A DNA stretch of 64,000 nt from an uncultured Chitinophagaceae bacterium (lineage in GTDB: Bacteria > Bacteroidota > Bacteroidia > Chitinophagales > Chitinophagaceae). The DNA lies in NCBI GenBank assembly GCA_937862815.1, contig CALMED010000012.1:62001-126000 (forward strand), in the 5' to 3' direction. The position numbers were made by a program, and so were the translations under genes. Below are positions 1 to 64,000 of this stretch, in pieces (position 1 is the first letter of the stretch; every line of letters begins with the position of its first letter). The notes beneath the pieces are model-generated. The model worked only from the letters and a program-made list of their open reading frames with translations. It was not told the origin of the DNA and searched no databases.

Positions 1-172
1 CACTCCGGATGTTCTGCGTCCACGGAATAAACATTAACAGCAGAAAACCAAGGATGATGAACCAGAACATGCGACGGATGCGGCTTACCTTGTTGTTGCG
101 GTACACATGCTCAAAGGCCTTGAGCCGGTGGCCTACAAGCGCTTCGATATCGGGTGTCAGAAATTCTGCCAT
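1..172 (-). CDS. HlyD-family membrane fusion protein, N-terminal part only
   Basis: Only the first 57 codons are in the window; the gene continues past the left edge. The start ATG lies 10 bases beyond the stop of the ABC transporter gene, so the two are probably co-transcribed. The visible protein starts MAEFLTPDIEALVGHRL, then has a basic stretch (RNNKVSRIRR) and a single hydrophobic segment at about residues 40-52. This layout, a short cytoplasmic tail followed by one inner-membrane helix, is that of HlyD/EmrA-type periplasmic adaptors working with an ABC exporter. The family call rests on this topology and on the neighbour; the diagnostic lipoyl and barrel domains are outside the window. 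Confidence 0.75.
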   Translation of the reverse strand, partial: MAEFLTPDIEALVGHRLKAFEHVYRNNKVSRIRRMFWFIILGFLLLMFIPWTQNIRS

Positions 173-182
173 GCTCAATGAA

Positions 183-1880
183 TTAAAATATTTCGGTGGG
201 TTTGCCCTGTACTGTAATAGCCCCTTTTTCCATCCGGATCACATAATCGCATTTTCTTGCAAAACTCTCGTCATTGCTGGCCACCAACACGGTGGCTTCC
301 GGCGTTTCGTACAACAGGTAGTTCATGATCTGTAACTGCGACTCTTCATCGAACCCCAGCCAGGGTTCTTCGAGCAGCAATAAGCGCGGGTGCGATATCA
401 GCGCCCGCAGGAGCAGAATCTTACGCACCACCCCGGCAGAAAGCCGCTTGCCCATGGGATCAATTTCTGTGTCGAATCCGTTCTTCAGTGACACGACGAA
501 ATTCTCGAGGCCCACTTTCCGGGCCAGTTGCAGGATCTCGCTGGCGGGAACGGACCGGTCGCCCAATGAAATGTTTTCATAAATGGTTCCCTGGAAAATA
601 TCCTGCTGGTGAAACAGGATACCGGTACGCGAGCGGAGTGAGTCCTGTTCGTAGTTCCCGATAGGAACGCCATTCACCAGAATGTTTCCCTTGAATACCA
701 TATAAGAACCCGTAAAGAGACGAAGTAAGGTTGACTTGCCCGACCCATCGGTGCCCATGATGCAGACCTTTGTACCGGATGAAACATCAAAGGAAATATC
801 ATCCAATACCTTAAATGCATCATTGTAACCAAAATCCACGTGTTGCATACCAACAGCAATTCCCTGCTTACTTTCTTCGAGCGGTAACGTTCCGATCCGC
901 TCCACGGGTTTATCCAGCACCTTGCCGAGTTTCTCAATGCTTGTCAGTACATCATATACTTTTTCAAGGCTCTGGATCAGCTTCTCCACAGATCCCAGCA
1001 CCAGCAGGATCACGATCTCTGCAGCCACAAACTGGCCAATGTTAATTTGATTCTGCACCAGCAGGATGCCACCCACCACCAGCATGCCGGCCGTTATGAG
1101 AACTTTGAAGATGATGAGCGACCAATACTGTACAAGCAATACTTTGAAATGACGGGTCCTTGCATCAATGTACCCGGTAACGTATTCGTCTGTTTTTTCG
1201 ATGGGCAGGTTGGACAAACGCGAAAAACGGAACGACTTCATCACCCGGGCCACTTCCTCCAGCCAGCCCGCCACTTTGTACTTATAATCGCTTTCCTCCA
1301 GGCTGGTGGAAAGCCCCCGGGCGGAAGTGTTGTAAAGAATTAAATAAATGACAATAATGATCAGCAGGCTGAAAATGATGAAGATGTTTGCATAGAGCGA
1401 TAACAGGATCAGTCCGAAGAGAACCTGGATGGTGGCGGTAGGAATGTCCAGCAGCAGCCGGCTGATGCTTTTCTGGAGGGAAATGGAATCAAAAAAACGG
1501 TTGATAAATTCCGGCATATAATACCCATCCACTTTTTGCATGTCCAGCTTGGGAATGCGCCAGGCAAATTCAAATGCATAACGGGCAAAGATCCGCTGCT
1601 GGATTTTTTCGATGATCTTCATCTGGTTAACCGTGAGGAAACCAGAGAGAAAAACAGCAATTACAACGAGAGAAATCAGCACCACCATGGAAGTGGACAA
1701 GGTACCGGCCAGTACAAAATTGATGACCGCCTGGATACCCAGCGGGATGGCCAGCTGAAACAAGCCGGATAAAATGGCATAGAAATAAATGGAGGTTACT
1801 TCCTTCCGTTCCAGCCGCAACAAATCAAAGAGCCGGTGTACCGGCGTGAATAAATTCCAATCTGCGTATGCTCCAGCCAT
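183..1880 (-). CDS. ABC exporter half-transporter with atypical nucleotide-binding domain
   Basis: A 565-residue protein with an N-terminal type-1 ABC exporter membrane domain (about residues 20-310, several hydrophobic helices) and a C-terminal ATPase domain (about 340-565). Walker A is intact (GTDGSGKST). The other ATPase motifs are off-consensus: the signature reads LSAGV rather than LSGGQ, Walker B ends in EE (LLLLEE) rather than DE, and the H-loop position reads VASNDE with no histidine. There is no C39 peptidase domain at the N-terminus. The HlyD-type gene follows directly, so together they probably form the inner-membrane part of a type I-like exporter. The substrate cannot be told. 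Either the ATPase is weak or regulatory, or this is a Bacteroidota subfamily with its own catalytic geometry. Confidence 0.85.
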   Translation of the reverse strand: MAGAYADWNLFTPVHRLFDLLRLERKEVTSIYFYAILSGLFQLAIPLGIQAVINFVLAGTLSTSMVVLISLVVIAVFLSGFLTVNQMKIIEKIQQRIFARYAFEFAWRIPKLDMQKVDGYYMPEFINRFFDSISLQKSISRLLLDIPTATIQVLFGLILLSLYANIFIIFSLLIIIVIYLILYNTSARGLSTSLEESDYKYKVAGWLEEVARVMKSFRFSRLSNLPIEKTDEYVTGYIDARTRHFKVLLVQYWSLIIFKVLITAGMLVVGGILLVQNQINIGQFVAAEIVILLVLGSVEKLIQSLEKVYDVLTSIEKLGKVLDKPVERIGTLPLEESKQGIAVGMQHVDFGYNDAFKVLDDISFDVSSGTKVCIMGTDGSGKSTLLRLFTGSYMVFKGNILVNGVPIGNYEQDSLRSRTGILFHQQDIFQGTIYENISLGDRSVPASEILQLARKVGLENFVVSLKNGFDTEIDPMGKRLSAGVVRKILLLRALISHPRLLLLEEPWLGFDEESQLQIMNYLLYETPEATVLVASNDESFARKCDYVIRMEKGAITVQGKPTEIF

Positions 1881-2015
1881 TGTTTGCTAAAAATTTGTGA
1901 AAGAAAGTTAACAAGTTAAGGTGGCTTTTGTTTAACAAAATCCTTCTTGTTTGGTGTGCAAAGAACAGAAATTTAACGCTGCCTTTCCCATGCAAATGAA
2001 TGTGTTAGGACAGTT

Positions 2016-3443
2016 TTAACATTCGCTAAGGGATAGGGGGATGTGCACGGCAAGACCACCTTCCGCCGTTTCCTTGTATTTGTGGTTCATATCCAACGCT
2101 GTATTCCACATGGTTTTAACCACGTTATCCAGCGACACTTTGGCAAAATCGGGTGTGCTCTGCAGGGCGAGCTGGGAAGCTGTGATGGCTTTGATTGCCC
2201 CCATGGTATTTCGCTCAATGCAGGGAATCTGCACCAGTCCGGCGATGGGGTCGCAGGTTAAACCCAGGTGGTGTTCCATGGCAATTTCAGCGGCCATGAG
2301 CACCTGTTTCTGGGAACCGCCGCGGCATTCGGTGAGTGCAGCCGCAGCCATGGCGCTGGAGACCCCTATTTCTGCCTGGCAGCCGCCCATAGCTGCGGAA
2401 ATAGTAGCTCCCTTTTTAAAGATGCTGCCCACCTCTGATGCCGTAAGGAGGAATTGATGAACCAGCCGCGGCTCGTCCACGCCGTAAAAAGCGATGTAGT
2501 ACAACAACACAGCCGGAATTACACCGGCGGCCCCGTTGGTGGGAGCGGTTACCACCCGTCCAAAAGAAGCATTCTCCTCGTTTACGGCCAAAGCAAAACA
2601 ACTCACCCAATCGAGCGTGTACTGAAAGTGGTCCCCGCCGGCACGGATGGCCTGCAACCAGCCGGTAAAATCGGAATAAACCGCTTCGCCCAGCAGGCGC
2701 CGGTTAAGTGCCGCTGCCCGCCGCTTAACCTGTAATCCACCGGGAAGAAACCCTTCAGTATGACAGCCCCGGTACACACATTCCTGCATCACCCGCCAGA
2801 TCCGGTCGAGGCCCTCGCGGGTGGATGCATCATTGCGCCAGGCATGTTCGTTCTCCCATACAATTTCACTGATGGACATTCCCGTTTTCATGCACCAATG
2901 CAGTAGGTCTGCTGCCGTATCCACCGGGAACGGAAGTTGTACCTGTTCTACTGCCTGATGGGATACCTGTTCCTGCACCACAAAGCCTCCGCCGGTGGAA
3001 TAATAGGTGGCAGCCAGGTTGTGTTCATCCGAAAAGGAAGCAAGGAATGTAAGGGCATTGGGGTGAAAGGGAAGGCTCTCCCGGAAAAGGAATTCAATAT
3101 CCTCACGGGGATCAAAAACAATCTCATGCCGCCCACCCAGCAGGAGTCGTTGCATGGTGGCAATTTCCCGGATGGCTGCATCAAGTCGTTCCACTTCAAA
3201 GGTTTCGGGATCGTGACCGGCAAGTCCCAGTTGTACGGCTACATCCGTACCATGTCCTTTACCCGTTTTTGCAAGTGAACCGTACAACAATACTCTTATT
3301 TGTGTAACAGACGCAAGGGGGTACCGTTCGTGCAGCAGTGACAGAAAGCGTTGAGCTGCCCGCCAGGGGCCAAGCGTATGGCTGCTGGAAGGGCCAACAC
3401 CAATTTTGAACATGTCGAATACCGATATCGGTTCGTAGGGCAT
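2016..3443 (-). CDS. sdaA: L-serine ammonia-lyase (serine dehydratase), iron-sulfur type
   Basis: A 475-residue single-chain L-serine dehydratase, which deaminates L-serine to pyruvate and ammonia in the cytoplasm. The N-terminal part has the family motif GVGPSSSHT near residue 16. The C-terminal catalytic part carries cysteines in GGCQAEIG and in [12 protein letters not shown]; the 11-residue spacing of the last two matches the ligands of the 4Fe-4S cluster in this family. Length is that of the fused alpha+beta form rather than the two-subunit Gram-positive form. The ATG start directly precedes the conserved [11 protein letters not shown] opening. It stands alone between the ABC transporter and the FKBP gene, with 135 bases to the former. 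Confidence 0.95.
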
Positions 3444-3491
3444 GTCCGTGAACTTTAAATCAATAGAGGTTAAGAATAAACGGGCAAAGGG

Positions 3492-4004
3492 TCAGAATAT
3501 CCGCAGCATTTCCAGCTCAAATATCAGCACCGAATTAGCGGGTATCCGCTCAAAACCGGTGGATGCATCAATCTGGGCCTGTGAACCATAGCCCATAGAA
3601 GGCGGTATAAACAGACGGATCTTGCCGCCTTCTCCAATCAGGGGAATACCGCGACGCCATCCTTCAATAAGAAAACGCAGTTCAAAGCTCACACCGTTGG
3701 CGGTTTGTACCTGGTCAAATATAGTCCCATTGGTGAGTTGGCCTTTGTACTTCACCACAATGGTATTGCATTGACCCGGTTTCCGGTCATTTCCCGGGTT
3801 ATCTATCACGTAAAAGAGACCGCTGTTTCCCACTTCGGTGGCATTGATGCCCTGAACGCCCAGGTAGGTGGTTACCAGCGTACGCTCGGAGGGCGGTGCC
3901 ACGGTGGAACCGGGTTCCGCTTCACAACCTTTCTTCTTGCAGGATACAACCGCCAGGGCCAGGGCAAATAGCAGCAATACATTTTGTATGCGGATCTGTT
4001 TCAT
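3492..4004 (-). CDS. FKBP-type peptidyl-prolyl isomerase, lipoprotein
   Basis: A 170-residue envelope protein. Residues 1-22 form a lipoprotein signal with lipobox-like VVSC, so it is probably anchored in the periplasm or outer membrane. The FKBP fold covers about residues 70-170 and shows the family landmarks: KYKGQLTNGTIFD, GWRRGIPLIGEGGK and PPSMGYGS, ending with the LIFELEML strand. It should catalyse cis-trans isomerisation of prolyl bonds in exported proteins. A good promoter box lies 26 bases upstream. It is 48 bases from sdaA on the same strand and could be transcribed with it only if sdaA lacks its own promoter; the order here puts the FKBP gene first. Confidence 0.93.
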   Translation of the reverse strand: MKQIRIQNVLLLFALALAVVSCKKKGCEAEPGSTVAPPSERTLVTTYLGVQGINATEVGNSGLFYVIDNPGNDRKPGQCNTIVVKYKGQLTNGTIFDQVQTANGVSFELRFLIEGWRRGIPLIGEGGKIRLFIPPSMGYGSQAQIDASTGFERIPANSVLIFELEMLRIF

Positions 4005-4029
4005 ATTGTATGCGTGTTTTATTGCGTGT

Positions 4030-4037
4030 CAAAGATA
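4030..4037 (-). promoter_or_regulatory. Bacteroidota -7 box upstream of the FKBP gene
   Basis: Read on the minus strand this is TATCTTTG, a perfect match to the TAnnTTTG -7 element of the Bacteroidota primary sigma factor. It ends 26 bases before the FKBP start codon. TTG trinucleotides occur further upstream on the minus strand, in the CAA-rich stretch, and could supply the -33 element. Called by motif only. Confidence 0.5.
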
Positions 4038-4083
4038 ACCGCTGCAGCAACAGCAACAGCAGGAATTTGCCCTCACTGGTTTT

Positions 4084-4413
4084 TTAAGCCTGCTCCGCGT
4101 TTTCAGTTTCTTCCTGCTTTTGATCAGCTTTCAGCTCCCGGTACCGTTGTTCCTGCATTTCCCATTTAAACCGCATGCGGAATACCGCGTAAAAGACAGC
4201 AATTCCCAGGATGCCCATCAGGATGAGGGTGAGCTGTGACCCCGACACGTACGGCATGCGCTTGTACCAGCCACGAAAAAGCACACTCAGCAGGATAGGG
4301 AGACCAAACACAATACCCAGCGGCAAACCAACCGCCAGTTGGTTGACCCACCTCTTTTCCCGGTCGCGGTTTTGTTCCCACCACTGCAGAAAGGCAGCAT
4401 CCTCTTTTGTCAT
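4084..4413 (-). CDS. small two-helix membrane protein of unknown function
   Basis: A 109-residue protein starting MTKEDAAFLQWWEQNR. I do not recognise a family. It has a charged N-terminal stretch (RDREKRW), two hydrophobic helices (about residues 29-45 and 61-78), and a very acidic and glutamine-rich tail rich in E, K and Q. The frame can be extended upstream to a TTG codon at 4431, but the TAnnTTTG promoter box overlaps that codon, so the ATG at 4413 is the better start. It is divergent from the HU/SPOR gene at 4515. The intact frame and membrane topology make it probably real. Confidence 0.65.
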   Translation of the reverse strand: MTKEDAAFLQWWEQNRDREKRWVNQLAVGLPLGIVFGLPILLSVLFRGWYKRMPYVSGSQLTLILMGILGIAVFYAVFRMRFKWEMQEQRYRELKADQKQEETENAEQA

Positions 4414-4428
4414 CAACGGCTCTTTTTG

Positions 4429-4436
4429 CAAATGTA
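4429..4436 (-). promoter_or_regulatory. -7 box for the small membrane protein gene
   Basis: On the minus strand the sequence is TACATTTG, a perfect TAnnTTTG element, 15 bases before the ATG at 4413. Its position fixes the start of that gene. A second box for the opposite strand lies about 57 bases away, so this is a divergent promoter region. Confidence 0.5.
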
Positions 4437-4492
4437 CCGAATGCGTCTGCGGAGAATCGTTAAAAAAGCGGGAAGCCTTGCTCTTTTTTTTA

Positions 4493-4500
4493 TAAGTTTG
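4493..4500 (+). promoter_or_regulatory. -7 box for the HU/SPOR gene
   Basis: TAAGTTTG matches the Bacteroidota -7 element TAnnTTTG and ends 14 bases before the GTG start at 4515. A TTG lies upstream but at shorter spacing than the usual 17-23 bases, so only the -7 part is convincing. The short leader supports the GTG as the genuine start. Confidence 0.5.
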
Positions 4501-4514
4501 AGAAAAATCAGCCC

Positions 4515-5444
4515 GTGAAAGTTCAGGAATTACTGGCCCCCTATTTGTACCAGTACAAGCAGCTCACGCTACCCGGCATCGGCACCTTTGAACTGGACCC
4601 TTCCGTAAATGTTTCCGAACTCAAAGATGAAAACTGGCCGGAAAACACCATCCGCTTCAGTGCCAACGCACAGGCACAGGCAGATGAAGCCTTCCTCGCC
4701 TACCTGGTTGAACATTCGGGCAAAATGAAAATTCTCGCCCTGAGCGATCTGGAATCCTATATCAGCAACGGACTCCAGTTGCTGAACATCGGCAAGCCCT
4801 TTCAGTTACGGGGCATCGGACTCATTTCGAAGAACAGTTCAGGAGAGTTCAGTTTTATACAGGGAACCCCGGCACCCGAAAAAGGGGATGTGCCCGGCAC
4901 CAGCTATGTGCTTAAGGACCGGACCCGCCGGCAGGAAGAAGAAAAAAACCTCGATTTTTCGTCGGAAGAGCGTAAGAGTTCCCGCAAACCATTTCTTGTT
5001 ATTGGCATTCTGCTCGCGCTGGGCCTGATTGCCTGGGCAATATTTCTGGCCCTGCCCCAAAAAGAACGGAATGAGTTTTTTGAAGACCAACCAACAGGTT
5101 CCGGCGCGGCCCCAGCGGATACCACCTCCCTTCTATCTGAACCGCAACCGGCCACTGATACAGCGGTTCTGCCTATGCCCGAACCTGTACCCGCCGCAGC
5201 CCCAGCGGCCGCCGACACCAGTACCGGGTTCCGGCTGTTGATCCAGTCGTTTACGGGAAAAGAAGCTGCTCAGGCGAAGTTCAATAACCTTAAAAACCGG
5301 GGGCACCGGGTGGAACTTCAAACTCCGGACAGTACACGCTACCTGCTGGTGCTGCTGGTAAACCGACCCCTTCAGGATACGACCTATGTACGCGACTCCC
5401 TGAAACGCTGGTACCTCTGGAATACCAAACTGATTACCAACTGA
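4515..5444 (+). CDS. HU-CCDC81-like and SPOR-like domain membrane protein
   Basis: A 309-residue protein starting at GTG. Residues 1-130 resemble the tandem HU-like fold seen in the Bacteroidota HU-CCDC81 families: MKVQELLAPYLYQYKQLTLPGIGTF, then a second copy around ISNGLQLLNIGKPFQLRGIG. A single transmembrane helix follows at about 157-179 (FLVIGILLALGLIAWAIFLAL). After a proline/alanine-rich linker (about 185-240) comes a SPOR-like module at about 243-309, the fold that binds denuded peptidoglycan glycan strands. The layout suggests a cytoplasmic HU-like part joined through the membrane to a periplasmic wall-binding part. The yhhN-like gene starts one base after its stop, so the two are co-transcribed. 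Function is inferred from domains only. Confidence 0.8.
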   Translation: MKVQELLAPYLYQYKQLTLPGIGTFELDPSVNVSELKDENWPENTIRFSANAQAQADEAFLAYLVEHSGKMKILALSDLESYISNGLQLLNIGKPFQLRGIGLISKNSSGEFSFIQGTPAPEKGDVPGTSYVLKDRTRRQEEEKNLDFSSEERKSSRKPFLVIGILLALGLIAWAIFLALPQKERNEFFEDQPTGSGAAPADTTSLLSEPQPATDTAVLPMPEPVPAAAPAAADTSTGFRLLIQSFTGKEAAQAKFNNLKNRGHRVELQTPDSTRYLLVLLVNRPLQDTTYVRDSLKRWYLWNTKLITN

Positions 5445-5445
5445 T

Positions 5446-6111
5446 ATGCAAAAACTCCGCTGGCCCCTGCTGTACTGGCTGCTGGCAGGCGCCGACATCC
5501 TGCTGATCTGGCTGGAGCAGGATACAGCCCGCTGGTACACCAAACCCCTGCTGATGCCTGTGTTGGCACTCTGGCTGTACCAGCAGCGCAGCCGGCTCAC
5601 CCCGGGGACCCTCCGCATCATCACCACTGCGTTGGCATGCTCCTGGGCGGGCGATGTTTTACTCCAGGTAAAAGGGTTCTTTCTGCCGGGCCTCGTGAGT
5701 TTTCTCCTGGCCCACTTGTGCTACATCATTTATTTCAGCAGGAAAACGAGTCCGGGGAAAGGCTTACTGCAGCAGGAACCGCTGATCGGACTCCCGGTGG
5801 CTGTGTACATCGGCTTGTTTTTATGGCTGTTGTACCCCTTTCTGGATACCATGCGTTTACCCGTTACCATTTATGCCGGCACCATTGGACTGATGTTACT
5901 CCTGGCCATTAATCAACGCGGAAAGAGTTCCCCCCGGGCAGCTACCTTGTTTTTTAACGGAGCCCTGCAATTTGTAATTTCCGATTCCCTCCTGGCCGTC
6001 AACCTGTTTGCATTTCATCACCAGCTCCTCAGCATTTGTGTAATGTTAACCTATGCTTCTGCCCAGTACCTCATCGTAAAAGGGGTACTTCATACCGAAG
6101 CGGGGATTTAG
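5446..6111 (+). CDS. YhhN-family (lysoplasmalogenase-like) membrane protein
   Basis: A 221-residue polytopic membrane protein with about eight hydrophobic helices and few soluble loops. The opening (WLLAGADILLIWL, then YTKPLLMPVLALWLY) and the segment ALACSWAGDVLLQ match the YhhN/TMEM86 family, in which a conserved acidic residue sits in the GD motif. Family members hydrolyse the vinyl-ether bond of lysoplasmalogens, but for bacterial members the substrate is uncertain. The start lies one base after the stop of the HU/SPOR gene. No terminator is obvious after its stop. Confidence 0.85.
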   Translation: MQKLRWPLLYWLLAGADILLIWLEQDTARWYTKPLLMPVLALWLYQQRSRLTPGTLRIITTALACSWAGDVLLQVKGFFLPGLVSFLLAHLCYIIYFSRKTSPGKGLLQQEPLIGLPVAVYIGLFLWLLYPFLDTMRLPVTIYAGTIGLMLLLAINQRGKSSPRAATLFFNGALQFVISDSLLAVNLFAFHHQLLSICVMLTYASAQYLIVKGVLHTEAGI

Positions 6112-6617
6112 TGCAGATTTATACAAAAAGGACATAGTGTTCCCCGGCAAGAGAACGTATACAGGCTTCACGTAGCAGGAAGCTTAAAAGATTGAGAAGG
6201 GATTTTCCCCGTGCAGACTGTTTTTCAATGCCTTTTTTGAGCCGCTCAAACGCGACCAGAGCCAGGTAATGATTTTCCGAATCATGCAGATACCATTTTA
6301 CGGTTAAAAAATGGGGTCCACGGGTTGTTCGCCTGTGATTCAGAGAGACGGATCTTGACCCATTGGGAAAGATGGGTATGGTGCCGGAAACAGGATAAAA
6401 GGGGGATATTGAAAACGTGATGATCAAAATACTACGCTTTCCCCAAACCTGCAAATGAAAAAATCCACATCCGGCCCCGGTTAACGGGGAAACTGGCGTA
6501 AACACCTCATTATCAGCAAAATAGAACGGGAAGATTGAGCAGACTGGAAAAGAAAACGTCCCGTTGCCAGTGGGCAAACGGGACGTTCTTCTATGATCAA
6601 CCTTTCGGTTTGGGACA
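6112..6617. other. 506-base stretch without a confident gene
   Basis: Between the convergent yhhN-like and groEL genes. The right end holds the groEL terminator (6555-6587). One minus-strand frame stays open from 6748, inside groEL, to a stop at 6119. Its last 60 or so codons read like plausible protein (rich in L, K, E, R), but the upstream part is rich in P, S and F, there is no ATG between the groEL terminator and the stop, and I recognise no family. It may be a decayed gene end or chance. Confidence 0.4.
6555..6587 (-). terminator. intrinsic terminator of groES-groEL
   Basis: A perfect 11-base stem, AACGTCCCGTT pairing with AACGGGACGTT, separated by an 11-base loop. On the minus strand it is followed by a T-rich tract (TTTTCTTTT). 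It lies 31 bases beyond the groEL stop. Confidence 0.85.
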
Positions 6618-8252
6618 TTAATAGTCCATACCGCCCATACCAGGGGCACCGTGCGGGGCAGCGGGTGCTTCGGGTTTGGGTTTGTCGGCCACCACACACT
6701 CGGTTGTGAGCAGCATGCCGGCAATGGAAGCGGCGTTCTCGAGCGCAACGCGGGTTACCTTGGTGGGGTCAATTACTCCGGCCTTGAGCAGGTTTTCGTA
6801 CTCTTCGGTGCGGGCATTGAACCCATAGTCGCCTTTGCCTTCCTTGATTTTGTTAACAATCACGCTGCCTTCCAGACCTGCGTTTTCCACGATGGTACGG
6901 ATGGGAGACTCCAGCGCACGGCGTACGATCTGTACACCCAGCTTCTCGTCTTCATTGCTGCTGCGGTAGCCGTCGAGGGCCGCTACGGCGCGGATGAAAG
7001 CAGTACCGCCACCAGGCACAATGCCTTCTTCCACAGCTGCACGGGTGGCATGCAGGGCATCGTCCACACGGTCTTTCTTTTCTTTCATTTCCACCTCAGT
7101 GGCAGCGCCGATGTTGAGCACGGCCACGCCGCCGCTCAGTTTGGCGAGGCGCTCCTGCAGTTTTTCCTTGTCGTAGTCGGACGAGGTTACTTCAATCTGC
7201 GCTTTGATCTGGTTGATGCGGGCCGTGATATCTTCTTTCTTGCCCTTACCACCTACAATGGTCGTGTTGTCTTTGTCGAGGGTTACCGAAGTAGCCTGGC
7301 CCAGGTAGGACAGGTCGGCATTCTCCAGTTTGTAACCCTGCTCTTCGCTGATCACAATGCCCTTGGTGAGGATGGCAATGTCCTGCAGCATTTCCTTGCG
7401 GCGGTCGCCAAAACCGGGGGCTTTCACAGCCGCCACTTTGAGCGTGCCACGCAGTTTGTTTACCACCAGGGTAGCCAGCGCTTCGCCTTCCAGGTCTTCC
7501 GCTATGATGAGCAGGGGACGGCCGCTCTGGGCTACTTTCTCCAGGATGTGGAGAATGTCTTTCATGGCCGAAATTTTCTTGTCGTAGATGAGAATCATCG
7601 GGCTTTGCAGTTCGGCCTCCATTTTTTCGCTGTTGGTCACGAAATAGGGAGAGATGTAACCACGGTCGAACTGCATACCTTCCACCACTTCCACCGTGGT
7701 ATCGGTACCCTTGGCTTCTTCCACGGTGATAACACCATCCTTGCCCACCTTCTGCATGGCTTCCGCAATCAGCTTGCCGATAAACGGATCGTTGTTGGCA
7801 GAAATAGTGGCTACAGCTTCAATTTTTTTGTTGTCGTTGCCTACGGCCTGTGATTGATCCTTCAGGGCGGCAATCACCTTTTCCACCGCCTTGTCGATGC
7901 CGCGCTTCAGGTCCATGGGGTTGGCACCGGCGGCCACGTTCTTGAGACCTTCGGTGATGATGGACTGGGCCAGAACAGTAGCAGTGGTGGTACCATCACC
8001 AGCCACATCGGCCGTTTTGCTGGCCACTTCCTTTACCATCTGGGCGCCCATGTTTTCGATGGGGTCTTCCAGTTCAATTTCTTTGGCCACCGTTACACCG
8101 TCTTTGGTTACGGCTGGTGCACCGAATTTCTTTTCAATCACCACGTTGCGGCCTTTGGGACCGAGAGTCACTTTCACCGCGTTGGCGAGGGTATCTACCC
8201 CCTTTTTCATTTTATTTCTTGCTTCCAGGTCGAAGAAGATTTGCTTTGCCAT
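6618..8252 (-). CDS. groEL: chaperonin GroEL (60 kDa subunit)
   Basis: A 544-residue chaperonin, full length. It opens [20 protein letters not shown] and shows the family landmarks [10 protein letters not shown], the ATP-binding [11 protein letters not shown], the apical-domain [10 protein letters not shown], and a C-terminal Gly-Met tail ending GMGGMDY. With GroES it forms the double-ring folding chamber in the cytoplasm. groES lies 80 bases upstream on the same strand without a terminator between, so they form the usual groESL operon. Confidence 0.99.
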
Positions 8253-8332
8253 ACTATTTTGATTTTAGTTGGAGAAATGAGATGTGTTACAAAAAATGCT
8301 TGCTTTGGAATGCAGGATAGCCTGTTGCCGAT

Positions 8333-8614
8333 TTATACGATGGCCAGGATATCGCTTTCCCGCATGATGAGCAGGTCTTCGCCGTCGATGGAGATTTCCG
8401 TACCGGCGTACTTGCCGTAGAGAACGGTATCGCCGCTTTTAACGGTCATCGGCTCGTCTTTTTTACCAGGACCAGCCGCTACAATGGTGCCGCGCTGGGG
8501 CTTTTCCTTGGCAGTGTCGGGGATGATGATTCCACCGGCTGTTTTTTCTTCGGCAGGGGCGGGTTTTACAATCACCCGGTCGTGCAAAGGAGTTACATTT
8601 AACTTCTTAGCCAT
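8333..8614 (-). CDS. groES: co-chaperonin GroES
   Basis: A 93-residue GroES. The N-terminus has [10 protein letters not shown], the mobile loop region is [19 protein letters not shown], and the C-terminal part shows [14 protein letters not shown] and [13 protein letters not shown]. It caps the GroEL ring. First gene of the groESL operon. I looked in the 256 bases upstream for the inverted repeat TTAGCACTC/GAGTGCTAA (CIRCE, the HrcA operator) and did not find it, nor a perfect TAnnTTTG box. Confidence 0.99.
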
Positions 8615-8870
8615 AATTGATACATTTTGGTTTAATGAATGAGAGCTTTATGTTGAACCTGTTTTGCAGGTACACCCCGTCAGACAGGATCCGCTGGGTA
8701 TGCAGGGGTGAGCGAATAACATGCCACCGGTTATATTCCGAAAAAATTGCAGTTTCCGGCAAAAAAGGGTAACCATTCATCTTATTCTGGCAGGCCGGAT
8801 GGGACAAATTTTCATGCACACCACCCGTTAGCTGTCATTTCCGGAAAACAAGCCGTAGCGGAACAATTAA

Positions 8871-9386
8871 CTACTGCGCCGGAAACCCTGCCATCTCAGC
8901 CGGTACGCCGGCCTTGTACCAGGATGTTTTCCCCCGGTACAGAAGCTGCAGGTACAATACACTGTCTCCGCCGCGGGGGGATCCTCCCGGCAGCCGGTCT
9001 GCCACTGGCTGAAGCAGCAGTTGGAATAAAACACAGCCGGCCGGTGCCTTGAAAACGACCGGGTCACCGCTAGTCTTGTCAAATCCGGCTTCGTAGGTGG
9101 AGGCCCCCAGATGGCGGGCCTCAACGGAAAACAGGCGGCTACCCATCCGCGCTTCCCGCCATTGGAGGTCCGGATTACCCGCATACAAAAAAACCATCCA
9201 GGCCGTATCCGGTGCGGGTGGATGTTCGTTGCCCTGCTCATCTACCTGCACGATCCCCTGCTGGAGTTGCATGTATACGGGCCTGACTGATTGAACCAGC
9301 CGGGGAGGTTGGGAACAAGACCCGGCCAGCAACAGGAGGAATATCCACCCGCAGTAGCTGCTTTTGAAACCTGAATATTTCATCAT
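8871..9386 (-). CDS. small putative lipoprotein of unknown function
   Basis: A 171-residue protein with a lipoprotein signal (about residues 1-24, lipobox LAGSC). The mature part starts SQPPRLVQSVRPVYMQLQQG and contains short beta-strand-like segments; no family is recognised. Two adjacent ATG codons are possible starts. It lies 72 bases beyond the stop of the large beta-propeller protein, but the terminator at 9401-9431 separates them, so it probably has its own promoter. Sequence composition and the clear signal peptide make it a real gene. Confidence 0.65.
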   Translation of the reverse strand: MMKYSGFKSSYCGWIFLLLLAGSCSQPPRLVQSVRPVYMQLQQGIVQVDEQGNEHPPAPDTAWMVFLYAGNPDLQWREARMGSRLFSVEARHLGASTYEAGFDKTSGDPVVFKAPAGCVLFQLLLQPVADRLPGGSPRGGDSVLYLQLLYRGKTSWYKAGVPAEMAGFPAQ

Positions 9387-9400
9387 ACGGCCGGTTGAAT

Positions 9401-9431
9401 AAAACAGCCTGCCGGTGGTTGCGGCAGGCTG
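9401..9431 (-). terminator. intrinsic terminator after the 1363-residue secreted protein gene
   Basis: A perfect 9-base stem, CAGCCTGCC with GGCAGGCTG around a 9-base loop. On the minus strand it is followed by TTTTATT. It lies 28 bases after the stop at 9459. Confidence 0.85.
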
Positions 9432-9458
9432 GTAAGATTATGATTTTTAATCCATTGA

Positions 9459-12400
9459 TTATTGCTTGATGACTTTGAAGGTTCGCACCTGTTCGCCATC
9501 CTCCACCCGCAGCAGGTAGCTGCCACCGGACAGCTGCAGTCCGCTGAGTGATAAAGACACAGTTCCGGTAGCCCGGCCCAGGTTCCACTGCTTCAACGCT
9601 GCCCCCGAAACCGTGTACAGGCTTACTTGAATGTTGCGGCGGTTTTCATTTACCACATCGAGGTTTATATTGGCTGCCACCGGGTTTTGCATCAACCGTA
9701 CAAACTGGCTGCCGCGGTTGCGCAGATCGTTTATACTGGTAATAAACGCATCGGTTGCAAATACACGTCCGGCTCCCGACACATTGTTGGTACCAAAGAA
9801 GAGATAGCCATCCGCGAAAGGAGTGAAGTTGGTAGGAAGTATGACCGTATTTCCCCAGGTGGCGGCACCGGCCGATGCGGCCGTGGTGAAGGCCAGGTTC
9901 ACCGCCGAAGGGGTTCGTCCGCCCAATTCATCGGTCTTCAGGTAGATACCCACCTGGTAATTGGCGCTGAGGTTGGTACTGGGTGTAACCGCCACCACCT
10001 TGGAGGAACGCTGGCCGGCAAAATAGTTGGCCCAGGCGGTTCCCGACTCGGTGATACGGAGATTGGTGCAGCCAATCGGAGAGGCTGCATTGCTGATGCG
10101 CCCCAACACATTGTTGGTGCCCACCGCGGAATAATAATAGACTCCGCTGCCCCCTACAAACTCAGTGCGTTCCCGGTTAAGGGTCGTTTCAATGCCGTTG
10201 CCCACCTGGGTGCCCACATACAGATCCGGCCGCACGAACGCTCCGCTTACATTGGTGAACTGGCCTGGCAGACTGCAACCATCCTGCGGGTCGGTGGAAG
10301 ATACGCGGTTCCACAAACCTTTGATATCGGTTGTGGTGTTGGACGCAACATTGTCATCGGCATTATTGGAAATATTGTTATAGCAGATTTCCACCAACAG
10401 GTTGCTGGTGCCATCCCAGTTAAAGTTGGACTGGTTGAAGGTGAAATTATTGATCCCCACCGTAGTGGTATGACTGCCAAAAAATACCAGCGTGGCCCCC
10501 GGCTCAAAACCGGAACCGGTACTTAAAACAGAGGCGCTGGTGTGCTTCAATGCGATGCGGAAGCCACTGTAGGGCTGCGAACTAGCCTTGGCCGTTACGT
10601 TAAAGCCAATGGAAGAGATCGGGCCCGGCACCACACCGGCGGCTGTTAATTCAGCGGCGGTGTAAATGTACTGGCTCCGCGACTTGGCGTTGGAACCCCG
10701 GAATGGCTGGATGTACTGTCCATAGCTGGTATTGCCAACCGTTACCACGCCGTTACTGGGGGGAACGGGATCGGTGTCGTTGTCGGTGATGGTAATCGTA
10801 TAACTTGATCCACCCGGTGCAGCCACGGCGTTGGTGCTTCCCCCCACGTTGAAGGAAAGCGTAAAAGTTTCCGTCTCTTCCTGTTCTGCATCGTCGTAAA
10901 TACGCACCAGGATGTCCTGCGAAGCCGAGGATCCGCCGGGAAAGGTCACAACTTTGGAAGGAGAGGTGAAACTTCCGTTGGTGGTAAAGTCAAAGTCGAT
11001 CCCTTCGGTAGCCGTACCACCGGGAGTTACCGACAATGTAACGTTGGCCGCTCCCGATGGTGCCGCGTCTATTAGCATTTTCACCGGAATATCGCGGAAA
11101 CGGCGGCATCCGTCGCTGCCATCGGCCTGCTCGCCAAAGGGGCGGGAATAGCTGTACGAAGAGGCAAAGCGCACATACGGTGCCGCTGCAGGTATGGTGG
11201 CCGTAAACATACCGCGTCCATGCGTGGCAGCCAGCAGGGTTCGGTCGCTTACACGGTACTGGAACATGTTAGTGCGTACATTGGGGAACGTGGAGTTCTG
11301 CACCCATATGGTTGCAGACCCATTGATGTTTTCCGTTTCAAACACCCCCATATCGGTAGCCACAATGGCCCGGGTGTTGATTTCGGGGTGGAACATGGCC
11401 CAGCGCACGGGAATATCGGGCAGGTTGCCGTCAATATTCACCCAACCGCCGGCACCACCGCCTGTGGTGGAAACCCACACATGCGGTACGCCGTAGCTGG
11501 AAAAAGAGGCAATCAGGTTGTTATCGCTGGTGCCGGTATTGATGCAGGAGAGAACCGCTGTGGGCATGCTGCTGCCCCGGATACTGCTTGCCTGGGGAGT
11601 TGTTGTATGCGCCTGGTTTACACGAACGACATTACCATCCGATGTACCGAAATATACACGGTTGGGCGTATGAGGCGATACCTTGATGCTGCGCACCGTG
11701 CTGAAGGTGGCAGAACTGATGGAAACAGTAGTAAAGGAAGCGCCGTTCTGAGGATTGTTCCAGCGCACATAGCTGCCTCCGCCGGCAGCACAATACATAA
11801 TATTATTGATGTCGTCGTAATCGGTGGGATTGATAAACTGACCAACAGAGCTTGAAAAATTGACGGACGACCAGCTGCTCCCTCCGTTTACACTGCGGCG
11901 GTACTGCGAAAACACGGTGGCGGAATACTGGAACTGTGGCTCATCCTCGTCAATGTGCGTAAATCCGCCGTCGCCTCCCAGCACTTCAACGCTGCCAGCA
12001 AGACCCGGGCTGGTAAGCTGGTGTGTCCCGTTGTCTTGCGTACCGCCGATGAAATAGTTGGTGGTAGTGGGGTGAATGGCGCAGGAATAGAATTGTTTGG
12101 TGCGGAGGCCTACGTTCCGGTCTACGAATGAAGCAGCGTTGTTACCGGAATAAAAGATGCCTCCGTCGGTAGCCAGCAACACCTGGCCGTTCTCGCTCCA
12201 AACCACATTGTGATGGTCGGCATGGACGTACATGATGGAACTTCCTACCCAGCGTGTGAGCTGGGTCCAGCTTTGCCCACCGTCTGAACTCGAGTAGAAA
12301 TTGAGTCCGCCGGCTATGACATTATTGGTGTTATTGGGGTCAATACCAATGGCAAGATTGAACCATCCCTGCCCGGAGTTGATGGTGGGTTCTGATGCTG

Positions 12401-13550
12401 AGTTGCCGGGGGGAGAAGAGCCGGTGGCCGTCCAGTTGGCTCCTCCGTCCAGCGAGCGGAAAATCTGGGGGGTTAGGTTGCTGGAATTGGCCGGCAGGGC
12501 ATATAATACATTTCCCACAACAGCGAGTTCGCAATTGAACTGCACCTGGTTGTTGGGCAGGAACGGCGATACCGGGGCCGTCCAGGTGGCAGAAGTGACG
12601 GTTGCCGGGTTATCTGTGTAAAAATAGCCCGACTGGTTAGCTGCACTTCCGTTGGCTCCCATCGTTACATGCAGGCGACCGTTGCTGCTGATCTTTAACT
12701 CACTGATGCGGGTGCCATTTCCCGTTGTGGCCGGTGTGATGTTGGTCCAGGTAGCTCCCCCGTCTGTGGAACGCTGGAGGCCCTGGGCATTTCCGCTGGT
12801 GCCCACATACAAATTTCCCGCACCATCGCAGGCAATTTTGGAGATGTTCCAGAAACTCACCGTATTTGGCAGGAGGTTCCAGGTAACGCCGTTGTCGGTA
12901 CTCTTCCAAACACCGCCGCCGCGAACGGCGTCAACATTACCATTCCGCTCGCCGGTTCCGAAATAGAGAACGTTTTTATTAACGGGATCCTGCGTGATGC
13001 TGGTAACTGCCAGGTTGCCCAGGAAGTCGTTTACCAGGATCCAGTTGGCGGGATCTGCGGTGATATTGTTGGTCTTCCACAAACCGCCGCTCACACTTCC
13101 CACCCATACCGTTTTGTGGGTGGGATCGTTCAGGTCCAGCCAGATGGCCCGCTTGCGCCCCGACGTAACGGCGTTGTTCTGCGGCCCCCGCACGTTCCCA
13201 TTGCTGGGACCTACCGTATTGGTGGTGGGTCCCCGCTCCTGCCAGTTGAGAGCGCTGGCCAGGCGGGCGTACCGGCCGCTGCGGCGCTCTTTCAGGATCT
13301 TGTCGTATGCCAGTACAAGCCGCTCGGCAGGTACATAGCCCAGCTTGGGGTCTTTGGTAAGCTCATAATCCATCATGAGAGATTCGTAAGCTCCCCCGGT
13401 CCACTCGTCATCGTCGTCGTGCTCCTCTTCGTTAAAGATCAGAACAGGCGCATCGGCATGCGGATCGGATACCGGCTGGTTACATTGCGTAAATGCAAAT
13501 AATAAAATTACGAACAGCGTAAAACGGAAAAAAGGACGAAGCATGAACAT
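9459..13550 (-). CDS. large secreted beta-propeller protein with Calx-beta and T9SS sorting domain
   Basis: A 1363-residue secreted protein. The frame extends 10 codons further upstream, but a near-consensus -7 box (CACCTTTG, 13566-13573) sits in that extension, so ATG 13550 (MFMLRPFF) is chosen. After a signal sequence ending in a possible lipobox (FTQC) comes an acidic stretch (NEEEHDDDDE). From about residue 100 to 770 there are many BNR/sortilin-type propeller repeats, recognisable by recurrent GGVWKSTDNGVTW-like blades. About 790-890 is a Calx-beta domain with the ending ITITDND. The last 80 residues form a T9SS type A sorting domain (QNPVAANINLDV to the end FKVIKQ). The protein should be exported by SPI and T9SS and be attached to or released from the surface. 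The ligand is unknown. Confidence 0.88.
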   Translation of the reverse strand: MFMLRPFFRFTLFVILLFAFTQCNQPVSDPHADAPVLIFNEEEHDDDDEWTGGAYESLMMDYELTKDPKLGYVPAERLVLAYDKILKERRSGRYARLASALNWQERGPTTNTVGPSNGNVRGPQNNAVTSGRKRAIWLDLNDPTHKTVWVGSVSGGLWKTNNITADPANWILVNDFLGNLAVTSITQDPVNKNVLYFGTGERNGNVDAVRGGGVWKSTDNGVTWNLLPNTVSFWNISKIACDGAGNLYVGTSGNAQGLQRSTDGGATWTNITPATTGNGTRISELKISSNGRLHVTMGANGSAANQSGYFYTDNPATVTSATWTAPVSPFLPNNQVQFNCELAVVGNVLYALPANSSNLTPQIFRSLDGGANWTATGSSPPGNSASEPTINSGQGWFNLAIGIDPNNTNNVIAGGLNFYSSSDGGQSWTQLTRWVGSSIMYVHADHHNVVWSENGQVLLATDGGIFYSGNNAASFVDRNVGLRTKQFYSCAIHPTTTNYFIGGTQDNGTHQLTSPGLAGSVEVLGGDGGFTHIDEDEPQFQYSATVFSQYRRSVNGGSSWSSVNFSSSVGQFINPTDYDDINNIMYCAAGGGSYVRWNNPQNGASFTTVSISSATFSTVRSIKVSPHTPNRVYFGTSDGNVVRVNQAHTTTPQASSIRGSSMPTAVLSCINTGTSDNNLIASFSSYGVPHVWVSTTGGGAGGWVNIDGNLPDIPVRWAMFHPEINTRAIVATDMGVFETENINGSATIWVQNSTFPNVRTNMFQYRVSDRTLLAATHGRGMFTATIPAAAPYVRFASSYSYSRPFGEQADGSDGCRRFRDIPVKMLIDAAPSGAANVTLSVTPGGTATEGIDFDFTTNGSFTSPSKVVTFPGGSSASQDILVRIYDDAEQEETETFTLSFNVGGSTNAVAAPGGSSYTITITDNDTDPVPPSNGVVTVGNTSYGQYIQPFRGSNAKSRSQYIYTAAELTAAGVVPGPISSIGFNVTAKASSQPYSGFRIALKHTSASVLSTGSGFEPGATLVFFGSHTTTVGINNFTFNQSNFNWDGTSNLLVEICYNNISNNADDNVASNTTTDIKGLWNRVSSTDPQDGCSLPGQFTNVSGAFVRPDLYVGTQVGNGIETTLNRERTEFVGGSGVYYYSAVGTNNVLGRISNAASPIGCTNLRITESGTAWANYFAGQRSSKVVAVTPSTNLSANYQVGIYLKTDELGGRTPSAVNLAFTTAASAGAATWGNTVILPTNFTPFADGYLFFGTNNVSGAGRVFATDAFITSINDLRNRGSQFVRLMQNPVAANINLDVVNENRRNIQVSLYTVSGAALKQWNLGRATGTVSLSLSGLQLSGGSYLLRVEDGEQVRTFKVIKQ

Positions 13551-13613
13551 AGCTTTAGTAGGATGCAAAGGTGATGGCAATCGTTAAGGCGCACAATTTA
13601 CGAAAACAAGCCA

Positions 13614-13621
13614 TATCTTTG
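13614..13621 (+). promoter_or_regulatory. -7 box upstream of nusB
   Basis: TATCTTTG is a perfect TAnnTTTG element, 27 bases before the nusB start. It probably drives the nusB-DUF1573-yajC stretch. No convincing -33 TTTG at proper spacing is visible. Confidence 0.55.
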
Positions 13622-13648
13622 CGCCCTGTTTAACAGTTCTTTCCAAAT

Positions 13649-14578
13649 ATGATCAGCAGAAGAAACATACGGGTGAAGGTCATGCAAACGCTTTATACCT
13701 TAAGCACATCGGAAGGCAGCATCACCCGGGACCAGGCCCTCCAGGTACTGAACAACCACCTCGACCAGAGCCGTCAGCTTTTTATTTTCCTCATTTATAC
13801 GTTAGTTGAAACCGCCCGTTACGCAGAAACCGATGCACGGGTGCGTTCCTCCCGGCACCTGCCCACTGCTGAGGATCTGCAGGTTAACACAAAGATAGCC
13901 GGCAACGAACTGATGTGGCAGATCCGGGAACTCCCCTCCTTCCAGGCAGCGGTTAAGGAAGTGAAAACCGAACGCCTCCTGCCGGAGGACTGGGTGCGGA
14001 AACTGTACCAGTCACTCACCGAATCGCCCGTTTATACCAGTTACATCCGGGAGCCCCTCCGTTCCAAAAAGCAGGAAAAAGACATCCTCGAATACATTTT
14101 CACCGACATCCTGCTACCCAATGATGATTTTACCGCATTTGTGGAAGAACATTTCGTGCATTGGGATGACGACAGCGAGATGATGAATCTGCTGCTGCTC
14201 AACTTTCTTCACAAACCGCAGTCCTATAACTTCCAGCAGTTCATCACACCCGAAAAGATGCAATACGGCCGCGACCTGTTGTTGGCCGTACTGGATAAAG
14301 AAGCCCAGTGCAGTGAGCTGATACGCTCCAAGCTGCAGAACTGGGACCCGGAACGCACAGCGGCACTCGACATGATCCTGATGCGGATGGGCATCTGTGA
14401 ATTCCTTTATTTTGAGACCATTCCGCCCAAGGTAACCATCAACGAATACATTGACCTGGCCAAAGAATACAGCACACCGCAAAGCGGTCATTTTGTGAAC
14501 GGCATCCTCGACAGCATACACAAAGAGTTGGCAGCGGCCGACAAATTGCACAAAGTGAACTTCAAAAAACCATCCTGA
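13649..14578 (+). CDS. nusB: transcription antitermination factor NusB, extended Bacteroidota form
   Basis: A 309-residue protein, about twice the length of Escherichia coli NusB. The N-terminus carries the opening helix SRRNIRVKVMQTLYTL, and the typical NusB core helices are at the C-terminal end: DPERTAALDMILMRMGICEF, then PPKVTINEYIDLAKEYS and FVNGILDSI. The intervening part is an expansion seen in Bacteroidota NusB. NusB joins NusE (S10) on boxA RNA to form the antitermination complex for rRNA transcription. It leads a run with the DUF1573 lipoprotein, yajC and coaE, an order common in this phylum. Confidence 0.93.
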   Translation: MISRRNIRVKVMQTLYTLSTSEGSITRDQALQVLNNHLDQSRQLFIFLIYTLVETARYAETDARVRSSRHLPTAEDLQVNTKIAGNELMWQIRELPSFQAAVKEVKTERLLPEDWVRKLYQSLTESPVYTSYIREPLRSKKQEKDILEYIFTDILLPNDDFTAFVEEHFVHWDDDSEMMNLLLLNFLHKPQSYNFQQFITPEKMQYGRDLLLAVLDKEAQCSELIRSKLQNWDPERTAALDMILMRMGICEFLYFETIPPKVTINEYIDLAKEYSTPQSGHFVNGILDSIHKELAAADKLHKVNFKKPS

Positions 14579-14591
14579 TGCGGAATAACAG

Positions 14592-14599
14592 TACTTTTG
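14592..14599 (+). promoter_or_regulatory. -7 box upstream of the DUF1573 gene
   Basis: TACTTTTG matches TAnnTTTG perfectly and lies just after the nusB stop, 25 bases before the start at 14625. It suggests that the DUF1573-yajC pair can also be transcribed independently of nusB. Confidence 0.45.
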
Positions 14600-14624
14600 C
14601 ACCGCAAATCAAATCAGTAGGAAC

Positions 14625-15056
14625 ATGAAATACCTGTTTGCATTCATCTTCGCTGCTTTCTTACTTGCCTGCGGCAACAACGTTGACAAATCGGTGGGTG
14701 AACAGCAGATTCAGTCGGTGATCAACGACACCCTCAACTGGACCACCGTACAATGGACGGATTCTGTGCAGAACTTCGGCAAAGTGACCGATGGCGAAAA
14801 AGTAATGATCTCTTTTCATGTACGCAATACGGGCTCCAAACCCCTTGTGATCTCCTCGGTAAACGCCAGTTGTGGCTGTACCGTTCCCGAGAAGCCGGAA
14901 GCACCGATTGCACCCGGAGAAGAAGGGGTGATCAAGGCCGAGTTCAACAGTGCTGGCCGTGTGGGAATCGCCTCCAAATACGTAAACGTGGTGTGCAACA
15001 CGGCCCAGCAGAATTACACCCTTCTCTTTGAAGGGGAAGTCCTTCCTAAAAAATAA
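14625..15056 (+). CDS. DUF1573 lipoprotein
   Basis: A 143-residue lipoprotein with a signal of about 16 residues ending in LLAC. The mature part is a DUF1573 domain, an Ig-like fold related to ASPM/SPD-2/Hydin modules, with the typical FGKVTDGEKV, FHVRNTGSKPL and the cysteine motif SCGCTVPE. Family members are common cell-envelope lipoproteins of Bacteroidota, function unknown. It sits 6 bases ahead of yajC, a conserved neighbour, which hints at a role linked to the export machinery, but this is inference. Confidence 0.88.
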   Translation: MKYLFAFIFAAFLLACGNNVDKSVGEQQIQSVINDTLNWTTVQWTDSVQNFGKVTDGEKVMISFHVRNTGSKPLVISSVNASCGCTVPEKPEAPIAPGEEGVIKAEFNSAGRVGIASKYVNVVCNTAQQNYTLLFEGEVLPKK

Positions 15057-15062
15057 ACAAAC

Positions 15063-15398
15063 ATGATACAAATCCTGACGCTCCTGGCAGCCGACCCCAA
15101 AGGAGGCGGCGGCACCATTCAACTCCTGTTCCTCGGCCTGATGATTCTTGTGTTCTGGCTGTTCATGATCCGTCCGCAGGCAAAAAAAGCCAAACAACAA
15201 AAGACTTTCATTGATAACCTGCAGAAAGGCGACAAGGTGGTAACCATTGCCGGCATCCACGGTTCAGTCAATAAGGTGAACGAAGACAATACGCTTTCCC
15301 TGGAAATCAACCCGGGCAGCTACATTAAAATTGAGAAATCGGCGATCAGCATGGACTGGACCACCCAGCTCAACAAAGCCGGTACCGAAAAGAAATAA
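15063..15398 (+). CDS. yajC: preprotein translocase subunit YajC
   Basis: A 111-residue protein with one transmembrane helix (about residues 20-37, LLFLGLMILVFWLFMIRP) directly followed by the YajC hallmark RPQAKKAKQQ. The cytoplasmic domain contains LQKGDKVVTIAGIHG. YajC associates with SecDF and the SecYEG translocon. An intrinsic terminator follows 24 bases after the stop, ending the nusB-yajC unit. Confidence 0.97.
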   Translation: MIQILTLLAADPKGGGGTIQLLFLGLMILVFWLFMIRPQAKKAKQQKTFIDNLQKGDKVVTIAGIHGSVNKVNEDNTLSLEINPGSYIKIEKSAISMDWTTQLNKAGTEKK

Positions 15399-15422
15399 GC
15401 AACTCCACTTTAATAACGAAAG

Positions 15423-15454
15423 CCGGCAGTTCCTGTAAGGATACTGCCGGTTTT
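15423..15454 (+). terminator. intrinsic terminator after yajC
   Basis: An 8-base stem CCGGCAGT/ACTGCCGG with a 12-base loop, followed by TTTT. It separates yajC from coaE. Confidence 0.8.
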
Positions 15455-15474
15455 ATTCATCCTGAACGAACCCA

Positions 15475-16080
15475 ATGCTGAAAATCGGACTCACAGGCGG
15501 AATCGGCAGCGGCAAATCAACGGTTGCCCGGCTGTTTGAACTGCTGGGCATTCCTGTTTACCGGGCAGATGCCGCAGCCAAACGGCTCATGGAGACCGAC
15601 CCAGCACTGATGCGGCAGATACGGGATGCGTTTGGAGAAGCGTCTTACTCCAACGGACGGCTCAACCGTACTTTTCTGGCACAAAGCGTTTTTGGCGACA
15701 AAAGCCGCCTGGAAACGCTCAACAACCTCGTTCACCCGGTCACCATTGCGGATGCTGAAAAATGGTTTGCCGCCCAAAAGGGTCCGTATGTACTGAAAGA
15801 AGCCGCCCTTCTCTTTGAAAGCGGAACGGCTGCCGGGCTGGACTTCATCATTGGCGTGGAGGCCCCCCGGCCGCTCCGCATCCGCCGCACCATGCTACGC
15901 GATGGAGTCGGCGCCGCCGCCGTGGAGCAACGCATGCAGCACCAGATCGACGAAACGATCAAGATGCGCCTCTGCGATTTCGTTATCCGTAACAACGAAC
16001 AGGAACTGGTCATCCCACAAGTGCTGGCGTTGCATCAGCAATTACTGACAAGGGCCCAAAACAAAGAAGCTGTCGTATGA
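15475..16080 (+). CDS. coaE: dephospho-CoA kinase
   Basis: A 201-residue P-loop kinase that phosphorylates the 3'-hydroxyl of dephospho-CoA with ATP, the last step of coenzyme A synthesis. The P-loop GLTGGIGSGKST is at the very N-terminus, followed by the family's DAAAKRLM segment and VHP motif (NNLVHPVTI). The LKEAALLFESG segment is the substrate-binding lid region. Length is typical. The stop overlaps the CPBP protease start by 4 bases (ATGA), indicating translational coupling. Confidence 0.97.
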   Translation: MLKIGLTGGIGSGKSTVARLFELLGIPVYRADAAAKRLMETDPALMRQIRDAFGEASYSNGRLNRTFLAQSVFGDKSRLETLNNLVHPVTIADAEKWFAAQKGPYVLKEAALLFESGTAAGLDFIIGVEAPRPLRIRRTMLRDGVGAAAVEQRMQHQIDETIKMRLCDFVIRNNEQELVIPQVLALHQQLLTRAQNKEAVV

Positions 16081-16748
16081 GCCTGCTCTTCCTGATCCTG
16101 GTGGCAGCCGGCCTGCCGCTCTTATCGGCACTCAGTTACCGCAACATCAAACAGTTGGAGGAAGCAGACAGCCAGGTACAGTTTGCCAAAGGCCCCATCT
16201 ACCTGCAATCCATGTTGCTGCAACTGATACTCACCGGGGTCGCCTGGCTCTGTGCCCGCTCGGAGCAGATGGAAATCGCTCTATCCGGTACATTCACCTG
16301 GCTCACCGTTGGCGCTGCTGTACTCTTTGTGGGAGGGGCACTGGCGCTGGCCGGGTATTCACAAAAAAACAAGCAACAACAGGAGGAAAGCACCCTGCAT
16401 CACATCCTTCCCGAAACAAACCGCGACCGGCTGTTATGGGCGCTGGCTGTAGTGGTGGCCGCTTTTTGTGAAGAATACGTGTACCGGGGTGTGCTGTTTC
16501 AGTTGATGCTGTTGCAGACCGGAGGCATCTGGATCGCAGCGGCGCTGCTTAGTGCGGTGGTGTTCGCGTTTGGACATGGCACCCAGGGCGAGCGGGCCAT
16601 CCTGCAGATCATCCCGTTTGCCCTGGGCTTTCAGGCACTTGCCTGGCTGAGCGGAGGGTTGCTGTTGCCGATGATAGCGCATTTTGTTTACAACATGACG
16701 GTGGAACTTCTGTTTGGCGAACAGTTAAAACGGGATGCCGGGCGCTGA
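16077..16748 (+). CDS. CPBP-family intramembrane metalloprotease/glutamic endopeptidase
   Basis: A 223-residue polytopic membrane protein. The CPBP (Abi/Rce1-like) motifs are clear in the C-terminal half: EEYVYRG (EExxxR) at about residues 131-137, a second motif FAFGHGTQG, and the last one PMIAHFVYNM. These place the catalytic glutamates and histidines inside the membrane. Bacterial members process or protect against small peptides, but the substrate here is unknown. Coupled to coaE by a 4-base overlap. Confidence 0.9.
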   Translation: MSLLFLILVAAGLPLLSALSYRNIKQLEEADSQVQFAKGPIYLQSMLLQLILTGVAWLCARSEQMEIALSGTFTWLTVGAAVLFVGGALALAGYSQKNKQQQEESTLHHILPETNRDRLLWALAVVVAAFCEEYVYRGVLFQLMLLQTGGIWIAAALLSAVVFAFGHGTQGERAILQIIPFALGFQALAWLSGGLLLPMIAHFVYNMTVELLFGEQLKRDAGR

Positions 16749-16817
16749 CCGTCTTGCATTCCTGCCACACAGGTGCGGCCATTATCGTTACTTGCGAATA
16801 TCCTGTAACCGGTAAAA

Positions 16818-17606
16818 TCAAATTTCCAGCCAGGTATGATCGGCCAGCAGACGGGCCGAAGCGACAAACTGCCTGAACGGCCCGTTACCGCCCCACTCTT
16901 TTGGGCTTACCATTGAAAGGATGTACGAGTCATCTTGTTTCTGGTACAAATGATATACATGACCAATCACCGGCCGGAAGTTGAGTTTGGCTTCATAGAT
17001 CATGAGCGACAACTCTTTCCGCTTGACGATCTCCTGCGCCTGCCGCGCCAGTAATTCGATCTGCTGCCGGATCTGGTCGAGCTGCATATTGGTCTGCTCT
17101 TCCATGGCCGTGAGTGCCTGGTGGCGGATCACCCCTTCTTTGGTGGGTCGGATGGCCACCCCACTGATGGAAGAGGCGTAGGGCAGCACACTCATCTGTT
17201 TGTGGTACACTTCCACATTGGTAAAGCGCTTACCCGTATCCGTAAACCCTTCCTGGGTAACACGGAGGTATCCGTTTGGAAGAATGGAATGTGTGGCCGT
17301 AAGTTTTACCTGGCCGTTGACCAGCAACTCCACCACCAGGTTGGAAGAGTCGGGGATAACGGTGCGGATGAACTGTGCAACTTCCTTGTTTTCAAATTCA
17401 TGCAGGCCTTCATCGGGCACACAGGCAAACGATGTATAAAACGCCTCATTCAGCTGGGTGACCCAGTTGGTGCTGATGCGCAGCGCGGTGCCGTTGCGGA
17501 TGGATTCAATGGTGCAATGACCACTTTTGGGTGTATGCCCCTGTTCGTAACTGCACTTTTCGGGAAACAGCTGCCACGCCGCTAAAAAATTGTATGCCTG
17601 TACCAT
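16818..17606 (-). CDS. DUF2452 (C1orf50-like) domain protein with an added N-terminal domain
   Basis: A 262-residue cytoplasmic protein without signal or membrane segment. The C-terminal half (about residues 160-262) resembles the DUF2452/C1orf50 family: a helical LDQIRQQIELLARQAQEIV stretch, then NFRPVIGHVYHLYQK and SMVSPKEWGG, with FVASARLLADHTW near the end. The first 150 residues are an additional domain that I do not recognise (includes ISTNWVTQLNEAFYTSF). Biochemical function is unknown in any organism I know of. It has its own promoter and is divergent from the ubiD gene. The ATG start directly follows the leader. Confidence 0.75.
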   Translation of the reverse strand: MVQAYNFLAAWQLFPEKCSYEQGHTPKSGHCTIESIRNGTALRISTNWVTQLNEAFYTSFACVPDEGLHEFENKEVAQFIRTVIPDSSNLVVELLVNGQVKLTATHSILPNGYLRVTQEGFTDTGKRFTNVEVYHKQMSVLPYASSISGVAIRPTKEGVIRHQALTAMEEQTNMQLDQIRQQIELLARQAQEIVKRKELSLMIYEAKLNFRPVIGHVYHLYQKQDDSYILSMVSPKEWGGNGPFRQFVASARLLADHTWLEI

Positions 17607-17628
17607 CGTTTTTGTGGAAGAAACGGTG

Positions 17629-17657
17629 CAAAGTTATTCCGTTTCCGGTGTATACAA
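17629..17657 (-). promoter_or_regulatory. promoter of the DUF2452 gene
   Basis: On the minus strand a TTG (17655-17657) is followed after 18 bases by TAACTTTG (17629-17636), matching both the -33 and -7 elements of the Bacteroidota promoter. The start codon is 23 bases further. This is the most complete promoter match in the window. Confidence 0.6.
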
Positions 17658-17705
17658 CAGAAGAAACGCTGCATTGTTTTGTACCTTGCACACAATCGGA
17701 ACACT

Positions 17706-19541
17706 ATGGGATATTCATCACTGGAAGCCTGTTTACTGGACCTGGAACGCAACGGTCACCTGGTACGCATCCGCGAAGAAGTGGATCCGCACCTCGAGAT
17801 GGCGGCCATTCACCTGCGGGTTTATGCGGCCCGGGGACCGGCCCTGCTGTTTGAACGGGTGAAAGGCAGCCGCTACCGGGCTGCGTCCAACATCTTTGGC
17901 ACCCTCGACCGCAGCCGGTTCATCTTCCGCAACACCCTGCAACGGGTGCAGCAACTGATTGAACTGAAAGGCAACCCCATGCAGGCGCTGAAGAAACCCC
18001 TGCACAACCTGCAAAACGGCCTGGCGGCGGCCAAAGCCCTGCCCAAAAAACTGCGGGGGCATCAACTGGAAGAAATTTCTATTTCCGAACTACCCCTGAT
18101 TCAACACTGGCCCATGGACGGCGGGGCGTTTGTGACCCTGCCCCAGGTGTACACGGAAGATGTGGAGCAGCCCGGTATCATGAAAGCCAATCTCGGCATG
18201 TACCGCATCCAGCTGTCGGGCAACGACTACCGGCTCAACGAAGAAATCGGATTGCATTACCAGTTGCACCGCGGCATCGGCGTACACCAGACCAAAGCTA
18301 ACGCCAAGGGAATACCGTTGCAGGTGAGCTGCTTTGTAGGGGGGCCTCCCTCGCACACGCTCAGCGCCGTGATGCCTTTGCCGGAAGGCATGAGCGAGAT
18401 GACCTTTGCCGGGGTGCTGGGCGGACGACGGTTACGCTATACCTACGATGCCGGTGGCAATGCCATCAGCACCGATGCCGACTTTGTGATCACCGGTGAA
18501 GTGTATCCCGGCGAAAACAAACCGGAAGGCCCCTTTGGCGATCACCTGGGGTACTACAGTCTCACCCACCCCTTCCCGCTCATGCGGGTGAAGAAAGTGT
18601 ATGCCAAACGCAACGGCATCTGGGCCTTCACCGTAGTGGGTCGTCCGCCGCAGGAAGACACCAGTTTTGGTGAGCTCATCCATGAACTCACCGGCAATGC
18701 CATCCCCCAGGAAATTCCCGGGCTGAAAGAAGTACACGCCGTGGACGCTGCCGGCGTACATCCCCTGTTACTGGCCGTGGGCAGCGAACGGTATACCCCC
18801 TACCTGCCCACCCAACAGCCGGCGGAACTGCTCACCATCGCCAACCACGTGCTGGGTACCGGGCAACTCAGCCTGGCCAAATTCCTCTTTATTACGGCCG
18901 ATCCCGACCGTCCTCTGCGCACACACCCCATCCAGCCCTTTTTTGAATACATGTGGGAGCGGATCGATTTCTCCCGCGACCTGCACTTTCACACCCAAAC
19001 CACCATGGACACCCTCGACTACTCGGGCACGGGCCTCAACAGCGGCAGCAAACTGGTACTGGCCGCTTTCGGCGCTCCCATCCGCCAGCTGTGCCGGGAG
19101 GTGCCGCAGGTATTAAAAGAAATGAATGATTGGGCAAACCCGCAGCTCTGCATGCCGGGCGTCATTGCCCTGCAAACAAAAAAATTCACCACATATGAAG
19201 AAGCGCAGGAGGCGATGGGCCGGCTCAACGGCTTGTTGCAGGAGCGCCTGCCGGAGTTGAGCGGTGTGGCACAGCTGGTGGTTTGTGACGACAGCGGCTT
19301 CGCCGCGGCCAACCTGCGCAACTATCTCTGGCTTACTTATACCCGCTGCAACCCTTCGCATGATGTGTACGGCATTGCACCCTTTACCACGTTTAAACAT
19401 TGGGGTTGCCGGGGTCCGGTGGTGTTTGACGCCCGTCTTAAACCGCACCATGCTCCCCCATTGGAATCCGATCCGTCTGTTGAACGCCGGGTAGACCGGC
19501 TGTTTGATAAAGGGGGCAGTCTCTTTGGTGTGATCAAATAA
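17706..19541 (+). CDS. UbiD-family decarboxylase (probably menaquinone pathway)
   Basis: A 611-residue UbiD-type decarboxylase, which uses prenylated FMN to remove a carboxyl group from an aromatic acid. The frame is open from 17679, but ATG 17706 (MGYSSLEACLLDLERNG) matches the conserved start; a near -7 box (TACCTTGC) lies just upstream. Landmarks include HLVRIREEVDPHLEMAAI near the N-terminus, RYAA.NIFGTLDRS, the central EVYPGENKPEGPFGDHLGYY containing the conserved acidic residue, and RPPQEDTSFGE. Length exceeds E. coli UbiD (about 497), as in Bacteroidota menaquinone-type members. No other quinone gene is adjacent, so the substrate is inferred. Confidence 0.88.
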   Translation: MGYSSLEACLLDLERNGHLVRIREEVDPHLEMAAIHLRVYAARGPALLFERVKGSRYRAASNIFGTLDRSRFIFRNTLQRVQQLIELKGNPMQALKKPLHNLQNGLAAAKALPKKLRGHQLEEISISELPLIQHWPMDGGAFVTLPQVYTEDVEQPGIMKANLGMYRIQLSGNDYRLNEEIGLHYQLHRGIGVHQTKANAKGIPLQVSCFVGGPPSHTLSAVMPLPEGMSEMTFAGVLGGRRLRYTYDAGGNAISTDADFVITGEVYPGENKPEGPFGDHLGYYSLTHPFPLMRVKKVYAKRNGIWAFTVVGRPPQEDTSFGELIHELTGNAIPQEIPGLKEVHAVDAAGVHPLLLAVGSERYTPYLPTQQPAELLTIANHVLGTGQLSLAKFLFITADPDRPLRTHPIQPFFEYMWERIDFSRDLHFHTQTTMDTLDYSGTGLNSGSKLVLAAFGAPIRQLCREVPQVLKEMNDWANPQLCMPGVIALQTKKFTTYEEAQEAMGRLNGLLQERLPELSGVAQLVVCDDSGFAAANLRNYLWLTYTRCNPSHDVYGIAPFTTFKHWGCRGPVVFDARLKPHHAPPLESDPSVERRVDRLFDKGGSLFGVIK

Positions 19542-19565
19542 AAAACCCGCCAGTAAACCGGCGGG
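19540..19565 (-). terminator. terminator between ubiD-like gene and tRNA-His (minus-strand orientation)
   Basis: CCCGCC (19546-19551) pairs with GGCGGG (19560-19565). On the minus strand it is followed by six or more T residues, so it would stop tRNA-His transcription; it may also serve the convergent ubiD-like gene. Confidence 0.7.
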
Positions 19566-19576
19566 CGTTGAACCCG

Positions 19577-19651
19577 GGAGGCTGATGGGTCTCGAACCCA
19601 CGGCCTTCAGTGCCACAAACTGACGCTCTAACCTGCTGAGCTACAGCCTCC
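19577..19651 (-). tRNA. tRNA-His (anticodon GTG)
   Basis: The minus strand folds into a complete tRNA. Acceptor GAGGCTG pairs with CAGCCTC; the D arm is GCTC..GAGC; the anticodon arm is TCAGT-TTGTGGC-ACTGA with anticodon GTG; the T arm is GTGGG-TTCGAGA-CCCAT. The extra 5' G (position -1) opposite C73, needed for recognition by histidyl-tRNA synthetase, is encoded, which confirms the identity. CCA is not encoded. A terminator follows. Confidence 0.97.
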
Positions 19652-19742
19652 GTAAGGGACGCAAAAATAATACAAAACCCGATGCAGAACAAATCCGGCC
19701 CCGGCATATAAAAAAATTGAGCGAACTTTGCGTCCCTGCAAC

Positions 19743-20348
19743 ATGAATTACTGGTTATTGCTCATCCCCGTTATTTCTGCCTTTATCGGCTGGTTCACCA
19801 ATTGGGTGGCCATTAAAATGCTTTTTCATCCTAAAGAGCCCCGCTTCGTGCTGGGCTACCGTATCCAGGGCATTTTTCCCAAGCGACAGGAACAGTTTGC
19901 CGTTAAACTGGGTAAACTGGTGAGCGATGAGCTGCTTTCGTTTACCGATATTGAAGCACGGATCACCGACCCGAAAAACCTGGAAAAAATCCTGCCCCAC
20001 CTGGAGGGGCACATTGATCATTTTCTGCGGGTGAAGCTGAGCGACAGCATGCCGGTCATCAGCATGTTCATTGGCGACAAAACCATTGAAAAGATCAAAA
20101 GCGTCTTCATCGAAGAACTGCAGAACCTGTTCCCCACCCTCATCAAAAAATATGTAGGACAGCTGCAGGCCGAACTCGACCTGGAGCAGATCGTAACCGA
20201 CAAAGTGCGCAATTTTTCCAGCGATAAACTGGAAGCCATTCTCTACCAGGTAATGGCCCGCGAATTCCGCTTTGTGGAACTGCTGGGTGGCATCCTCGGT
20301 TTTCTCATCGGTCTGTTACAGGTGGGTCTTACCCTTCTTACGCGATAA
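19743..20348 (+). CDS. DUF445-family membrane protein
   Basis: A 201-residue protein with a hydrophobic N-terminal helix (MNYWLLLIPVISAFIGWFTN) containing the family signature GWFTNWVAIKMLF, then GIFPKRQEQFAVKLG. The middle is soluble and helical; the C-terminus has a second membrane helix (LLGGILGFLIGLLQVGLTLL). This is the short DUF445/YheB-like form, function unknown. The frame can be extended five codons upstream, but the conserved start is MNYW. An imperfect box (GAACTTTG) is 10-20 bases before it. Confidence 0.85.
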   Translation: MNYWLLLIPVISAFIGWFTNWVAIKMLFHPKEPRFVLGYRIQGIFPKRQEQFAVKLGKLVSDELLSFTDIEARITDPKNLEKILPHLEGHIDHFLRVKLSDSMPVISMFIGDKTIEKIKSVFIEELQNLFPTLIKKYVGQLQAELDLEQIVTDKVRNFSSDKLEAILYQVMAREFRFVELLGGILGFLIGLLQVGLTLLTR

Positions 20349-20484
20349 ACCCCGCTTGTCCCTAAACGGCCCCCTTGTTTTCAACTTTTTGCACATCCCG
20401 GCGTTTAAAAGACCGTTCATACCATTTATGACGGTTGCATGACATTATTTGAACAACTTTGCAGCCGATTTATACGCACCAAAC

Positions 20485-23115
20485 ATGAAACTCATTAACG
20501 CCCTGATTTTCAGCCTTTTCCTACTAAACACCTCGGCGCAGATACCGGGCGGAATGCCCGGCCGCGGCGGCCAGCAAATGAACATGGGCCGCTTTTATGG
20601 TAAAATTGTGGACGGCAGCACTGGCAAGCCTATCGATGCAGCCTCGGTACAACTGTACCAGAACAAATTTGACAGTGTTTCCCGCTCCCGCAAAGATGTG
20701 CTGGTGGATGGGCAACTGACCAAAGCGAATGGCGATTTCGACCTCAGCGGACTCAATGTAGCCGTGAGCTACAAATTAAAAATCACCGCCATTGGATACA
20801 AGACCATCGAACAGAAAGTGGGCTTTGACCTCAAGTTCAACGGCGGTGATATGAGCCAGATGCTCAACAAGGTGGATAAAGACCTGGGCAATATCAAACT
20901 TGAAAGTGAAGTCAAGCAACTGGGCGAGGTGGTTGTAACCGGTGAAAAGCCTGTTCTGCAGCTGGGCATTGACCGCAAGATCTTCAACGTGGACAAAAAC
21001 ATCGTTTCGGAAGGCGGCAACGCCGTGGATGTAATGCGTAATGTGCCTACGGTAACGGTGGATGTGGACGGGAATGTAACCCTGCGCAACAACGCACCTG
21101 AAATATTCGTGGACGGACGGCCCACTGTACTGACACTCGAGCAGATTCCAGCCGATGCCATACAAAGTATAGAACTGATCACCAACCCCTCTGCTAAATT
21201 CGACGCCAGCGGCGGACAGTCGGCCATCATCAACATCGTGCTCAAGAAAAACCGACGCGTAGGTTACAGCGGAAACGCCCGTACCGGGATTGACATGCGG
21301 GGACGCTTCAATGTAGGGGGAGACATCAATGTGCGGCAGGGCAAGTTGAACTTCTTTGCCAATGCGGCCCTCAACCAGCGGAAGTCGCTCAGCTGGGGAG
21401 AGACCTTCCGCAACAACCTGATCCCATCCAACAGCCTTTCCACCCTGGAGCTGATCAATGATAATGTGAACTTAGGTGGATTTGCTTTTGGCCGTGCGGG
21501 CATGGATTATTTTATCAACAACCGGAACACCCTCTCCGTTTCCGGTAACCTTTCCGGAGGCAATTTCAACAACACGGACGTGAATGACATCCGGTTCAAC
21601 CTGCTTAACACCTCCTTCCTCGACTCCACGGAATTACGCACCTCGTACAGCATCAACAAGTTCCGGAATGCAGGCGGACAAATCAGTTACAAGAAACTGT
21701 TCACCAAGGCCGGACGTGAACTCACGGCCGACATCAACTACAACCGCAGCCGGAGCGAAAACGACCAGGACATCCGCATCGAAACACGGAAATTCAATTC
21801 AGGCGGCGGATCATCTGGCCGGAACCTCGTACAGGGCGTGGACGCCGGGGGCGGCAGCCGGCTCTTTGTAGGACAGATAGATTATGTGAATCCCATCACC
21901 GATGATATCAAATGGGAGGGCGGTCTCCGTACGCAGATCCGGTACTTTGAGAGTTTCCAGCTGAACTCGCTCAACAACATTCCCCTGCCCAACATCAGCA
22001 ATGAGTTCTCCTTTACCGACTACGTGCACGCCGGCTACGTATCGTACTCGCAGCGCCTGAAAAAGCAGAACTTCAACTACCAGGTAGGTCTACGGGCAGA
22101 AAGCTCTATGTACGAAGGACGCCAGGTGGGCAAAGAAACACCGTTCCGCAACCAATTCCCCCTGGCACTTTTCCCCAGCGCCTTCCTCTCGAAAACGCTG
22201 AAGAATAAGCAGGATCTGCAATTGAATTACACCCGCCGCGTACGCAGGCCCTCCTTCTTCCAGTTGTTGCCCAATACCGACTTTACGGATGTGCTGAACT
22301 ACCAGACCGGCAACCCCGACCTGATACCCGAGTTCACCAACTCGATCGAATTGAGTTACCAAAAAACCTACGGCAAAAAGAACAATGTATTTCTGGCCAC
22401 TCTTTTTGGCAAACAAACCAACAACCTCATTGCCCGCTACCAGGAACCGCGGAAAATCGGCAACTCCGACTCTACCGGTTTTGTAACCACCTGGGTGAAT
22501 GCCACCACGGCCTATGCCACCGGGCTCGAACTGGTGTTCCGCAACACACTTAACAAGTGGTGGGAAATCAATTACAACGGAAATTTCTATTACTCCAAAA
22601 TCAACGGTACCCGCGAATTGCCTGCATTGGAGAATGAAGCCTCCAGCTTTATCCTGAAAGTCAACAATACCTTCCGCTTTGGCAAAGGGTGGACCGCCCA
22701 GCTGAGTGGCGAGTACCGTTCCCGCTCTATTCTGCCGGTTTCAACCGGTGGGGGTGGCGGACGTGGTGGTGGCTTCATGGGCGGCGGTGGCGGCTGGATG
22801 GGCGGTGGCCAGATCTCCACCACCCAGGGATACATTGACGCCAACTGGTTCGCCGACCTGGGCATCCGCAAAGAATTCAAGATCAAGAACAATACGGCCG
22901 TTATTTCCGCTAACTGGAGCGACATCTTCTATACCCGCCAGAACATTGTGTATTCGGTGGGACAGGGTTTTGATCAGAACAGCTGGCGCCGCCGTGATCC
23001 GCAGTTTGTACGTGTGAATTTCAACTACCGCTTTGGCAAGTTCGACGCCTCCCTATTCAAGCGCAAAAACAACCGCATGGAAATGGGCGACGACATGCAG
23101 ATGCAGCGTCCCTGA
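20485..23115 (+). CDS. outer membrane beta-barrel protein, TonB-receptor-like
   Basis: An 876-residue outer membrane protein, start chosen at MKLINALIFSLFLLNTSAQ because this gives a proper signal peptide. Residues about 35-140 form a carboxypeptidase-regulatory-like (Ig) domain (GKIVDGSTGKPIDAASVQLY). A plug-like domain follows (about 150-260, EVVVTGEKPVLQLGIDRKIF, then IVSEGGNAVDVMRNVPTV). The rest is a beta-barrel of the OMP_b-brl_3 type ending in KNNRMEMGDDMQMQRP. A glycine-rich loop (STGGGGGRGGGFMGGGGG) is near residue 755. Members transport unknown ligands; no SusD partner is present. Confidence 0.88.
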   Translation: MKLINALIFSLFLLNTSAQIPGGMPGRGGQQMNMGRFYGKIVDGSTGKPIDAASVQLYQNKFDSVSRSRKDVLVDGQLTKANGDFDLSGLNVAVSYKLKITAIGYKTIEQKVGFDLKFNGGDMSQMLNKVDKDLGNIKLESEVKQLGEVVVTGEKPVLQLGIDRKIFNVDKNIVSEGGNAVDVMRNVPTVTVDVDGNVTLRNNAPEIFVDGRPTVLTLEQIPADAIQSIELITNPSAKFDASGGQSAIINIVLKKNRRVGYSGNARTGIDMRGRFNVGGDINVRQGKLNFFANAALNQRKSLSWGETFRNNLIPSNSLSTLELINDNVNLGGFAFGRAGMDYFINNRNTLSVSGNLSGGNFNNTDVNDIRFNLLNTSFLDSTELRTSYSINKFRNAGGQISYKKLFTKAGRELTADINYNRSRSENDQDIRIETRKFNSGGGSSGRNLVQGVDAGGGSRLFVGQIDYVNPITDDIKWEGGLRTQIRYFESFQLNSLNNIPLPNISNEFSFTDYVHAGYVSYSQRLKKQNFNYQVGLRAESSMYEGRQVGKETPFRNQFPLALFPSAFLSKTLKNKQDLQLNYTRRVRRPSFFQLLPNTDFTDVLNYQTGNPDLIPEFTNSIELSYQKTYGKKNNVFLATLFGKQTNNLIARYQEPRKIGNSDSTGFVTTWVNATTAYATGLELVFRNTLNKWWEINYNGNFYYSKINGTRELPALENEASSFILKVNNTFRFGKGWTAQLSGEYRSRSILPVSTGGGGGRGGGFMGGGGGWMGGGQISTTQGYIDANWFADLGIRKEFKIKNNTAVISANWSDIFYTRQNIVYSVGQGFDQNSWRRRDPQFVRVNFNYRFGKFDASLFKRKNNRMEMGDDMQMQRP

Positions 23116-23160
23116 TAGCTCATGACAAGGATCCTGTGATTCAACACGCAGGTGCAACGC

Positions 23161-23193
23161 AAAAAGCGTGATCCGGATGGGTCACGCTTTTTT
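23161..23193 (+). terminator. bidirectional intrinsic terminator
   Basis: An 11-base stem AAAAAGCGTGA/TCACGCTTTTT with a 10-base loop and T/A runs on both sides. It lies between the convergent outer-membrane-protein gene and the isoaspartyl methyltransferase gene and can serve both. Confidence 0.85.
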
Positions 23194-23216
23194 ATGGATC
23201 AACAGCGCTGTAACAT

Positions 23217-23885
23217 TTAACTGCCTGCCTCCTTGCCGCCCAGCATGGGCACAAAAGAGAACTGCTCAAACACTTCTTCCGTGAAACTGCCATCTGCCTG
23301 ACGGGTGAGCCGTTTCATGCGCTGACAATCGTCTTCATCCACCGGGATCACCATTTTACCCCCGGTCTTCAGCTGGGCGATGAGTTTGGGAGGAACAAAG
23401 GGAGCGGCAGCGGTAATGATGACCTTGTCGAAAGGCGCAAAGGTGGGCAGTCCTTCAAAACCATCCCCATAAAACAATTTCAGCTGCGGGTACTTGCTTT
23501 TCAGGAACAGGAAACTGTTCTTATTGTAATCGTAGAGTTTTTTCTGCCGCTCGATGGTGAATACCTGGGCCCCCATTTCGGCCAGCACGCAGGCCTGGTA
23601 GGCGCTGCCGGTACCGATTTCAAGCACCCGTTCAAACGGTTTCACCTCCAGCAACTGGGTTTGATAGGCCACGGTGTAGGGCTGGGAAATGGTCTGTCCC
23701 TCCCCGATGGGAAAAGCCCGGTCTTCGTAGGCGATATCCACAAAAGCCGTGTCCAGGAAGAAATGGCGGGGAATGTTGCCGATGGCTTCCAGCACCCGCT
23801 CATCGCTGATGCCTTTTTTCTGCAATTCCTCCACCAGTTGCCTGCGCAAGCCTTTATGCCGGTACGTATCTTCCGTTCCTCTCAT
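23217..23885 (-). CDS. pcm: protein-L-isoaspartate O-methyltransferase
   Basis: A 222-residue SAM-dependent methyltransferase that repairs isoaspartyl residues in aged proteins. The start MRGTEDTYRHKGLRRQLVEEL is preferred over an upstream ATG that would add an odd hydrophobic stretch and run into the terminator at 23897-23929. Landmarks: EAIGNIPRHFF, the substrate-binding GEGQTISQPYTVA, SAM motif VLEIGTGSAYQACVLA (usually GSGYQ; here GSAYQ) and ITAAAPFVP. The phospho-sugar mutase gene lies upstream on the same strand, separated by a terminator. Confidence 0.95.
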   Translation of the reverse strand: MRGTEDTYRHKGLRRQLVEELQKKGISDERVLEAIGNIPRHFFLDTAFVDIAYEDRAFPIGEGQTISQPYTVAYQTQLLEVKPFERVLEIGTGSAYQACVLAEMGAQVFTIERQKKLYDYNKNSFLFLKSKYPQLKLFYGDGFEGLPTFAPFDKVIITAAAPFVPPKLIAQLKTGGKMVIPVDEDDCQRMKRLTRQADGSFTEEVFEQFSFVPMLGGKEAGS

Positions 23886-23896
23886 ACGGTGCAAAA

Positions 23897-23929
23897 TAAA
23901 AAAGCCGCTGCAATAAACATGCAACGGCT
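23897..23929 (-). terminator. intrinsic terminator after the phospho-sugar mutase gene
   Basis: AGCCGCTGCA (23903-23912) pairs with TGCAACGGCT (23920-23929), one mismatch, loop of 7 bases. On the minus strand it is followed by TTTTTT. It lies 21 bases beyond the mutase stop at 23950. Confidence 0.8.
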
Positions 23930-23949
23930 GAAAGAATACAGGATAAATC

Positions 23950-25677
23950 TTATTTCAGTCCCATATCGGCAATAATGCCATTGATGCGGGCCCGCAGATT
24001 TCCCTCCACCGCGTCAAACTGACTGGCATCCGGCAAAGGTGCATGCACGCTGAAATAGAACTTTATTTTCGGTTCGGTTCCGCTGGGTCGCGCCGATATC
24101 TTACTGCCATCAGCCAGCACAAACTGGAGCACGTTGGATTTGGGCAGACGTATATCCCAGCTCTCACCGGTTTCCAGGTTGCGACCCTGCTGCAACTGGT
24201 AATCGAGCAGCTGCACCACCGGAGAGCCGTTGATGGCCGCCGGGGTCTGGCTGCGGTACCCCTCCATCATGGCGGCAATTTCTGCCTGGCCGTTCATGCC
24301 CTTTTTGGTGATGGAGATGAGGTGCTCCAGGTAAAACCCATATTGAACGTACAGCTCTCTGAGCTTATCGTAGAGGCTGCGGCCCTTGTTCTTTTCATAA
24401 GCCGCCATTTCGCAGATGAGGGCCACGGCGCTGATGGCGTCTTTGTCGCGGATCTGCTGCCCGATCATCAGTCCGTAACTCTCCTCACCGCCGATGATGT
24501 AATTCTCGGTGGCTTCTTTTTCCTTGATCAGCTCGGCGATCCATTTAAAGCCGGTAAGTACGTTGTAGCAATTGATACCGTTGCCGCGGGCGATGGTATC
24601 AATCATTTCGGTGGTAACGATGGTTTTCACCACCATGTCGTTGGGTTGATTGATACCCTTGGCCTTTCGGGCTTCTATCATATAGTTGAAGGCCAGCACC
24701 GCCGTTTGGTTACCGTTGAGCAGCACCCATTTGCCGTGGTGATCTTTCACGCCGATGCCCACCCGGTCGCTGTCGGGATCTGTCCCCAGCAGGATGTCGG
24801 CATCCAGCGCTTCTGCCTTCTTCAGCCCCATGCTCATCGCCTCCGCCTCTTCGGGGTTGGGATAGACCACGGTGGGGAAATTGCCATTGGGTTCTGACTG
24901 CTCCTCCACAAGGGTCACGTTGGTGAAACCATAGCGCTTCAGTATCTCCGGCACCATCACAATGCCTGTGCCGTGAATGGGGGTGTACACAATTTTCAGA
25001 TCGTGTTGGACCTGGCACACTTCGGGGTACACGCTCAGGTTCTTCACCATGATGAGGTAGGCTTCGTCTAGTTCCTTGCCCACCAGGGTGATGTTGTGGT
25101 CACCGCCACTCCACTTCACCTCCTCCACGGAATGGATCTGTTCCACCTCGGCAATCACATTTTTATCGTGCGGCGGCACCAGTTGCCCGCCATCGTTCCA
25201 GTAGGCTTTGTAGCCGTTGTACTCCTTGGGGTTGTGAGAGGCCGTGCATACCACGCCGCCCTGGCAACCCAGGTGACGGATGGCAAAGCTGATTTCTGGG
25301 GTGGGACGCAGCGCTTCAAACAAATACACACGGATGCCGTTTGCACCCATCACCTGTGCCACGATTTCGGCAAACAGGCGGCTGTTGTTACGTGAATCAT
25401 GTCCCACCACCACTTTTACCTGGCCAGTACCAAAACTTTTATTGAGGTAGTTGGCATACCCCTGTGTGGCCATCCCAACGGTATATTTATTCATGCGGTT
25501 GGTGCCGATGCCCATGATACCCCGCAGACCGCCGGTGCCAAATTCGAGGTTGCGGTAAAACGCATCGGCCAGTTCATCGGGATTGTTTTGTTGCAGCTGG
25601 CGGATTTCTTCCTTCACCTGCGGATCAAAAGGCCCGTTCAGCCATTTGTCAACGTGTGCCTGGATGGTTGCTTGCAT
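23950..25677 (-). CDS. phospho-sugar mutase (phosphoglucomutase/phosphomannomutase)
   Basis: A 575-residue alpha-D-phosphohexomutase, of the length of the PgcA-type enzymes. The four domain signatures are in order: phosphoserine loop TASHNPKEYNGYKAY (about residue 142), metal-binding loop GTDPDSDRVG (about 300), sugar-binding loop GGEESYGLM (about 396), and phosphate-binding loop RPSGTEPKIKFY near the C-terminus. It interconverts glucose-1- and -6-phosphate or related sugars in the cytoplasm; exact specificity cannot be set from sequence. The start MQATIQAHVDKWLNGPFD is typical for the family. Confidence 0.95.
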   Translation of the reverse strand: MQATIQAHVDKWLNGPFDPQVKEEIRQLQQNNPDELADAFYRNLEFGTGGLRGIMGIGTNRMNKYTVGMATQGYANYLNKSFGTGQVKVVVGHDSRNNSRLFAEIVAQVMGANGIRVYLFEALRPTPEISFAIRHLGCQGGVVCTASHNPKEYNGYKAYWNDGGQLVPPHDKNVIAEVEQIHSVEEVKWSGGDHNITLVGKELDEAYLIMVKNLSVYPEVCQVQHDLKIVYTPIHGTGIVMVPEILKRYGFTNVTLVEEQSEPNGNFPTVVYPNPEEAEAMSMGLKKAEALDADILLGTDPDSDRVGIGVKDHHGKWVLLNGNQTAVLAFNYMIEARKAKGINQPNDMVVKTIVTTEMIDTIARGNGINCYNVLTGFKWIAELIKEKEATENYIIGGEESYGLMIGQQIRDKDAISAVALICEMAAYEKNKGRSLYDKLRELYVQYGFYLEHLISITKKGMNGQAEIAAMMEGYRSQTPAAINGSPVVQLLDYQLQQGRNLETGESWDIRLPKSNVLQFVLADGSKISARPSGTEPKIKFYFSVHAPLPDASQFDAVEGNLRARINGIIADMGLK

Positions 25678-25697
25678 AGTGTATTTTTTTAGTGCAT

Positions 25698-25705
25698 CAA
25701 ATGTA
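25698..25705 (-). promoter_or_regulatory. -7 box of the phospho-sugar mutase gene
   Basis: On the minus strand it reads TACATTTG, a perfect TAnnTTTG match, 20 bases ahead of the ATG at 25677. No clear -33 element. Confidence 0.5.
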
Positions 25706-25776
25706 GGACTCTATTTGTTTGGATGCGCAGCCCTAAAGGGATGGCGATTTACCGGTGCTGGCGTATTTTGCAGCCC

Positions 25777-26706
25777 ATGGCTCATCGTTCCGTCGTACGA
25801 AGAACCCTTTGGTTAACTCTGGCCGGCTGCCTGTTGCTGCAACAGCTGCCTGCACAGCCGGGCTTCCTGCCTCCGTCCGACACCTACCGGCCCGACCGGC
25901 TCCGCAAGGTGGTTCTGGCCGAAACGGCGCTGTTTACTGTCACCTCGGTTGGACTGTATTTCCTCTGGTACAAGAAATTCCCCAAGAGCCGTTTTCATCT
26001 GCTCAACGACAACCGGGAGTGGTTCCAGGTGGATAAGATCGGGCATGCCACCACGGCATATACGCTGGCCACCATGCAACACGACCTGTTACGGTGGAGC
26101 GGCGTGCGCCCCGGCCCGGCCATCCTTACCAGTGCGCTCAGCTCGGTGGCATACATGAGCATCATAGAAGTTATGGATGGGTTCAGCCGCGACTGGGGCT
26201 TCTCCACCGGCGACATGCTGGCCAACCTGGGCGGAGCTGCCCTCTTCGCCGCCCAGCAATACGGCTGGGGGGAGCAGCGAATCGGCCTGAAAGTGTCGGC
26301 CCGCTTCAGCCCCTATGCCGCCTACAACCCCGCGCTGTTGGGCAAGCACTGGTCGTCGCGGCTCATGAAAGATTACAACGGGCAAACCTACTGGCTCTCC
26401 TTTAACCTGCGCTCTTTTCTGCCGGCCGACAGCCGCTTCCCCGCCTGGGCCAACCTGGCCCTGGGTTACGGGGCCGATGGCATGACCGGCGCGTCTGCCA
26501 ATCCCACGCAGCTGAAAGGCCGGGAATTGCCTTCGTTTACCCGCAGCCGTCAGTTTTACCTGGCTGCCGATGCCGATCTTTACCGCATAGCAATGCCCCG
26601 GGCAGTGGAAACACCCCTCTACCTCCTGCAGTTTGTGAAAATACCCGCCCCGGGGATAGAAATTAATTCAAAAAGAAAAGTTACCTTTCGCCCCCTGCAA
26701 TTCTGA
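25777..26706 (+). CDS. DUF2279 outer-envelope protein
   Basis: A 309-residue exported protein. The start at 25777 (MAHRSVVRRTLWLTLAGCLLLQQLPAQ) gives a clean signal peptide; an upstream in-frame ATG would place 18 odd residues before it. The body matches DUF2279: VDKIGHATTAYTLATMQHDLLRW with a conserved histidine, DGFSRDWGFSTGDMLANLGGA, then NGQTYWLSFNLRSFLP and a beta-rich C-terminus. The family is common in Bacteroidota and annotated only as predicted periplasmic or outer membrane protein. Function unknown. The next gene begins 4 bases beyond its stop. Confidence 0.85.
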   Translation: MAHRSVVRRTLWLTLAGCLLLQQLPAQPGFLPPSDTYRPDRLRKVVLAETALFTVTSVGLYFLWYKKFPKSRFHLLNDNREWFQVDKIGHATTAYTLATMQHDLLRWSGVRPGPAILTSALSSVAYMSIIEVMDGFSRDWGFSTGDMLANLGGAALFAAQQYGWGEQRIGLKVSARFSPYAAYNPALLGKHWSSRLMKDYNGQTYWLSFNLRSFLPADSRFPAWANLALGYGADGMTGASANPTQLKGRELPSFTRSRQFYLAADADLYRIAMPRAVETPLYLLQFVKIPAPGIEINSKRKVTFRPLQF

Positions 26707-26709
26707 CAC

Positions 26710-27024
26710 ATGCTGGAAACCTTGCTATATGGATTGGTGGCCATCTTTCTGATGCTCTACGCACTGCGCACCCTGCTGATGGTGGGATACGAACACATCA
26801 AATACAAAGCAGGTGCGGAAAAAAACCGCCGTATGCTGCAGGATTATATCCGCAAATTCTTCAGCCTTAAACCATTGATCCAGCAACGGCTGGAACCCCG
26901 TGGCTACGACTTCAAACTCTATAAACGGTTTCAGCTGAAATACAATCTCTACTATGCCGGCTTGTGGGTATCGCTTTTCCTGATCCTTTTCCTCACCGCC
27001 CGCGTGTACCTGCAGGCATTCTGA
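26710..27024 (+). CDS. small membrane protein of unknown function
   Basis: A 104-residue protein with two hydrophobic helices, residues 3-25 and about 82-101, joined by a strongly basic soluble segment (KAGAEKNRRMLQDYIRKFF and LYKRFQLKY). No family recognised. It starts 4 bases after the DUF2279 stop and is presumably co-transcribed with it. Codon use and topology support a real gene. Confidence 0.65.
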   Translation: MLETLLYGLVAIFLMLYALRTLLMVGYEHIKYKAGAEKNRRMLQDYIRKFFSLKPLIQQRLEPRGYDFKLYKRFQLKYNLYYAGLWVSLFLILFLTARVYLQAF

Positions 27025-27027
27025 CCG

Positions 27028-27579
27028 TTACCAGCGGAACGTGTGTGTATCATCCGGGTTTACCAACCGGTAGCTCTGGCGCTGGTTCCGGTTACGGAAA
27101 TGCAGGATATTAATCTGATCTTTTCGTTCCTTATACAGAATATCAATAAAAACAGTAGCCTGGCTGAAAGCAGGGGCATGCTCTATTAAAAGGTAATTCC
27201 AGGTTGCATCTTCGTTGATTTCCGAGCCCACAAAACGAAATGGAAACGTCTTCCCATCCAGCATGATCTTCAGATGCTGCCGCAGGTAGGCGACCACCAG
27301 GGTATCGTTATCAGGCCGCGATGTTCCCTTCAGGAGGTCGACCCGCCGGCCGGCCTGTCCCCGTAGCGCTTCCTCGAGATCGTCGGTAAAAATTTTACAG
27401 GCAATCTGCAATTGCTTTTCTTCGGGCCTGTAATCCAGTTCTGTTACGCTTACATAATACGGATGGAGGTGAAAGCCCGTGATTAAGACCAGCGGCAACA
27501 ACAGGAGCCAGGTCCGGCGCTTCCACCGCATGGGATGCCATAACTGCCACCGTTTATATAATTTTGCAGCCATTTTCAT
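27028..27579 (-). CDS. DUF6702-family protein
   Basis: A 183-residue protein. Start chosen at MKMAAKLYK, leaving 64 bases to the divergent HupE gene; a later ATG (27531, MRWKRRTW) is an alternative and would put the hydrophobic signal/anchor (WLLLLPLVLITGFHL) at the very N-terminus. The periplasmic part begins HPYYVSVTELDYRPEEK, with ACKIFTDDLEEALRG, the DUF6702 landmarks. Function unknown. In Bacteroidota this family often neighbours HupE/UreJ proteins, as here, suggesting a shared, possibly metal-related role; that is inference. Confidence 0.75.
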   Translation of the reverse strand: MKMAAKLYKRWQLWHPMRWKRRTWLLLLPLVLITGFHLHPYYVSVTELDYRPEEKQLQIACKIFTDDLEEALRGQAGRRVDLLKGTSRPDNDTLVVAYLRQHLKIMLDGKTFPFRFVGSEINEDATWNYLLIEHAPAFSQATVFIDILYKERKDQINILHFRNRNQRQSYRLVNPDDTHTFRW

Positions 27580-27643
27580 ATTAAATGCCGGAAGCACAAA
27601 AATCTGGCATATTTTCCATGCCGGTGCGACCATCTGTCAATTT

Positions 27644-28222
27644 ATGAATGATTTTGCGTTTTATTTCCGGGAAGGTCTGCTGCACATTGCCGACTGGAAG
27701 GGCTACGACCACATCCTCTTTGTGGCCGCGCTCTGCCTGCCCTACCTTTTCCGGGAATGGAAGCGGGTGCTCATCATGGTAACGGCCTTCACGCTGGGCC
27801 ACTCGGTTACCCTGGCCCTGAGTGTGTTTGAGCGGATACTTGTGTCCAGCGACTGGATTGAGTTCCTCATCCCCGTCACCATCCTGGTTACTGCAGTGGA
27901 GAATCTACTGCGCAACCCGGCCGACCGGCAGCATTCCCGCTGGCGCTACGGTCTGGCGTTGGTCTTCGGCCTGGTTCACGGGCTGGGTTTCAGCAACTAC
28001 CTGAAGAGCATGCTGGGCAAATCGGAACAGATCGTGACGGAACTGCTGGCGTTTAACCTGGGACTGGAAGCAGGGCAACTGCTGATTGTGGCGTTGGTGC
28101 TGCTTAGCACCTTTTTGTTTGTGCAGGTGATGCGCACCAACAGGCGGGACTGGCTGCTTTTCATCAGTGGAGGCATTTTCAGCCTGTCGCTGGTGATGGC
28201 ACTGGAACGGATTCCTTTTTAA
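27644..28222 (+). CDS. HupE/UreJ-family membrane protein
   Basis: A 192-residue protein with six to seven predicted membrane helices. The start MNDFAFYFREGLLHIADWKGYDH gives the conserved N-terminal histidine segment (GLLHI and GYDHILF), followed by the GHSVTLALS motif and FGLVHGLGFSN, in which histidines sit inside or next to membrane helices. HupE/UreJ proteins are secondary nickel or cobalt permeases; this belongs to the group lacking a signal peptide. No nickel enzyme is nearby, so the metal is uncertain. The M1 peptidase gene follows after 16 bases. Confidence 0.85.
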   Translation: MNDFAFYFREGLLHIADWKGYDHILFVAALCLPYLFREWKRVLIMVTAFTLGHSVTLALSVFERILVSSDWIEFLIPVTILVTAVENLLRNPADRQHSRWRYGLALVFGLVHGLGFSNYLKSMLGKSEQIVTELLAFNLGLEAGQLLIVALVLLSTFLFVQVMRTNRRDWLLFISGGIFSLSLVMALERIPF

Positions 28223-28238
28223 AAAACCAATCAAGTAT

Positions 28239-30563
28239 ATGCAAGTACGACTGATCCTATGTATGGTTCTCCTGGCTACTGCTGCCGCGGCACAACCGCC
28301 CCTCAGCAACCCCGGCAGCAACCACGGCAACCGCTTTGAACAACTGGGATACCTGTTACAAAGCCCCAACGAATACCGCACTGCCAGCGGGGCTCCCGGT
28401 CCACGTTACTGGCAACAGCGGGCCGATTATGTGATCCATGCCGAACTGGACGAAGCCAACCTGCGTCTCACCGGTTCGGAAACGGTCACCTATTTCAACA
28501 ACTCACCCGATGTGCTGTCGTACCTCTGGTTGCAGCTCGACGGCAACATCCACGAGCCGAACAGCGACAACCTGCGCAACAACCGCAGCCGCATGGATGC
28601 CCAGATGAGCAACGCCCAACTCGACCGGCTGGAGCTCTGGCGCAAAGCGGCTGAACAGGGACTGGGAGTAAACATCAGCCGGCTGACCGATGCGGCCGGC
28701 AAAAGCCTTGTGTATACCATCAACAAGACGATGATGCGCATTGACCTGCCCACGCCGTTGAAACCCGGCCAGCGTTTTGTGTTTAAACTCGACTGGAACT
28801 ACAAAATTCCCGACCGGGGCTTCTGGGGCAGCCGCGGCGGATACGAATATTTTCCCGAAGACGGCAACCATGTGTTCACCATGAGCCAGTGGTTCCCCCG
28901 CATGGCCGTTTACAGTGATTTCCAGGGCTGGCAGAATACCCAGTTCAGTGGTGGGGCCGAATTTGCCCTCACTTTTGGCAACTACAATGTACACCTCACG
29001 GTACCGTCCGACTTCGTGATTGCATCCACCGGCGAATGCCAGAACTACCGGCAACTGCTTACGCCGGCACAGTTCCAGCGGTGGACCCAGGCGCAAACAG
29101 CGAAAGATGTGGTGGAAGTGGTGACGCTGGATGAGGCAAAAACCATGGAAAAAAACAAAGCCACCGGAAAGAAAACATGGATCTACCAGGCCGACAATGT
29201 ACGCGACTTTGCCTGGGGGGCGAGCCGCAAATTTATCTGGGATGCCATGCCCACCTATGTGGAAGGCAAGAAGATCATGTGCATGAGCTATTACCCCAAA
29301 GAGGCATACAATCTCTACCGCAAGTACTCCACCAAAGTAGTGGCCCATACACTCAAAGTCTATTCCAAACACACCATCCCCTATCCCTACCCGGTAGCCA
29401 TATCGGTGGAGGCATCGCAGGGCATGGAATACCCGATGATTTCCTTTAACTACGGACGCACGGAAAAAGACGGCACCTACAGCGAAGCCACCAAGTATGG
29501 CATGATCGGGGTGATTGTACACGAAGTGGGACATAACTTTTTCCCCATGATCGTGAACAGCGACGAACGGCAATACTGGTGGATGGATGAAGGACTCAAC
29601 ACCTTTACCCAGTTTCTGGCAGAGGAGGAATTTGACAACAACTACCCCAGCCGCCGGGGACCGGCTCACTTCATAACTGATTATATGAAGCTGCCCAAAG
29701 ACCAGTTGGAACCCATCATGACCATGGGCGATAACGTGGTGAATGTGGGCTCCAATGCCTACAGTAAAGCGGCTACAGGCCTTAACATCCTCCGCGAAAC
29801 CATCATGGGACGCGAACTTTTTGATTTCTCCTTCCGCGAGTATGCCCGCCGCTGGGCCTTTAAACATCCTACGCCGGCCGACCTTTTCCGTACCATGGAA
29901 GATGCCAGCGGCGTGGACCTTGACTGGTTCTGGCGCGGCTGGTACTTTGGTACGGAGCCGGTGGATATTTCACTGGACACGGTTAAGTGGTTCCGCATGA
30001 ACGATCCGGCCAACGCCGCTTCCTTTGCGCAGGAGCCCTTTGTACCCATCAACAAGATCCGCAACAAAGAAGACAAAAACATCACTTTCGCCACCGATGC
30101 GGATACCAGCATGCGGGATTTCTATTATTACAACCGCAATGCAGACGCTTTGTATGCACAGCAGCAACGCGAAGCAGCCGTTCCGAAAGACCAGGAAAAC
30201 AGGAGCAAATGGGTGGACAAGCATTTTTATGAACTCACCTTTTCGAATAAAGGAGGCATGGTCATGCCCATCATTGTAGAATGGACCTTCAAGGATGGCA
30301 CCAAAGAAGTGGACCGGGTGCCGGCCAATATCTGGCGCCTCAACGAGTACAAGGTGACCAAAGCCTTTATCAAAGACAAAGAAGTGGCTTCCATCCGCCT
30401 CGACCCGATGCGGGAAACGGCCGATATTGACGAGAGCAACAACCTATGGCCCGTGCGGGAAATGCCCACCCGTTTTACCCTGTTTCAGCAATCGCAGGGA
30501 GGCGGACGCCGTGGGCCCACCGGTGGCGGCAACTCCATGCAGCGGGCACAACAACGCAACTAA
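28239..30563 (+). CDS. M1-family zinc metallopeptidase
   Basis: A 774-residue exported aminopeptidase-like enzyme with a signal peptide (residues 1-19, ending AAAAQ). The gluzincin active site is HEVGH at residues 428-432 with the third zinc ligand E at 451 in WWMDEGLNT. The preceding exopeptidase motif, GxMEN in aminopeptidases, appears here as QGMEYP, an altered form common in Bacteroidota M1 homologues. N-terminal beta-saddle domain about 60-290. The C-terminal tail is Gly/Arg/Gln rich (QSQGGGRRGPTGGG). It probably degrades peptides in the periplasm. Likely co-transcribed with hupE. Confidence 0.92.
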   Translation: MQVRLILCMVLLATAAAAQPPLSNPGSNHGNRFEQLGYLLQSPNEYRTASGAPGPRYWQQRADYVIHAELDEANLRLTGSETVTYFNNSPDVLSYLWLQLDGNIHEPNSDNLRNNRSRMDAQMSNAQLDRLELWRKAAEQGLGVNISRLTDAAGKSLVYTINKTMMRIDLPTPLKPGQRFVFKLDWNYKIPDRGFWGSRGGYEYFPEDGNHVFTMSQWFPRMAVYSDFQGWQNTQFSGGAEFALTFGNYNVHLTVPSDFVIASTGECQNYRQLLTPAQFQRWTQAQTAKDVVEVVTLDEAKTMEKNKATGKKTWIYQADNVRDFAWGASRKFIWDAMPTYVEGKKIMCMSYYPKEAYNLYRKYSTKVVAHTLKVYSKHTIPYPYPVAISVEASQGMEYPMISFNYGRTEKDGTYSEATKYGMIGVIVHEVGHNFFPMIVNSDERQYWWMDEGLNTFTQFLAEEEFDNNYPSRRGPAHFITDYMKLPKDQLEPIMTMGDNVVNVGSNAYSKAATGLNILRETIMGRELFDFSFREYARRWAFKHPTPADLFRTMEDASGVDLDWFWRGWYFGTEPVDISLDTVKWFRMNDPANAASFAQEPFVPINKIRNKEDKNITFATDADTSMRDFYYYNRNADALYAQQQREAAVPKDQENRSKWVDKHFYELTFSNKGGMVMPIIVEWTFKDGTKEVDRVPANIWRLNEYKVTKAFIKDKEVASIRLDPMRETADIDESNNLWPVREMPTRFTLFQQSQGGGRRGPTGGGNSMQRAQQRN

Positions 30564-30587
30564 CAACGGCACATAATCCAACTGTAA

Positions 30588-30614
30588 GGGGCACCCTCCG
30601 GGGTGCCTCTTTTT
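30588..30614 (+). terminator. intrinsic terminator after the M1 peptidase gene
   Basis: GGCACCC (30590-30596) pairs with GGGTGCC (30601-30607) around TCCG and is followed by TCTTTTT. Confidence 0.8.
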
Positions 30615-30631
30615 ATTTGCAGACTACGCAT

Positions 30632-30662
30632 AAAAAAGGGAGGCCTGAAGAATCAGGCCTCC
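30632..30662 (-). terminator. intrinsic terminator at the end of the pectin locus
   Basis: A perfect 10-base stem GGAGGCCTGA/TCAGGCCTCC with a four-base loop, followed on the minus strand by CTTTTTT. It lies 33 bases beyond the exuT stop and closes the 33-kb minus-strand run. Confidence 0.88.
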
Positions 30663-30695
30663 GGTAACTATTGATTATTGCTTGCGAATACTTAT

Positions 30696-32057
30696 TTATA
30701 AATCGGTTATGATTTTGTACCGGGGTACCAGCGACTTCATAATCAACCACGCCAGCAGGTAGGCCACTGCGCAAAAAGCAAACATGATGGTATAGCCGGA
30801 TTCAATGTGGCCCAGGGCTTTGTAATGGTCAAAAAGGGCGCCGCCGGCCTTGGTAATCAGTACCCCGCCGATGCCCCCTGCCATGCCACCGATACCCACA
30901 ATTGAAGCAACTGCTTTTTTGGGAAACATATCACTCACGGTGGTAAACAGGTTGGCGCTCCAGGCCTGGTGGGCCGAGGCTCCGATTCCAATGAGCAAAA
31001 CAGGCAGCCAGTAGGTAATGCCGCCCAGCGGTTGGGCCGCCAGCACTACCAGCGGAATGACAGCAATCAGCAACATGGCCCGCATACGACCGTCATACGG
31101 CGCAAAACCCTTGCGGATGAAGTAAACAGGAAACCAACCGCCCCCCACACTTCCGATCATGGTCATGCTGTACAACACCGCCAACGGCAGCATGATTTCG
31201 GTGCCCGACATACCATACTGGTCTTTCAGGTAGGCCGGCAGCCAGAAAAGGAAAAACCACCACACACCATCGGTCAGAAATTTACCCACGGCAAAACTCC
31301 AGGTTTGGTTATACGCCAACAAACGAATCCAGCGTACTTTCTCCGCCGGCGCTTCCGATACGGCTTCGTCCTCCTTGTCGCTTAAAATATGTTCCAGTTC
31401 AGCAGCCGATAAACGCTTTTGCTTTTCGGGCTTTTCATAATACAGAAACCAGAAAATCAGCCATAAAAATCCGATGGCGCCTACCACAATGAAAGTAAAT
31501 TCCCAACCCCATTTATTGGCCATCCAGGGAACAGAAAGCGGAGCCAGAATGGCGCCCACATTAGCTCCTGAGTTGAAGATACCGGTAGCGAAGGCCCGTT
31601 CCTTTTTAGGAAAATATTCGGCCGTGGCTTTGATGGCCGCCGGGAAGTTGCCCGACTCGCCAAAACCCAGCACCGCCCGGGAAAACATAAAGCCCAGCAC
31701 ACTCACTGAAAATACACCCATGCCGGCCCACCCCAGGAGAGTGACCAGGCTTTCGCCGATGGGAATCGCCAGTGCATGAATCATGGCGCCCACCGACCAG
31801 ATGATGATGGCCCATCCGTACCCCCATTTGGTACCCAGGCGGTCTACAATCCGGCCTGCAAAGAGCATGGAGATGGCGTAAGTGAACTGGAACACCGAAG
31901 CGATATTAGCATAATCGGTATTGGTCCAGCCAAATTGGTCCTCCAGGGTGGGCTTCAGCAAGCTGAGTACCTGACGGTCGAGATAGTTAACCGTAGTGGC
32001 GAAAAACAACAGCGAACAGATCGTCCACCGGTATTTACCAATTGCTTGCTTGCTCAT
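30696..32057 (-). CDS. exuT: MFS hexuronate transporter, ExuT-like
   Basis: A 453-residue major facilitator protein with 12 predicted helices of the anion:cation symporter (ACS) family, which includes E. coli ExuT. Landmarks are the first-helix motif TTVNYLDRQVLSLLKP, the helix 2-3 loop GRIVDRLGTKWGY, and SRAVLGFGESGNFPAAIKA in helix 4. It should bring galacturonate or glucuronate (and perhaps unsaturated forms) across the inner membrane. It is the last gene of the pectin run, 25 bases after the KDPG aldolase gene, and is followed by a terminator. Confidence 0.93.
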   Translation of the reverse strand: MSKQAIGKYRWTICSLLFFATTVNYLDRQVLSLLKPTLEDQFGWTNTDYANIASVFQFTYAISMLFAGRIVDRLGTKWGYGWAIIIWSVGAMIHALAIPIGESLVTLLGWAGMGVFSVSVLGFMFSRAVLGFGESGNFPAAIKATAEYFPKKERAFATGIFNSGANVGAILAPLSVPWMANKWGWEFTFIVVGAIGFLWLIFWFLYYEKPEKQKRLSAAELEHILSDKEDEAVSEAPAEKVRWIRLLAYNQTWSFAVGKFLTDGVWWFFLFWLPAYLKDQYGMSGTEIMLPLAVLYSMTMIGSVGGGWFPVYFIRKGFAPYDGRMRAMLLIAVIPLVVLAAQPLGGITYWLPVLLIGIGASAHQAWSANLFTTVSDMFPKKAVASIVGIGGMAGGIGGVLITKAGGALFDHYKALGHIESGYTIMFAFCAVAYLLAWLIMKSLVPRYKIITDL

Positions 32058-32082
32058 ACTTTTTCCTCCGCTGGGTTTTTAT

Positions 32083-32745
32083 TTATTTGCGAACAGATGC
32101 GATAACTTCCAATACTTTTTTGGTTTCCTTCTCCATGGCGGCATAGTCCTGTGCCTCCATCAGTTTTTTACTGATAAGCTTACTACCCATCCCCACTGCA
32201 CAAACCCCGGCTTTGAACCAGGACTCAATGCTTTCACGGGTGGCATCCACCCCACCGGTTGGCATAAACAGCAGCTGGGGGAAAATATCGCGGATGGTGG
32301 CCATGAACTCCGTACCCAGGATATTACCCGGAAAGAGTTTGATGAAACGGATACCTGCATTTTCAGCCGCGATGATATCGGTGGGTGTCATACAACCCGG
32401 CGCATAAAAAACATCGTTGGCCTGGCAATGAGCAGCCACATCGGGTACAAAACCCGGACTCACCAGAAAATCTGCACCGGCAGCCAGATAATCGGTTGCC
32501 TGGCTACTATTTTTAATGGTGCCCACACCCAGCAGCAAGCCGGGCATTTCGGCATTACGCAGGGCAACCATTTTGGTAAAATTGGCCAGGGCCGCTTCGC
32601 CGCGATTGGTGTATTCCACCGCCTGTATGCCGGCGCGGTAAATGGCCCGCAACACTTCCAGACTTACCTCCTCACTCTTGTTAAAATAAAGCGGCAGAAT
32701 GCCCTGCTTTACAATTACATCTGTTACTTGTTGTGTTTTGCTCAT
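32083..32745 (-). CDS. eda: 2-dehydro-3-deoxy-phosphogluconate (KDPG) aldolase
   Basis: A 220-residue class I aldolase that splits KDPG to pyruvate and glyceraldehyde-3-phosphate, the last step of the locus. The conserved glutamate is in AVEYTNRGE, the PGF/PGC motifs are in VSPGFVPDV and YAPGCMTPTD, and the Schiff-base lysine is in FIKLFPGN. Start MSKTQQVTDV was chosen over an in-frame ATG 14 codons upstream. It lies 56 bases after the YhcH gene and 25 before exuT. Confidence 0.95.
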   Translation of the reverse strand: MSKTQQVTDVIVKQGILPLYFNKSEEVSLEVLRAIYRAGIQAVEYTNRGEAALANFTKMVALRNAEMPGLLLGVGTIKNSSQATDYLAAGADFLVSPGFVPDVAAHCQANDVFYAPGCMTPTDIIAAENAGIRFIKLFPGNILGTEFMATIRDIFPQLLFMPTGGVDATRESIESWFKAGVCAVGMGSKLISKKLMEAQDYAAMEKETKKVLEVIASVRK

Positions 32746-32801
32746 GTGATTTGTTTTGTTGGAGGGGAGAAATAACTCATCCCTCATTTAACGATATCCG
32801 A

Positions 32802-33251
32802 TTATACAGGAACCTTGATCACCAGCTTGCGGATTTTGCCGGATCCGATCATGGGCGCATGCACATCGTCGGGAAAAAAGACAGCAAACTGCCCCGCCTG
32901 CAGGTCAAAAAATGTATCGGGCGCATCGGCAAAAAAAAATACATCTTTTTCCCTGTTGTAGGCTCCTTTCGGCTGCGTACAGGCCACACGGGGTTTCCAA
33001 CCCATGGTTTCGTTGCCTTGCAGACAAACCTGTATATCAATGTTCCGGTTATGACATTCAAACTTCTCGAGGCTCTGCTCTTTGGTTTTAGCATCGCCGG
33101 TGCTAAGGATGGCTTTCATACCGTCTCCGATATCCATCTTTCCGTCTGCAACGGTACCCCAATGCTGTGCGGCAATCCATTCGAATGCTTTTCCGAATAG
33201 AGGATGCAGATGCCTGTATGTAGCTGCCTGGTTAAGGGTATCCAGTATCAT
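32802..33251 (-). CDS. YhcH/YjgK/YiaL-family cupin-like protein
   Basis: A 149-residue protein of the YhcH/YjgK/YiaL (DUF386) family, double-stranded beta-helix fold. Landmarks: LEKFECHNRNIDIQVCLQG with the metal-binding histidine/glutamate region, and the late FPDDVHAPMI histidine motif. Start MILDTLNQAATY is chosen since the longer frame would overlap the kdgK gene. Family members occur in sugar-acid and sialic acid operons and are thought to act on anomeric or uronate-type sugars; the exact role here, perhaps epimerising or mutarotating a uronate intermediate, is inference. Confidence 0.9.
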   Translation of the reverse strand: MILDTLNQAATYRHLHPLFGKAFEWIAAQHWGTVADGKMDIGDGMKAILSTGDAKTKEQSLEKFECHNRNIDIQVCLQGNETMGWKPRVACTQPKGAYNREKDVFFFADAPDTFFDLQAGQFAVFFPDDVHAPMIGSGKIRKLVIKVPV

Positions 33252-33264
33252 AGCTTGATTTTTT

Positions 33265-34287
33265 TTAACGTTGTACACGACCGCTGCCATCGCCTTTCAT
33301 CAGGTCTTTCACTTCTTTGTGGGTGGCATGGTTCAGATCGCCGGGTATGGTGTGCTTCAGGGCACTGGCTGCCACACCAAACTCGGCTGCTTCAGGCATG
33401 CGCATGCCGGTAACCAGTCCATAGATGAGGCCGCTGGCAAAACTGTCGCCGCTACCCACGCGGTCTACAATACGCACATTGTATTTTTTGGTGTGGTAGA
33501 AATCGTTACCATCATACACCAGTGCACTCCATCCGTTATCGCTGGCGCTGTAGCTTTCCCGGAGTGAAGAAGCCACATACCTGAAGCCAAACTTGGCAAC
33601 CATTTGTTTCATGATATCCTGGAAACCTTCGAGGTGTAATTCACCTTTGGTTACATCGGTTGCACCGGGTTTGAAACCAAGGGTGGTTTCGGCATCTTCT
33701 TCATTACCAATGCACACATCTACCCACTGGCACAGGTGTGTCATCACTTTCTGCGCCTTTTCTTTGCTCCACAATTTTTTGCGGTAGTTGAGGTCAATGC
33801 TGGTAGTAATACCTCTTTCCTTTGCAGCTTTCAATGCAGCTTCGGTCAATGCAGCTGCCTTATCACTCAATGCAGGGGTGATACCGGTGGTATGAAACCA
33901 ATCGGCGCCCTGTAAAATGGCATCCCAGTTGAACTCCTCCGGATTCACATCCGCAATGGAAGCACCGGCGCGATCGTACACCACCTGGGAGGCACGCATG
34001 GAAGCGCCGGTTTCCAGGAAATAGATACCCAAACGGTCGCCGCCCCTGACAATGTACTGTGTGTCTACCCCATACCGGCGCAGGTGGTTGATGGCCGATT
34101 GGCCGATGGGATTATCGGGCACCTTGGTTACAAAGGTTCCATTCAAACCATAGTTGCACAAAGCGGCCGAAACGTTGGCTTCACCGCCGCCATAGGTCAC
34201 ATCAAAAGTATCGGCCTGCACAAACCGCTTAAAGTCGGGTGTGGAAAGACGCAGCATAATTTCACCGAGCGTTACTACTTTTTTCAT
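33265..34287 (-). CDS. kdgK: 2-keto-3-deoxygluconate kinase (PfkB family), copy 1
   Basis: A 340-residue ribokinase-type sugar kinase converting KDG to KDPG. The N-terminus KKVVTLGEIMLRLS and the substrate motif YGGGEANVSAAL are typical of KdgK; SIDLNYRKKLW is the second KdgK landmark; the catalytic and anion-hole motif is DRVGSGDSFASGLIYG. KDG made by both the UxaA and KduD branches is the expected substrate. A second PfkB gene lies 34 bases upstream. This copy keeps the standard GGGEANV motif and is the likelier main KDG kinase. Confidence 0.92.
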   Translation of the reverse strand: MKKVVTLGEIMLRLSTPDFKRFVQADTFDVTYGGGEANVSAALCNYGLNGTFVTKVPDNPIGQSAINHLRRYGVDTQYIVRGGDRLGIYFLETGASMRASQVVYDRAGASIADVNPEEFNWDAILQGADWFHTTGITPALSDKAAALTEAALKAAKERGITTSIDLNYRKKLWSKEKAQKVMTHLCQWVDVCIGNEEDAETTLGFKPGATDVTKGELHLEGFQDIMKQMVAKFGFRYVASSLRESYSASDNGWSALVYDGNDFYHTKKYNVRIVDRVGSGDSFASGLIYGLVTGMRMPEAAEFGVAASALKHTIPGDLNHATHKEVKDLMKGDGSGRVQR

Positions 34288-34321
34288 GTTTTATCTTTTT
34301 TACAATGATGGTTTACAATGC

Positions 34322-35359
34322 TCATGCAATTCCCTCCTGCATCCGGTATTTGTCCAATACCCCGTGCACATCCTGTACACTGTTTCGGGTGGCATCTCCT
34401 TTTTCCTGGAGTTTGCCCATGGCGGCAGCCGCTGCGTAATCAATAATCTGTTGGGTACCCCACCTGTTGCGGATGCCATAAATAAGCCCCGCCATAAAAC
34501 AATCGCCGCTGCCAACCTTTTCTACAACGCTGTGCGCTTTCAGTTGAGCCGAGATGCGTTGCCCTTCCCGTTCATCGAGCGTGCCGAAATAATGCAAGCC
34601 ACCGTCAGTTGTATCAAACCGGAAGGTTTGTGCCACCCAGCGGCAGGCCCTGTACTTCTCAAAAATGAAAGTAGACGTTTGCCGGGCATGGGCTGCATAA
34701 TCGGCAACCTTACGCTGTTGCAGCATCTGCTCCTGTAAGGGAGCACCCAGCAAACTATGCGCCGACCAGATATTACCCATGATGAGCGTGCAATACGGCA
34801 ACAAATCCGCCAGCACATCTGCAGCGCTTCGTCCGTATTTCCATAACTGCGACCGGTAATTGAGGTCAAAAGATACCGGTATATTTTTCGCAGCGGCGGC
34901 CTGCACTGCCTCCAGGCAAACTGCGGCAGCCGATTCACTTACGGCAGGCGGAATAGCGCTCAGGTGCAGCCAGTCGATCTGCTGCAACACCGCATCCCAA
35001 TCGATGCTGCCGGGCTGCAGTTGTGAGAACGAGGAATACTTACGGTCAAAAACATTCTCGGCGCTCTTCATATCGGCTCCCTCTTTGAGGTAGTAAAGGC
35101 CGATCCGTTCGCCACTGAACTGAACAGAGGTGGTATCAATACCCCGCGGCTGCAACCAGTTCAGGATATCGGTGGTGATGATATTGTCGGGCAGAGCGGT
35201 ACAGTAGCTCACGGGCATGTGCCATGTGGCCAATGCCGTGGCTACATTCAGCTCGGCGCCGGCAACAAAGACGGGCATGCTGTTTTGCTGCAGCCAGGCA
35301 CCGTTCTGTGCCGGCGGCAAACGCAACAACAATTCCCCAAAGCAGAGTACCTTCTTCAT
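34322..35359 (-). CDS. PfkB-family sugar kinase, KdgK paralogue (copy 2)
   Basis: A 345-residue ribokinase-type kinase clearly related to copy 1: both share the GE.LLRL start, the FDLNYRSQLW segment and the C-terminal KVGSGDCFMAGLIYG catalytic motif. It differs in the substrate motif (VAGAELNVATAL instead of GGGEANV) and in most loops, so it has diverged well beyond a recent duplication. It may be a second KDG kinase with other regulation or affinity, or act on a related acid sugar. It lies 1 base from kduI and 34 bases from copy 1. Confidence 0.88.
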   Translation of the reverse strand: MKKVLCFGELLLRLPPAQNGAWLQQNSMPVFVAGAELNVATALATWHMPVSYCTALPDNIITTDILNWLQPRGIDTTSVQFSGERIGLYYLKEGADMKSAENVFDRKYSSFSQLQPGSIDWDAVLQQIDWLHLSAIPPAVSESAAAVCLEAVQAAAAKNIPVSFDLNYRSQLWKYGRSAADVLADLLPYCTLIMGNIWSAHSLLGAPLQEQMLQQRKVADYAAHARQTSTFIFEKYRACRWVAQTFRFDTTDGGLHYFGTLDEREGQRISAQLKAHSVVEKVGSGDCFMAGLIYGIRNRWGTQQIIDYAAAAAMGKLQEKGDATRNSVQDVHGVLDKYRMQEGIA

Positions 35360-35360
35360 G

Positions 35361-36191
35361 TTATTTCAATTCCGGTATGGGTGCAGGATCCATATCGGTA
35401 AATTCCTGGTTTTCGCCGGCCATGCCCCAGATGAAACCATAGTTAGAGGTACCGCATCCAAAGTGCATGCTCCAGGGCGGAGAAATAACGGCTTCGTGAT
35501 TGGCCATTACCAGGTGGCGGGTTTCCTGCGGCTGACCCATCATGTGAAAAACGCGCTGATCGGCCGGTACATCGAAATAAAAATATACTTCCATGCGGCG
35601 GGTATGCGTATGCGGCGGAACGGAGTTCCATACACTACCCGGTTGTAAGGCAGTAAGTCCCATCACCAGCTGGCAACTCTGTATACCACCGGCATGAATG
35701 TACTTGTAAATCGTACGTTCATTGGAAGTACTGCTATGTCCCAACTGTACGGGTGCCGCATCCCCCTTGTTCATAAAACGCGTGGGGTAAGCTTGATGAG
35801 CGGGCGCAGACAACAGGTAAAACTGTGCCGGCGCTGCAGCATCAGCACTGATAAAGCGTACCTCCTGTACACCCTTGCCGAGGTAGAGGCAATCCAGTTT
35901 ATCCAGCGTATAAGCGGAGCCATCGGCATAAATGGTGCCCACGCCACCCACATTGATGACGCCCATTTCCCGGCGCTCGAGAAAATTGGCAGCTTTTAAT
36001 TCGCCGGGGGTCGGCAAGGCCACTTCTGTTTGTTCGGGCTGCACCCCACCAATAATTACACGGTCGTAATGGGTGTATACTAACTGTACCTGGTCTTTCT
36101 GAAACAACTGCTGCACGAGAAAACGCGACCGCAAAGCCGTTGTATCGAGCGTGCGTGTTTCCTGCGGACTTTCCTGAAAACGAATTTCCAT
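35361..36191 (-). CDS. kduI: 5-keto 4-deoxyuronate isomerase
   Basis: A 276-residue cupin-fold isomerase that turns 5-keto-4-deoxyuronate (from unsaturated galacturonate) into 2,5-diketo-3-deoxygluconate. The zinc ligands are in PPHTHTRRMEVYFYFD and SMHFGCGTSNY; the C-terminal GFIWGMAGENQEFTDMDP is a strong family signature. Length is that of E. coli KduI (278). It lies 18 bases after kduD. Confidence 0.97.
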   Translation of the reverse strand: MEIRFQESPQETRTLDTTALRSRFLVQQLFQKDQVQLVYTHYDRVIIGGVQPEQTEVALPTPGELKAANFLERREMGVINVGGVGTIYADGSAYTLDKLDCLYLGKGVQEVRFISADAAAPAQFYLLSAPAHQAYPTRFMNKGDAAPVQLGHSSTSNERTIYKYIHAGGIQSCQLVMGLTALQPGSVWNSVPPHTHTRRMEVYFYFDVPADQRVFHMMGQPQETRHLVMANHEAVISPPWSMHFGCGTSNYGFIWGMAGENQEFTDMDPAPIPELK

Positions 36192-36209
36192 ATACTTTAA
36201 GTTTAGTAT

Positions 36210-36980
36210 TTAACGACCCATCCAGCCGCCGTCAACGGTTAATATTTCTCCGGTTACATAATCAGATGCTGCAGATGCCAGGAATACTACCGGACCTGCA
36301 AAATCTTCGGGTTGTCCCCACCTGCCGGCAGGTATACGGGCAAGTATAGACGCACTCCGCTCCGGGTCATTCCGCAGCGTGGTGGTATTGTCGGTAGCAA
36401 TATAGCCGGGAGCAATGCCGTTTACCTGCACTCCTTTGCCGGCCCACTCGTTCGAAAGTGCCTTTACCAGACTTGCAATAGCGCCTTTACTGGCTGCATA
36501 GCCAGGCACCAGAATACCGCCCTGAAAACTGAGCAATGAACAGGTGAAAATAATTTTGCCACAGCCCTGTTCCAGCATCCGCTTTCCAATTTCACGGGCG
36601 GTGATGAATTGTGCATCAAGGTTAATGTTGATGACTTTATCCCAGTACTCATCGGGGTGCTCGGCGGCGGGTGCACGCAGTATGGTGCCGGCATTATTAA
36701 CAAGGATATCAATCCGGGGATGCGCTACCTGCACCTGTTGCAGAAATGCGTACAAAGATGTGCGGTCGGAAAAATCGGCCTGGTAAGCGTGAAAAGAACG
36801 ACCGAGTGCCTGCACTTCACGCTCAACATCACTTTCGCCGGGCTTCAGCGATGCAGACACGCCAATGATATCAGCACCAGCCGCAGCTAACCCTAACGCC
36901 ATCGCCTTGCCGATGCCTTTATTACATCCCGTAACAAGTGCATTTTTTCCCTGTAGCTGAAATTGGTCAAGAATTCTCAT
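36210..36980 (-). CDS. kduD: 2-deoxy-D-gluconate 3-dehydrogenase
   Basis: A 256-residue short-chain dehydrogenase that reduces 2,5-diketo-3-deoxygluconate to KDG. Cofactor motif TGCNKGIG, NNAGT, catalytic serine in TCSLLSF, and YAASKGA are all present, and the C-terminus is ILTVDGGWMGR. The start MRILDQFQLQGK aligns with KduD and overlaps the uxaC stop by 14 bases; the frame can be extended 38 codons upstream but that would lie wholly within uxaC. Confidence 0.95.
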   Translation of the reverse strand: MRILDQFQLQGKNALVTGCNKGIGKAMALGLAAAGADIIGVSASLKPGESDVEREVQALGRSFHAYQADFSDRTSLYAFLQQVQVAHPRIDILVNNAGTILRAPAAEHPDEYWDKVININLDAQFITAREIGKRMLEQGCGKIIFTCSLLSFQGGILVPGYAASKGAIASLVKALSNEWAGKGVQVNGIAPGYIATDNTTTLRNDPERSASILARIPAGRWGQPEDFAGPVVFLASAASDYVTGEILTVDGGWMGR

Positions 36981-38421
36981 GCGTTGTATGAGTAAATGGT
37001 TGACGAGCAGCCATTGCAGGTTGCCAGTTGAAATAATTTTTGTTGTTATTGTAGCTGATATCCTGTACGATTTTACCCACCCAGTTGAGATCATTGGGTA
37101 ACTCGCCGTTCTCTATTTCTTCACCCAGCAAATCACAGAGCAGGCGGCGGAAATACTCGTGGCGGGGAAAGGAAAGGAAGCTGCGGGAATCAGTGAGCAT
37201 ACCCACAAAACGGCTGAGTAGGCCCATGTTGCTCAACGCATTGAGTTGCCTGGTCATCCCGTCTTTCTGATCCAGGAACCACCAGGCGCTGCCCCACTGT
37301 ACCTTCCCGGCAATGGAACCATCGTTGAAATTACCCACCATCGTGGCCATCAGTTCATTATCGGCCGGGTTGAGGTTATAGAGGATTGTTTTGGCAAGTT
37401 TATTATTGCTGTCGAGCTTATCAAGAAAACGCGCCAGTGAGCGACCTTGTGCGTAATCGCCTATGGAATCCCAACCGGTATCGGGTCCTAATTGACGCGT
37501 CATACGGCTGTTGTTGTTGCGCATAGCACCCAGGTGAAACTGCTGCACCCAACCTTTTTCCCAATCCCACTCCGCAAAATGAATGAGCATGGCGCTCTTA
37601 AACTTACGCTGCTCATCGTGATTCAGCTCCTTGCCGCCGTGTATTTTATTGAAGATGGCGTCTATTTCGGAACCGGTGAAGTCATCCGCATAAATTTCCT
37701 CCAGGCCGTGATCGGAAACAGAACAACCCATTGTTGCAAAGAAATCATGCCGGTTCTGCAAGGCATATAAGAAATCGTCAAAAGATGATACCGTGATCCC
37801 GGAAGCAGCCTCCAGTTTCCCGACGTAGGCATTGAAGTTGGCAGCGTTGCTCACATTCATGGCATTATCGGGCCGGAAGGCGGGCAGTACCGGAATTTCA
37901 AAACCATCTTCCTGCATCTGGCGGTGGTAGACCAGTGTATCCACCGGATCGTCGGTGGTACACACTACTTTCACATTCATTTTCCGCAGGAGGTTGCGTA
38001 CACTGTGCGAAGGCGCCTGCAGTTGTGCGTTGCAGTCGGCATAGATGGATGCGGCTGTATCCTTATTCAGCAGCTGCTGTATGCCGAAATAGCGCTGCAG
38101 TTCCAGGTGGGTCCAGTGAAACAACGGATTCCGCAGAGTATACGGCACCGTTTCGGCCCATTTTTCAAATTTTTCCCAATCACTGCGCCCGCCGGTGCAG
38201 TAATCCTCTTCCACCCCATTGGTGCGCATGGCCCTCCACTTGTAATGATCGCCGTATAACCACGCTTCGGTGATGCTGCGAAACTGTTTATCTTCCGCCA
38301 TCTGCTGGGGCGGAAGATGGCAGTGGTAGTCAATGATGGGCATATCTTTTGCGTACTCATGGTACAGACGCTGTGCGGTGTTTGTACGCAACAGAAAGTT
38401 TTCATCCAGAAATGCTTTCAT
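36967..38421 (-). CDS. uxaC: uronate isomerase (glucuronate/galacturonate isomerase)
   Basis: A 484-residue TIM-barrel isomerase of the amidohydrolase superfamily that converts D-galacturonate to D-tagaturonate (and glucuronate to fructuronate). The metal site HCH is in PIIDYHCHLPPQQ; other family marks are WTHLELQRYFG, CTTDDPVDTL, and LTDSRSFLSFPRHEYFRR near the C-terminus. Length is typical (E. coli 470). Neighbours uxaA upstream and kduD downstream, overlapping the latter. Confidence 0.97.
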   Translation of the reverse strand: MKAFLDENFLLRTNTAQRLYHEYAKDMPIIDYHCHLPPQQMAEDKQFRSITEAWLYGDHYKWRAMRTNGVEEDYCTGGRSDWEKFEKWAETVPYTLRNPLFHWTHLELQRYFGIQQLLNKDTAASIYADCNAQLQAPSHSVRNLLRKMNVKVVCTTDDPVDTLVYHRQMQEDGFEIPVLPAFRPDNAMNVSNAANFNAYVGKLEAASGITVSSFDDFLYALQNRHDFFATMGCSVSDHGLEEIYADDFTGSEIDAIFNKIHGGKELNHDEQRKFKSAMLIHFAEWDWEKGWVQQFHLGAMRNNNSRMTRQLGPDTGWDSIGDYAQGRSLARFLDKLDSNNKLAKTILYNLNPADNELMATMVGNFNDGSIAGKVQWGSAWWFLDQKDGMTRQLNALSNMGLLSRFVGMLTDSRSFLSFPRHEYFRRLLCDLLGEEIENGELPNDLNWVGKIVQDISYNNNKNYFNWQPAMAARQPFTHTTHENS

Positions 38422-38454
38422 AACGTTTGATTTTCTGTTTTCAAAATTCTGACA

Positions 38455-40092
38455 TCAGAGACTTACACCCCGCTTCCAGGGGATAAAATCATCCTGGTTT
38501 AATAAAACGGCTTTGGGCAGTACTTCGCCAGAGGCAGCACGGATGCAATACTCCAGTATTTCCTCGCCCATTTCTTCAATGGTCTTTTCACCGGCTATGA
38601 CCGGACCGCAATCAATATCAATGATGTCGGCCATTCGCTTTGCCAGGGCACTGTTGCTGGCCACTTTAATGGTGGGACAAACCGGGTTGCCGGTAGGCGT
38701 ACCCAATCCGGTGGTAAACAGGATCAGGGTAGCTCCGCTGGCTGCTTTTCCGGTGGTGGCTTCCACATCGTTACCGGGTGTGCATACCAGACTTAAACCA
38801 GGTTTGGTTGCGCTTTCGGTATAATCCAGCACGTCCACCACGGGTGATGTGCCGCCCTTTTTGGCCGCACCGGCACTCTTCATGGCATCGGTTATAAGTC
38901 CGTCTTTGATGTTACCGGGCGATGGATTCATGTGAAAGCCGGAACCGGCCTGCACAACCGTTTCTTCAAAACGCTTCATGAGGCGGGTAAACTTTTCAGC
39001 CGATTCGCGGTGGGTACACCGGTCCACCAGTTCCTGTTCCACCCCGCAGAGCTCGGGGAATTCGGCCAGCAGCACTTTACCGCCCAATGCCACCAACAGG
39101 TCGACGGCATAACCAACGGCGGGGTTGGCGCTGATACCGCTGAAGCCATCGCTGCCACCGCATTTCACCCCCAGCGTCAGGGCGCTGAGGGGCGCCGGCT
39201 TGCGTTGCAGTTGGTTGATAGCAGATAATCCTTCAAAGGTCTGGCGGATAGCGTCCGCAATCAGTTGTTCTTCGCTTTGCGATTGCTGTTGCTCAAAAAT
39301 GTACAACGGCTTGTCAAAATGAGGCGCCAATGCCGCCAGGTCGTTGCGAAAATCCTGCACCTGCAGGTTCTGGCATCCCAGGCTTAACACCGTTACCCCT
39401 CCCACATTGGGGTGGTTGGCGTACGCCGCCAGCAATTTGCTCAGCAGGGCTGCATCCTGCCGGATACCGCCACAACCGCCCTGGTGGTTCAGGAATTTAA
39501 TACCATCCACATGGGCAAACGGACGCTGCACATGGGCCGGTACCGGCTGCATTTGCACCTGGTCCAGCGGCTCCTGTTGTTCCCAGGCCTGTACTAACTG
39601 CCGGGTATACTGCTTGTATTTATCGGCAACCGCATAGCCCAGTTCGTTGTGCAGGGCTTCGCGGATGACATCGAGATTTCTGTTTTCACAAAAAACGGTG
39701 GGGATGAAGATCCAGTAATTAGCGGTGCCCACCCGGCCATCGCTGCGGTGGTAGCCGTTGAAGGTACGACCGGCAAAACGGGATACATCGGGCGCCGTCC
39801 AATGGTATTGCACACCGCGGTAGGCATACGGCTGTACCGCATGATGCGTGTTGGTGGTAGTCATACGGCTACCCTTTTTCACGTCTTTCAATACCGTGCC
39901 AATCAAAACACCGTACATTCGAACTGCTGCGCCCTCCGGCATATCGTCCATGAAAAATTTATGTTTGGCAGGTATCTCTTCCAGCAATGTGTAGGATGAT
40001 CCCCTGTGCTGCACCACAGCACCGGCAGGCAGCGTTTCCAGTGCTACCAGTACATTATCATCGGCATGTATTTGCAGTACCTGTTGTTTCAT
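38455..40092 (-). CDS. uxaA: altronate dehydratase
   Basis: A 545-residue altronate dehydratase, converting D-altronate to KDG. Residues 1-100 form the SAF domain (KQQVLQIHADDNVLVALETL), the remainder the catalytic UxaA domain with GYHRSDGRVGTANYW, HQGGCGG, LGVKCGGSDGFSGISANPA and CGPVIAG. The long frame continues 61 codons upstream, but that sequence is inside uxaB in another frame; the ATG at 40092 overlaps the uxaB stop by four bases and matches the family start. Confidence 0.97.
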   Translation of the reverse strand: MKQQVLQIHADDNVLVALETLPAGAVVQHRGSSYTLLEEIPAKHKFFMDDMPEGAAVRMYGVLIGTVLKDVKKGSRMTTTNTHHAVQPYAYRGVQYHWTAPDVSRFAGRTFNGYHRSDGRVGTANYWIFIPTVFCENRNLDVIREALHNELGYAVADKYKQYTRQLVQAWEQQEPLDQVQMQPVPAHVQRPFAHVDGIKFLNHQGGCGGIRQDAALLSKLLAAYANHPNVGGVTVLSLGCQNLQVQDFRNDLAALAPHFDKPLYIFEQQQSQSEEQLIADAIRQTFEGLSAINQLQRKPAPLSALTLGVKCGGSDGFSGISANPAVGYAVDLLVALGGKVLLAEFPELCGVEQELVDRCTHRESAEKFTRLMKRFEETVVQAGSGFHMNPSPGNIKDGLITDAMKSAGAAKKGGTSPVVDVLDYTESATKPGLSLVCTPGNDVEATTGKAASGATLILFTTGLGTPTGNPVCPTIKVASNSALAKRMADIIDIDCGPVIAGEKTIEEMGEEILEYCIRAASGEVLPKAVLLNQDDFIPWKRGVSL

Positions 40093-41618
40093 GATGCCTG
40101 CAAAGCGGATTTTTGTGTTTGATAAATTGCTTCCAATGCCCCTTCCCGCATGAGCAGCTGCAGGTGATACAATACCCGTTCGGCCAGTCCCGGGATTTGT
40201 GTCAGGTCTTCGCCCCACAGCTCCTGGTCCTGCAGAACAACGGCCACCAACCCTTCCGGCTGGTACTGTTCCCAATAGCGGCTGAGCCGTTCGGCCCGGT
40301 CGTCGTTTACAGTATACTGAACACCGTTAAAGGCACCCTGGTACCTTCCGTTTACCAGCCGGGTGTGCATAAAGAGCAGCCAGCCGGCAACCCCTAAACT
40401 CATCATTTCGGGTGCATGTCCCGTTACTTCTGTGAACCGGTGGAGCAAGGACACGCAGCGCATTTTTAATTTAGAGGTGAACTGTGCTGTAATACTGATC
40501 CATTGATGTTCAATAAAGGGATTGCGGAAGCGATCGAGCACCTGCCGGGCAAACTGGTACGCCTCTTCCCGGGTGATGTGCCCGGATGTAACCGATACAG
40601 CTATTTCATCAAATGCCAGGTTGCTGATGAAGGCCGACATGCTCTTGTGCTGCATGGCTTGTTTCACGGTAATGAAACCCGCAAGATGTGCCAGTCCGCA
40701 CGAAAAGGTATGCGTTGCATTGAGTAACCGCAGTTTGAGTTCCCGGAATTTCTCAATATCAGGCGCCAGCACTACCCCACCATCGGCCGCAGCAAAAGAT
40801 AACACTTCGGCAACACGTGGGTGTTTGCTCTCGATGGCCCAGAGGCGGAATGACTCCGCCATTATCATCAAATCATCGCGGTAGCCCAGCTTATGTTGTA
40901 CGGCCTGTTCTTCCGCCGCGGGTAGTTTGCCGGGCACAATGCGGTCAACCAGCGAATTGCAGAAATGATTGGCTTCCGCCAGCCAGTTGATGAACGCGGC
41001 AGGCAGCTGGTTAAACTGTGCGAGTTGCAGCACAATGGCACGCAGCTTAGTGCCGTTGTCGGGAACCAGTTCCGCAGGCACAATTACCATTCCGCTGTCT
41101 TCTGTGCCTTCAAAGGCCCGGTAGCGTTCCAGCAAACAGGCCAGCAGTTTACCGGGAAAACTGGAGGGCACTCCGCTTGTGACCACTTCTTCTTTGTAAA
41201 CAATACCCACTTCCGTGGTATTGGAAATGATAACCTGCATAGCAGGCTGCCGTACCTTTTGTAACACCTGGTTCCACTCCGTAGCTGCGTTTAATACGGT
41301 GCTGATGGAGCTGTTAATAATCACCTCTTCCACGGGGTTGCCGTTTTCTATCCCACGCACACAGAGCGAATACAAGCCGCCCTGGGTTGCAAATGCATCG
41401 GTTCCACCGGAAGCGGTGGACTTAACCACCACCACTCTTCCGTTGAAGAGGCCCTGTCGGTTGGCTTTGTCAATGAAATAATCCGGAAGGCCCCGCAGGA
41501 GCACACCCGTACCAAACTGCAGCACTTTTTCGGGCAGCTGTAACAGGGAGGCCCCGGGCTTAACAAGCCCCGGCTGTTCCGGTATCTGCGAAAGTGTATC
41601 GGGTGTTAATACAATCAT
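40089..41618 (-). CDS. uxaB: tagaturonate reductase (altronate oxidoreductase)
   Basis: A 509-residue NADH-dependent reductase of the mannitol dehydrogenase family that reduces D-tagaturonate to D-altronate. The Rossmann motif LQFGTGVLLRGLPDYFID is near residue 35, VVKSTASGGTDAF follows, and the C-terminal domain has the conserved KLRLLNATHTFSCGLAHLAG with the catalytic lysine and histidine region. Length resembles E. coli UxaB (483). Starts three bases after the pectinesterase stop and overlaps uxaA. Confidence 0.95.
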   Translation of the reverse strand: MIVLTPDTLSQIPEQPGLVKPGASLLQLPEKVLQFGTGVLLRGLPDYFIDKANRQGLFNGRVVVVKSTASGGTDAFATQGGLYSLCVRGIENGNPVEEVIINSSISTVLNAATEWNQVLQKVRQPAMQVIISNTTEVGIVYKEEVVTSGVPSSFPGKLLACLLERYRAFEGTEDSGMVIVPAELVPDNGTKLRAIVLQLAQFNQLPAAFINWLAEANHFCNSLVDRIVPGKLPAAEEQAVQHKLGYRDDLMIMAESFRLWAIESKHPRVAEVLSFAAADGGVVLAPDIEKFRELKLRLLNATHTFSCGLAHLAGFITVKQAMQHKSMSAFISNLAFDEIAVSVTSGHITREEAYQFARQVLDRFRNPFIEHQWISITAQFTSKLKMRCVSLLHRFTEVTGHAPEMMSLGVAGWLLFMHTRLVNGRYQGAFNGVQYTVNDDRAERLSRYWEQYQPEGLVAVVLQDQELWGEDLTQIPGLAERVLYHLQLLMREGALEAIYQTQKSALQAS

Positions 41619-41621
41619 GTC

Positions 41622-42635
41622 TCAGCTTTTATGCGGATGCCAGCACTTGCCAAACACCCAGTCTACAGTTATTTGTTGTTCTGTAATTCCTGCCGGTAAC
41701 CGGTTGCGGTACCACTCAAAATCGACTCCGCCGGCTTTACGGCAGCCGGAAAAATAAACGCGGTGTCCCCACTGCAAGGGTGGACCGCTGGGCGCATGGT
41801 ACACCGGCGTATTGGCCATGTTGGCGTCAAACACACAACCAATGAACAACAACTGCGCTTCCCGGTGGTAACGCCCCAACTGAAATCCGTCATAACCTTT
41901 GAACCGGCAGTTGAGCAAAACCGATTTGGCATCGGCATTGCCGGAACCGTCGTGCCATACAATGGCAGTACCCGAATGGGCAATGAAGATGCAGTTTTCG
42001 GCCCAGGCCCAACCACGCGGACAATAGAGATCAACGCTTCCTTCCATGATGCAGTCTTTGAAATACCACATGCCATCAACGGTATTCCAGGGGCTCACAG
42101 TATCGCCGCCGAAGGAACGGAAGTGGCAGTTGATGGCCCGCAGGCGGGTGCAGTTCATGGCCCGCAACGCCATCTGGTGACTGTTACGCCGGATAACTTT
42201 CTTACCGGTACTGTCAGCTGCACAGGTAATTTCGACTTCACCTGTTTGCAAAAAGCCATAAGCATTGGTGATGGTAAGATTGCGCAGGGTGAGATCATTG
42301 GCTCCCACATTCAGGGTTGCCACTCCCCAGTCGTCAGTGTGATTGCAGCGCCAGCTGTCGCGGGCTATAGCGGCAACGATGATGGTGCTGTCGCGGCTCT
42401 CGCCTTCCAGTACTATGTTGGGCTTTTCGATGTACAGCTTTTCGTTGTACACACCGTTGCGGATAAAGATGATAAAACCAATCCGTGTGCTGTCGGGGAT
42501 GCTGTTGATGGCCCCCTGTATGGTGCGGTGATCGCCGCTGCCATCAGGCGCCACCGTTATGACCTGCGAAATCTTTTGTGCCTGCATGGTGAAGCAGCAA
42601 GCCAGCAACGTTTCTATCGTAAACAGCAACTTCAT
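41622..42635 (-). CDS. pectinesterase (CE8 family), divergent motifs
   Basis: A 337-residue exported protein with a signal peptide ending MQAQ and the right-handed beta-helix fold of pectin methylesterases. GSGDHRTIQGAI and RNGVYNEKL (GxYxE) are clear. The active-site motifs are altered: QDTL is GGDTV, DFIFG is VDLYC, and LGRPW is LGRYH, but the two aspartates and the arginine that do catalysis are kept. It should remove methyl esters from homogalacturonan before lyase and GH28 action. The start overlaps the GH105 stop by four bases. Confidence 0.85.
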   Translation of the reverse strand: MKLLFTIETLLACCFTMQAQKISQVITVAPDGSGDHRTIQGAINSIPDSTRIGFIIFIRNGVYNEKLYIEKPNIVLEGESRDSTIIVAAIARDSWRCNHTDDWGVATLNVGANDLTLRNLTITNAYGFLQTGEVEITCAADSTGKKVIRRNSHQMALRAMNCTRLRAINCHFRSFGGDTVSPWNTVDGMWYFKDCIMEGSVDLYCPRGWAWAENCIFIAHSGTAIVWHDGSGNADAKSVLLNCRFKGYDGFQLGRYHREAQLLFIGCVFDANMANTPVYHAPSGPPLQWGHRVYFSGCRKAGGVDFEWYRNRLPAGITEQQITVDWVFGKCWHPHKS

Positions 42636-44551
42636 TTGCGTTTTCCTCCCCGTACCGGTGCCCGTTCCAGCAGCCAGCGCACCAGGTCCCGGGCTGCCGG
42701 GTAATTGTCATATTCTGCCGGCAACTTACGGCCGTCCACATATTCGTTGTACAACCAGGGATCACCAACAGCAAAGACCCACCCCCTGCCCAGCCTCGAA
42801 ACAGCCATAATGGTTTTGCCGCCTTGCTGAATGACCGGGATTGCCGGAGCAGTTGCTTCAATAGAACTGAGTTCTTTGATAAACAAACGGCTGGCAGTTG
42901 GGAAAATGGTATGGCCATGCGGAACGAGAACAGCGCCCTCTTCAAAGCGATCCTGTTTCACCATATTCACCTGATCCGTGTTAAAGCGGATACCAAAGGC
43001 GGAACTGAGCAGGTTGAAGCGCTCAAGCTCGCAGTTACCCGCATCATTGGTCATCATAACCAGCACACCACCGTTTCGCACCCAACGCGAGATAGCCTGC
43101 ACATGTGCCTGCTCCATATAATTGGGGTTCGCCGTTTCTTTTTCGGTATCCGGGTCAACAAGGATGTAAACACCCGCATGGGCGAGCGATGCCGCGGTGG
43201 GCGCAGCAGAAAGGGATTGCAACCGGGCACCGTTCCGTTGAAATAAATGCCCCAGGAAGTGAAAACCGCCATTGCTGCGGTCATCCCAGGTATAGTGCCA
43301 TCGCACCTGGCGGCCGGTGGCATCATTTTTCCATTCGTTGTTGAAATAAGTATCCAGCAAAATGGTCTTACCTATACCCGTGGTGAGCTGCGCCTGCATC
43401 TCCATTTCAGCTGCACACAGTATAAAGGCGCCCATACCCTTGGGGTCGTTCACCACCACCGGCTCGCTCATGTAGTATTCAAAACTGCCATCACGGTAGG
43501 GCTTACCGCCCAGGCCGGATACGGCTACCGTTCCTTTCAGATTGATGGCACCTCCCGGGGCCTCTTCCACAAAGGTTTGCAGAATGCCCCTGTATGCCAG
43601 GGCAGCATCAGCCGCATAATCCGCGGGAATGTACCCTAACCTGCTGGCCTTGGCGAAAGTATACGCCAGCATACAGGAAGCCGATGCTTCGGGGTAGTTG
43701 CCTTTTCGCTGCGGAAGATCCGGAATGTCGTACCAGAGGCCGGTGGCAGGATCCTGTACTTTTCGTACCGCCACCACAAACCGCCGGAGGATGCGCAACA
43801 GTTCGGCCCGGCGGGGATGCTGTGCGGGAAAATAATCCAGCACGTCCACCAGCGCCATACCAAACCAGCCGAGGCTGCGGGCCCACACATGCGGACTGCG
43901 GCCCGTGGTTTTATCGGCCCAGCGCTGTTCCCGGCTTTCATCCCAGCCGTGGTACAGTAAACCCGTTTTGGGATCACGGGCATATTGCTCTATCAGGACA
44001 AACTGGCGGGCAATATCATTAAACGCCGAATCTTCGTGAAACAGTTGTGCATACTCCGCATAAAAGGGCTGGGCCATGTAAAGGCCATCGAGCCACATCT
44101 GGTGCGGATAAATGTTTTTATGCCAGAAGCCACCGGCAGAAGTGCGGGGATGGGTGATTAACTGCCGGCGCAACGCATCGGCTGCTTTTTTGTATTTGTC
44201 GCGGCCGGTAACCCGGTAAAGTGTAAGTAATAACTTTCCGTTGTTGATGTGATCAATATTATACTCATCGGGTTTGTATCCTTTGACAGCTCCGTTGTCG
44301 CTCACATAAAAATCCATGCTGCGCCGGATGTACTCAAACCATTTTCCTTCACCGGTGGCCAGCCATACCTGCTCCACTCCTTTCAGTACCACGCCCTGGT
44401 CGTAGCGCCATTTGGCGGTTTTGTCCTGTTCCAGCAGAAACGAATCGGGCCATATCTGCATGGCTCGCAGTGCGAGGCGCTGGCTGTGCGGCTGTGCAGC
44501 TGCCAGCAGCGAAAAACCGAAGGATAATATGATCAGGCAACTGCGCATCAT
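42632..44551 (-). CDS. GH105 unsaturated uronyl hydrolase with a C-terminal DUF4350-like domain
   Basis: A 639-residue exported protein, signal peptide ending LLAAAQ. Residues about 22-390 are the (alpha/alpha)6 barrel of GH88/GH105 hydrolases (YteR/YesR type); the presumed catalytic aspartate is D155 in HQMWLDGLYMA, with HVWARSLGWFGMA and YPEASASCMLAY further on. The enzyme removes the unsaturated uronate left by pectate lyases. The last 245 residues are an additional domain (ILLDTYFNNEWK, later GGVLVMMTNDAGNCE and VFAVGDPWLYNEY) that looks like a DUF4350/class-I-amidotransferase-like fold with unknown role. Overlaps both neighbours by 4 bases. Confidence 0.9.
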   Translation of the reverse strand: MMRSCLIILSFGFSLLAAAQPHSQRLALRAMQIWPDSFLLEQDKTAKWRYDQGVVLKGVEQVWLATGEGKWFEYIRRSMDFYVSDNGAVKGYKPDEYNIDHINNGKLLLTLYRVTGRDKYKKAADALRRQLITHPRTSAGGFWHKNIYPHQMWLDGLYMAQPFYAEYAQLFHEDSAFNDIARQFVLIEQYARDPKTGLLYHGWDESREQRWADKTTGRSPHVWARSLGWFGMALVDVLDYFPAQHPRRAELLRILRRFVVAVRKVQDPATGLWYDIPDLPQRKGNYPEASASCMLAYTFAKASRLGYIPADYAADAALAYRGILQTFVEEAPGGAINLKGTVAVSGLGGKPYRDGSFEYYMSEPVVVNDPKGMGAFILCAAEMEMQAQLTTGIGKTILLDTYFNNEWKNDATGRQVRWHYTWDDRSNGGFHFLGHLFQRNGARLQSLSAAPTAASLAHAGVYILVDPDTEKETANPNYMEQAHVQAISRWVRNGGVLVMMTNDAGNCELERFNLLSSAFGIRFNTDQVNMVKQDRFEEGAVLVPHGHTIFPTASRLFIKELSSIEATAPAIPVIQQGGKTIMAVSRLGRGWVFAVGDPWLYNEYVDGRKLPAEYDNYPAARDLVRWLLERAPVRGGKRK

Positions 44552-46197
44552 TGTTCCCAGTTTACTTCGCCGGCAACGGCCCCTAATTCGTATGTGATGG
44601 GGGTGGTCGCATGGGCTGCATTGGTTTTGCGCAGGGTGATTTTTTTCGTACGGTCGCCGTTGATGCGGAACAGCTGCACCGCACCGTTTGTGTAACGGAT
44701 GTTCTCAAACAACAGGTTATCACTCTGCACCACGTCAATCACCGGGCTGGTTTCTTTGGTATAAATGGCGATGTTACGGAAGGTGATGTTGCTGGCTTCC
44801 TGCACATCCATGCCGTGCTTCGCCTGCAGCACCATGTTTTCCAGTACAATATTTTTCACGTGCATCTCAGGGATACCCCGCACAAAAATGCCCTTTTCGG
44901 CACCGTTACAGTACACGTTGCTGATATGGAAATTGCGGAATACCGGTGTGGTTTCATTTACGGGCAGGAATTCCACTTGGGGCAACGCCCGCTGTTCGCC
45001 CGCCAGCGGAATGGGATCCCGGGCTGCATAATACATATCAAACAGGATGGCTTCGCCCGGTATATCTTTCATGTAGATATCACGGATAAAAATATTTTCC
45101 ACCACGCCACCCCTGCCGCGGGTGGTTTTGAAACGCAGCCCGATATCTGCACCTATAAAGGTGCAGTTACTCACATAAATGTTGCGGGCACCACCGCTCA
45201 TCTCGCTGCCAATCACAAATCCGCCATGCGATGCATAAACGGTGCAGTTACGGATCACAACGTTTTGCGTAGGCATCCCCCGCTTCCGTCCTTCGGCGTC
45301 GCGGCCGCTTTTGATGCAGAGCGCATCATCACCCACGTCAAACACCGAATTTTCAATCAGCACATTGCTGCAGCTTTCCACATCAATGCCATCACCGTTT
45401 TGTGCATACCAGGGATTTTTAACGGTGATGTTCCGCACCGTTATGTGCTCGCTCATGAGCGGGTGCAGGCACCAGGCAGGCGAGTTTTGAAAAGTAACCC
45501 CCTGCAGCAATACAAATCTGCAGCGTGTCAGCAGCAGCAGGTTGGGCCGCAGAAAGTCTTTGATACTGTCGTAAAAAGCCGCATCTTTTTCCGGCGAAAT
45601 GACACCGGGGTTGTTCATGCCCGCGCCTTTGCGTGACGCTTCGGAGGGATACCAGGTTTTTTTGTCATCACTCAACACACCGCCGGATGCCAGCAGTTTC
45701 TTCCACTGGCTTTCGGTGAGCTTATCTTTTTTTACCATGCGCCAGGCATCGCCGTTGCCATCAATAATACCCCGGCCGGTGATGGCAATATGCGAGGCAT
45801 TGGTGGCGGAGATGGGCGACTGGTTGCGCATTTGAGGCAACCCCTCCCAGTTAGCAGCCACCAGGGGGTACTGACTTTTATCTGCTGTAAATAACAACGT
45901 AGCTCCTGCCGCGAGGTGCAGGTTGATGCGGCTTTTGAGCTCTATGGGACCGGTGAGCCACAGGCCAGCCGGCACCAGTACAACGCCACCTCCTTTTTGA
46001 TGCAACTGGTCAATGGCCCGCTGGATGGATCTGGTATTAAGTATATGCCCATCGGGTACGGCCCCCGTACGGGCTATTGAAAGCGTATCTTTCCTGAAAA
46101 CGGGTTGCTGTACTACGGGCAGGCGGTTCCATTGCGCCTGGGCAACAAAGGAAAACAAGAGGACAAAAACCGCAAGAAAGTGGGTTCGTTTTATCAT
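44548..46197 (-). CDS. GH28 polygalacturonase
   Basis: A 549-residue exported beta-helix enzyme, signal peptide ending FVAQAQ. GH28 motifs are present in order: NGDGIDVESC (for NTD), VGDDALCIKSG (DD plus the serine), SHGGFVIGSEMSGG (GHG region) and IGLRFKTTRGRGG (RIK as RFK). The aspartates that form the catalytic triad are retained. It releases galacturonate from homogalacturonan ends; exo-activity is likely from the extra N-terminal segment but not certain. It overlaps the GH105 gene by 4 bases. The 136 bases upstream hold a hairpin and a possible promoter. Confidence 0.94.
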   Translation of the reverse strand: MIKRTHFLAVFVLLFSFVAQAQWNRLPVVQQPVFRKDTLSIARTGAVPDGHILNTRSIQRAIDQLHQKGGGVVLVPAGLWLTGPIELKSRINLHLAAGATLLFTADKSQYPLVAANWEGLPQMRNQSPISATNASHIAITGRGIIDGNGDAWRMVKKDKLTESQWKKLLASGGVLSDDKKTWYPSEASRKGAGMNNPGVISPEKDAAFYDSIKDFLRPNLLLLTRCRFVLLQGVTFQNSPAWCLHPLMSEHITVRNITVKNPWYAQNGDGIDVESCSNVLIENSVFDVGDDALCIKSGRDAEGRKRGMPTQNVVIRNCTVYASHGGFVIGSEMSGGARNIYVSNCTFIGADIGLRFKTTRGRGGVVENIFIRDIYMKDIPGEAILFDMYYAARDPIPLAGEQRALPQVEFLPVNETTPVFRNFHISNVYCNGAEKGIFVRGIPEMHVKNIVLENMVLQAKHGMDVQEASNITFRNIAIYTKETSPVIDVVQSDNLLFENIRYTNGAVQLFRINGDRTKKITLRKTNAAHATTPITYELGAVAGEVNWEQ

Positions 46198-46304
46198 GAC
46201 AAGCTGGGCATTAAATCTTTCATATACGACCGTCCCGCAACCCTACAAGATTACCCAAACGCCTCCCATTTTCAAGGGTTTCGCAATGGTTTATTTACGC
46301 AAAC

Positions 46305-46331
46305 GTTACCGGGAACGGTACCACCGGTAAC
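46305..46331 (-). promoter_or_regulatory. inverted repeat ahead of the GH28 gene
   Basis: GTTACCGG (46305-46312) pairs with CCGGTAAC (46324-46331), perfect 8-base arms, with GGTACC nested inside the loop. It lies just beyond the stop of the NTF2-like gene and is not followed by a T run on the minus strand, so it is more likely an operator-type palindrome or mRNA hairpin than a terminator. The surrounding 135 bases form the only intergenic gap over 60 bases in the pectin run; TAATCTTG, one mismatch from TAnnTTTG, occurs on the minus strand between the repeat and GH28. Confidence 0.35.
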
Positions 46332-46333
46332 AA

Positions 46334-46759
46334 CTACAAACGGGTGGATTGGCGGGCCAGTAATTTCCAGGTTTTTCCCTCCCGCTGCCATACCAGCAGC
46401 ACATGCAGCCGGATGCTGGCGGGTACACCCCCATCTTTGATATCGGCCCGCAATTCATGCCGGACGAGAGCCACGGGGCCATTGATCCGGACCACCTGCT
46501 CGTTGAAACTGACAGTAACAAAGTCGGAAGTGCCGGTTTCAAGCTGGCGAAGGAAGGCTTCTTTGTCTTCAATGCGTCCGTTGCTGTGGCCATAGCTCAG
46601 TCGGTCGGATACCAACGGCGCCAGATCGGCCCGTTTACCGCTGATGAGCGCCAGCCGGAACGCTTCTACCTGTTGCAACAGATTTGCTTCCTGGCGCGAT
46701 TGAGCTGCAGAGGTCATCACCACCAACAACAGCACCCAAAAAAAAGTTAGTCGTATCAT
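46334..46759 (-). CDS. NTF2-like (DUF4440/SnoaL-type) exported protein
   Basis: A 141-residue protein with a signal peptide (residues 1-19, ending TSAAQ). The mature part is a single NTF2-like fold: helical LLQQVEAFRLALISGKRADLAPLVSD, then SYGHSNGRIEDKEAFLRQL and beta strands ending TWKLLARQSTRL. This resembles DUF4440 family proteins, small binding or catalytic cone-shaped domains. Function in the locus is unknown; it might bind a sugar acid, but nothing in the sequence shows this. It is 10 bases after GH43. Confidence 0.8.
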   Translation of the reverse strand: MIRLTFFWVLLLVVMTSAAQSRQEANLLQQVEAFRLALISGKRADLAPLVSDRLSYGHSNGRIEDKEAFLRQLETGTSDFVTVSFNEQVVRINGPVALVRHELRADIKDGGVPASIRLHVLLVWQREGKTWKLLARQSTRL

Positions 46760-46769
46760 AGCTGCAATT

Positions 46770-48347
46770 TTAGCGTGTTTCTGCTATAAAACGGTGCAGG
46801 TCGGCATAACCTGCATCATTTGTGGCTTTTGAACGCACTGCAAACAACCCGAGCCGGGCCCCCACCCATACACCCGGCCGGGCGGTAAAGGGTTGCCCGA
46901 TTGCTTGATAGCTGCTCCCGTTTTCGCTGAAATAAAACCGGCAAACAGCACCTGCCGCAACCCGTACCTGCAAATAGAACCGGCTGTTTCCTGCCGGCAG
47001 CCGGGCAATCTCCCGTTCACGGCCGCCTTTATCGGCATCCCTGCAGATCATCTGCCGCAGCACCATCCCTTCCGGAGATTGTTCCAGCTCCAGCGTGGCA
47101 TAATCCCGGCCGGTTATGATCAGACCAAACCTTTCGCCGGTTGTATGCGGACGTATATCCAGGGTGGCTGTAGCCGTGAACTCCTCTGCGGGAAACATCC
47201 GTGATAAAATGTTGGGCGTCATCCATAGTGAATGCAAACTGTCGGGCTGCTGTCGGGCATACAATCTGATCCCCCCGGCAGAAAGGAGGAAGCCCCATCC
47301 TTCGCCGGGATTGGCCGCCCACTGCCAGGTCAGTGGCCAGGATGCTCGACCCGTCTGCTCCGGTTCCCGGAGACCGGTCTGCCGGTTGCCGGGGTGCGGC
47401 AACTGAAACTGCTGCACGGGCTGCCCCGCTTCGCCCATCACGGGCCAGTCGTTTTGCCAACGCATGGGCTGCAGGTGTAATATCCGGCCATAAGCTCCCT
47501 TATCCTGAAAATGCAGGAACCAATCCGCTCCGGCTGGTGTTTGGACCCAGGCTCCCTGGTGCGGACCGTTGATCCTGGAAGTCCCCTGATGAAGCACCAC
47601 TTTTCGTTCATACGGCCCGTAAACAGAACGGGAACGCAGGGCCAGTTGCCAGCCGTTGGTTACCCCACCGGCCGGCGCAAAGATGTAATAGTAGCCGTTG
47701 CGCTTGTACAATTTGGGCCCTTCAACCGTGGGGTCGCTGGTTCCGCCATCATACACCAGCACCGGTGCACCGGTAACTGACTTACAGCCGGGATCCATCT
47801 CCCGCACTACCAGGATTGATTTAATACCGGCCCTGCTGCCCGCGTAAGCATGCACCAGGTACGCTTTACCGTTGTTGTCCCAGAACGGACAGGGATCAAT
47901 CAATCCTTTGCCGGGAAGCAACAGGAAAGGTTCGCTCCAGGGACCGCGGATATCGGACGCCGTTATGATATAAATGCCAAAGTCGGGATCAGGAAAAAAA
48001 ATGTAGAAAAGTCCGTTGTGATGCCGGATCGCCGGCGCCCATACACCACCCCCGTGCTGCACAGTGCGGTAATGCTCTTCGGGTACCAGGCGTTGCAGGG
48101 CATACCCAATCAACTCCCATTGTACGAGGTCTTTTGAATGCAAGACCGGCAAGCCGGGTACGTGATTAAAGCTGGAAGCAACCATGTAATAATCATCCCC
48201 CACCCGTATGGCATCGGGGTCGCTGTAATCTGCATGCACGATCGGGTTGCGGTAAGAACCGGCCAGTGGTTGCGCACCGATCTTTCCTGTACCGGCCAGC
48301 AGGAAAAAGAGTAAAAGGCAGTATCGTACAACACGCTGCACAGCCAC
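46770..48347 (-). CDS. GH43 family glycoside hydrolase (beta-xylosidase/arabinofuranosidase type)
   Basis: A 525-residue exported enzyme, signal peptide ending GKIGAQ. It starts at GTG (GTG GCT GTG CAG), since no ATG is near. The five-blade propeller has DYSDPDAIRVGDDYY (catalytic base), LIDPCPFWDNNGKAY, and VEGPKLYKRNGYYYI (catalytic acid). From about residue 300 a second beta-sandwich domain of the GH43 C-terminal concanavalin type follows. Expected to remove arabinose or xylose from pectin side chains; subfamily and linkage cannot be set without search. It starts 6 bases after the porV stop. Confidence 0.9.
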   Translation of the reverse strand: MAVQRVVRYCLLLFFLLAGTGKIGAQPLAGSYRNPIVHADYSDPDAIRVGDDYYMVASSFNHVPGLPVLHSKDLVQWELIGYALQRLVPEEHYRTVQHGGGVWAPAIRHHNGLFYIFFPDPDFGIYIITASDIRGPWSEPFLLLPGKGLIDPCPFWDNNGKAYLVHAYAGSRAGIKSILVVREMDPGCKSVTGAPVLVYDGGTSDPTVEGPKLYKRNGYYYIFAPAGGVTNGWQLALRSRSVYGPYERKVVLHQGTSRINGPHQGAWVQTPAGADWFLHFQDKGAYGRILHLQPMRWQNDWPVMGEAGQPVQQFQLPHPGNRQTGLREPEQTGRASWPLTWQWAANPGEGWGFLLSAGGIRLYARQQPDSLHSLWMTPNILSRMFPAEEFTATATLDIRPHTTGERFGLIITGRDYATLELEQSPEGMVLRQMICRDADKGGREREIARLPAGNSRFYLQVRVAAGAVCRFYFSENGSSYQAIGQPFTARPGVWVGARLGLFAVRSKATNDAGYADLHRFIAETR

Positions 48348-48353
48348 TCAGTT

Positions 48354-49487
48354 TCAGTTTTCCCCACCCAGGTCAAAGAGGATGCTGAAGCGGGTGGTGT
48401 TGCTCAGCGGGTTGCGGTTGATGCCCTGGCCCGTGGGTACCAGGTACGAGAAGTTAAAGCCCAGCTTGTTGTACTTCACGCCCAGGCCCGCGCTGAAAAA
48501 GCGGCGGTTGCCCTTCGTACGCGCCTCGTGGAAATAACCTGCACGTGCGAAAAACAGGTCGCTGTAGTTGTATTCCATCCCCGTGGAGATCTGGAACTCC
48601 TTGAGTTCTTCACCAAAACCGCCGGGTGCATCTCCAAACGACGAAAACCAGCTGCTGATCACGCTCTTGTTGCGGTAGGCGTCCAGCGCCTCCGGCGAGC
48701 GGCTCGTGGGGGGCGTGGGTACCAGCAGTTTGTTGATGTCCACCCCAAAGCTCAGCTTGCTGGTCTCGTCCAGCACCGCGTGGTACATGGCACCGATGCC
48801 CAGGTTGGCCGGGATGTAGTCGCGACCCCGTGCGTCGTTGGTGTACGATATCTTGCTGCCCAGGTTGCTCATCACCGCACCGGCTGTAAAGCCCTGGCCG
48901 TTTTCGTTGATGCCGTTGTAATAGAACGACAGGTCACCCGCCACCGCGGTACCGGGTTTGTAGGTCACCCCGTTGGTATTGCCGTTGGCCAGGTTGGAAT
49001 AGATGAAGCGCAGCGCCACGCCCACCCCGATCTTGTCGCTGAGGCTACGGCTGTAGCCGGCGTCGAGCGACCATTCCCGCGGGCGGAACGACTGCAGGTC
49101 GTTGCCGGCAAAATCGGTGAACTGGATATTACCCAGGTTGAAGTACCGCAGTGAGGCCGAGATGGCCTGCCCTTCGGCAAACTGGTGGTAGCCGGCAGCC
49201 GTTACGATGTACACGTCGTTCAACCCCAAATCCTTGAGCCAGGGGGTATAGGTGATACCGATGGCCGAATTCTGGGTGGCAAAGGGAATCTTAGCCTGGT
49301 TCCAGAACGAGGCGTTGGCATCGGCCGTGGTGGCAATGCCCAGGTCGCCCATCCCGCCCGAACGGGCGTCGGGTGAAATGCGGAGCATGGGAACGGCGGT
49401 GGTAACTACATTTATCGAATCATTCTGTGCAAACAGAAAGAGACCCGGAAGCAGAAACGTCAGGAGCAATGCTGTTTGTTTTTTCAT
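48354..49487 (-). CDS. porV: PorV-family protein of the type IX secretion system
   Basis: A 377-residue outer membrane beta-barrel with signal peptide ending LFLFAQ. It shows the PorV/LptO signature DARSGGMGDLGIATTADANA, then FWNQAKIPF and ITYTPWLKDLGLND, with many paired beta strands after. PorV binds C-terminal signals of T9SS cargo at the outer-membrane translocon and delivers them to the PorU sortase. Here it lies inside a pectin locus that encodes one T9SS-tagged lyase, and overlaps the alpha/beta hydrolase gene by 4 bases. Whether it is the cell's main PorV or a dedicated extra copy cannot be decided from this window. Confidence 0.92.
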   Translation of the reverse strand: MKKQTALLLTFLLPGLFLFAQNDSINVVTTAVPMLRISPDARSGGMGDLGIATTADANASFWNQAKIPFATQNSAIGITYTPWLKDLGLNDVYIVTAAGYHQFAEGQAISASLRYFNLGNIQFTDFAGNDLQSFRPREWSLDAGYSRSLSDKIGVGVALRFIYSNLANGNTNGVTYKPGTAVAGDLSFYYNGINENGQGFTAGAVMSNLGSKISYTNDARGRDYIPANLGIGAMYHAVLDETSKLSFGVDINKLLVPTPPTSRSPEALDAYRNKSVISSWFSSFGDAPGGFGEELKEFQISTGMEYNYSDLFFARAGYFHEARTKGNRRFFSAGLGVKYNKLGFNFSYLVPTGQGINRNPLSNTTRFSILFDLGGEN

Positions 49488-50551
49488 GTGAATGCGGGTT
49501 TTTGTTGGTACAATGCTGGATTGTTATATGGTAAAAAAATATTTCCGGGTATAAAAAAGGAGTGGTTGCGCTGCTGAGTGACAAATACATGTTGCAGAAA
49601 TTCATCCGTCACCTGCACAACGGTATCGAGCCAGGGCTGAAACAACGCGAAACTGTGGGGAGCCCTTTCCAGTTGCATTACGCGGCTGTAAATACCAAAG
49701 CGGTTGAGCTCCTGTATAAAGTCGTCCTGCCCGGCCCGCATACGGGGTACACTGCTGTTGAAAAAGAGAAACGGGGGCGTGTGGGCTCCCACGTGTGTGA
49801 GCGGAGAAGCTTCCTGCCACAGGTCCGGACGCAGATGCTTCGGGTAACCGAACCAGTAAGTGGCTGCCGAGGTACGCAGACTGTCATTCCCTTCGCCCGA
49901 CTCCGGATGCAGGAAGGCCAGGATACCATCCATGTTCACCACCGCCTGCACAAGGCCGGATGCTGTGGTTGTGCAGGATGTTTTTTCAAACACCGGCAAA
50001 CCGTTGGTTGCACCTGCCAATGCCGCCAGCTGGCCACCGGCTGAATGACCTGCAATGACGATGCGCTGCGGATCTACCTGCATGGAAGCCGCATTGGCCC
50101 GTACCCATTGCACGGCTGCCTTCACATCCAGCACCGCTGCCGGATACAAGGCATGGGTGGAGAGCCGGTATTCAGGTGTAAAGCAGGTGTATCCTTTTAT
50201 GGCGAGGCAGGCCGCCATGGGTTGCAGCAAGGTTTTATCACCACTGCGCCATCCACCTCCATGCAGCAGGATCAAAGCAATACCATTTGCCGTTGTGCCG
50301 GCAGCCGGTTGAAACACATCGAGCCGCAGGGAGATGTTGCCGGTGCTGCAGTAAGAAATATCTTTCTGCATACGGAAACTCCCTGCATCGGGATAGACGG
50401 GCAATTGCAACCGGGGATACTGTGGCAGGATCTTCCGGTACTCGCGCTGCAGCGAATAGGTAGTATCGGTAACATACGTACGTCCATCCACCAGCTGCGC
50501 ATGCAGTTGCAAGGCACTACCAATCAGTCCTATGGTCAGGAACAAACGCAT
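49484..50551 (-). CDS. alpha/beta-hydrolase esterase, pectin acetylesterase-like
   Basis: A 355-residue exported hydrolase, signal peptide ending ALQLHAQ. It has the hormone-sensitive-lipase-like oxyanion motif ILLHGGGW near residue 92 and the nucleophile elbow GHSAGGQLAALAG; the catalytic histidine is likely in RAPHSFALF near the C-terminus. The acetyl-esterase (BD-FAE-like) family in such loci removes acetyl or feruloyl groups from hemicellulose or pectin. Its exact substrate is inferred from the neighbourhood. Four bases after the SGNH esterase gene stop and overlapping porV. Confidence 0.85.
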   Translation of the reverse strand: MRLFLTIGLIGSALQLHAQLVDGRTYVTDTTYSLQREYRKILPQYPRLQLPVYPDAGSFRMQKDISYCSTGNISLRLDVFQPAAGTTANGIALILLHGGGWRSGDKTLLQPMAACLAIKGYTCFTPEYRLSTHALYPAAVLDVKAAVQWVRANAASMQVDPQRIVIAGHSAGGQLAALAGATNGLPVFEKTSCTTTASGLVQAVVNMDGILAFLHPESGEGNDSLRTSAATYWFGYPKHLRPDLWQEASPLTHVGAHTPPFLFFNSSVPRMRAGQDDFIQELNRFGIYSRVMQLERAPHSFALFQPWLDTVVQVTDEFLQHVFVTQQRNHSFFIPGNIFLPYNNPALYQQKPAFT

Positions 50552-50555
50552 CGGT

Positions 50556-51305
50556 TCAGGTTAAACGTTTTACCAGGTGTTTCAGCAGAGGTACCTGCAG
50601 GCGCTGCATTTCCTGCAGTACCAACTGGGCAATGAGCCGGGCACCCAGTTCATTAAAGTGGGTATTGTCGGTCTTTCCGTCCGGATAGTTGGGATGTTCA
50701 CCGGGCTGCAGATGTAAAAACAACAGTCGGGAGGTCTCCGCTCCCAACCGCTGGAACAACTCCCTGCTCCGGGTATCGAGGTCAAGCAGATACACTTGCT
50801 CCTCTGTTGCTACTTCCCGAACCATCCGGCTGTAGGGGATATGTGTTTCCAGGGCGTTACCGCCGGCATCAAATCGCCGGCGCGACACCGGTGTGAGCAG
50901 TACAGGGATCGCCTTCTTCATTTTTGCTTCCTGCACGAAGCGCTGCAGGTTGAGGCGGAATGTGTCGGGAGGAGCATAGCGCTCCTGTTTTTCCACCGAT
51001 TCATCGTTATGACCAAACTGAATGAAAACATAATCACCGGGACCTGCCGCATCCAGGATGGATTGCCAGAGACCCTCGCTGCGGAACGTTTTGGTACTGC
51101 GCCCGTTTTTCGCCCGGTTAACGACCTGCACGGTGCTGTCCCAGAAATGAACAAAAGGCATACCCCAGCCTGTTTCCGGGAAGGCACGGGCTTCTTTGCT
51201 GCTCATGGTGGAGTCGCCCGCCAGGAAAACCGTGATTTTCTTTTGCGGCGGCAGGTGAAAGCTCATGGCACCGAGCAGAAGTAGGCAGTACAGCTTTTTT
51301 TGCAT
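50556..51305 (-). CDS. rhamnogalacturonan acetylesterase-like SGNH hydrolase (CE12 type)
   Basis: A 249-residue exported SGNH hydrolase, signal peptide about residues 1-20. The four blocks are visible: GDSTMSSKE (serine), NRAKNGRSTKTF (Gly/Asn block), IQFGHNDESV (GxND) and DNTHFNELGA (DxxH). This is the pattern of rhamnogalacturonan acetylesterases (RGAE, CE12). It would remove acetyl groups from the rhamnogalacturonan or homogalacturonan backbone. The start codon lies directly after the U-tract of a strong terminator hairpin, so its translation initiation region overlaps that structure. Confidence 0.92.
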   Translation of the reverse strand: MQKKLYCLLLLGAMSFHLPPQKKITVFLAGDSTMSSKEARAFPETGWGMPFVHFWDSTVQVVNRAKNGRSTKTFRSEGLWQSILDAAGPGDYVFIQFGHNDESVEKQERYAPPDTFRLNLQRFVQEAKMKKAIPVLLTPVSRRRFDAGGNALETHIPYSRMVREVATEEQVYLLDLDTRSRELFQRLGAETSRLLFLHLQPGEHPNYPDGKTDNTHFNELGARLIAQLVLQEMQRLQVPLLKHLVKRLT

Positions 51306-51308
51306 ACC

Positions 51309-51343
51309 AAAAAAGCTGGTATCCCCCCAAGGGGGATACCAGC
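51309..51343 (-). terminator. strong terminator-like hairpin inside the pectin operon
   Basis: A perfect 13-base stem GCTGGTATCCCCC/GGGGGATACCAGC with a 3-base loop, followed on the minus strand by TTTTTT, with the SGNH esterase ATG three bases further. It lies 8 bases after the stop of the giant pectate lyase. By sequence it is one of the best intrinsic terminators in the window, though it is inside the operon. Confidence 0.85.
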
Positions 51344-51351
51344 CTGTGATT

Positions 51352-54300
51352 TTATTGTTTTACAAAGCGGAACAGGCGCTTCTCCTCACCCACCCATAGT
51401 TCAACAGTGTAGGTACCGGCCTGCAAAGTGCGGATGTCGAGCTGCGTGGTATTGGAAGCCGGGGTGGTCCGCTGCCGGATCACGATGGCACCGGCCGCGT
51501 TGCGCACCACCAGTTCACCTGTGTTAAAGAGGAACGGATGGTACAACACGATGAAACTGGTAGCCGGGTTGGGACCGAGTTTCATCGGAATGTGCGTATA
51601 ACCACTCACCGCCACGTTTTGCACCGGTGTGCCGGGCGTTTGCACCGTGATATTTCCTGCCGATGCCCCGATGGTGGTGGCATTCAGGCGCACCCGTATG
51701 GTGGTGGTGGCCACAGTTCCGGACGCAGGCGTAAGCACCAGCGGTGAAGTGGACGTGAACCAGTTGACGTTATTGACCGAGACTTCATACCCGGCAGGGG
51801 GTGTAAGAGTAATATTTCCAGTGAGGAAGGCTCCCGCAGCGGTGAATAGTTGTACACCGGAGGGACTGGCAAAGGTCTGGCTGAAAGGTTGCAGCGTGGC
51901 CGTGACGGTCAGCGCCGGGGGATTCACCGCCGTTCCGGTAACCGCAACATTGGTTGTTGCCAGGCCAGGCGTGGTGTGCTGGATGTTGCCGCTGTAGGAG
52001 CCGGCAGTTGCAGCGTTGAGGCGCACACTGATGGTGGTGGCTGCAAGCGTGCCGCCCGAAGGCGTGAGCACCAGCGGAGTGGCATTGCTCAACCATGTAG
52101 TACCGCCGTTGGCCGAAACCTGGTAATTGGCCGGCGGGGTGATAGTAAGGCTGCCGGTGAGGTTGGTACCGCTGACTGTATAGGTCTGCATAGCTGAAGG
52201 TGCCCCGATCGTCTGGCTGAAAGCGGCCAGGCTACCGGTAATGGTAAGCGCCGGCGGATTAACGGCCGTTCCGGAAACGGCCAGGTTCACATTGGCTGCC
52301 CCGGTGGAGCCATGCACGATCGTACCGGTGTAACTGCCCGCCGCAGCGGCATTGAGGCGTACCGAGATGGTGGTGGATGCTACGGTACCAGATACCGGGC
52401 TAATAGATAACGGAGTGGTATTGCTGAACCAGGTGGTGCCACCATCGGAAGATACCTGGTAACCGGCGGGCGGTGTGATCACCAGCGGTGCAACCAGGTC
52501 GGTTGCAGCAATGGTATAGGTCTGTACAGCGGAAGGTGTACCAACTGTCTGGCTGAAAGCAGCCAGCGAACCGCTAACGGTGATTACCGGCGGATTCACG
52601 GCCGTACCGCCGACCGGCAGGTTAACGCTGGTTGCATCGGTGCTGCTGTGTACAATTGTTCCGCTGTAACTTCCGGCGGAGGCAGCATTGAGGCGTACCT
52701 GGATGGTCCTGCCTGCCACTGTACCGGCAGCAGGTACCAGCTGCACCGGTGTGCTGCTCCAGGTGGTGCCGCCGTCGGTGGACAGTTGATAGCCGGCCGG
52801 TGCAGTAAGCGTGATGGGAGCCGCCAGGTCACTGCCGCTCACGGTGTACGATTGAGAAGCCGAGGGCGCGCCCACTGTCTGGCTGAAGGGTGTAAGTGCA
52901 GCAGATACGGTGATTATCGGCCTGGGCACATCCGAGGTGATACCGTTCACAGGAACTTGCTGTACCGGCAAACCTGTTGTGGCATGGGTGATGGAGCCGC
53001 TGTAGCTGCCGGAAGTGGCGGCATTGAGGCGTACCGAGATGGTGACGCTGACAGCACCGGAGACCGGGTTTAGCACCAACGGAGTGGTGTTGCTGAACCA
53101 GGTGGTGCCACCATCGGACGAAATCTCATACCCGGCCGGTGGGGTAATGGTTACCGGCGAAGTGAGGTCTGTGCCGGTCACCTGGTAGGTCTGCACGGCA
53201 GAGGGCGTACCCACAATGTGTGCAAAGTTGGTTAATGAAGCCGTGATAGTGAGCACTGGCGGGTTCACAGCCGTTCCGCTTACCAGCACACTGATGGAAG
53301 CAGCTCCTGTGCTGGTGTGCAGAATGGCAGCGCTGTAAGCGCCGGCTGTGGCCGCATTCAGCCGCACGGAAATGGTAGTGGTGGCCACACTGCCCGCAGC
53401 AGGCACCAGTACCAGGGGGGTGCTGTTATCGGACCAGGTGGTTCCGCCGTCGGCCGAAACCTGGTAGCCAGCAGGGGGTGTAATGATCAGGTCGGACGTG
53501 AGGTTAACAGCACTTACGGTATAGGTCTGCACCGCTGATGCGGTACCAATAGTTTGCTCAAACGGTGTTAGGGTTGCATTCGTTGTGATTACCGGTTGCG
53601 GAATAGTTGATTCCGAACTGCCCACGAAAAACAGATCTTTCAGTTTGCCATACCGTCCGCTGCTGGTGCTGCTGCAACTGAAGTAAAGACGCACGTAAAG
53701 TGTTTCTCCCGGCTCCAGCACCACGCCCGCGGCACCGTTCATCCCCAGCCGGTAAGTGTCGGGGTTGCCGGCCGTGGTGCGGTTTTGCAGGGCAATGGGC
53801 GTGGTGAAAGCGCCGGCTGGCGGTACCAGGGAGCCCAGGGGCCCTGAACCTCCTCCGCTGATATTGGAAGAATCGTTTACAAATGCGCTTTTGGAATAGA
53901 CAATGCCAAGATTCGTTCCCGAGCTGGTATTGTGGAATGCGGCATTCAGCACTACCGAATCAACCTTTACCCGGTAACCCGCCTTTGCCACCACCGTGAA
54001 CTCAATGTAAAAATTACGCCGCAGGGTACCGCCGGGTCCGCCTGTACCGGTGCCCCAGAGACCCTGGCCGCCTGCATCGGCGCCAAAGGCCATTCCATGC
54101 AATTCCGAAAAAGCAGGTACCGTGGTTACAGTAGTTCCGTTGGACAGGTAGAGGTTGTTCAGGCGGGGCACGGTGGGGTCAAGCGCCACGTTGCGCACGG
54201 CGGCCACATCCTGGTTATTCTCAGTTAACGGCCAGTAGATGAGTTGTGCGGAAGTGGCGGCTTCAGCAGCAGTACCGGAAACGGCTACAGCTGCGGTGGG

Positions 54301-57300
54301 TGCTCCGTCGGCAGCATGCACGATCGTACCGCTGTAGGAGCCCGAAGTGGCTGCATTAAGCCGTACCTGGATGCTGCGGGAGGATACCGTCCCGGCCACC
54401 GGTGAAATGGACAACGGATTGGTGTTGGTGAACCAGGTGATTCCGTTATCGGCACTTATTTCAAATCCCGCCGGCGGTGTAACCGTCAGGTTTCCGCTGA
54501 GGTTGGCAGCGCTGAGTGTATAGGTTTGAGCGGCCGACGGACTGCCGGTCACCTGGCTGAACGCAGCGAGGGTACCCGTAGCCGAAATGGTGGGGGCACT
54601 GCCGGCAATAGCGAAGAAATCCACCTTGTCGGCACCGGCGAACAAGGGAACGAGTGTGCGTACAGTGGCTGCACTGAAGGGCGTATAGGCATAATAACTG
54701 AGCGGATCAAAAGCCTGGGTGGGGTTCAGCTCATCGAAGCGAACAGAACGGCCGCCGGGGTTGAGCATGGCCGGGTTGATCTGGGCTGTGATCAGAGGAA
54801 GACCGCTGTCGTCGTAATCGTTGTTCACCTGCTTCAGGTAGGCGGCGGGGATGTTACCGGTTTTGGAAGTAAATACATTATCCGTATTGTTTCCGTACAC
54901 GTTTCGGAAATCGGCAACGGTACGGTCGGCATACATGCCCCAGCGTGTATTGAGGAAGAAGTTACCCTCAGCCACCACCCGCGCCTGGTTGGCGGCGGCG
55001 ATGCCGTAGAGTCCCACCCGCTCAAAGAGGTTGTTGAGCACATGCACTTCGCCAAAACGTACCCGCGGATTGCGGGAGTTGGTATTAAGGAAATGATTGG
55101 CATAGTAGGTCACCTTCAACTTACCCACATCCTCCGACGCGTTGTTATCGGAATGACCCGTCAATGATGTTTTCCAGCTATTACGGAAGAGGCACCACGA
55201 CACCGTGATGTAGCTGGCTCCCTGCTTACTGTCCACCCCTCCATCGGGACTGTCCTGGTTGGCCGGCAGCGTGGTGGGGTGACCCAGTGTGCAATGATCA
55301 ATCCAGATGTGATGGGTTTCGGGTTCACCGATGTTGACGCCATCATCGCGGTAATCCTGGAAGTTGATGTTGCGGATGATTATATTCCACGAGCGTTTGA
55401 TGTTAAAACCAAAACGGAGTACAACATTCTTTTCACCTATGATGGTGAGGTCACCCTGCTCCTGGATGGTCATCATCCCGTTGCCCCAGGCAGAAGAGGC
55501 GGAAGTACCTTCCGGATATACCCCTTCGCGGAAAACGATAACCTTGGGTGCCTTGGGAACACCGCTTTGGGGCGTACCGATGCGGTAGGCGCGGTTGCGG
55601 TAATAGAGGTGCCAGGCGAGGGTGTCGAAATCAGCGGGACCGTTTACCCAGAACGTATCCAGAGCATTCTGGCCGCCGGTAACAGACGAATTGAAATCGG
55701 GGTACGCCGATCCGGTATTTACGGAGGCAAAACCCACAGGTCTGTTGAAGTCGATATTGGTTGAGCCCCCGAAAGTGGCGATAACGGATTTATTGCCGTC
55801 CATCAGGACTGTAGCCGGATTGTTGCTGCCGGTGAGCGCCCCGCTCCATCCCTGGAAGGTGGTACCCAGCACGGGATTGGCTGTGAGCGTAACGGTGGTG
55901 CCTTGCGGATAGACTCCACCCGCCGGGTTGAGTGTTACCTGGCCGATGCCCACGGTACTTACCTGCAGGGTAAAAGTAGGTACAACTGTAAAGTTGGCGG
56001 TAACGGCCTTGTTGCTGTTCATTACCAGGGTGGCTGGGTTGGTAGTACCCGTAAGATCACCGCTCCAGCTGCTGAAGCTGAGATCGGGACGGTTGTTAGC
56101 CAGCAGAGTCACCGTTTCCCCTTCAAAATAGCGGTTGGCAAAGCGGGTGGGTGAAAGAGTTACCGTACCCCCGTTGGTCCTGTTAACAGAAAGGGTGTAG
56201 CTGTTGCAGCGGTCACCGGTGAGGAGCATTTTATCAAGGTTGGGGCCATCGGTGCTGTCCCAGGTGATGAGAATCTGGTTCACACCCGCTTGCAGGAAAA
56301 CCTTTGCGGTATCCACATCCCAATTGGTCCATGCTCCTGTAGGAGCAAAAGGAAGGGATTTCACAAAAACGTTATTTACAAACAGGTTGCCTTTACGGTC
56401 CTGCGCCACTCCCAGCGCATAACGGAAAGAAGCCAGTTGTTCCCCGGATGCCGTTTGGCATACCTGGAAAAGAATATAGTTGTCGCCTGTACTTAAAAAA
56501 TTGACAAAGCCGGTTCCCGTGAAGCCGGTGTGATTGTTGTCAACGGTACCTGTAAACTCGGCTTCTTCCGCCTCGTATTCGGCGGCCTGCGATGCCGGTT
56601 GGGTGGTTACCCGTACCACCCAGTTTTTGGTGGTGGTGCCGTTTTCGGCGGTTACCGTATATGTAACATCAGCACCGCCCGAAAAATCACGGGGGGTATT
56701 GGCGGCGGGGCTGATTGTGGCGCCGGGAGAAAGAGAAATCTGGGAAGGAACAATGTTGGAGAGGGAGGTACCCGCCGCCACGGTCAGTTCAATCCGGCCC
56801 TGGGCACTTGTGATGGTTTCATTGCCCACTTGTCCCGGCAGTTTAAAAGCCGTTATTTCAGCTGCCGCCGAAGCGGTGCCGCCACCTTCCACCAGGATGT
56901 CGTGAATGTGGAACTGGCCACCGGAAGCCGCGTTTTCAATGCGTACCGAAATTTCGCCCGCGCTCACCAGGTCGGAGAACTGAGTGGCCAGCAGAAAGGC
57001 CGTACCTGCCTGGGGCACACTGACTGTTCCGGCCGTGGTATAATCCGCCGCCCCGCCTTTTTTATAGCGTACGGTAACCGTGCGGCTGGAAGCTGCCGAT
57101 GATTTCATGTTAAGATTCAACACCGCCAATGAGGGTGCATCAATCTGCAAAAATCCGCTCAGGGGGATTTCCAGGCGCCCAGTTGTACAGAACGTGCAGC
57201 TGCCAATAGCACCGCCAGTGTTGAGTGTGCCATTGGTGGTGAGGCCCGTTGGGAGGGGTGCCGCGTTAAAACTGTAATTCAGCGGCAGTGTGACTTGCGA

Positions 57301-57390
57301 GCGGGCTGTACCAGCTGCTGCAGTCACCAACAGGATCCAGGTGGCAAACGAACGTATCACAGAAAACAAACGGGTAACATTTTGCTTCAT
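51352..57390 (-). CDS. giant multidomain pectate lyase (PL1) with T9SS sorting domain
   Basis: A 2012-residue secreted lyase. Start MKQNVTRLF is chosen because it opens a signal peptide (ending ARSQ); the longer frame runs back into the next gene. Domain order: N-terminal beta sandwich (about 33-170), an Ig-like module (about 185-265), a CBM35-like module starting YEAEEAEF (about 265-400), two InlB-type repeats (about 400-545), and the PL1 beta-helix (about 550-860) with WIDHC at 696-700 and SRNPRVRFG with the likely catalytic arginine at 776. Then one Ig-like repeat (about 932-1035), an unassigned module (about 1040-1265), six more repeats (about 1267-1932), and a T9SS type A sorting domain (NPATSFIVLYH to FRFVKQ). 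It cuts de-esterified homogalacturonan by beta-elimination at the cell surface. Four bases after the PL1 gene upstream. Confidence 0.92.
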   Translation of the reverse strand: MKQNVTRLFSVIRSFATWILLVTAAAGTARSQVTLPLNYSFNAAPLPTGLTTNGTLNTGGAIGSCTFCTTGRLEIPLSGFLQIDAPSLAVLNLNMKSSAASSRTVTVRYKKGGAADYTTAGTVSVPQAGTAFLLATQFSDLVSAGEISVRIENAASGGQFHIHDILVEGGGTASAAAEITAFKLPGQVGNETITSAQGRIELTVAAGTSLSNIVPSQISLSPGATISPAANTPRDFSGGADVTYTVTAENGTTTKNWVVRVTTQPASQAAEYEAEEAEFTGTVDNNHTGFTGTGFVNFLSTGDNYILFQVCQTASGEQLASFRYALGVAQDRKGNLFVNNVFVKSLPFAPTGAWTNWDVDTAKVFLQAGVNQILITWDSTDGPNLDKMLLTGDRCNSYTLSVNRTNGGTVTLSPTRFANRYFEGETVTLLANNRPDLSFSSWSGDLTGTTNPATLVMNSNKAVTANFTVVPTFTLQVSTVGIGQVTLNPAGGVYPQGTTVTLTANPVLGTTFQGWSGALTGSNNPATVLMDGNKSVIATFGGSTNIDFNRPVGFASVNTGSAYPDFNSSVTGGQNALDTFWVNGPADFDTLAWHLYYRNRAYRIGTPQSGVPKAPKVIVFREGVYPEGTSASSAWGNGMMTIQEQGDLTIIGEKNVVLRFGFNIKRSWNIIIRNINFQDYRDDGVNIGEPETHHIWIDHCTLGHPTTLPANQDSPDGGVDSKQGASYITVSWCLFRNSWKTSLTGHSDNNASEDVGKLKVTYYANHFLNTNSRNPRVRFGEVHVLNNLFERVGLYGIAAANQARVVAEGNFFLNTRWGMYADRTVADFRNVYGNNTDNVFTSKTGNIPAAYLKQVNNDYDDSGLPLITAQINPAMLNPGGRSVRFDELNPTQAFDPLSYYAYTPFSAATVRTLVPLFAGADKVDFFAIAGSAPTISATGTLAAFSQVTGSPSAAQTYTLSAANLSGNLTVTPPAGFEISADNGITWFTNTNPLSISPVAGTVSSRSIQVRLNAATSGSYSGTIVHAADGAPTAAVAVSGTAAEAATSAQLIYWPLTENNQDVAAVRNVALDPTVPRLNNLYLSNGTTVTTVPAFSELHGMAFGADAGGQGLWGTGTGGPGGTLRRNFYIEFTVVAKAGYRVKVDSVVLNAAFHNTSSGTNLGIVYSKSAFVNDSSNISGGGSGPLGSLVPPAGAFTTPIALQNRTTAGNPDTYRLGMNGAAGVVLEPGETLYVRLYFSCSSTSSGRYGKLKDLFFVGSSESTIPQPVITTNATLTPFEQTIGTASAVQTYTVSAVNLTSDLIITPPAGYQVSADGGTTWSDNSTPLVLVPAAGSVATTTISVRLNAATAGAYSAAILHTSTGAASISVLVSGTAVNPPVLTITASLTNFAHIVGTPSAVQTYQVTGTDLTSPVTITPPAGYEISSDGGTTWFSNTTPLVLNPVSGAVSVTISVRLNAATSGSYSGSITHATTGLPVQQVPVNGITSDVPRPIITVSAALTPFSQTVGAPSASQSYTVSGSDLAAPITLTAPAGYQLSTDGGTTWSSTPVQLVPAAGTVAGRTIQVRLNAASAGSYSGTIVHSSTDATSVNLPVGGTAVNPPVITVSGSLAAFSQTVGTPSAVQTYTIAATDLVAPLVITPPAGYQVSSDGGTTWFSNTTPLSISPVSGTVASTTISVRLNAAAAGSYTGTIVHGSTGAANVNLAVSGTAVNPPALTITGSLAAFSQTIGAPSAMQTYTVSGTNLTGSLTITPPANYQVSANGGTTWLSNATPLVLTPSGGTLAATTISVRLNAATAGSYSGNIQHTTPGLATTNVAVTGTAVNPPALTVTATLQPFSQTFASPSGVQLFTAAGAFLTGNITLTPPAGYEVSVNNVNWFTSTSPLVLTPASGTVATTTIRVRLNATTIGASAGNITVQTPGTPVQNVAVSGYTHIPMKLGPNPATSFIVLYHPFLFNTGELVVRNAAGAIVIRQRTTPASNTTQLDIRTLQAGTYTVELWVGEEKRLFRFVKQ
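51595..53600 (-). repeat. six tandem ~335-base repeats coding for Ig-like modules
   Basis: Inside the giant pectate lyase gene. Each unit codes for about 111 residues: a lead strand (e.g. SLAAFSQTVGTPSAVQTY), a PPAGYEVSADGGTTW block, a VRLNAATAGSYSG block and a GTAVNPP linker. A seventh, separated copy is upstream at about 54280-54595. Units are similar but not identical, so they are old duplications or maintained by selection. They are protein-coding, not a CRISPR or non-coding repeat. Confidence 0.85.
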
Positions 57391-57394
57391 GGCC

Positions 57395-58855
57395 TTACGG
57401 TTTTTTTTCAGAAATTTTTGGAGAGGAAACAATGCTGTTGATATAAACCTCAATGTTGGTGTAATGGGGATGCAGTTGATGTTCTGCGGCATCATACCGG
57501 TTCAGCGGATTGAGCCCGTGTTGCTGTTCCCAGTCGTCGGGCATACCATCCGCATCCGCATCGGAAGGTGGCGACTGCCTGTTCAGGTAGGGCCAGGCCA
57601 CCCGGGATTGTTCGTAAGATGTACCGTGCGGAAATCCGCCCTGTACATCTATAATGCGACCGGCGCTATTCTTTACATCCCGTATGATTCGTGCATCCAG
57701 GGTGTCGCGCCGCCAGCTGGCGCCTGCATGCTGCAGTACGGCAGTAAACGCGTCAGTTGCATCTTGCAGTTGTACAGGACCGGCAGGGAAAGGTTGGGCC
57801 ACCACAGCCTCCTGCTTTTCAGCGGGAGAAGCTTTTCCCCCCATCTCAACTCCCAGCCAGTTATTGCGGCTGATATCCAGGGCCCCGTCCATCACATTAC
57901 CGGCCACATAAAACCGGCCAAAGCCCACATCACCGGTACGGGTGGGGTTGACAATGCGGCGCCGTACCTGCGCTGCAGTGGAGGGCCCAGGTTTGTAATA
58001 ATTATTTACGATATTGTATGTACCTCCCTCACCCCCGTAAACGTTGTTGTGTCCCCAGTTATAGATTACGTTGTTGCAGAAGTCAACAAAATCCTGAACG
58101 GCACCCAGTCGTGCCCCGTTGAAGCGGGGCGTCCGGCTGGCGCAATGAGCAAATAAGTTATGATGGGCGCTGAGATGTGCCCCGCCCCAGATAGCACCGA
58201 AGCCGTGCTTTTGCCAGTCGGTATCCCCTTCTTCAAAATGATAGGAGTAATTGAGCGGTTCGCTGATGATGTTCCATTGGATGGTGCTGCTGTCGCCTCC
58301 GTACAGGGAAAAAACCTCATCCGTGCTCCAGCTCATGCTGCAATGGTCTACTATCAGGTGCTTGTACCGGTTACCGCCAAATGCATCGTCGCTGCCACTG
58401 CCGGGCACTTTGCCTTTGAGCGACTGGTAGCGGTCGCCCATGCGGAAACGCAGGAAGCGTACAATGATGTTATTCCCCCCCAGGCTCACAGGCTGATCGG
58501 CCAGGCAGATGCCGTCGCCGGGGGCTGTTTGTCCGGCGATGGTGGCGTTACCTTTGATGACAAGCGGACTATTCAGATGGATGGTTCCCGAAACGGAAAA
58601 AACGATGATCCGGGGCTGATTACGGGTGGCTGCTTCCCGGAAGCTGCCGGGCCCGTTATCGTTCAGGTTGCTTACAACCAACACCATGCCTCCCCTTCCA
58701 CCTGATGCATAACGTCCGAACCCCTCCGCCTCCGGAAATGCAAGCGGCAAATCAGAAGGCGGCGAACCATTCACGATACGCATACGGGCACAAGCCGGCA
58801 ACTGCAAGAACAATGCTGCAGAAAGCATCAACGGTATGGCTGCAAACAATCGCAT
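57395..58855 (-). CDS. pectate lyase, PL1 family
   Basis: A 486-residue exported lyase with an N-terminal signal (MRLFAAIPLMLSAALFLQL) ending in a possible lipobox (PAC). It opens LAFPEAEGFGRYASGGRGG, a pattern typical of Bacteroidota PL1 lyases. The beta-helix core carries VDHCSMSWSTDEV (calcium site) and RTPRFNG (likely catalytic arginine). The C-terminal part includes the DADADGMPDDWEQQHGL calcium-binding, thrombospondin-3-like element. It lacks a T9SS signal, so it probably stays in the periplasm or is surface lipidated, unlike the neighbouring giant PL1 protein. Confidence 0.92.
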   Translation of the reverse strand: MRLFAAIPLMLSAALFLQLPACARMRIVNGSPPSDLPLAFPEAEGFGRYASGGRGGMVLVVSNLNDNGPGSFREAATRNQPRIIVFSVSGTIHLNSPLVIKGNATIAGQTAPGDGICLADQPVSLGGNNIIVRFLRFRMGDRYQSLKGKVPGSGSDDAFGGNRYKHLIVDHCSMSWSTDEVFSLYGGDSSTIQWNIISEPLNYSYHFEEGDTDWQKHGFGAIWGGAHLSAHHNLFAHCASRTPRFNGARLGAVQDFVDFCNNVIYNWGHNNVYGGEGGTYNIVNNYYKPGPSTAAQVRRRIVNPTRTGDVGFGRFYVAGNVMDGALDISRNNWLGVEMGGKASPAEKQEAVVAQPFPAGPVQLQDATDAFTAVLQHAGASWRRDTLDARIIRDVKNSAGRIIDVQGGFPHGTSYEQSRVAWPYLNRQSPPSDADADGMPDDWEQQHGLNPLNRYDAAEHQLHPHYTNIEVYINSIVSSPKISEKKP

Positions 58856-58865
58856 TAAACATAAA

Positions 58866-58898
58866 CAACCGGCAGGGAGGTTGGGGCCGTGCCGGTTG
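58866..58898 (-). terminator. hairpin between susD and the pectate lyase genes
   Basis: CAACCGGCA (58866-58874) pairs perfectly with TGCCGGTTG (58890-58898) around a 15-base loop; on the minus strand TTTATGTTTAATG follows and includes the next start region. The T tract is interrupted, so it is more likely a partial attenuator or a 3'-end stabiliser of the susCD message than a full terminator. Confidence 0.5.
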
Positions 58899-58913
58899 TG
58901 AAGTTATTTTTTA

Positions 58914-60698
58914 TTAGTAGTTCGGATTTTGCACCAGGTTGGGATTGGCATCCAGCGAAGCTTGCGGCAGTGGCAGCAACTCGCTCTTACCAGGTGTAAA
59001 GCCGATGGCGTAAAAAGTTAGTATAGTGGTATTGATGTTGCTGCGTACCCAGTTTACACGCGTGTTCCCGGCTGGAGTGCCGGTCCCAAACGGGTTGGGG
59101 TTGTAAAAGGAAATGATCCAGTTGGGGCCCAGGGTATTGGTTTGAAACAACATGTATTCGGGATACTGATTATAGGGTGCAAGGCGGCTCGACATGGCCG
59201 TGAGAATCGTACGGGTTTCCGCCAGTTTGGTGCCAAGCAGGTTCCAGCGTATGAGATCGTACTTGCGGATTCCTTCCCCGCCCAGTTCGAGGGCACGTTC
59301 CCGCACAATGGCGTCAAAAAATGTGTTGTAGGTGCCGGGTGTGGTACCAATTAATGAAGCATTACCGCCGTACGCACGGAGACGAACCTGTTCCAGTGCA
59401 TTGCGGGCTCCTGGGGTGGGACCGTTGTTCAGTTCATTTTCCGCCTCGGCAAACATCAGCAACACGTCGCTGAAGCGCACTACCGGCCAGTTAACACCAT
59501 ACCATTGCGGCCCCAGGGTTAGAGCGCCGGGAATCCAGTCGCGGCGAAACTTGCCGTCCAGCATCAATTCCAGGCCGCGGCCGGTGCGGGACGTAATGGT
59601 GGTACCAGTGGCATTGACGAAGTAAGGAGCACACATTACATCACGCCTGCTGTCCGTGCTGTCAAACATGTAAAAATAGTTGGGGAGCACGGTGAGAGCC
59701 GAGTTACCATTATTATTCACACGGGGGCCGTTGTAGTATCCGAGTTTACTATCGCCGAGGGCACTGTTGGCGCCACCCATACCAATTTCGAAAATAATTT
59801 CTCCAAATGGATCGGGTTGCTTACCGCATACATAATCGCGGAATACCGATTCAAAAGAAGTATTCAGGCGATGTTGATCCGGGCGGTTCATGATAACAGC
59901 ACACTCGTCGCGGGCAATCTGGTAGTACTTCCGGTGGTCGCTTCCCCGCTGCATGGTGCCATTCTGGCGCAGCGACCAACCGCCCCGGAAGAGGGCGATC
60001 CGGGCACGCAAAGCACGGGCGCCACCTTGTGTGATGCGCTCATTGCGGGATACTTCGGTGCGCCAGGGCAATAAAGTAGCGGCAAGCGCAAGGTCTTCGA
60101 GTAAAACATCGTAGATGGAATCGCGGTCGGTTCTGCGTTTAAATAGATTGGTCTCCTGGGAAGAAGGCTGAAACTGGGCCGGCACATCCCCCCAGTTACG
60201 GATCAACTCCTGGTAAAAGAGCGCCCGCAATGTCAGCGCTTCCCCATGCAATCGGCGTAAGGCAGCTTTTTCCTGGGCGGTACCGTTGTCGTACTGGGTC
60301 ATCCGCGGAATATTGTAAATGCAGATGTTAGCCCGCTCAATGCCATTGTAAAACTGGTTGAAGGGGGCCGGCAGCTGGGTATTGTTGGCATTGAGTGTGA
60401 AGTGGGCAATATCCCTCCGTTCATTATCGGGAAAGGGAGTACCTCCCTGCCCCATCATGATATCATCATCATAGGGATAATACATACTCACACGAATACC
60501 ATATCCGTTATCGCCGGTCAGCCGGTAGTAAACACCTATCACCGCTTTTTCAGCATTCACTACATTGCTGAAAACGTAGTCGGTGCCAAAGGAGGAAACA
60601 GGTTCTATTGTCAGAAATCGCTTACAGGAGGTGATCCCTACCGCGAGCAACACAGCCAGGATGAAATATGTTACAGTTGACAGCAATCGGGTTTTCAT
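58914..60698 (-). CDS. susD: SusD/RagB-family outer membrane lipoprotein
   Basis: A 594-residue surface glycan-binding lipoprotein. The signal ends with lipobox ITSC, followed by KRFLTIEPVSSFGTDY. TPR-like helical features of SusD are seen: NAEKAVIGVYYRL, FYNGIERANICIYNI, RLHGEALTLRALFYQELIRNWGDVP and, near the C-terminus, VRFSDVLLMFAEAENELN and RERALELGGEGIRKYDLIRW. It caps the SusC barrel and feeds pectin oligosaccharides into it. The gene starts 23 bases after susC. Ligand identity comes from the surrounding enzymes. Confidence 0.96.
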   Translation of the reverse strand: MKTRLLSTVTYFILAVLLAVGITSCKRFLTIEPVSSFGTDYVFSNVVNAEKAVIGVYYRLTGDNGYGIRVSMYYPYDDDIMMGQGGTPFPDNERRDIAHFTLNANNTQLPAPFNQFYNGIERANICIYNIPRMTQYDNGTAQEKAALRRLHGEALTLRALFYQELIRNWGDVPAQFQPSSQETNLFKRRTDRDSIYDVLLEDLALAATLLPWRTEVSRNERITQGGARALRARIALFRGGWSLRQNGTMQRGSDHRKYYQIARDECAVIMNRPDQHRLNTSFESVFRDYVCGKQPDPFGEIIFEIGMGGANSALGDSKLGYYNGPRVNNNGNSALTVLPNYFYMFDSTDSRRDVMCAPYFVNATGTTITSRTGRGLELMLDGKFRRDWIPGALTLGPQWYGVNWPVVRFSDVLLMFAEAENELNNGPTPGARNALEQVRLRAYGGNASLIGTTPGTYNTFFDAIVRERALELGGEGIRKYDLIRWNLLGTKLAETRTILTAMSSRLAPYNQYPEYMLFQTNTLGPNWIISFYNPNPFGTGTPAGNTRVNWVRSNINTTILTFYAIGFTPGKSELLPLPQASLDANPNLVQNPNY

Positions 60699-60721
60699 CG
60701 TAATATATTTTTTTAGATGAA

Positions 60722-63700
60722 TCAGAACGAGAAATTAAGGCCAAAAATGAACGAACGGCTGCGGGGGTAGGCCGAATAATCAACACCGGGAGTTTCCGGT
60801 GTGCGTCGCCGGGTGCTTACTTCGGGGTCGTAGCCCGAATAGCGGGTGAATACCGCCAGGTTATTCACCGTAAAATAAGCTCTTGCTTTTTGAATTTTCA
60901 GGTTACCAAATGCTTTGGCAGGAATGGTATACCCCAGGGTTACGTTATTGATGCGAACAAAAGAGCCATCTTCCACCGCCCAGGAATGCAGGACAAATGA
61001 GTTACTGCTGGTGCTGGGTTGCCAAAGGGTGGCATTGGCGTTTAATTTAGCCAGTGCAGCGGGATCGGTAACCACTGCACCGTTTTCATCCACCCGGCGC
61101 CAGCGGTTGTTCATGATGCTGAGCATGTTGGCATTGGTCTGGTAACCGGAGGTAAACTCCAGCTTGTTGGCATTGTAAACATCATTGCCAAACTGGTAAT
61201 TTATGAAGATGCTCATATCAAAGTTTTTGTAACTGAACATCTGGTTCAGGCCACCAAATACTTTGGGTTGCGCCACGCCGACAATGCTACGATCAAGGTC
61301 GTTCACTACACCATCGCCATTCAGGTCCTTAAATTTGAGCGTGCCGGGCTGGGGCGGCTGCATCACGCTGGCGTTACTGGGTACACCGGAGCGGAGGGTG
61401 TACACACCGGTAATTGAATTGTAATCAAAATCAGACAGCTGGTAAAAACCATCGGTAACGTACCCCCACATGGCTCCTACCGGGCTACCCCTGCGGACGA
61501 TGTAGTCGGCTGGGGTATTCGAAAAACCCCAGCCGGAGTTACGCAGGTAAAAGTCCTGGAATGAACCCAGGCTCGTAACGCGGTTGCGGTTCATGCTGGC
61601 ATTAAAGTTGACCGTCCAGTTAAACTTGCGCCGGTTCAGCACTTCGGCATTCAGCTGTAGCTCAATGCCCCGGTTTTCGGTACTGCCCACATTCTGAATC
61701 TGTGTAACCCATCCGCTGGTGGTAGGAATGGGAACATCAACGAGAAGGTCGCGGGTCGTATTCTGGTACAAGTCGATGGACAATTGCAATTTGTTGGACA
61801 GAAACCCTAGGTCGATGCCAATATTCCTGGAAATGGTGGTTTCCCAGATCAGGCTTTCATTTGCCAGTGCTTCGGGCGCAAAACCACCTACCAGCTGGTT
61901 GTTAATCCAGTACTGTGTGGCGGAATTAAACTGGGTAAGGAAAAGGAAATCACCGATGCGGTTGTTGCCGGCCTCGCCGTAACTCACCCGCACTTTGAGA
62001 TCGCTGACCGTATTGCGGATCTTCTCAAAGAATTTTTCATTGGATACCCGCCAGGCCACCGAACCGGAAGGGAAATAACCCCATTGCTTCCCTTCGGCAA
62101 ACTTGGTGGACCCATCGGCCCGCAAACTGAATGCGGTGAGGAAGCGGCCATCGTAATCGTAGTTCAACCGGCCAAAAAAGGAGGCAATGCGGTTTTCGGT
62201 TTCGAAAGTTGGCGGACGGCTGTTATCGAGGAAGGGAGTTCCGAGATTCATATTGGCCAAAGCCTTGCGGGGATCAATACCCACAGGAAAATCGCGACCC
62301 AGGATGTTCTGCGTATTCGTTCGGGAAACAAATACTTCCTGCCCGGCAATTGCTATGATGCGGTTCTTCTTGTGAAAGTCTCCTTTCAACTTTGAGTTAT
62401 TAAACGTAAACACATTGGAGTTATTTATAATAGCCCGCCTTGTATTACTGATGGAAGCAAGCGGGTTACCTCCTCCGTTCAGCCGTGCGTTTCCTGTAAT
62501 GGTATCATCAAAGGCGGTTTGACGGTTGAGATTGATATCATAACCGATCGTGGTACGGAAGCTGAGAAAATTCGTGAGCTTGTAATCCACAAAACCACTC
62601 AGATTAATGACATCCAGGTAATTACGGCGGTACTCAGCTTCGTTAAGCAGGATGGGGTTTACCAGCCCCAGGCTGTTGGCGTTGGTCTGGTTGTTATAAT
62701 CGGCATCAAAATCATCGAGGTCCTGACCGGGTAACAGCAGAGGACGGAACTTTACACTGTGGCGCAAACGGTTGGTGGAAGATGAGCCGGGAGTAGACGT
62801 GCCGGCGCCGTTTACCACCGTATTGTTATAGCGGGTGTTAAAGCCCACCTTCAACTTACTGCTGACGTTGTGATCGAGTTTAAAGTTCACCAGTTTACGG
62901 TCAAAGTCGCTGAGCCGCATCACGCCTTCTTCGCGGTTGCTGGTAAGACTCAGGTTGTAGTTGGTACTGGCATTTCCGCCTGCCATGCTTACGTTGTGTG
63001 TCTGAAACAGTGCCCGGCGGCCAAACATAATATCCTGCCAGTCAACAAAAGGAACATTTTTGAAATTCTGCAATGTATCCCAGCTGGAGCCATACTGGCG
63101 GGCAAAATTACCGCTGTCGGTAGCGTTTCCGCGGCTGCGCTCCCACTGATAGGTTACAAAATCGTACGGATTCATCAGATCCAGCCGGTTGGCCACTTTG
63201 TTAAAGCCAAACAACCCGTTGTAGCTAACGGTGGTTTTTTGGTTTTTTCCCCCTTTGGTGGTGATGATGACCACCCCATTGGCGCCCCGTGCACCATAAA
63301 TGGCCGTTGCGGAAGCGTCTTTCAGCACATCTACTGATTCAATATCCTGCGGGGAAATAACGTTGAGAGCATTTTCCACCTGTACACCATCTATGATGTA
63401 TAAGGGTGAGTTGTCCTGGGTAATAGACCCGCCACCGCGTACACGGATGAGCACTTCGGCGTTGGGAGTACCTTCCGTACCGGTAATCTGTACACCGGCC
63501 AGCCGACCCGCAAGGGCCTGCGCCGCGGAGTTAATGGGTATATCGCGGAGTTGCTTGGCACTTACGGATGATACCGACCCGGTAAGGTCTTTCCGCTTAA
63601 CGGTTGCGTAACCGATCACCACCACTTCATCACCCGAAGTAGCGGCTGGCTCCATTGAAACAGTCATTGTTTCCACACCGGTTGTGGTAATTGTTTGCGG

Positions 63701-63931
63701 TTTGTACCCAACCGAACTGAAAAGTAATATCGGATTGCCGGCTACCCGGATGGAGAAGTTCCCATCTTTATCACTGGTGGTACCCGACTTACTGCCGGAA
63801 GGAATGATGCTGACACCGGCCAGGGGAGCGCCGGTATCATCGGTCACCTTACCCGTAATGGTGCGGGTTTGAGCAAATAACCAGGCAGGAAGCAAAAGAA
63901 CACACATCAGGATCAAAGCAAGCTTTCTCAT
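60722..63931 (-). CDS. susC: SusC/RagA-family TonB-dependent receptor
   Basis: A 1069-residue outer membrane importer, signal peptide ending AWLFAQ. Residues about 23-100 form the carboxypeptidase-regulatory-like domain (ITGKVTDDTGAPLAGVSI); a TonB-box-like stretch DEVVVIGYATVKRKDLTG precedes the plug (about 115-240) containing GRLAGVQITGTEG and PLYIIDGVQVE, the RagA signature. The rest is a 22-strand barrel ending in the aromatic FIFGLNFSF. It moves pectin oligosaccharides to the periplasm with TonB energy. It is the first gene of the pectin run; only 69 bases upstream are inside the window and contain no clear promoter. Confidence 0.97.
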   Translation of the reverse strand: MRKLALILMCVLLLPAWLFAQTRTITGKVTDDTGAPLAGVSIIPSGSKSGTTSDKDGNFSIRVAGNPILLFSSVGYKPQTITTTGVETMTVSMEPAATSGDEVVVIGYATVKRKDLTGSVSSVSAKQLRDIPINSAAQALAGRLAGVQITGTEGTPNAEVLIRVRGGGSITQDNSPLYIIDGVQVENALNVISPQDIESVDVLKDASATAIYGARGANGVVIITTKGGKNQKTTVSYNGLFGFNKVANRLDLMNPYDFVTYQWERSRGNATDSGNFARQYGSSWDTLQNFKNVPFVDWQDIMFGRRALFQTHNVSMAGGNASTNYNLSLTSNREEGVMRLSDFDRKLVNFKLDHNVSSKLKVGFNTRYNNTVVNGAGTSTPGSSSTNRLRHSVKFRPLLLPGQDLDDFDADYNNQTNANSLGLVNPILLNEAEYRRNYLDVINLSGFVDYKLTNFLSFRTTIGYDINLNRQTAFDDTITGNARLNGGGNPLASISNTRRAIINNSNVFTFNNSKLKGDFHKKNRIIAIAGQEVFVSRTNTQNILGRDFPVGIDPRKALANMNLGTPFLDNSRPPTFETENRIASFFGRLNYDYDGRFLTAFSLRADGSTKFAEGKQWGYFPSGSVAWRVSNEKFFEKIRNTVSDLKVRVSYGEAGNNRIGDFLFLTQFNSATQYWINNQLVGGFAPEALANESLIWETTISRNIGIDLGFLSNKLQLSIDLYQNTTRDLLVDVPIPTTSGWVTQIQNVGSTENRGIELQLNAEVLNRRKFNWTVNFNASMNRNRVTSLGSFQDFYLRNSGWGFSNTPADYIVRRGSPVGAMWGYVTDGFYQLSDFDYNSITGVYTLRSGVPSNASVMQPPQPGTLKFKDLNGDGVVNDLDRSIVGVAQPKVFGGLNQMFSYKNFDMSIFINYQFGNDVYNANKLEFTSGYQTNANMLSIMNNRWRRVDENGAVVTDPAALAKLNANATLWQPSTSSNSFVLHSWAVEDGSFVRINNVTLGYTIPAKAFGNLKIQKARAYFTVNNLAVFTRYSGYDPEVSTRRRTPETPGVDYSAYPRSRSFIFGLNFSF

Positions 63932-64000
63932 ATGGCTTTGTTTTTTTTAGAAGCAGTTGTAACACACCGGAACAGTAACCCGGCAATCGATCTTTTATAT

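Follow-up and report, generated by a model that had tools for sequence, protein, structure and literature searches.

A second, intact copy of porV, the gene for the outer-membrane shuttle of the type IX secretion system (T9SS), lies within a pectin operon of a Chitinophagaceae bacterium, in addition to the canonical copy found elsewhere in the same genome. The reading favored here, to which a probability of roughly 0.6 is attached, is that this gene is an inserted, lineage-specific duplicate of the ordinary porV which has been kept alike by gene conversion, and which would provide the general type A shuttle in a second dose under operon control. The host genus is probably Lacibacter, since the PorV loci of its near relatives come from Lacibacter cauensis, L. 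luteus, or Chitinophagaceae metagenome-assembled genomes. The operon and its porV copy are set out in Table 1 in coordinates of the window, i.e., the whole 64,000-bp stretch of DNA that was analyzed.

The pectin-locus porV and its operon

The porV frame is read on the minus strand, the plus strand of 48354-49487 being interrupted by stops, and its translation is a 377-aa protein with GGMGDLGIATTADANA. It was assigned to PorV rather than to the PorQ or PorV2 family, scoring 442.7 bits against the NCBIfam PorV equivalog NF033710 (cut-off 250), relative to 75.4 bits for the PorQ model and 22.6 bits for PorVQ2, each below its own cut-off. The protein also matched the Pfam PorV family PF19572 (8.3e-53) and the solved PorV of Flavobacterium johnsoniae (PDB 6h3i_F; 1.6e-68), and an NCBIfam search at 0.001 gave no match to TIGR03519, the model for the PorP/SprF type B shuttle. 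The first-pass annotation had described a complete PorV with an intact signature, overlapping an esterase gene by four bases and followed by a GH43 gene, and this description is borne out: an ATGA overlap (49484-49487) joins porV to the upstream alpha/beta-hydrolase esterase gene, and a 6-bp spacer separates it from GH43.

Table 1. Features of the pectin operon and of its porV copy, in window coordinates.
Feature	Position	Strand	Basis
Pectinesterase	41622..42635	-	Pfam
GH88	42632..44551	-	Pfam
GH28	44548..46197	-	Pfam
GH43	46770..48347	-	Pfam
Second porV copy, intact, 377 aa	48354..49487	-	Minus-strand translation; NCBIfam and Pfam matches
Tract identical to canonical porV, 713 bp	48394..49106	-	Alignment; recent gene conversion inferred
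Diverged porV 5' third, 30 differences, almost all synonymous	49107..49432	-	Alignment; dS/dN
Signal-peptide codons, unlike canonical (39 of 72 aligned bases), about as unlike as those of congeners	49425..49487	-	Alignment
Alpha/beta-hydrolase esterase (BD-FAE), C-terminus 22-32 aa longer than congener matches	49484..50551	-	Pfam; congener alignments
GDSL esterase	50556..51305	-	Pfam
Terminator-like hairpin at the lyase / GDSL-esterase-porV junction	51313..51345	-	Fold vs. shuffles
Pectate lyase with T9SS type A sorting domain, putative cargo, 2012 aa	51352..57390	-	Pfam; TIGR04183
Pectate lyase, PelZ-like (match under model cut-off)	57395..58855	-	NCBIfam
SusD-like protein; homologues in congener pectin loci	58914..60698	-	Named by reading the sequence
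SusC-like TonB-dependent receptor; homologues in congener pectin loci	60722..63931	-	Named by reading the sequence

The run from SusC (63931) through GH43 is encoded entirely on one strand, and neighboring genes are spaced by -4 to 58 bp. Diverging from SusC is a gene for a LacI-family regulator (L179:712-1734; best NCBIfam matches of the CytR/RbsR type, below cut-offs), an arrangement that would fit substrate control. A second GH43-like gene (L179:1737-3428) is also found just upstream of the pectin SusC.

The same run was said to encode a 2012-residue lyase with a T9SS sorting domain, and the analysis confirmed this. The giant lyase measures 2047 aa if translation starts at the first ATG and 2012 aa if it starts at an inner one. 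It carries a Pectate_lyase_4 domain (Pfam), and at 0.01 it matched a single NCBIfam model, TIGR04183 for type A sorting domains, with 31.6 bits for the whole protein and 36.1 bits in the genome search (cut-off 23). The lyase gene is three genes upstream of porV and does not adjoin it; the gene directly upstream, i.e., the esterase, is without Por_Secre_tail in Pfam and without TIGR04183 in NCBIfam. A strong hairpin follows the lyase gene (51345-51313; -30.7 kcal/mol, z -6.0, followed by T residues), with none of 200 shuffles equally stable, so that a single, even transcript of lyase and porV is not assured. A second stable hairpin lies between the SusD and PelZ-like lyase genes (58856-58913; z -4.5). 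These individual folds alone stand out, unlike the results of scans for consensus promoters and terminators, which gave no clear excess over shuffles (15 vs. 12.1; 23 vs. 20.6).

The overlap between esterase and porV looks like a by-product of porV insertion, since the esterase frame overshoots its congener ends by 22-32 residues: all seven congener matches (three of them aligned) stop at query residues 323-333 of 355. The window esterase frame probably now reads through what was once a leader.

Two distinct PorVs in the genome

Full-length PorV matches occur at three places in the genome, namely the window and contigs C5 and C7, together with four weaker places of partial coverage (E 8e-5 to 0.014). 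The C5 and C7 porV loci are identical reverse complements over 4125 bp, as are the contig ends and two inner 1-kb pieces, and a three-copy genome was rejected, C5 and C7 being one sequence assembled twice. The distinct PorVs number two: the window copy and a canonical copy (G000:C7:44021-45145) that comes after PorU and near GldJ, both named from their sequences; the homologue of that PorU in congener G008 was confirmed by NF033707. The genome-wide search for other porV copies, which the first-pass annotation had called for, thus recovered a second, canonical gene, and the notion that the pectin-locus gene is the genome's only PorV was rejected.

The duplication concerns a 206-kb contig, whose two versions (C5/C7; L002, L003, L009-L012, L180-L183) were exact reverse complements wherever they were compared, and the 8.5% contamination stated for the genome may stem from it. 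Contigs C10 and C19 hold sorting-domain (CTD) matches of equal score and may be another duplicated pair. About 57 sorting-domain places are present in the genome (68 matches minus 11 on the duplicate contig C7).

Divergence and apparent gene conversion

The window and canonical PorVs are 97% identical, with a single difference (residue 73, N vs. Q) across the 355 mature positions from residue 21 to 375; the last residues also differ. At the DNA level, identity from codon 19 is 96.6% over 1072 bp, and the 36 differences are unevenly spread: 30 fall in the first 326 bp, followed by 713 identical bases and then six differences at the end. For each of three site models (any site, third positions, and sites variable in the genus), 200,000 permutations failed to produce an identical run of this length. 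Codons 21-129 gave a dS of 0.417 and a dN of 0.012, whereas codons 130-363 have zero differences. Beyond the shared stretch the two loci differ, with ungapped identities of 0.27 over 200 bp upstream and 0.22 downstream, and the window leader agrees with its canonical counterpart at 20 of 59 aligned positions, a level attributed to chance. An identical tract with diverged ends is the expected mark of gene conversion between two functional, selected copies, and we infer such conversion here; the denser 5' edge of differences suggests more than one event.

An assembly artefact could, in principle, produce the same picture if a repeat had been collapsed in this draft genome, which already contains one 206-kb contig twice, C5 and C7 being the same at every point tested; the tract also exceeds short-read length. 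The chance of this is slim, however: differences at both gene ends join porV to the pectin locus, the surrounding gene order agrees with that of congeners, the window and the C7 stretch agree in tetranucleotide make-up (0.966), and a collapse would have required near-identical true copies anyway.

The 5' thirds of the two copies are sisters (0.987; 15 sequences), and both have high GC3 values (0.75 and 0.84) relative to 0.24-0.49 in 13 congeners; the copy therefore appears to have evolved in this high-GC lineage or in one very like it. Transfer from a sampled low-GC congener was rejected on GC3. Acquisition from an unsampled high-GC relative, with later conversion by the resident porV, is distinctly unlikely. 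In signal peptide and leader, the window copy does stand as far from the resident one as other congeners do (39 of 72 and 20 of 59 aligned bases, respectively), but in the 5' third the two are sisters, both with high GC3, and no donor is known. The first-pass annotation had proposed a PorV tree; in a quick maximum-likelihood tree of 116 rows, the window copy pairs with its canonical counterpart from the same genome (98), inside the genus, and does not group with divergent paralogues. The GC content is 54% in the window and 56% in the C7 stretch (L008) vs. 40-43% in five congener stretches (L076, L077, L079, L080, L086), a large gap within one genus. The GroEL of the window genome is nearest to those of G007 and G013 (96 and 95%), both of which are 2.4-Mb genomes.

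Pectin loci of congeners

Each of the 13 congeners has one PorV (E 1e-60), so that the second copy is present in one of 14 genomes of the genus. When 13 congener stretches (L076-L088) were searched with the window proteins, PorV was found only in L080, the canonical locus of G008. Four of the stretches (L076-L079) hold both the esterase and GH43, with other genes in between and PorV absent. The interval contains in each case a hydrolase-like gene as well as, adjoining GH43, a Gfo/Idh-like gene; some have further genes, e.g., a pectinesterase-like gene in L076 and L077, all identified by eye or by match.

The presence of the copy in a single genome of the genus, with other genes at the corresponding place in its congeners, would also suit a neutral, transient duplicate that has no selected role. 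This explanation is considered unlikely, as the frame is intact, with tight spacing on both sides, and the unconverted part has a dN/dS of about 0.03, although the same value would be expected if the divergence had arisen in another species prior to acquisition.

Large pectinases with TIGR04183 above cut-off (35.1-43.4 bits) are encoded in five congener pectin loci (L079, L081, L085, L086, L087), and the genomes of all five have a single PorV apiece. These enzymes do not correspond one-to-one to the window lyase, since they give pectinesterase-like catalytic matches, with a PelZ-like part as well in L079. Type A pectinases of the pectin locus thus appear not to need a PorV of their own.

This bears directly on the proposal of the first-pass annotation that the window PorV is a dedicated, substrate-induced shuttle for the giant lyase. 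The induction half of that proposal is plausible, because the gene sits in a pectin operon in the same-strand run as a type A cargo, and cargo-PorV pairs are common among the extra PorV genes of the family (see below). Dedication to the lyase, by contrast, is very unlikely: the mature protein differs from the general shuttle by one substitution in 355 residues, a 713-bp tract identical to canonical porV indicates homogenization, a hairpin and two genes separate the lyase from PorV, and the five congeners manage with one PorV each. Given the near-identity and the single-PorV congeners with type A pectinases, cargo specialization of the window copy is unlikely.

The favored reading of a converted duplicate of the general shuttle can be set out as follows. 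A duplicate of the ordinary PorV gene would have been inserted between the esterase and GH43 genes in the pectin operon of a high-GC species; both copies would have stayed under purifying selection, with repeated ectopic gene conversion keeping the mature shuttle the same. Whenever the pectin genes are switched on, including the sorting-domain lyase, the supply of PorV would be raised, and, since the window PorV is nearly the same protein as the canonical one, it should serve any type A cargo in the same way. Co-induction with pectin and a dosage benefit would accompany gene conversion as parts of this proposal. Counting against it, the hairpin may separate the expression of PorV from that of the lyase, and the lyase is one cargo among the roughly 57 sorting-domain places. 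In addition, Paillat et al. inferred that PorV is produced in excess or recycled in F. johnsoniae (PMC12618676), in which case extra dosage would be needless.

Cargo-PorV pairs in the Chitinophagaceae

A broader idea of the first-pass annotation, that PorV paralogues may be specialized by cargo, was pursued in 394 genomes of the family, 358 of which had a PorV at E 1e-80. From these, 42 genomes other than that of the window (G000) with at least two PorVs were picked by eye (101 matches at E 1e-60), and an "extra" PorV was defined as a non-best match of its genome, giving 59 genes at 57 loci. This definition is not always right, L090 being a GldJ-side canonical copy, and 58 of the genes entered the tree as paralogues; best copies were fetched with wide flanks in three cases only (L146-L148).

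Same-strand genes lie no more than 170 bp upstream of 57 of the 59 extra PorVs, and 44 of these 57 neighbors (28 of 34 plus 16 of 23) match TIGR04183, the type A T9SS sorting domain. Pfam Por_Secre_tail was found in 24 of the same 34 upstream proteins, as compared with four of 32 downstream neighbors. In control proteins (the longest gene of at least 300 aa, at least two genes away from PorV, one per locus), TIGR04183 occurred in at most two of 56 and was absent from the 25 families listed. A local CTD model, trained on 44 upstream proteins longer than 600 aa and hence circular for those 44, called 53 of the 57 upstream proteins, including nine of 13 short ones outside the training set. Elsewhere it called six of 52 downstream neighbors, 15 of 383 other genes, and one of 54 other genes of at least 600 aa; by this model, 55 of the 59 extra PorVs have a CTD neighbor on one side or the other. 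The model is weak, however, missing the PorU CTDs (L166, L176) and four of the five congener pectinases found by TIGR04183.

The paralogues fall into several divergent groups in the 116-row tree, where many long branches leave the number of origins unsure. Across 53 pairs, PorV and CTD distances are correlated (r 0.82 overall; 0.51 among PorVs below 60% identity), a level that 2000 permutations never reached. In 42 of the 53, the closest CTD is the partner of one of the three closest PorVs. This correlation would fit joint inheritance, which explains it as well as co-adaptation does. In two loci, L132 and L134, a unit of a short CTD protein and PorV is repeated in tandem, and the two PorVs of L134 are identical.

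The window GH28, GH43, GH88, pectinesterase, esterase, and GDSL proteins had no match among the called genes of the 57 extra-PorV loci (E 1e-8), which gave a pectate-lyase match in one (30% identity), SusC in 12, and SusD in two. Outside the family, a class sample of 396 genomes provided 15 with a second PorV-family match, and TIGR04183 (NCBIfam) was found in none of the 10 upstream proteins scanned. Likewise, the local CTD model, weak as it is in missing PorU CTDs, called none of the neighbors of 21 PorV-like frames outside the family. Cargo pairing is, as far as tested, a feature of the extra PorVs of the Chitinophagaceae. One of the ten scanned proteins belongs to the PorP/SprF family, its gene (L177:5956-6915) lying directly upstream of one of the PorV family, and another genome of the class has a single cluster with two PorU-like genes and three PorV-like ones (L164).

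The wider idea of cargo-PorV pairs fares better than the example that inspired it. Pairs do exist as a family pattern, whereas the window copy does not show its features: it has not diverged from canonical PorV (97% identity), and it has an esterase gene, rather than a type A gene, directly upstream. It is tempting to suggest, with somewhat less than even confidence, that PorV is not one universal type A shuttle; divergent Chitinophagaceae paralogues inherited with a type A cargo gene might act as dedicated shuttles, as PorP/SprF proteins do for type B, and the pectin copy might then be a newborn pair held back by gene conversion.

Significance and comparison with known systems

PorV takes type A cargo from the SprA translocon to the PorU complex, according to PMC9143113, PMC10202324, and PMC12618676. 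As stated by Paillat et al. (PMC12618676), type A CTDs are all recognized by PorV, while type B substrates have dedicated shuttles. It is this view of one PorV for all type A cargo that the cargo-PorV pairs could put to the test. Type A cargo-paired PorVs were not found described in the portions of the open-licence literature consulted, which included PMC10994853, PMC8564354, PMC12618676, PMC9143113, and PMC10202324. The pairs offer a direct, swappable test of private shuttles in type A sorting, and the presence of a further PorV among pectin genes suggests a possible adjustment of secretion capacity to diet. Setting the putatively conversion-held copies beside the diverged, cargo-side copies of relatives would show the states before and after the specialization of a general secretion component.

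Relative to the PorV of the T9SS, the outer-membrane shuttle for type A CTD cargo, the window copy belongs to the same family and is almost identical to its genome's own canonical protein. It is unlike the usual PorV in its position within a pectin operon rather than beside PorU, in being a second copy, in its other signal peptide, and in its identical inner tract. Relative to the congener pectin loci of the SusC/SusD type (L076-L079, L085-L088), the window has the same order of GH43, DUF4440, GH28, and GH88, likewise with SusC/SusD, PL, GDSL, and esterase genes where present; L076-L079 differ in that other genes, and not PorV, separate the esterase from GH43.

The canonical PorU-PorV neighborhood likewise has a CTD gene immediately ahead of PorV, since PorU itself carries a type A-like CTD (26.1 bits for TIGR04183 vs. 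the cut-off of 23 in G008). The cargo partners of the extra PorVs differ in not being PorU; no sortase model was found among the families listed for the upstream partners (25 of 28 families in one scan and all 7 in the other).

Finally, PorP/SprF shuttles are encoded directly downstream of their type B CTD cargo, as set out in PMC12618676, PMC9143113, and PMC10202324. The pectin-locus PorV and its lyase do not form such a type B pair, the former having no TIGR03519 match and the latter matching the type A model; nor does the window copy adjoin its putative cargo. The extra PorVs of the Chitinophagaceae, by comparison, share with PorP/SprF the logic of a shuttle encoded beside its cargo, but they do so with a different protein family and a different CTD type, i.e., PorV and type A.
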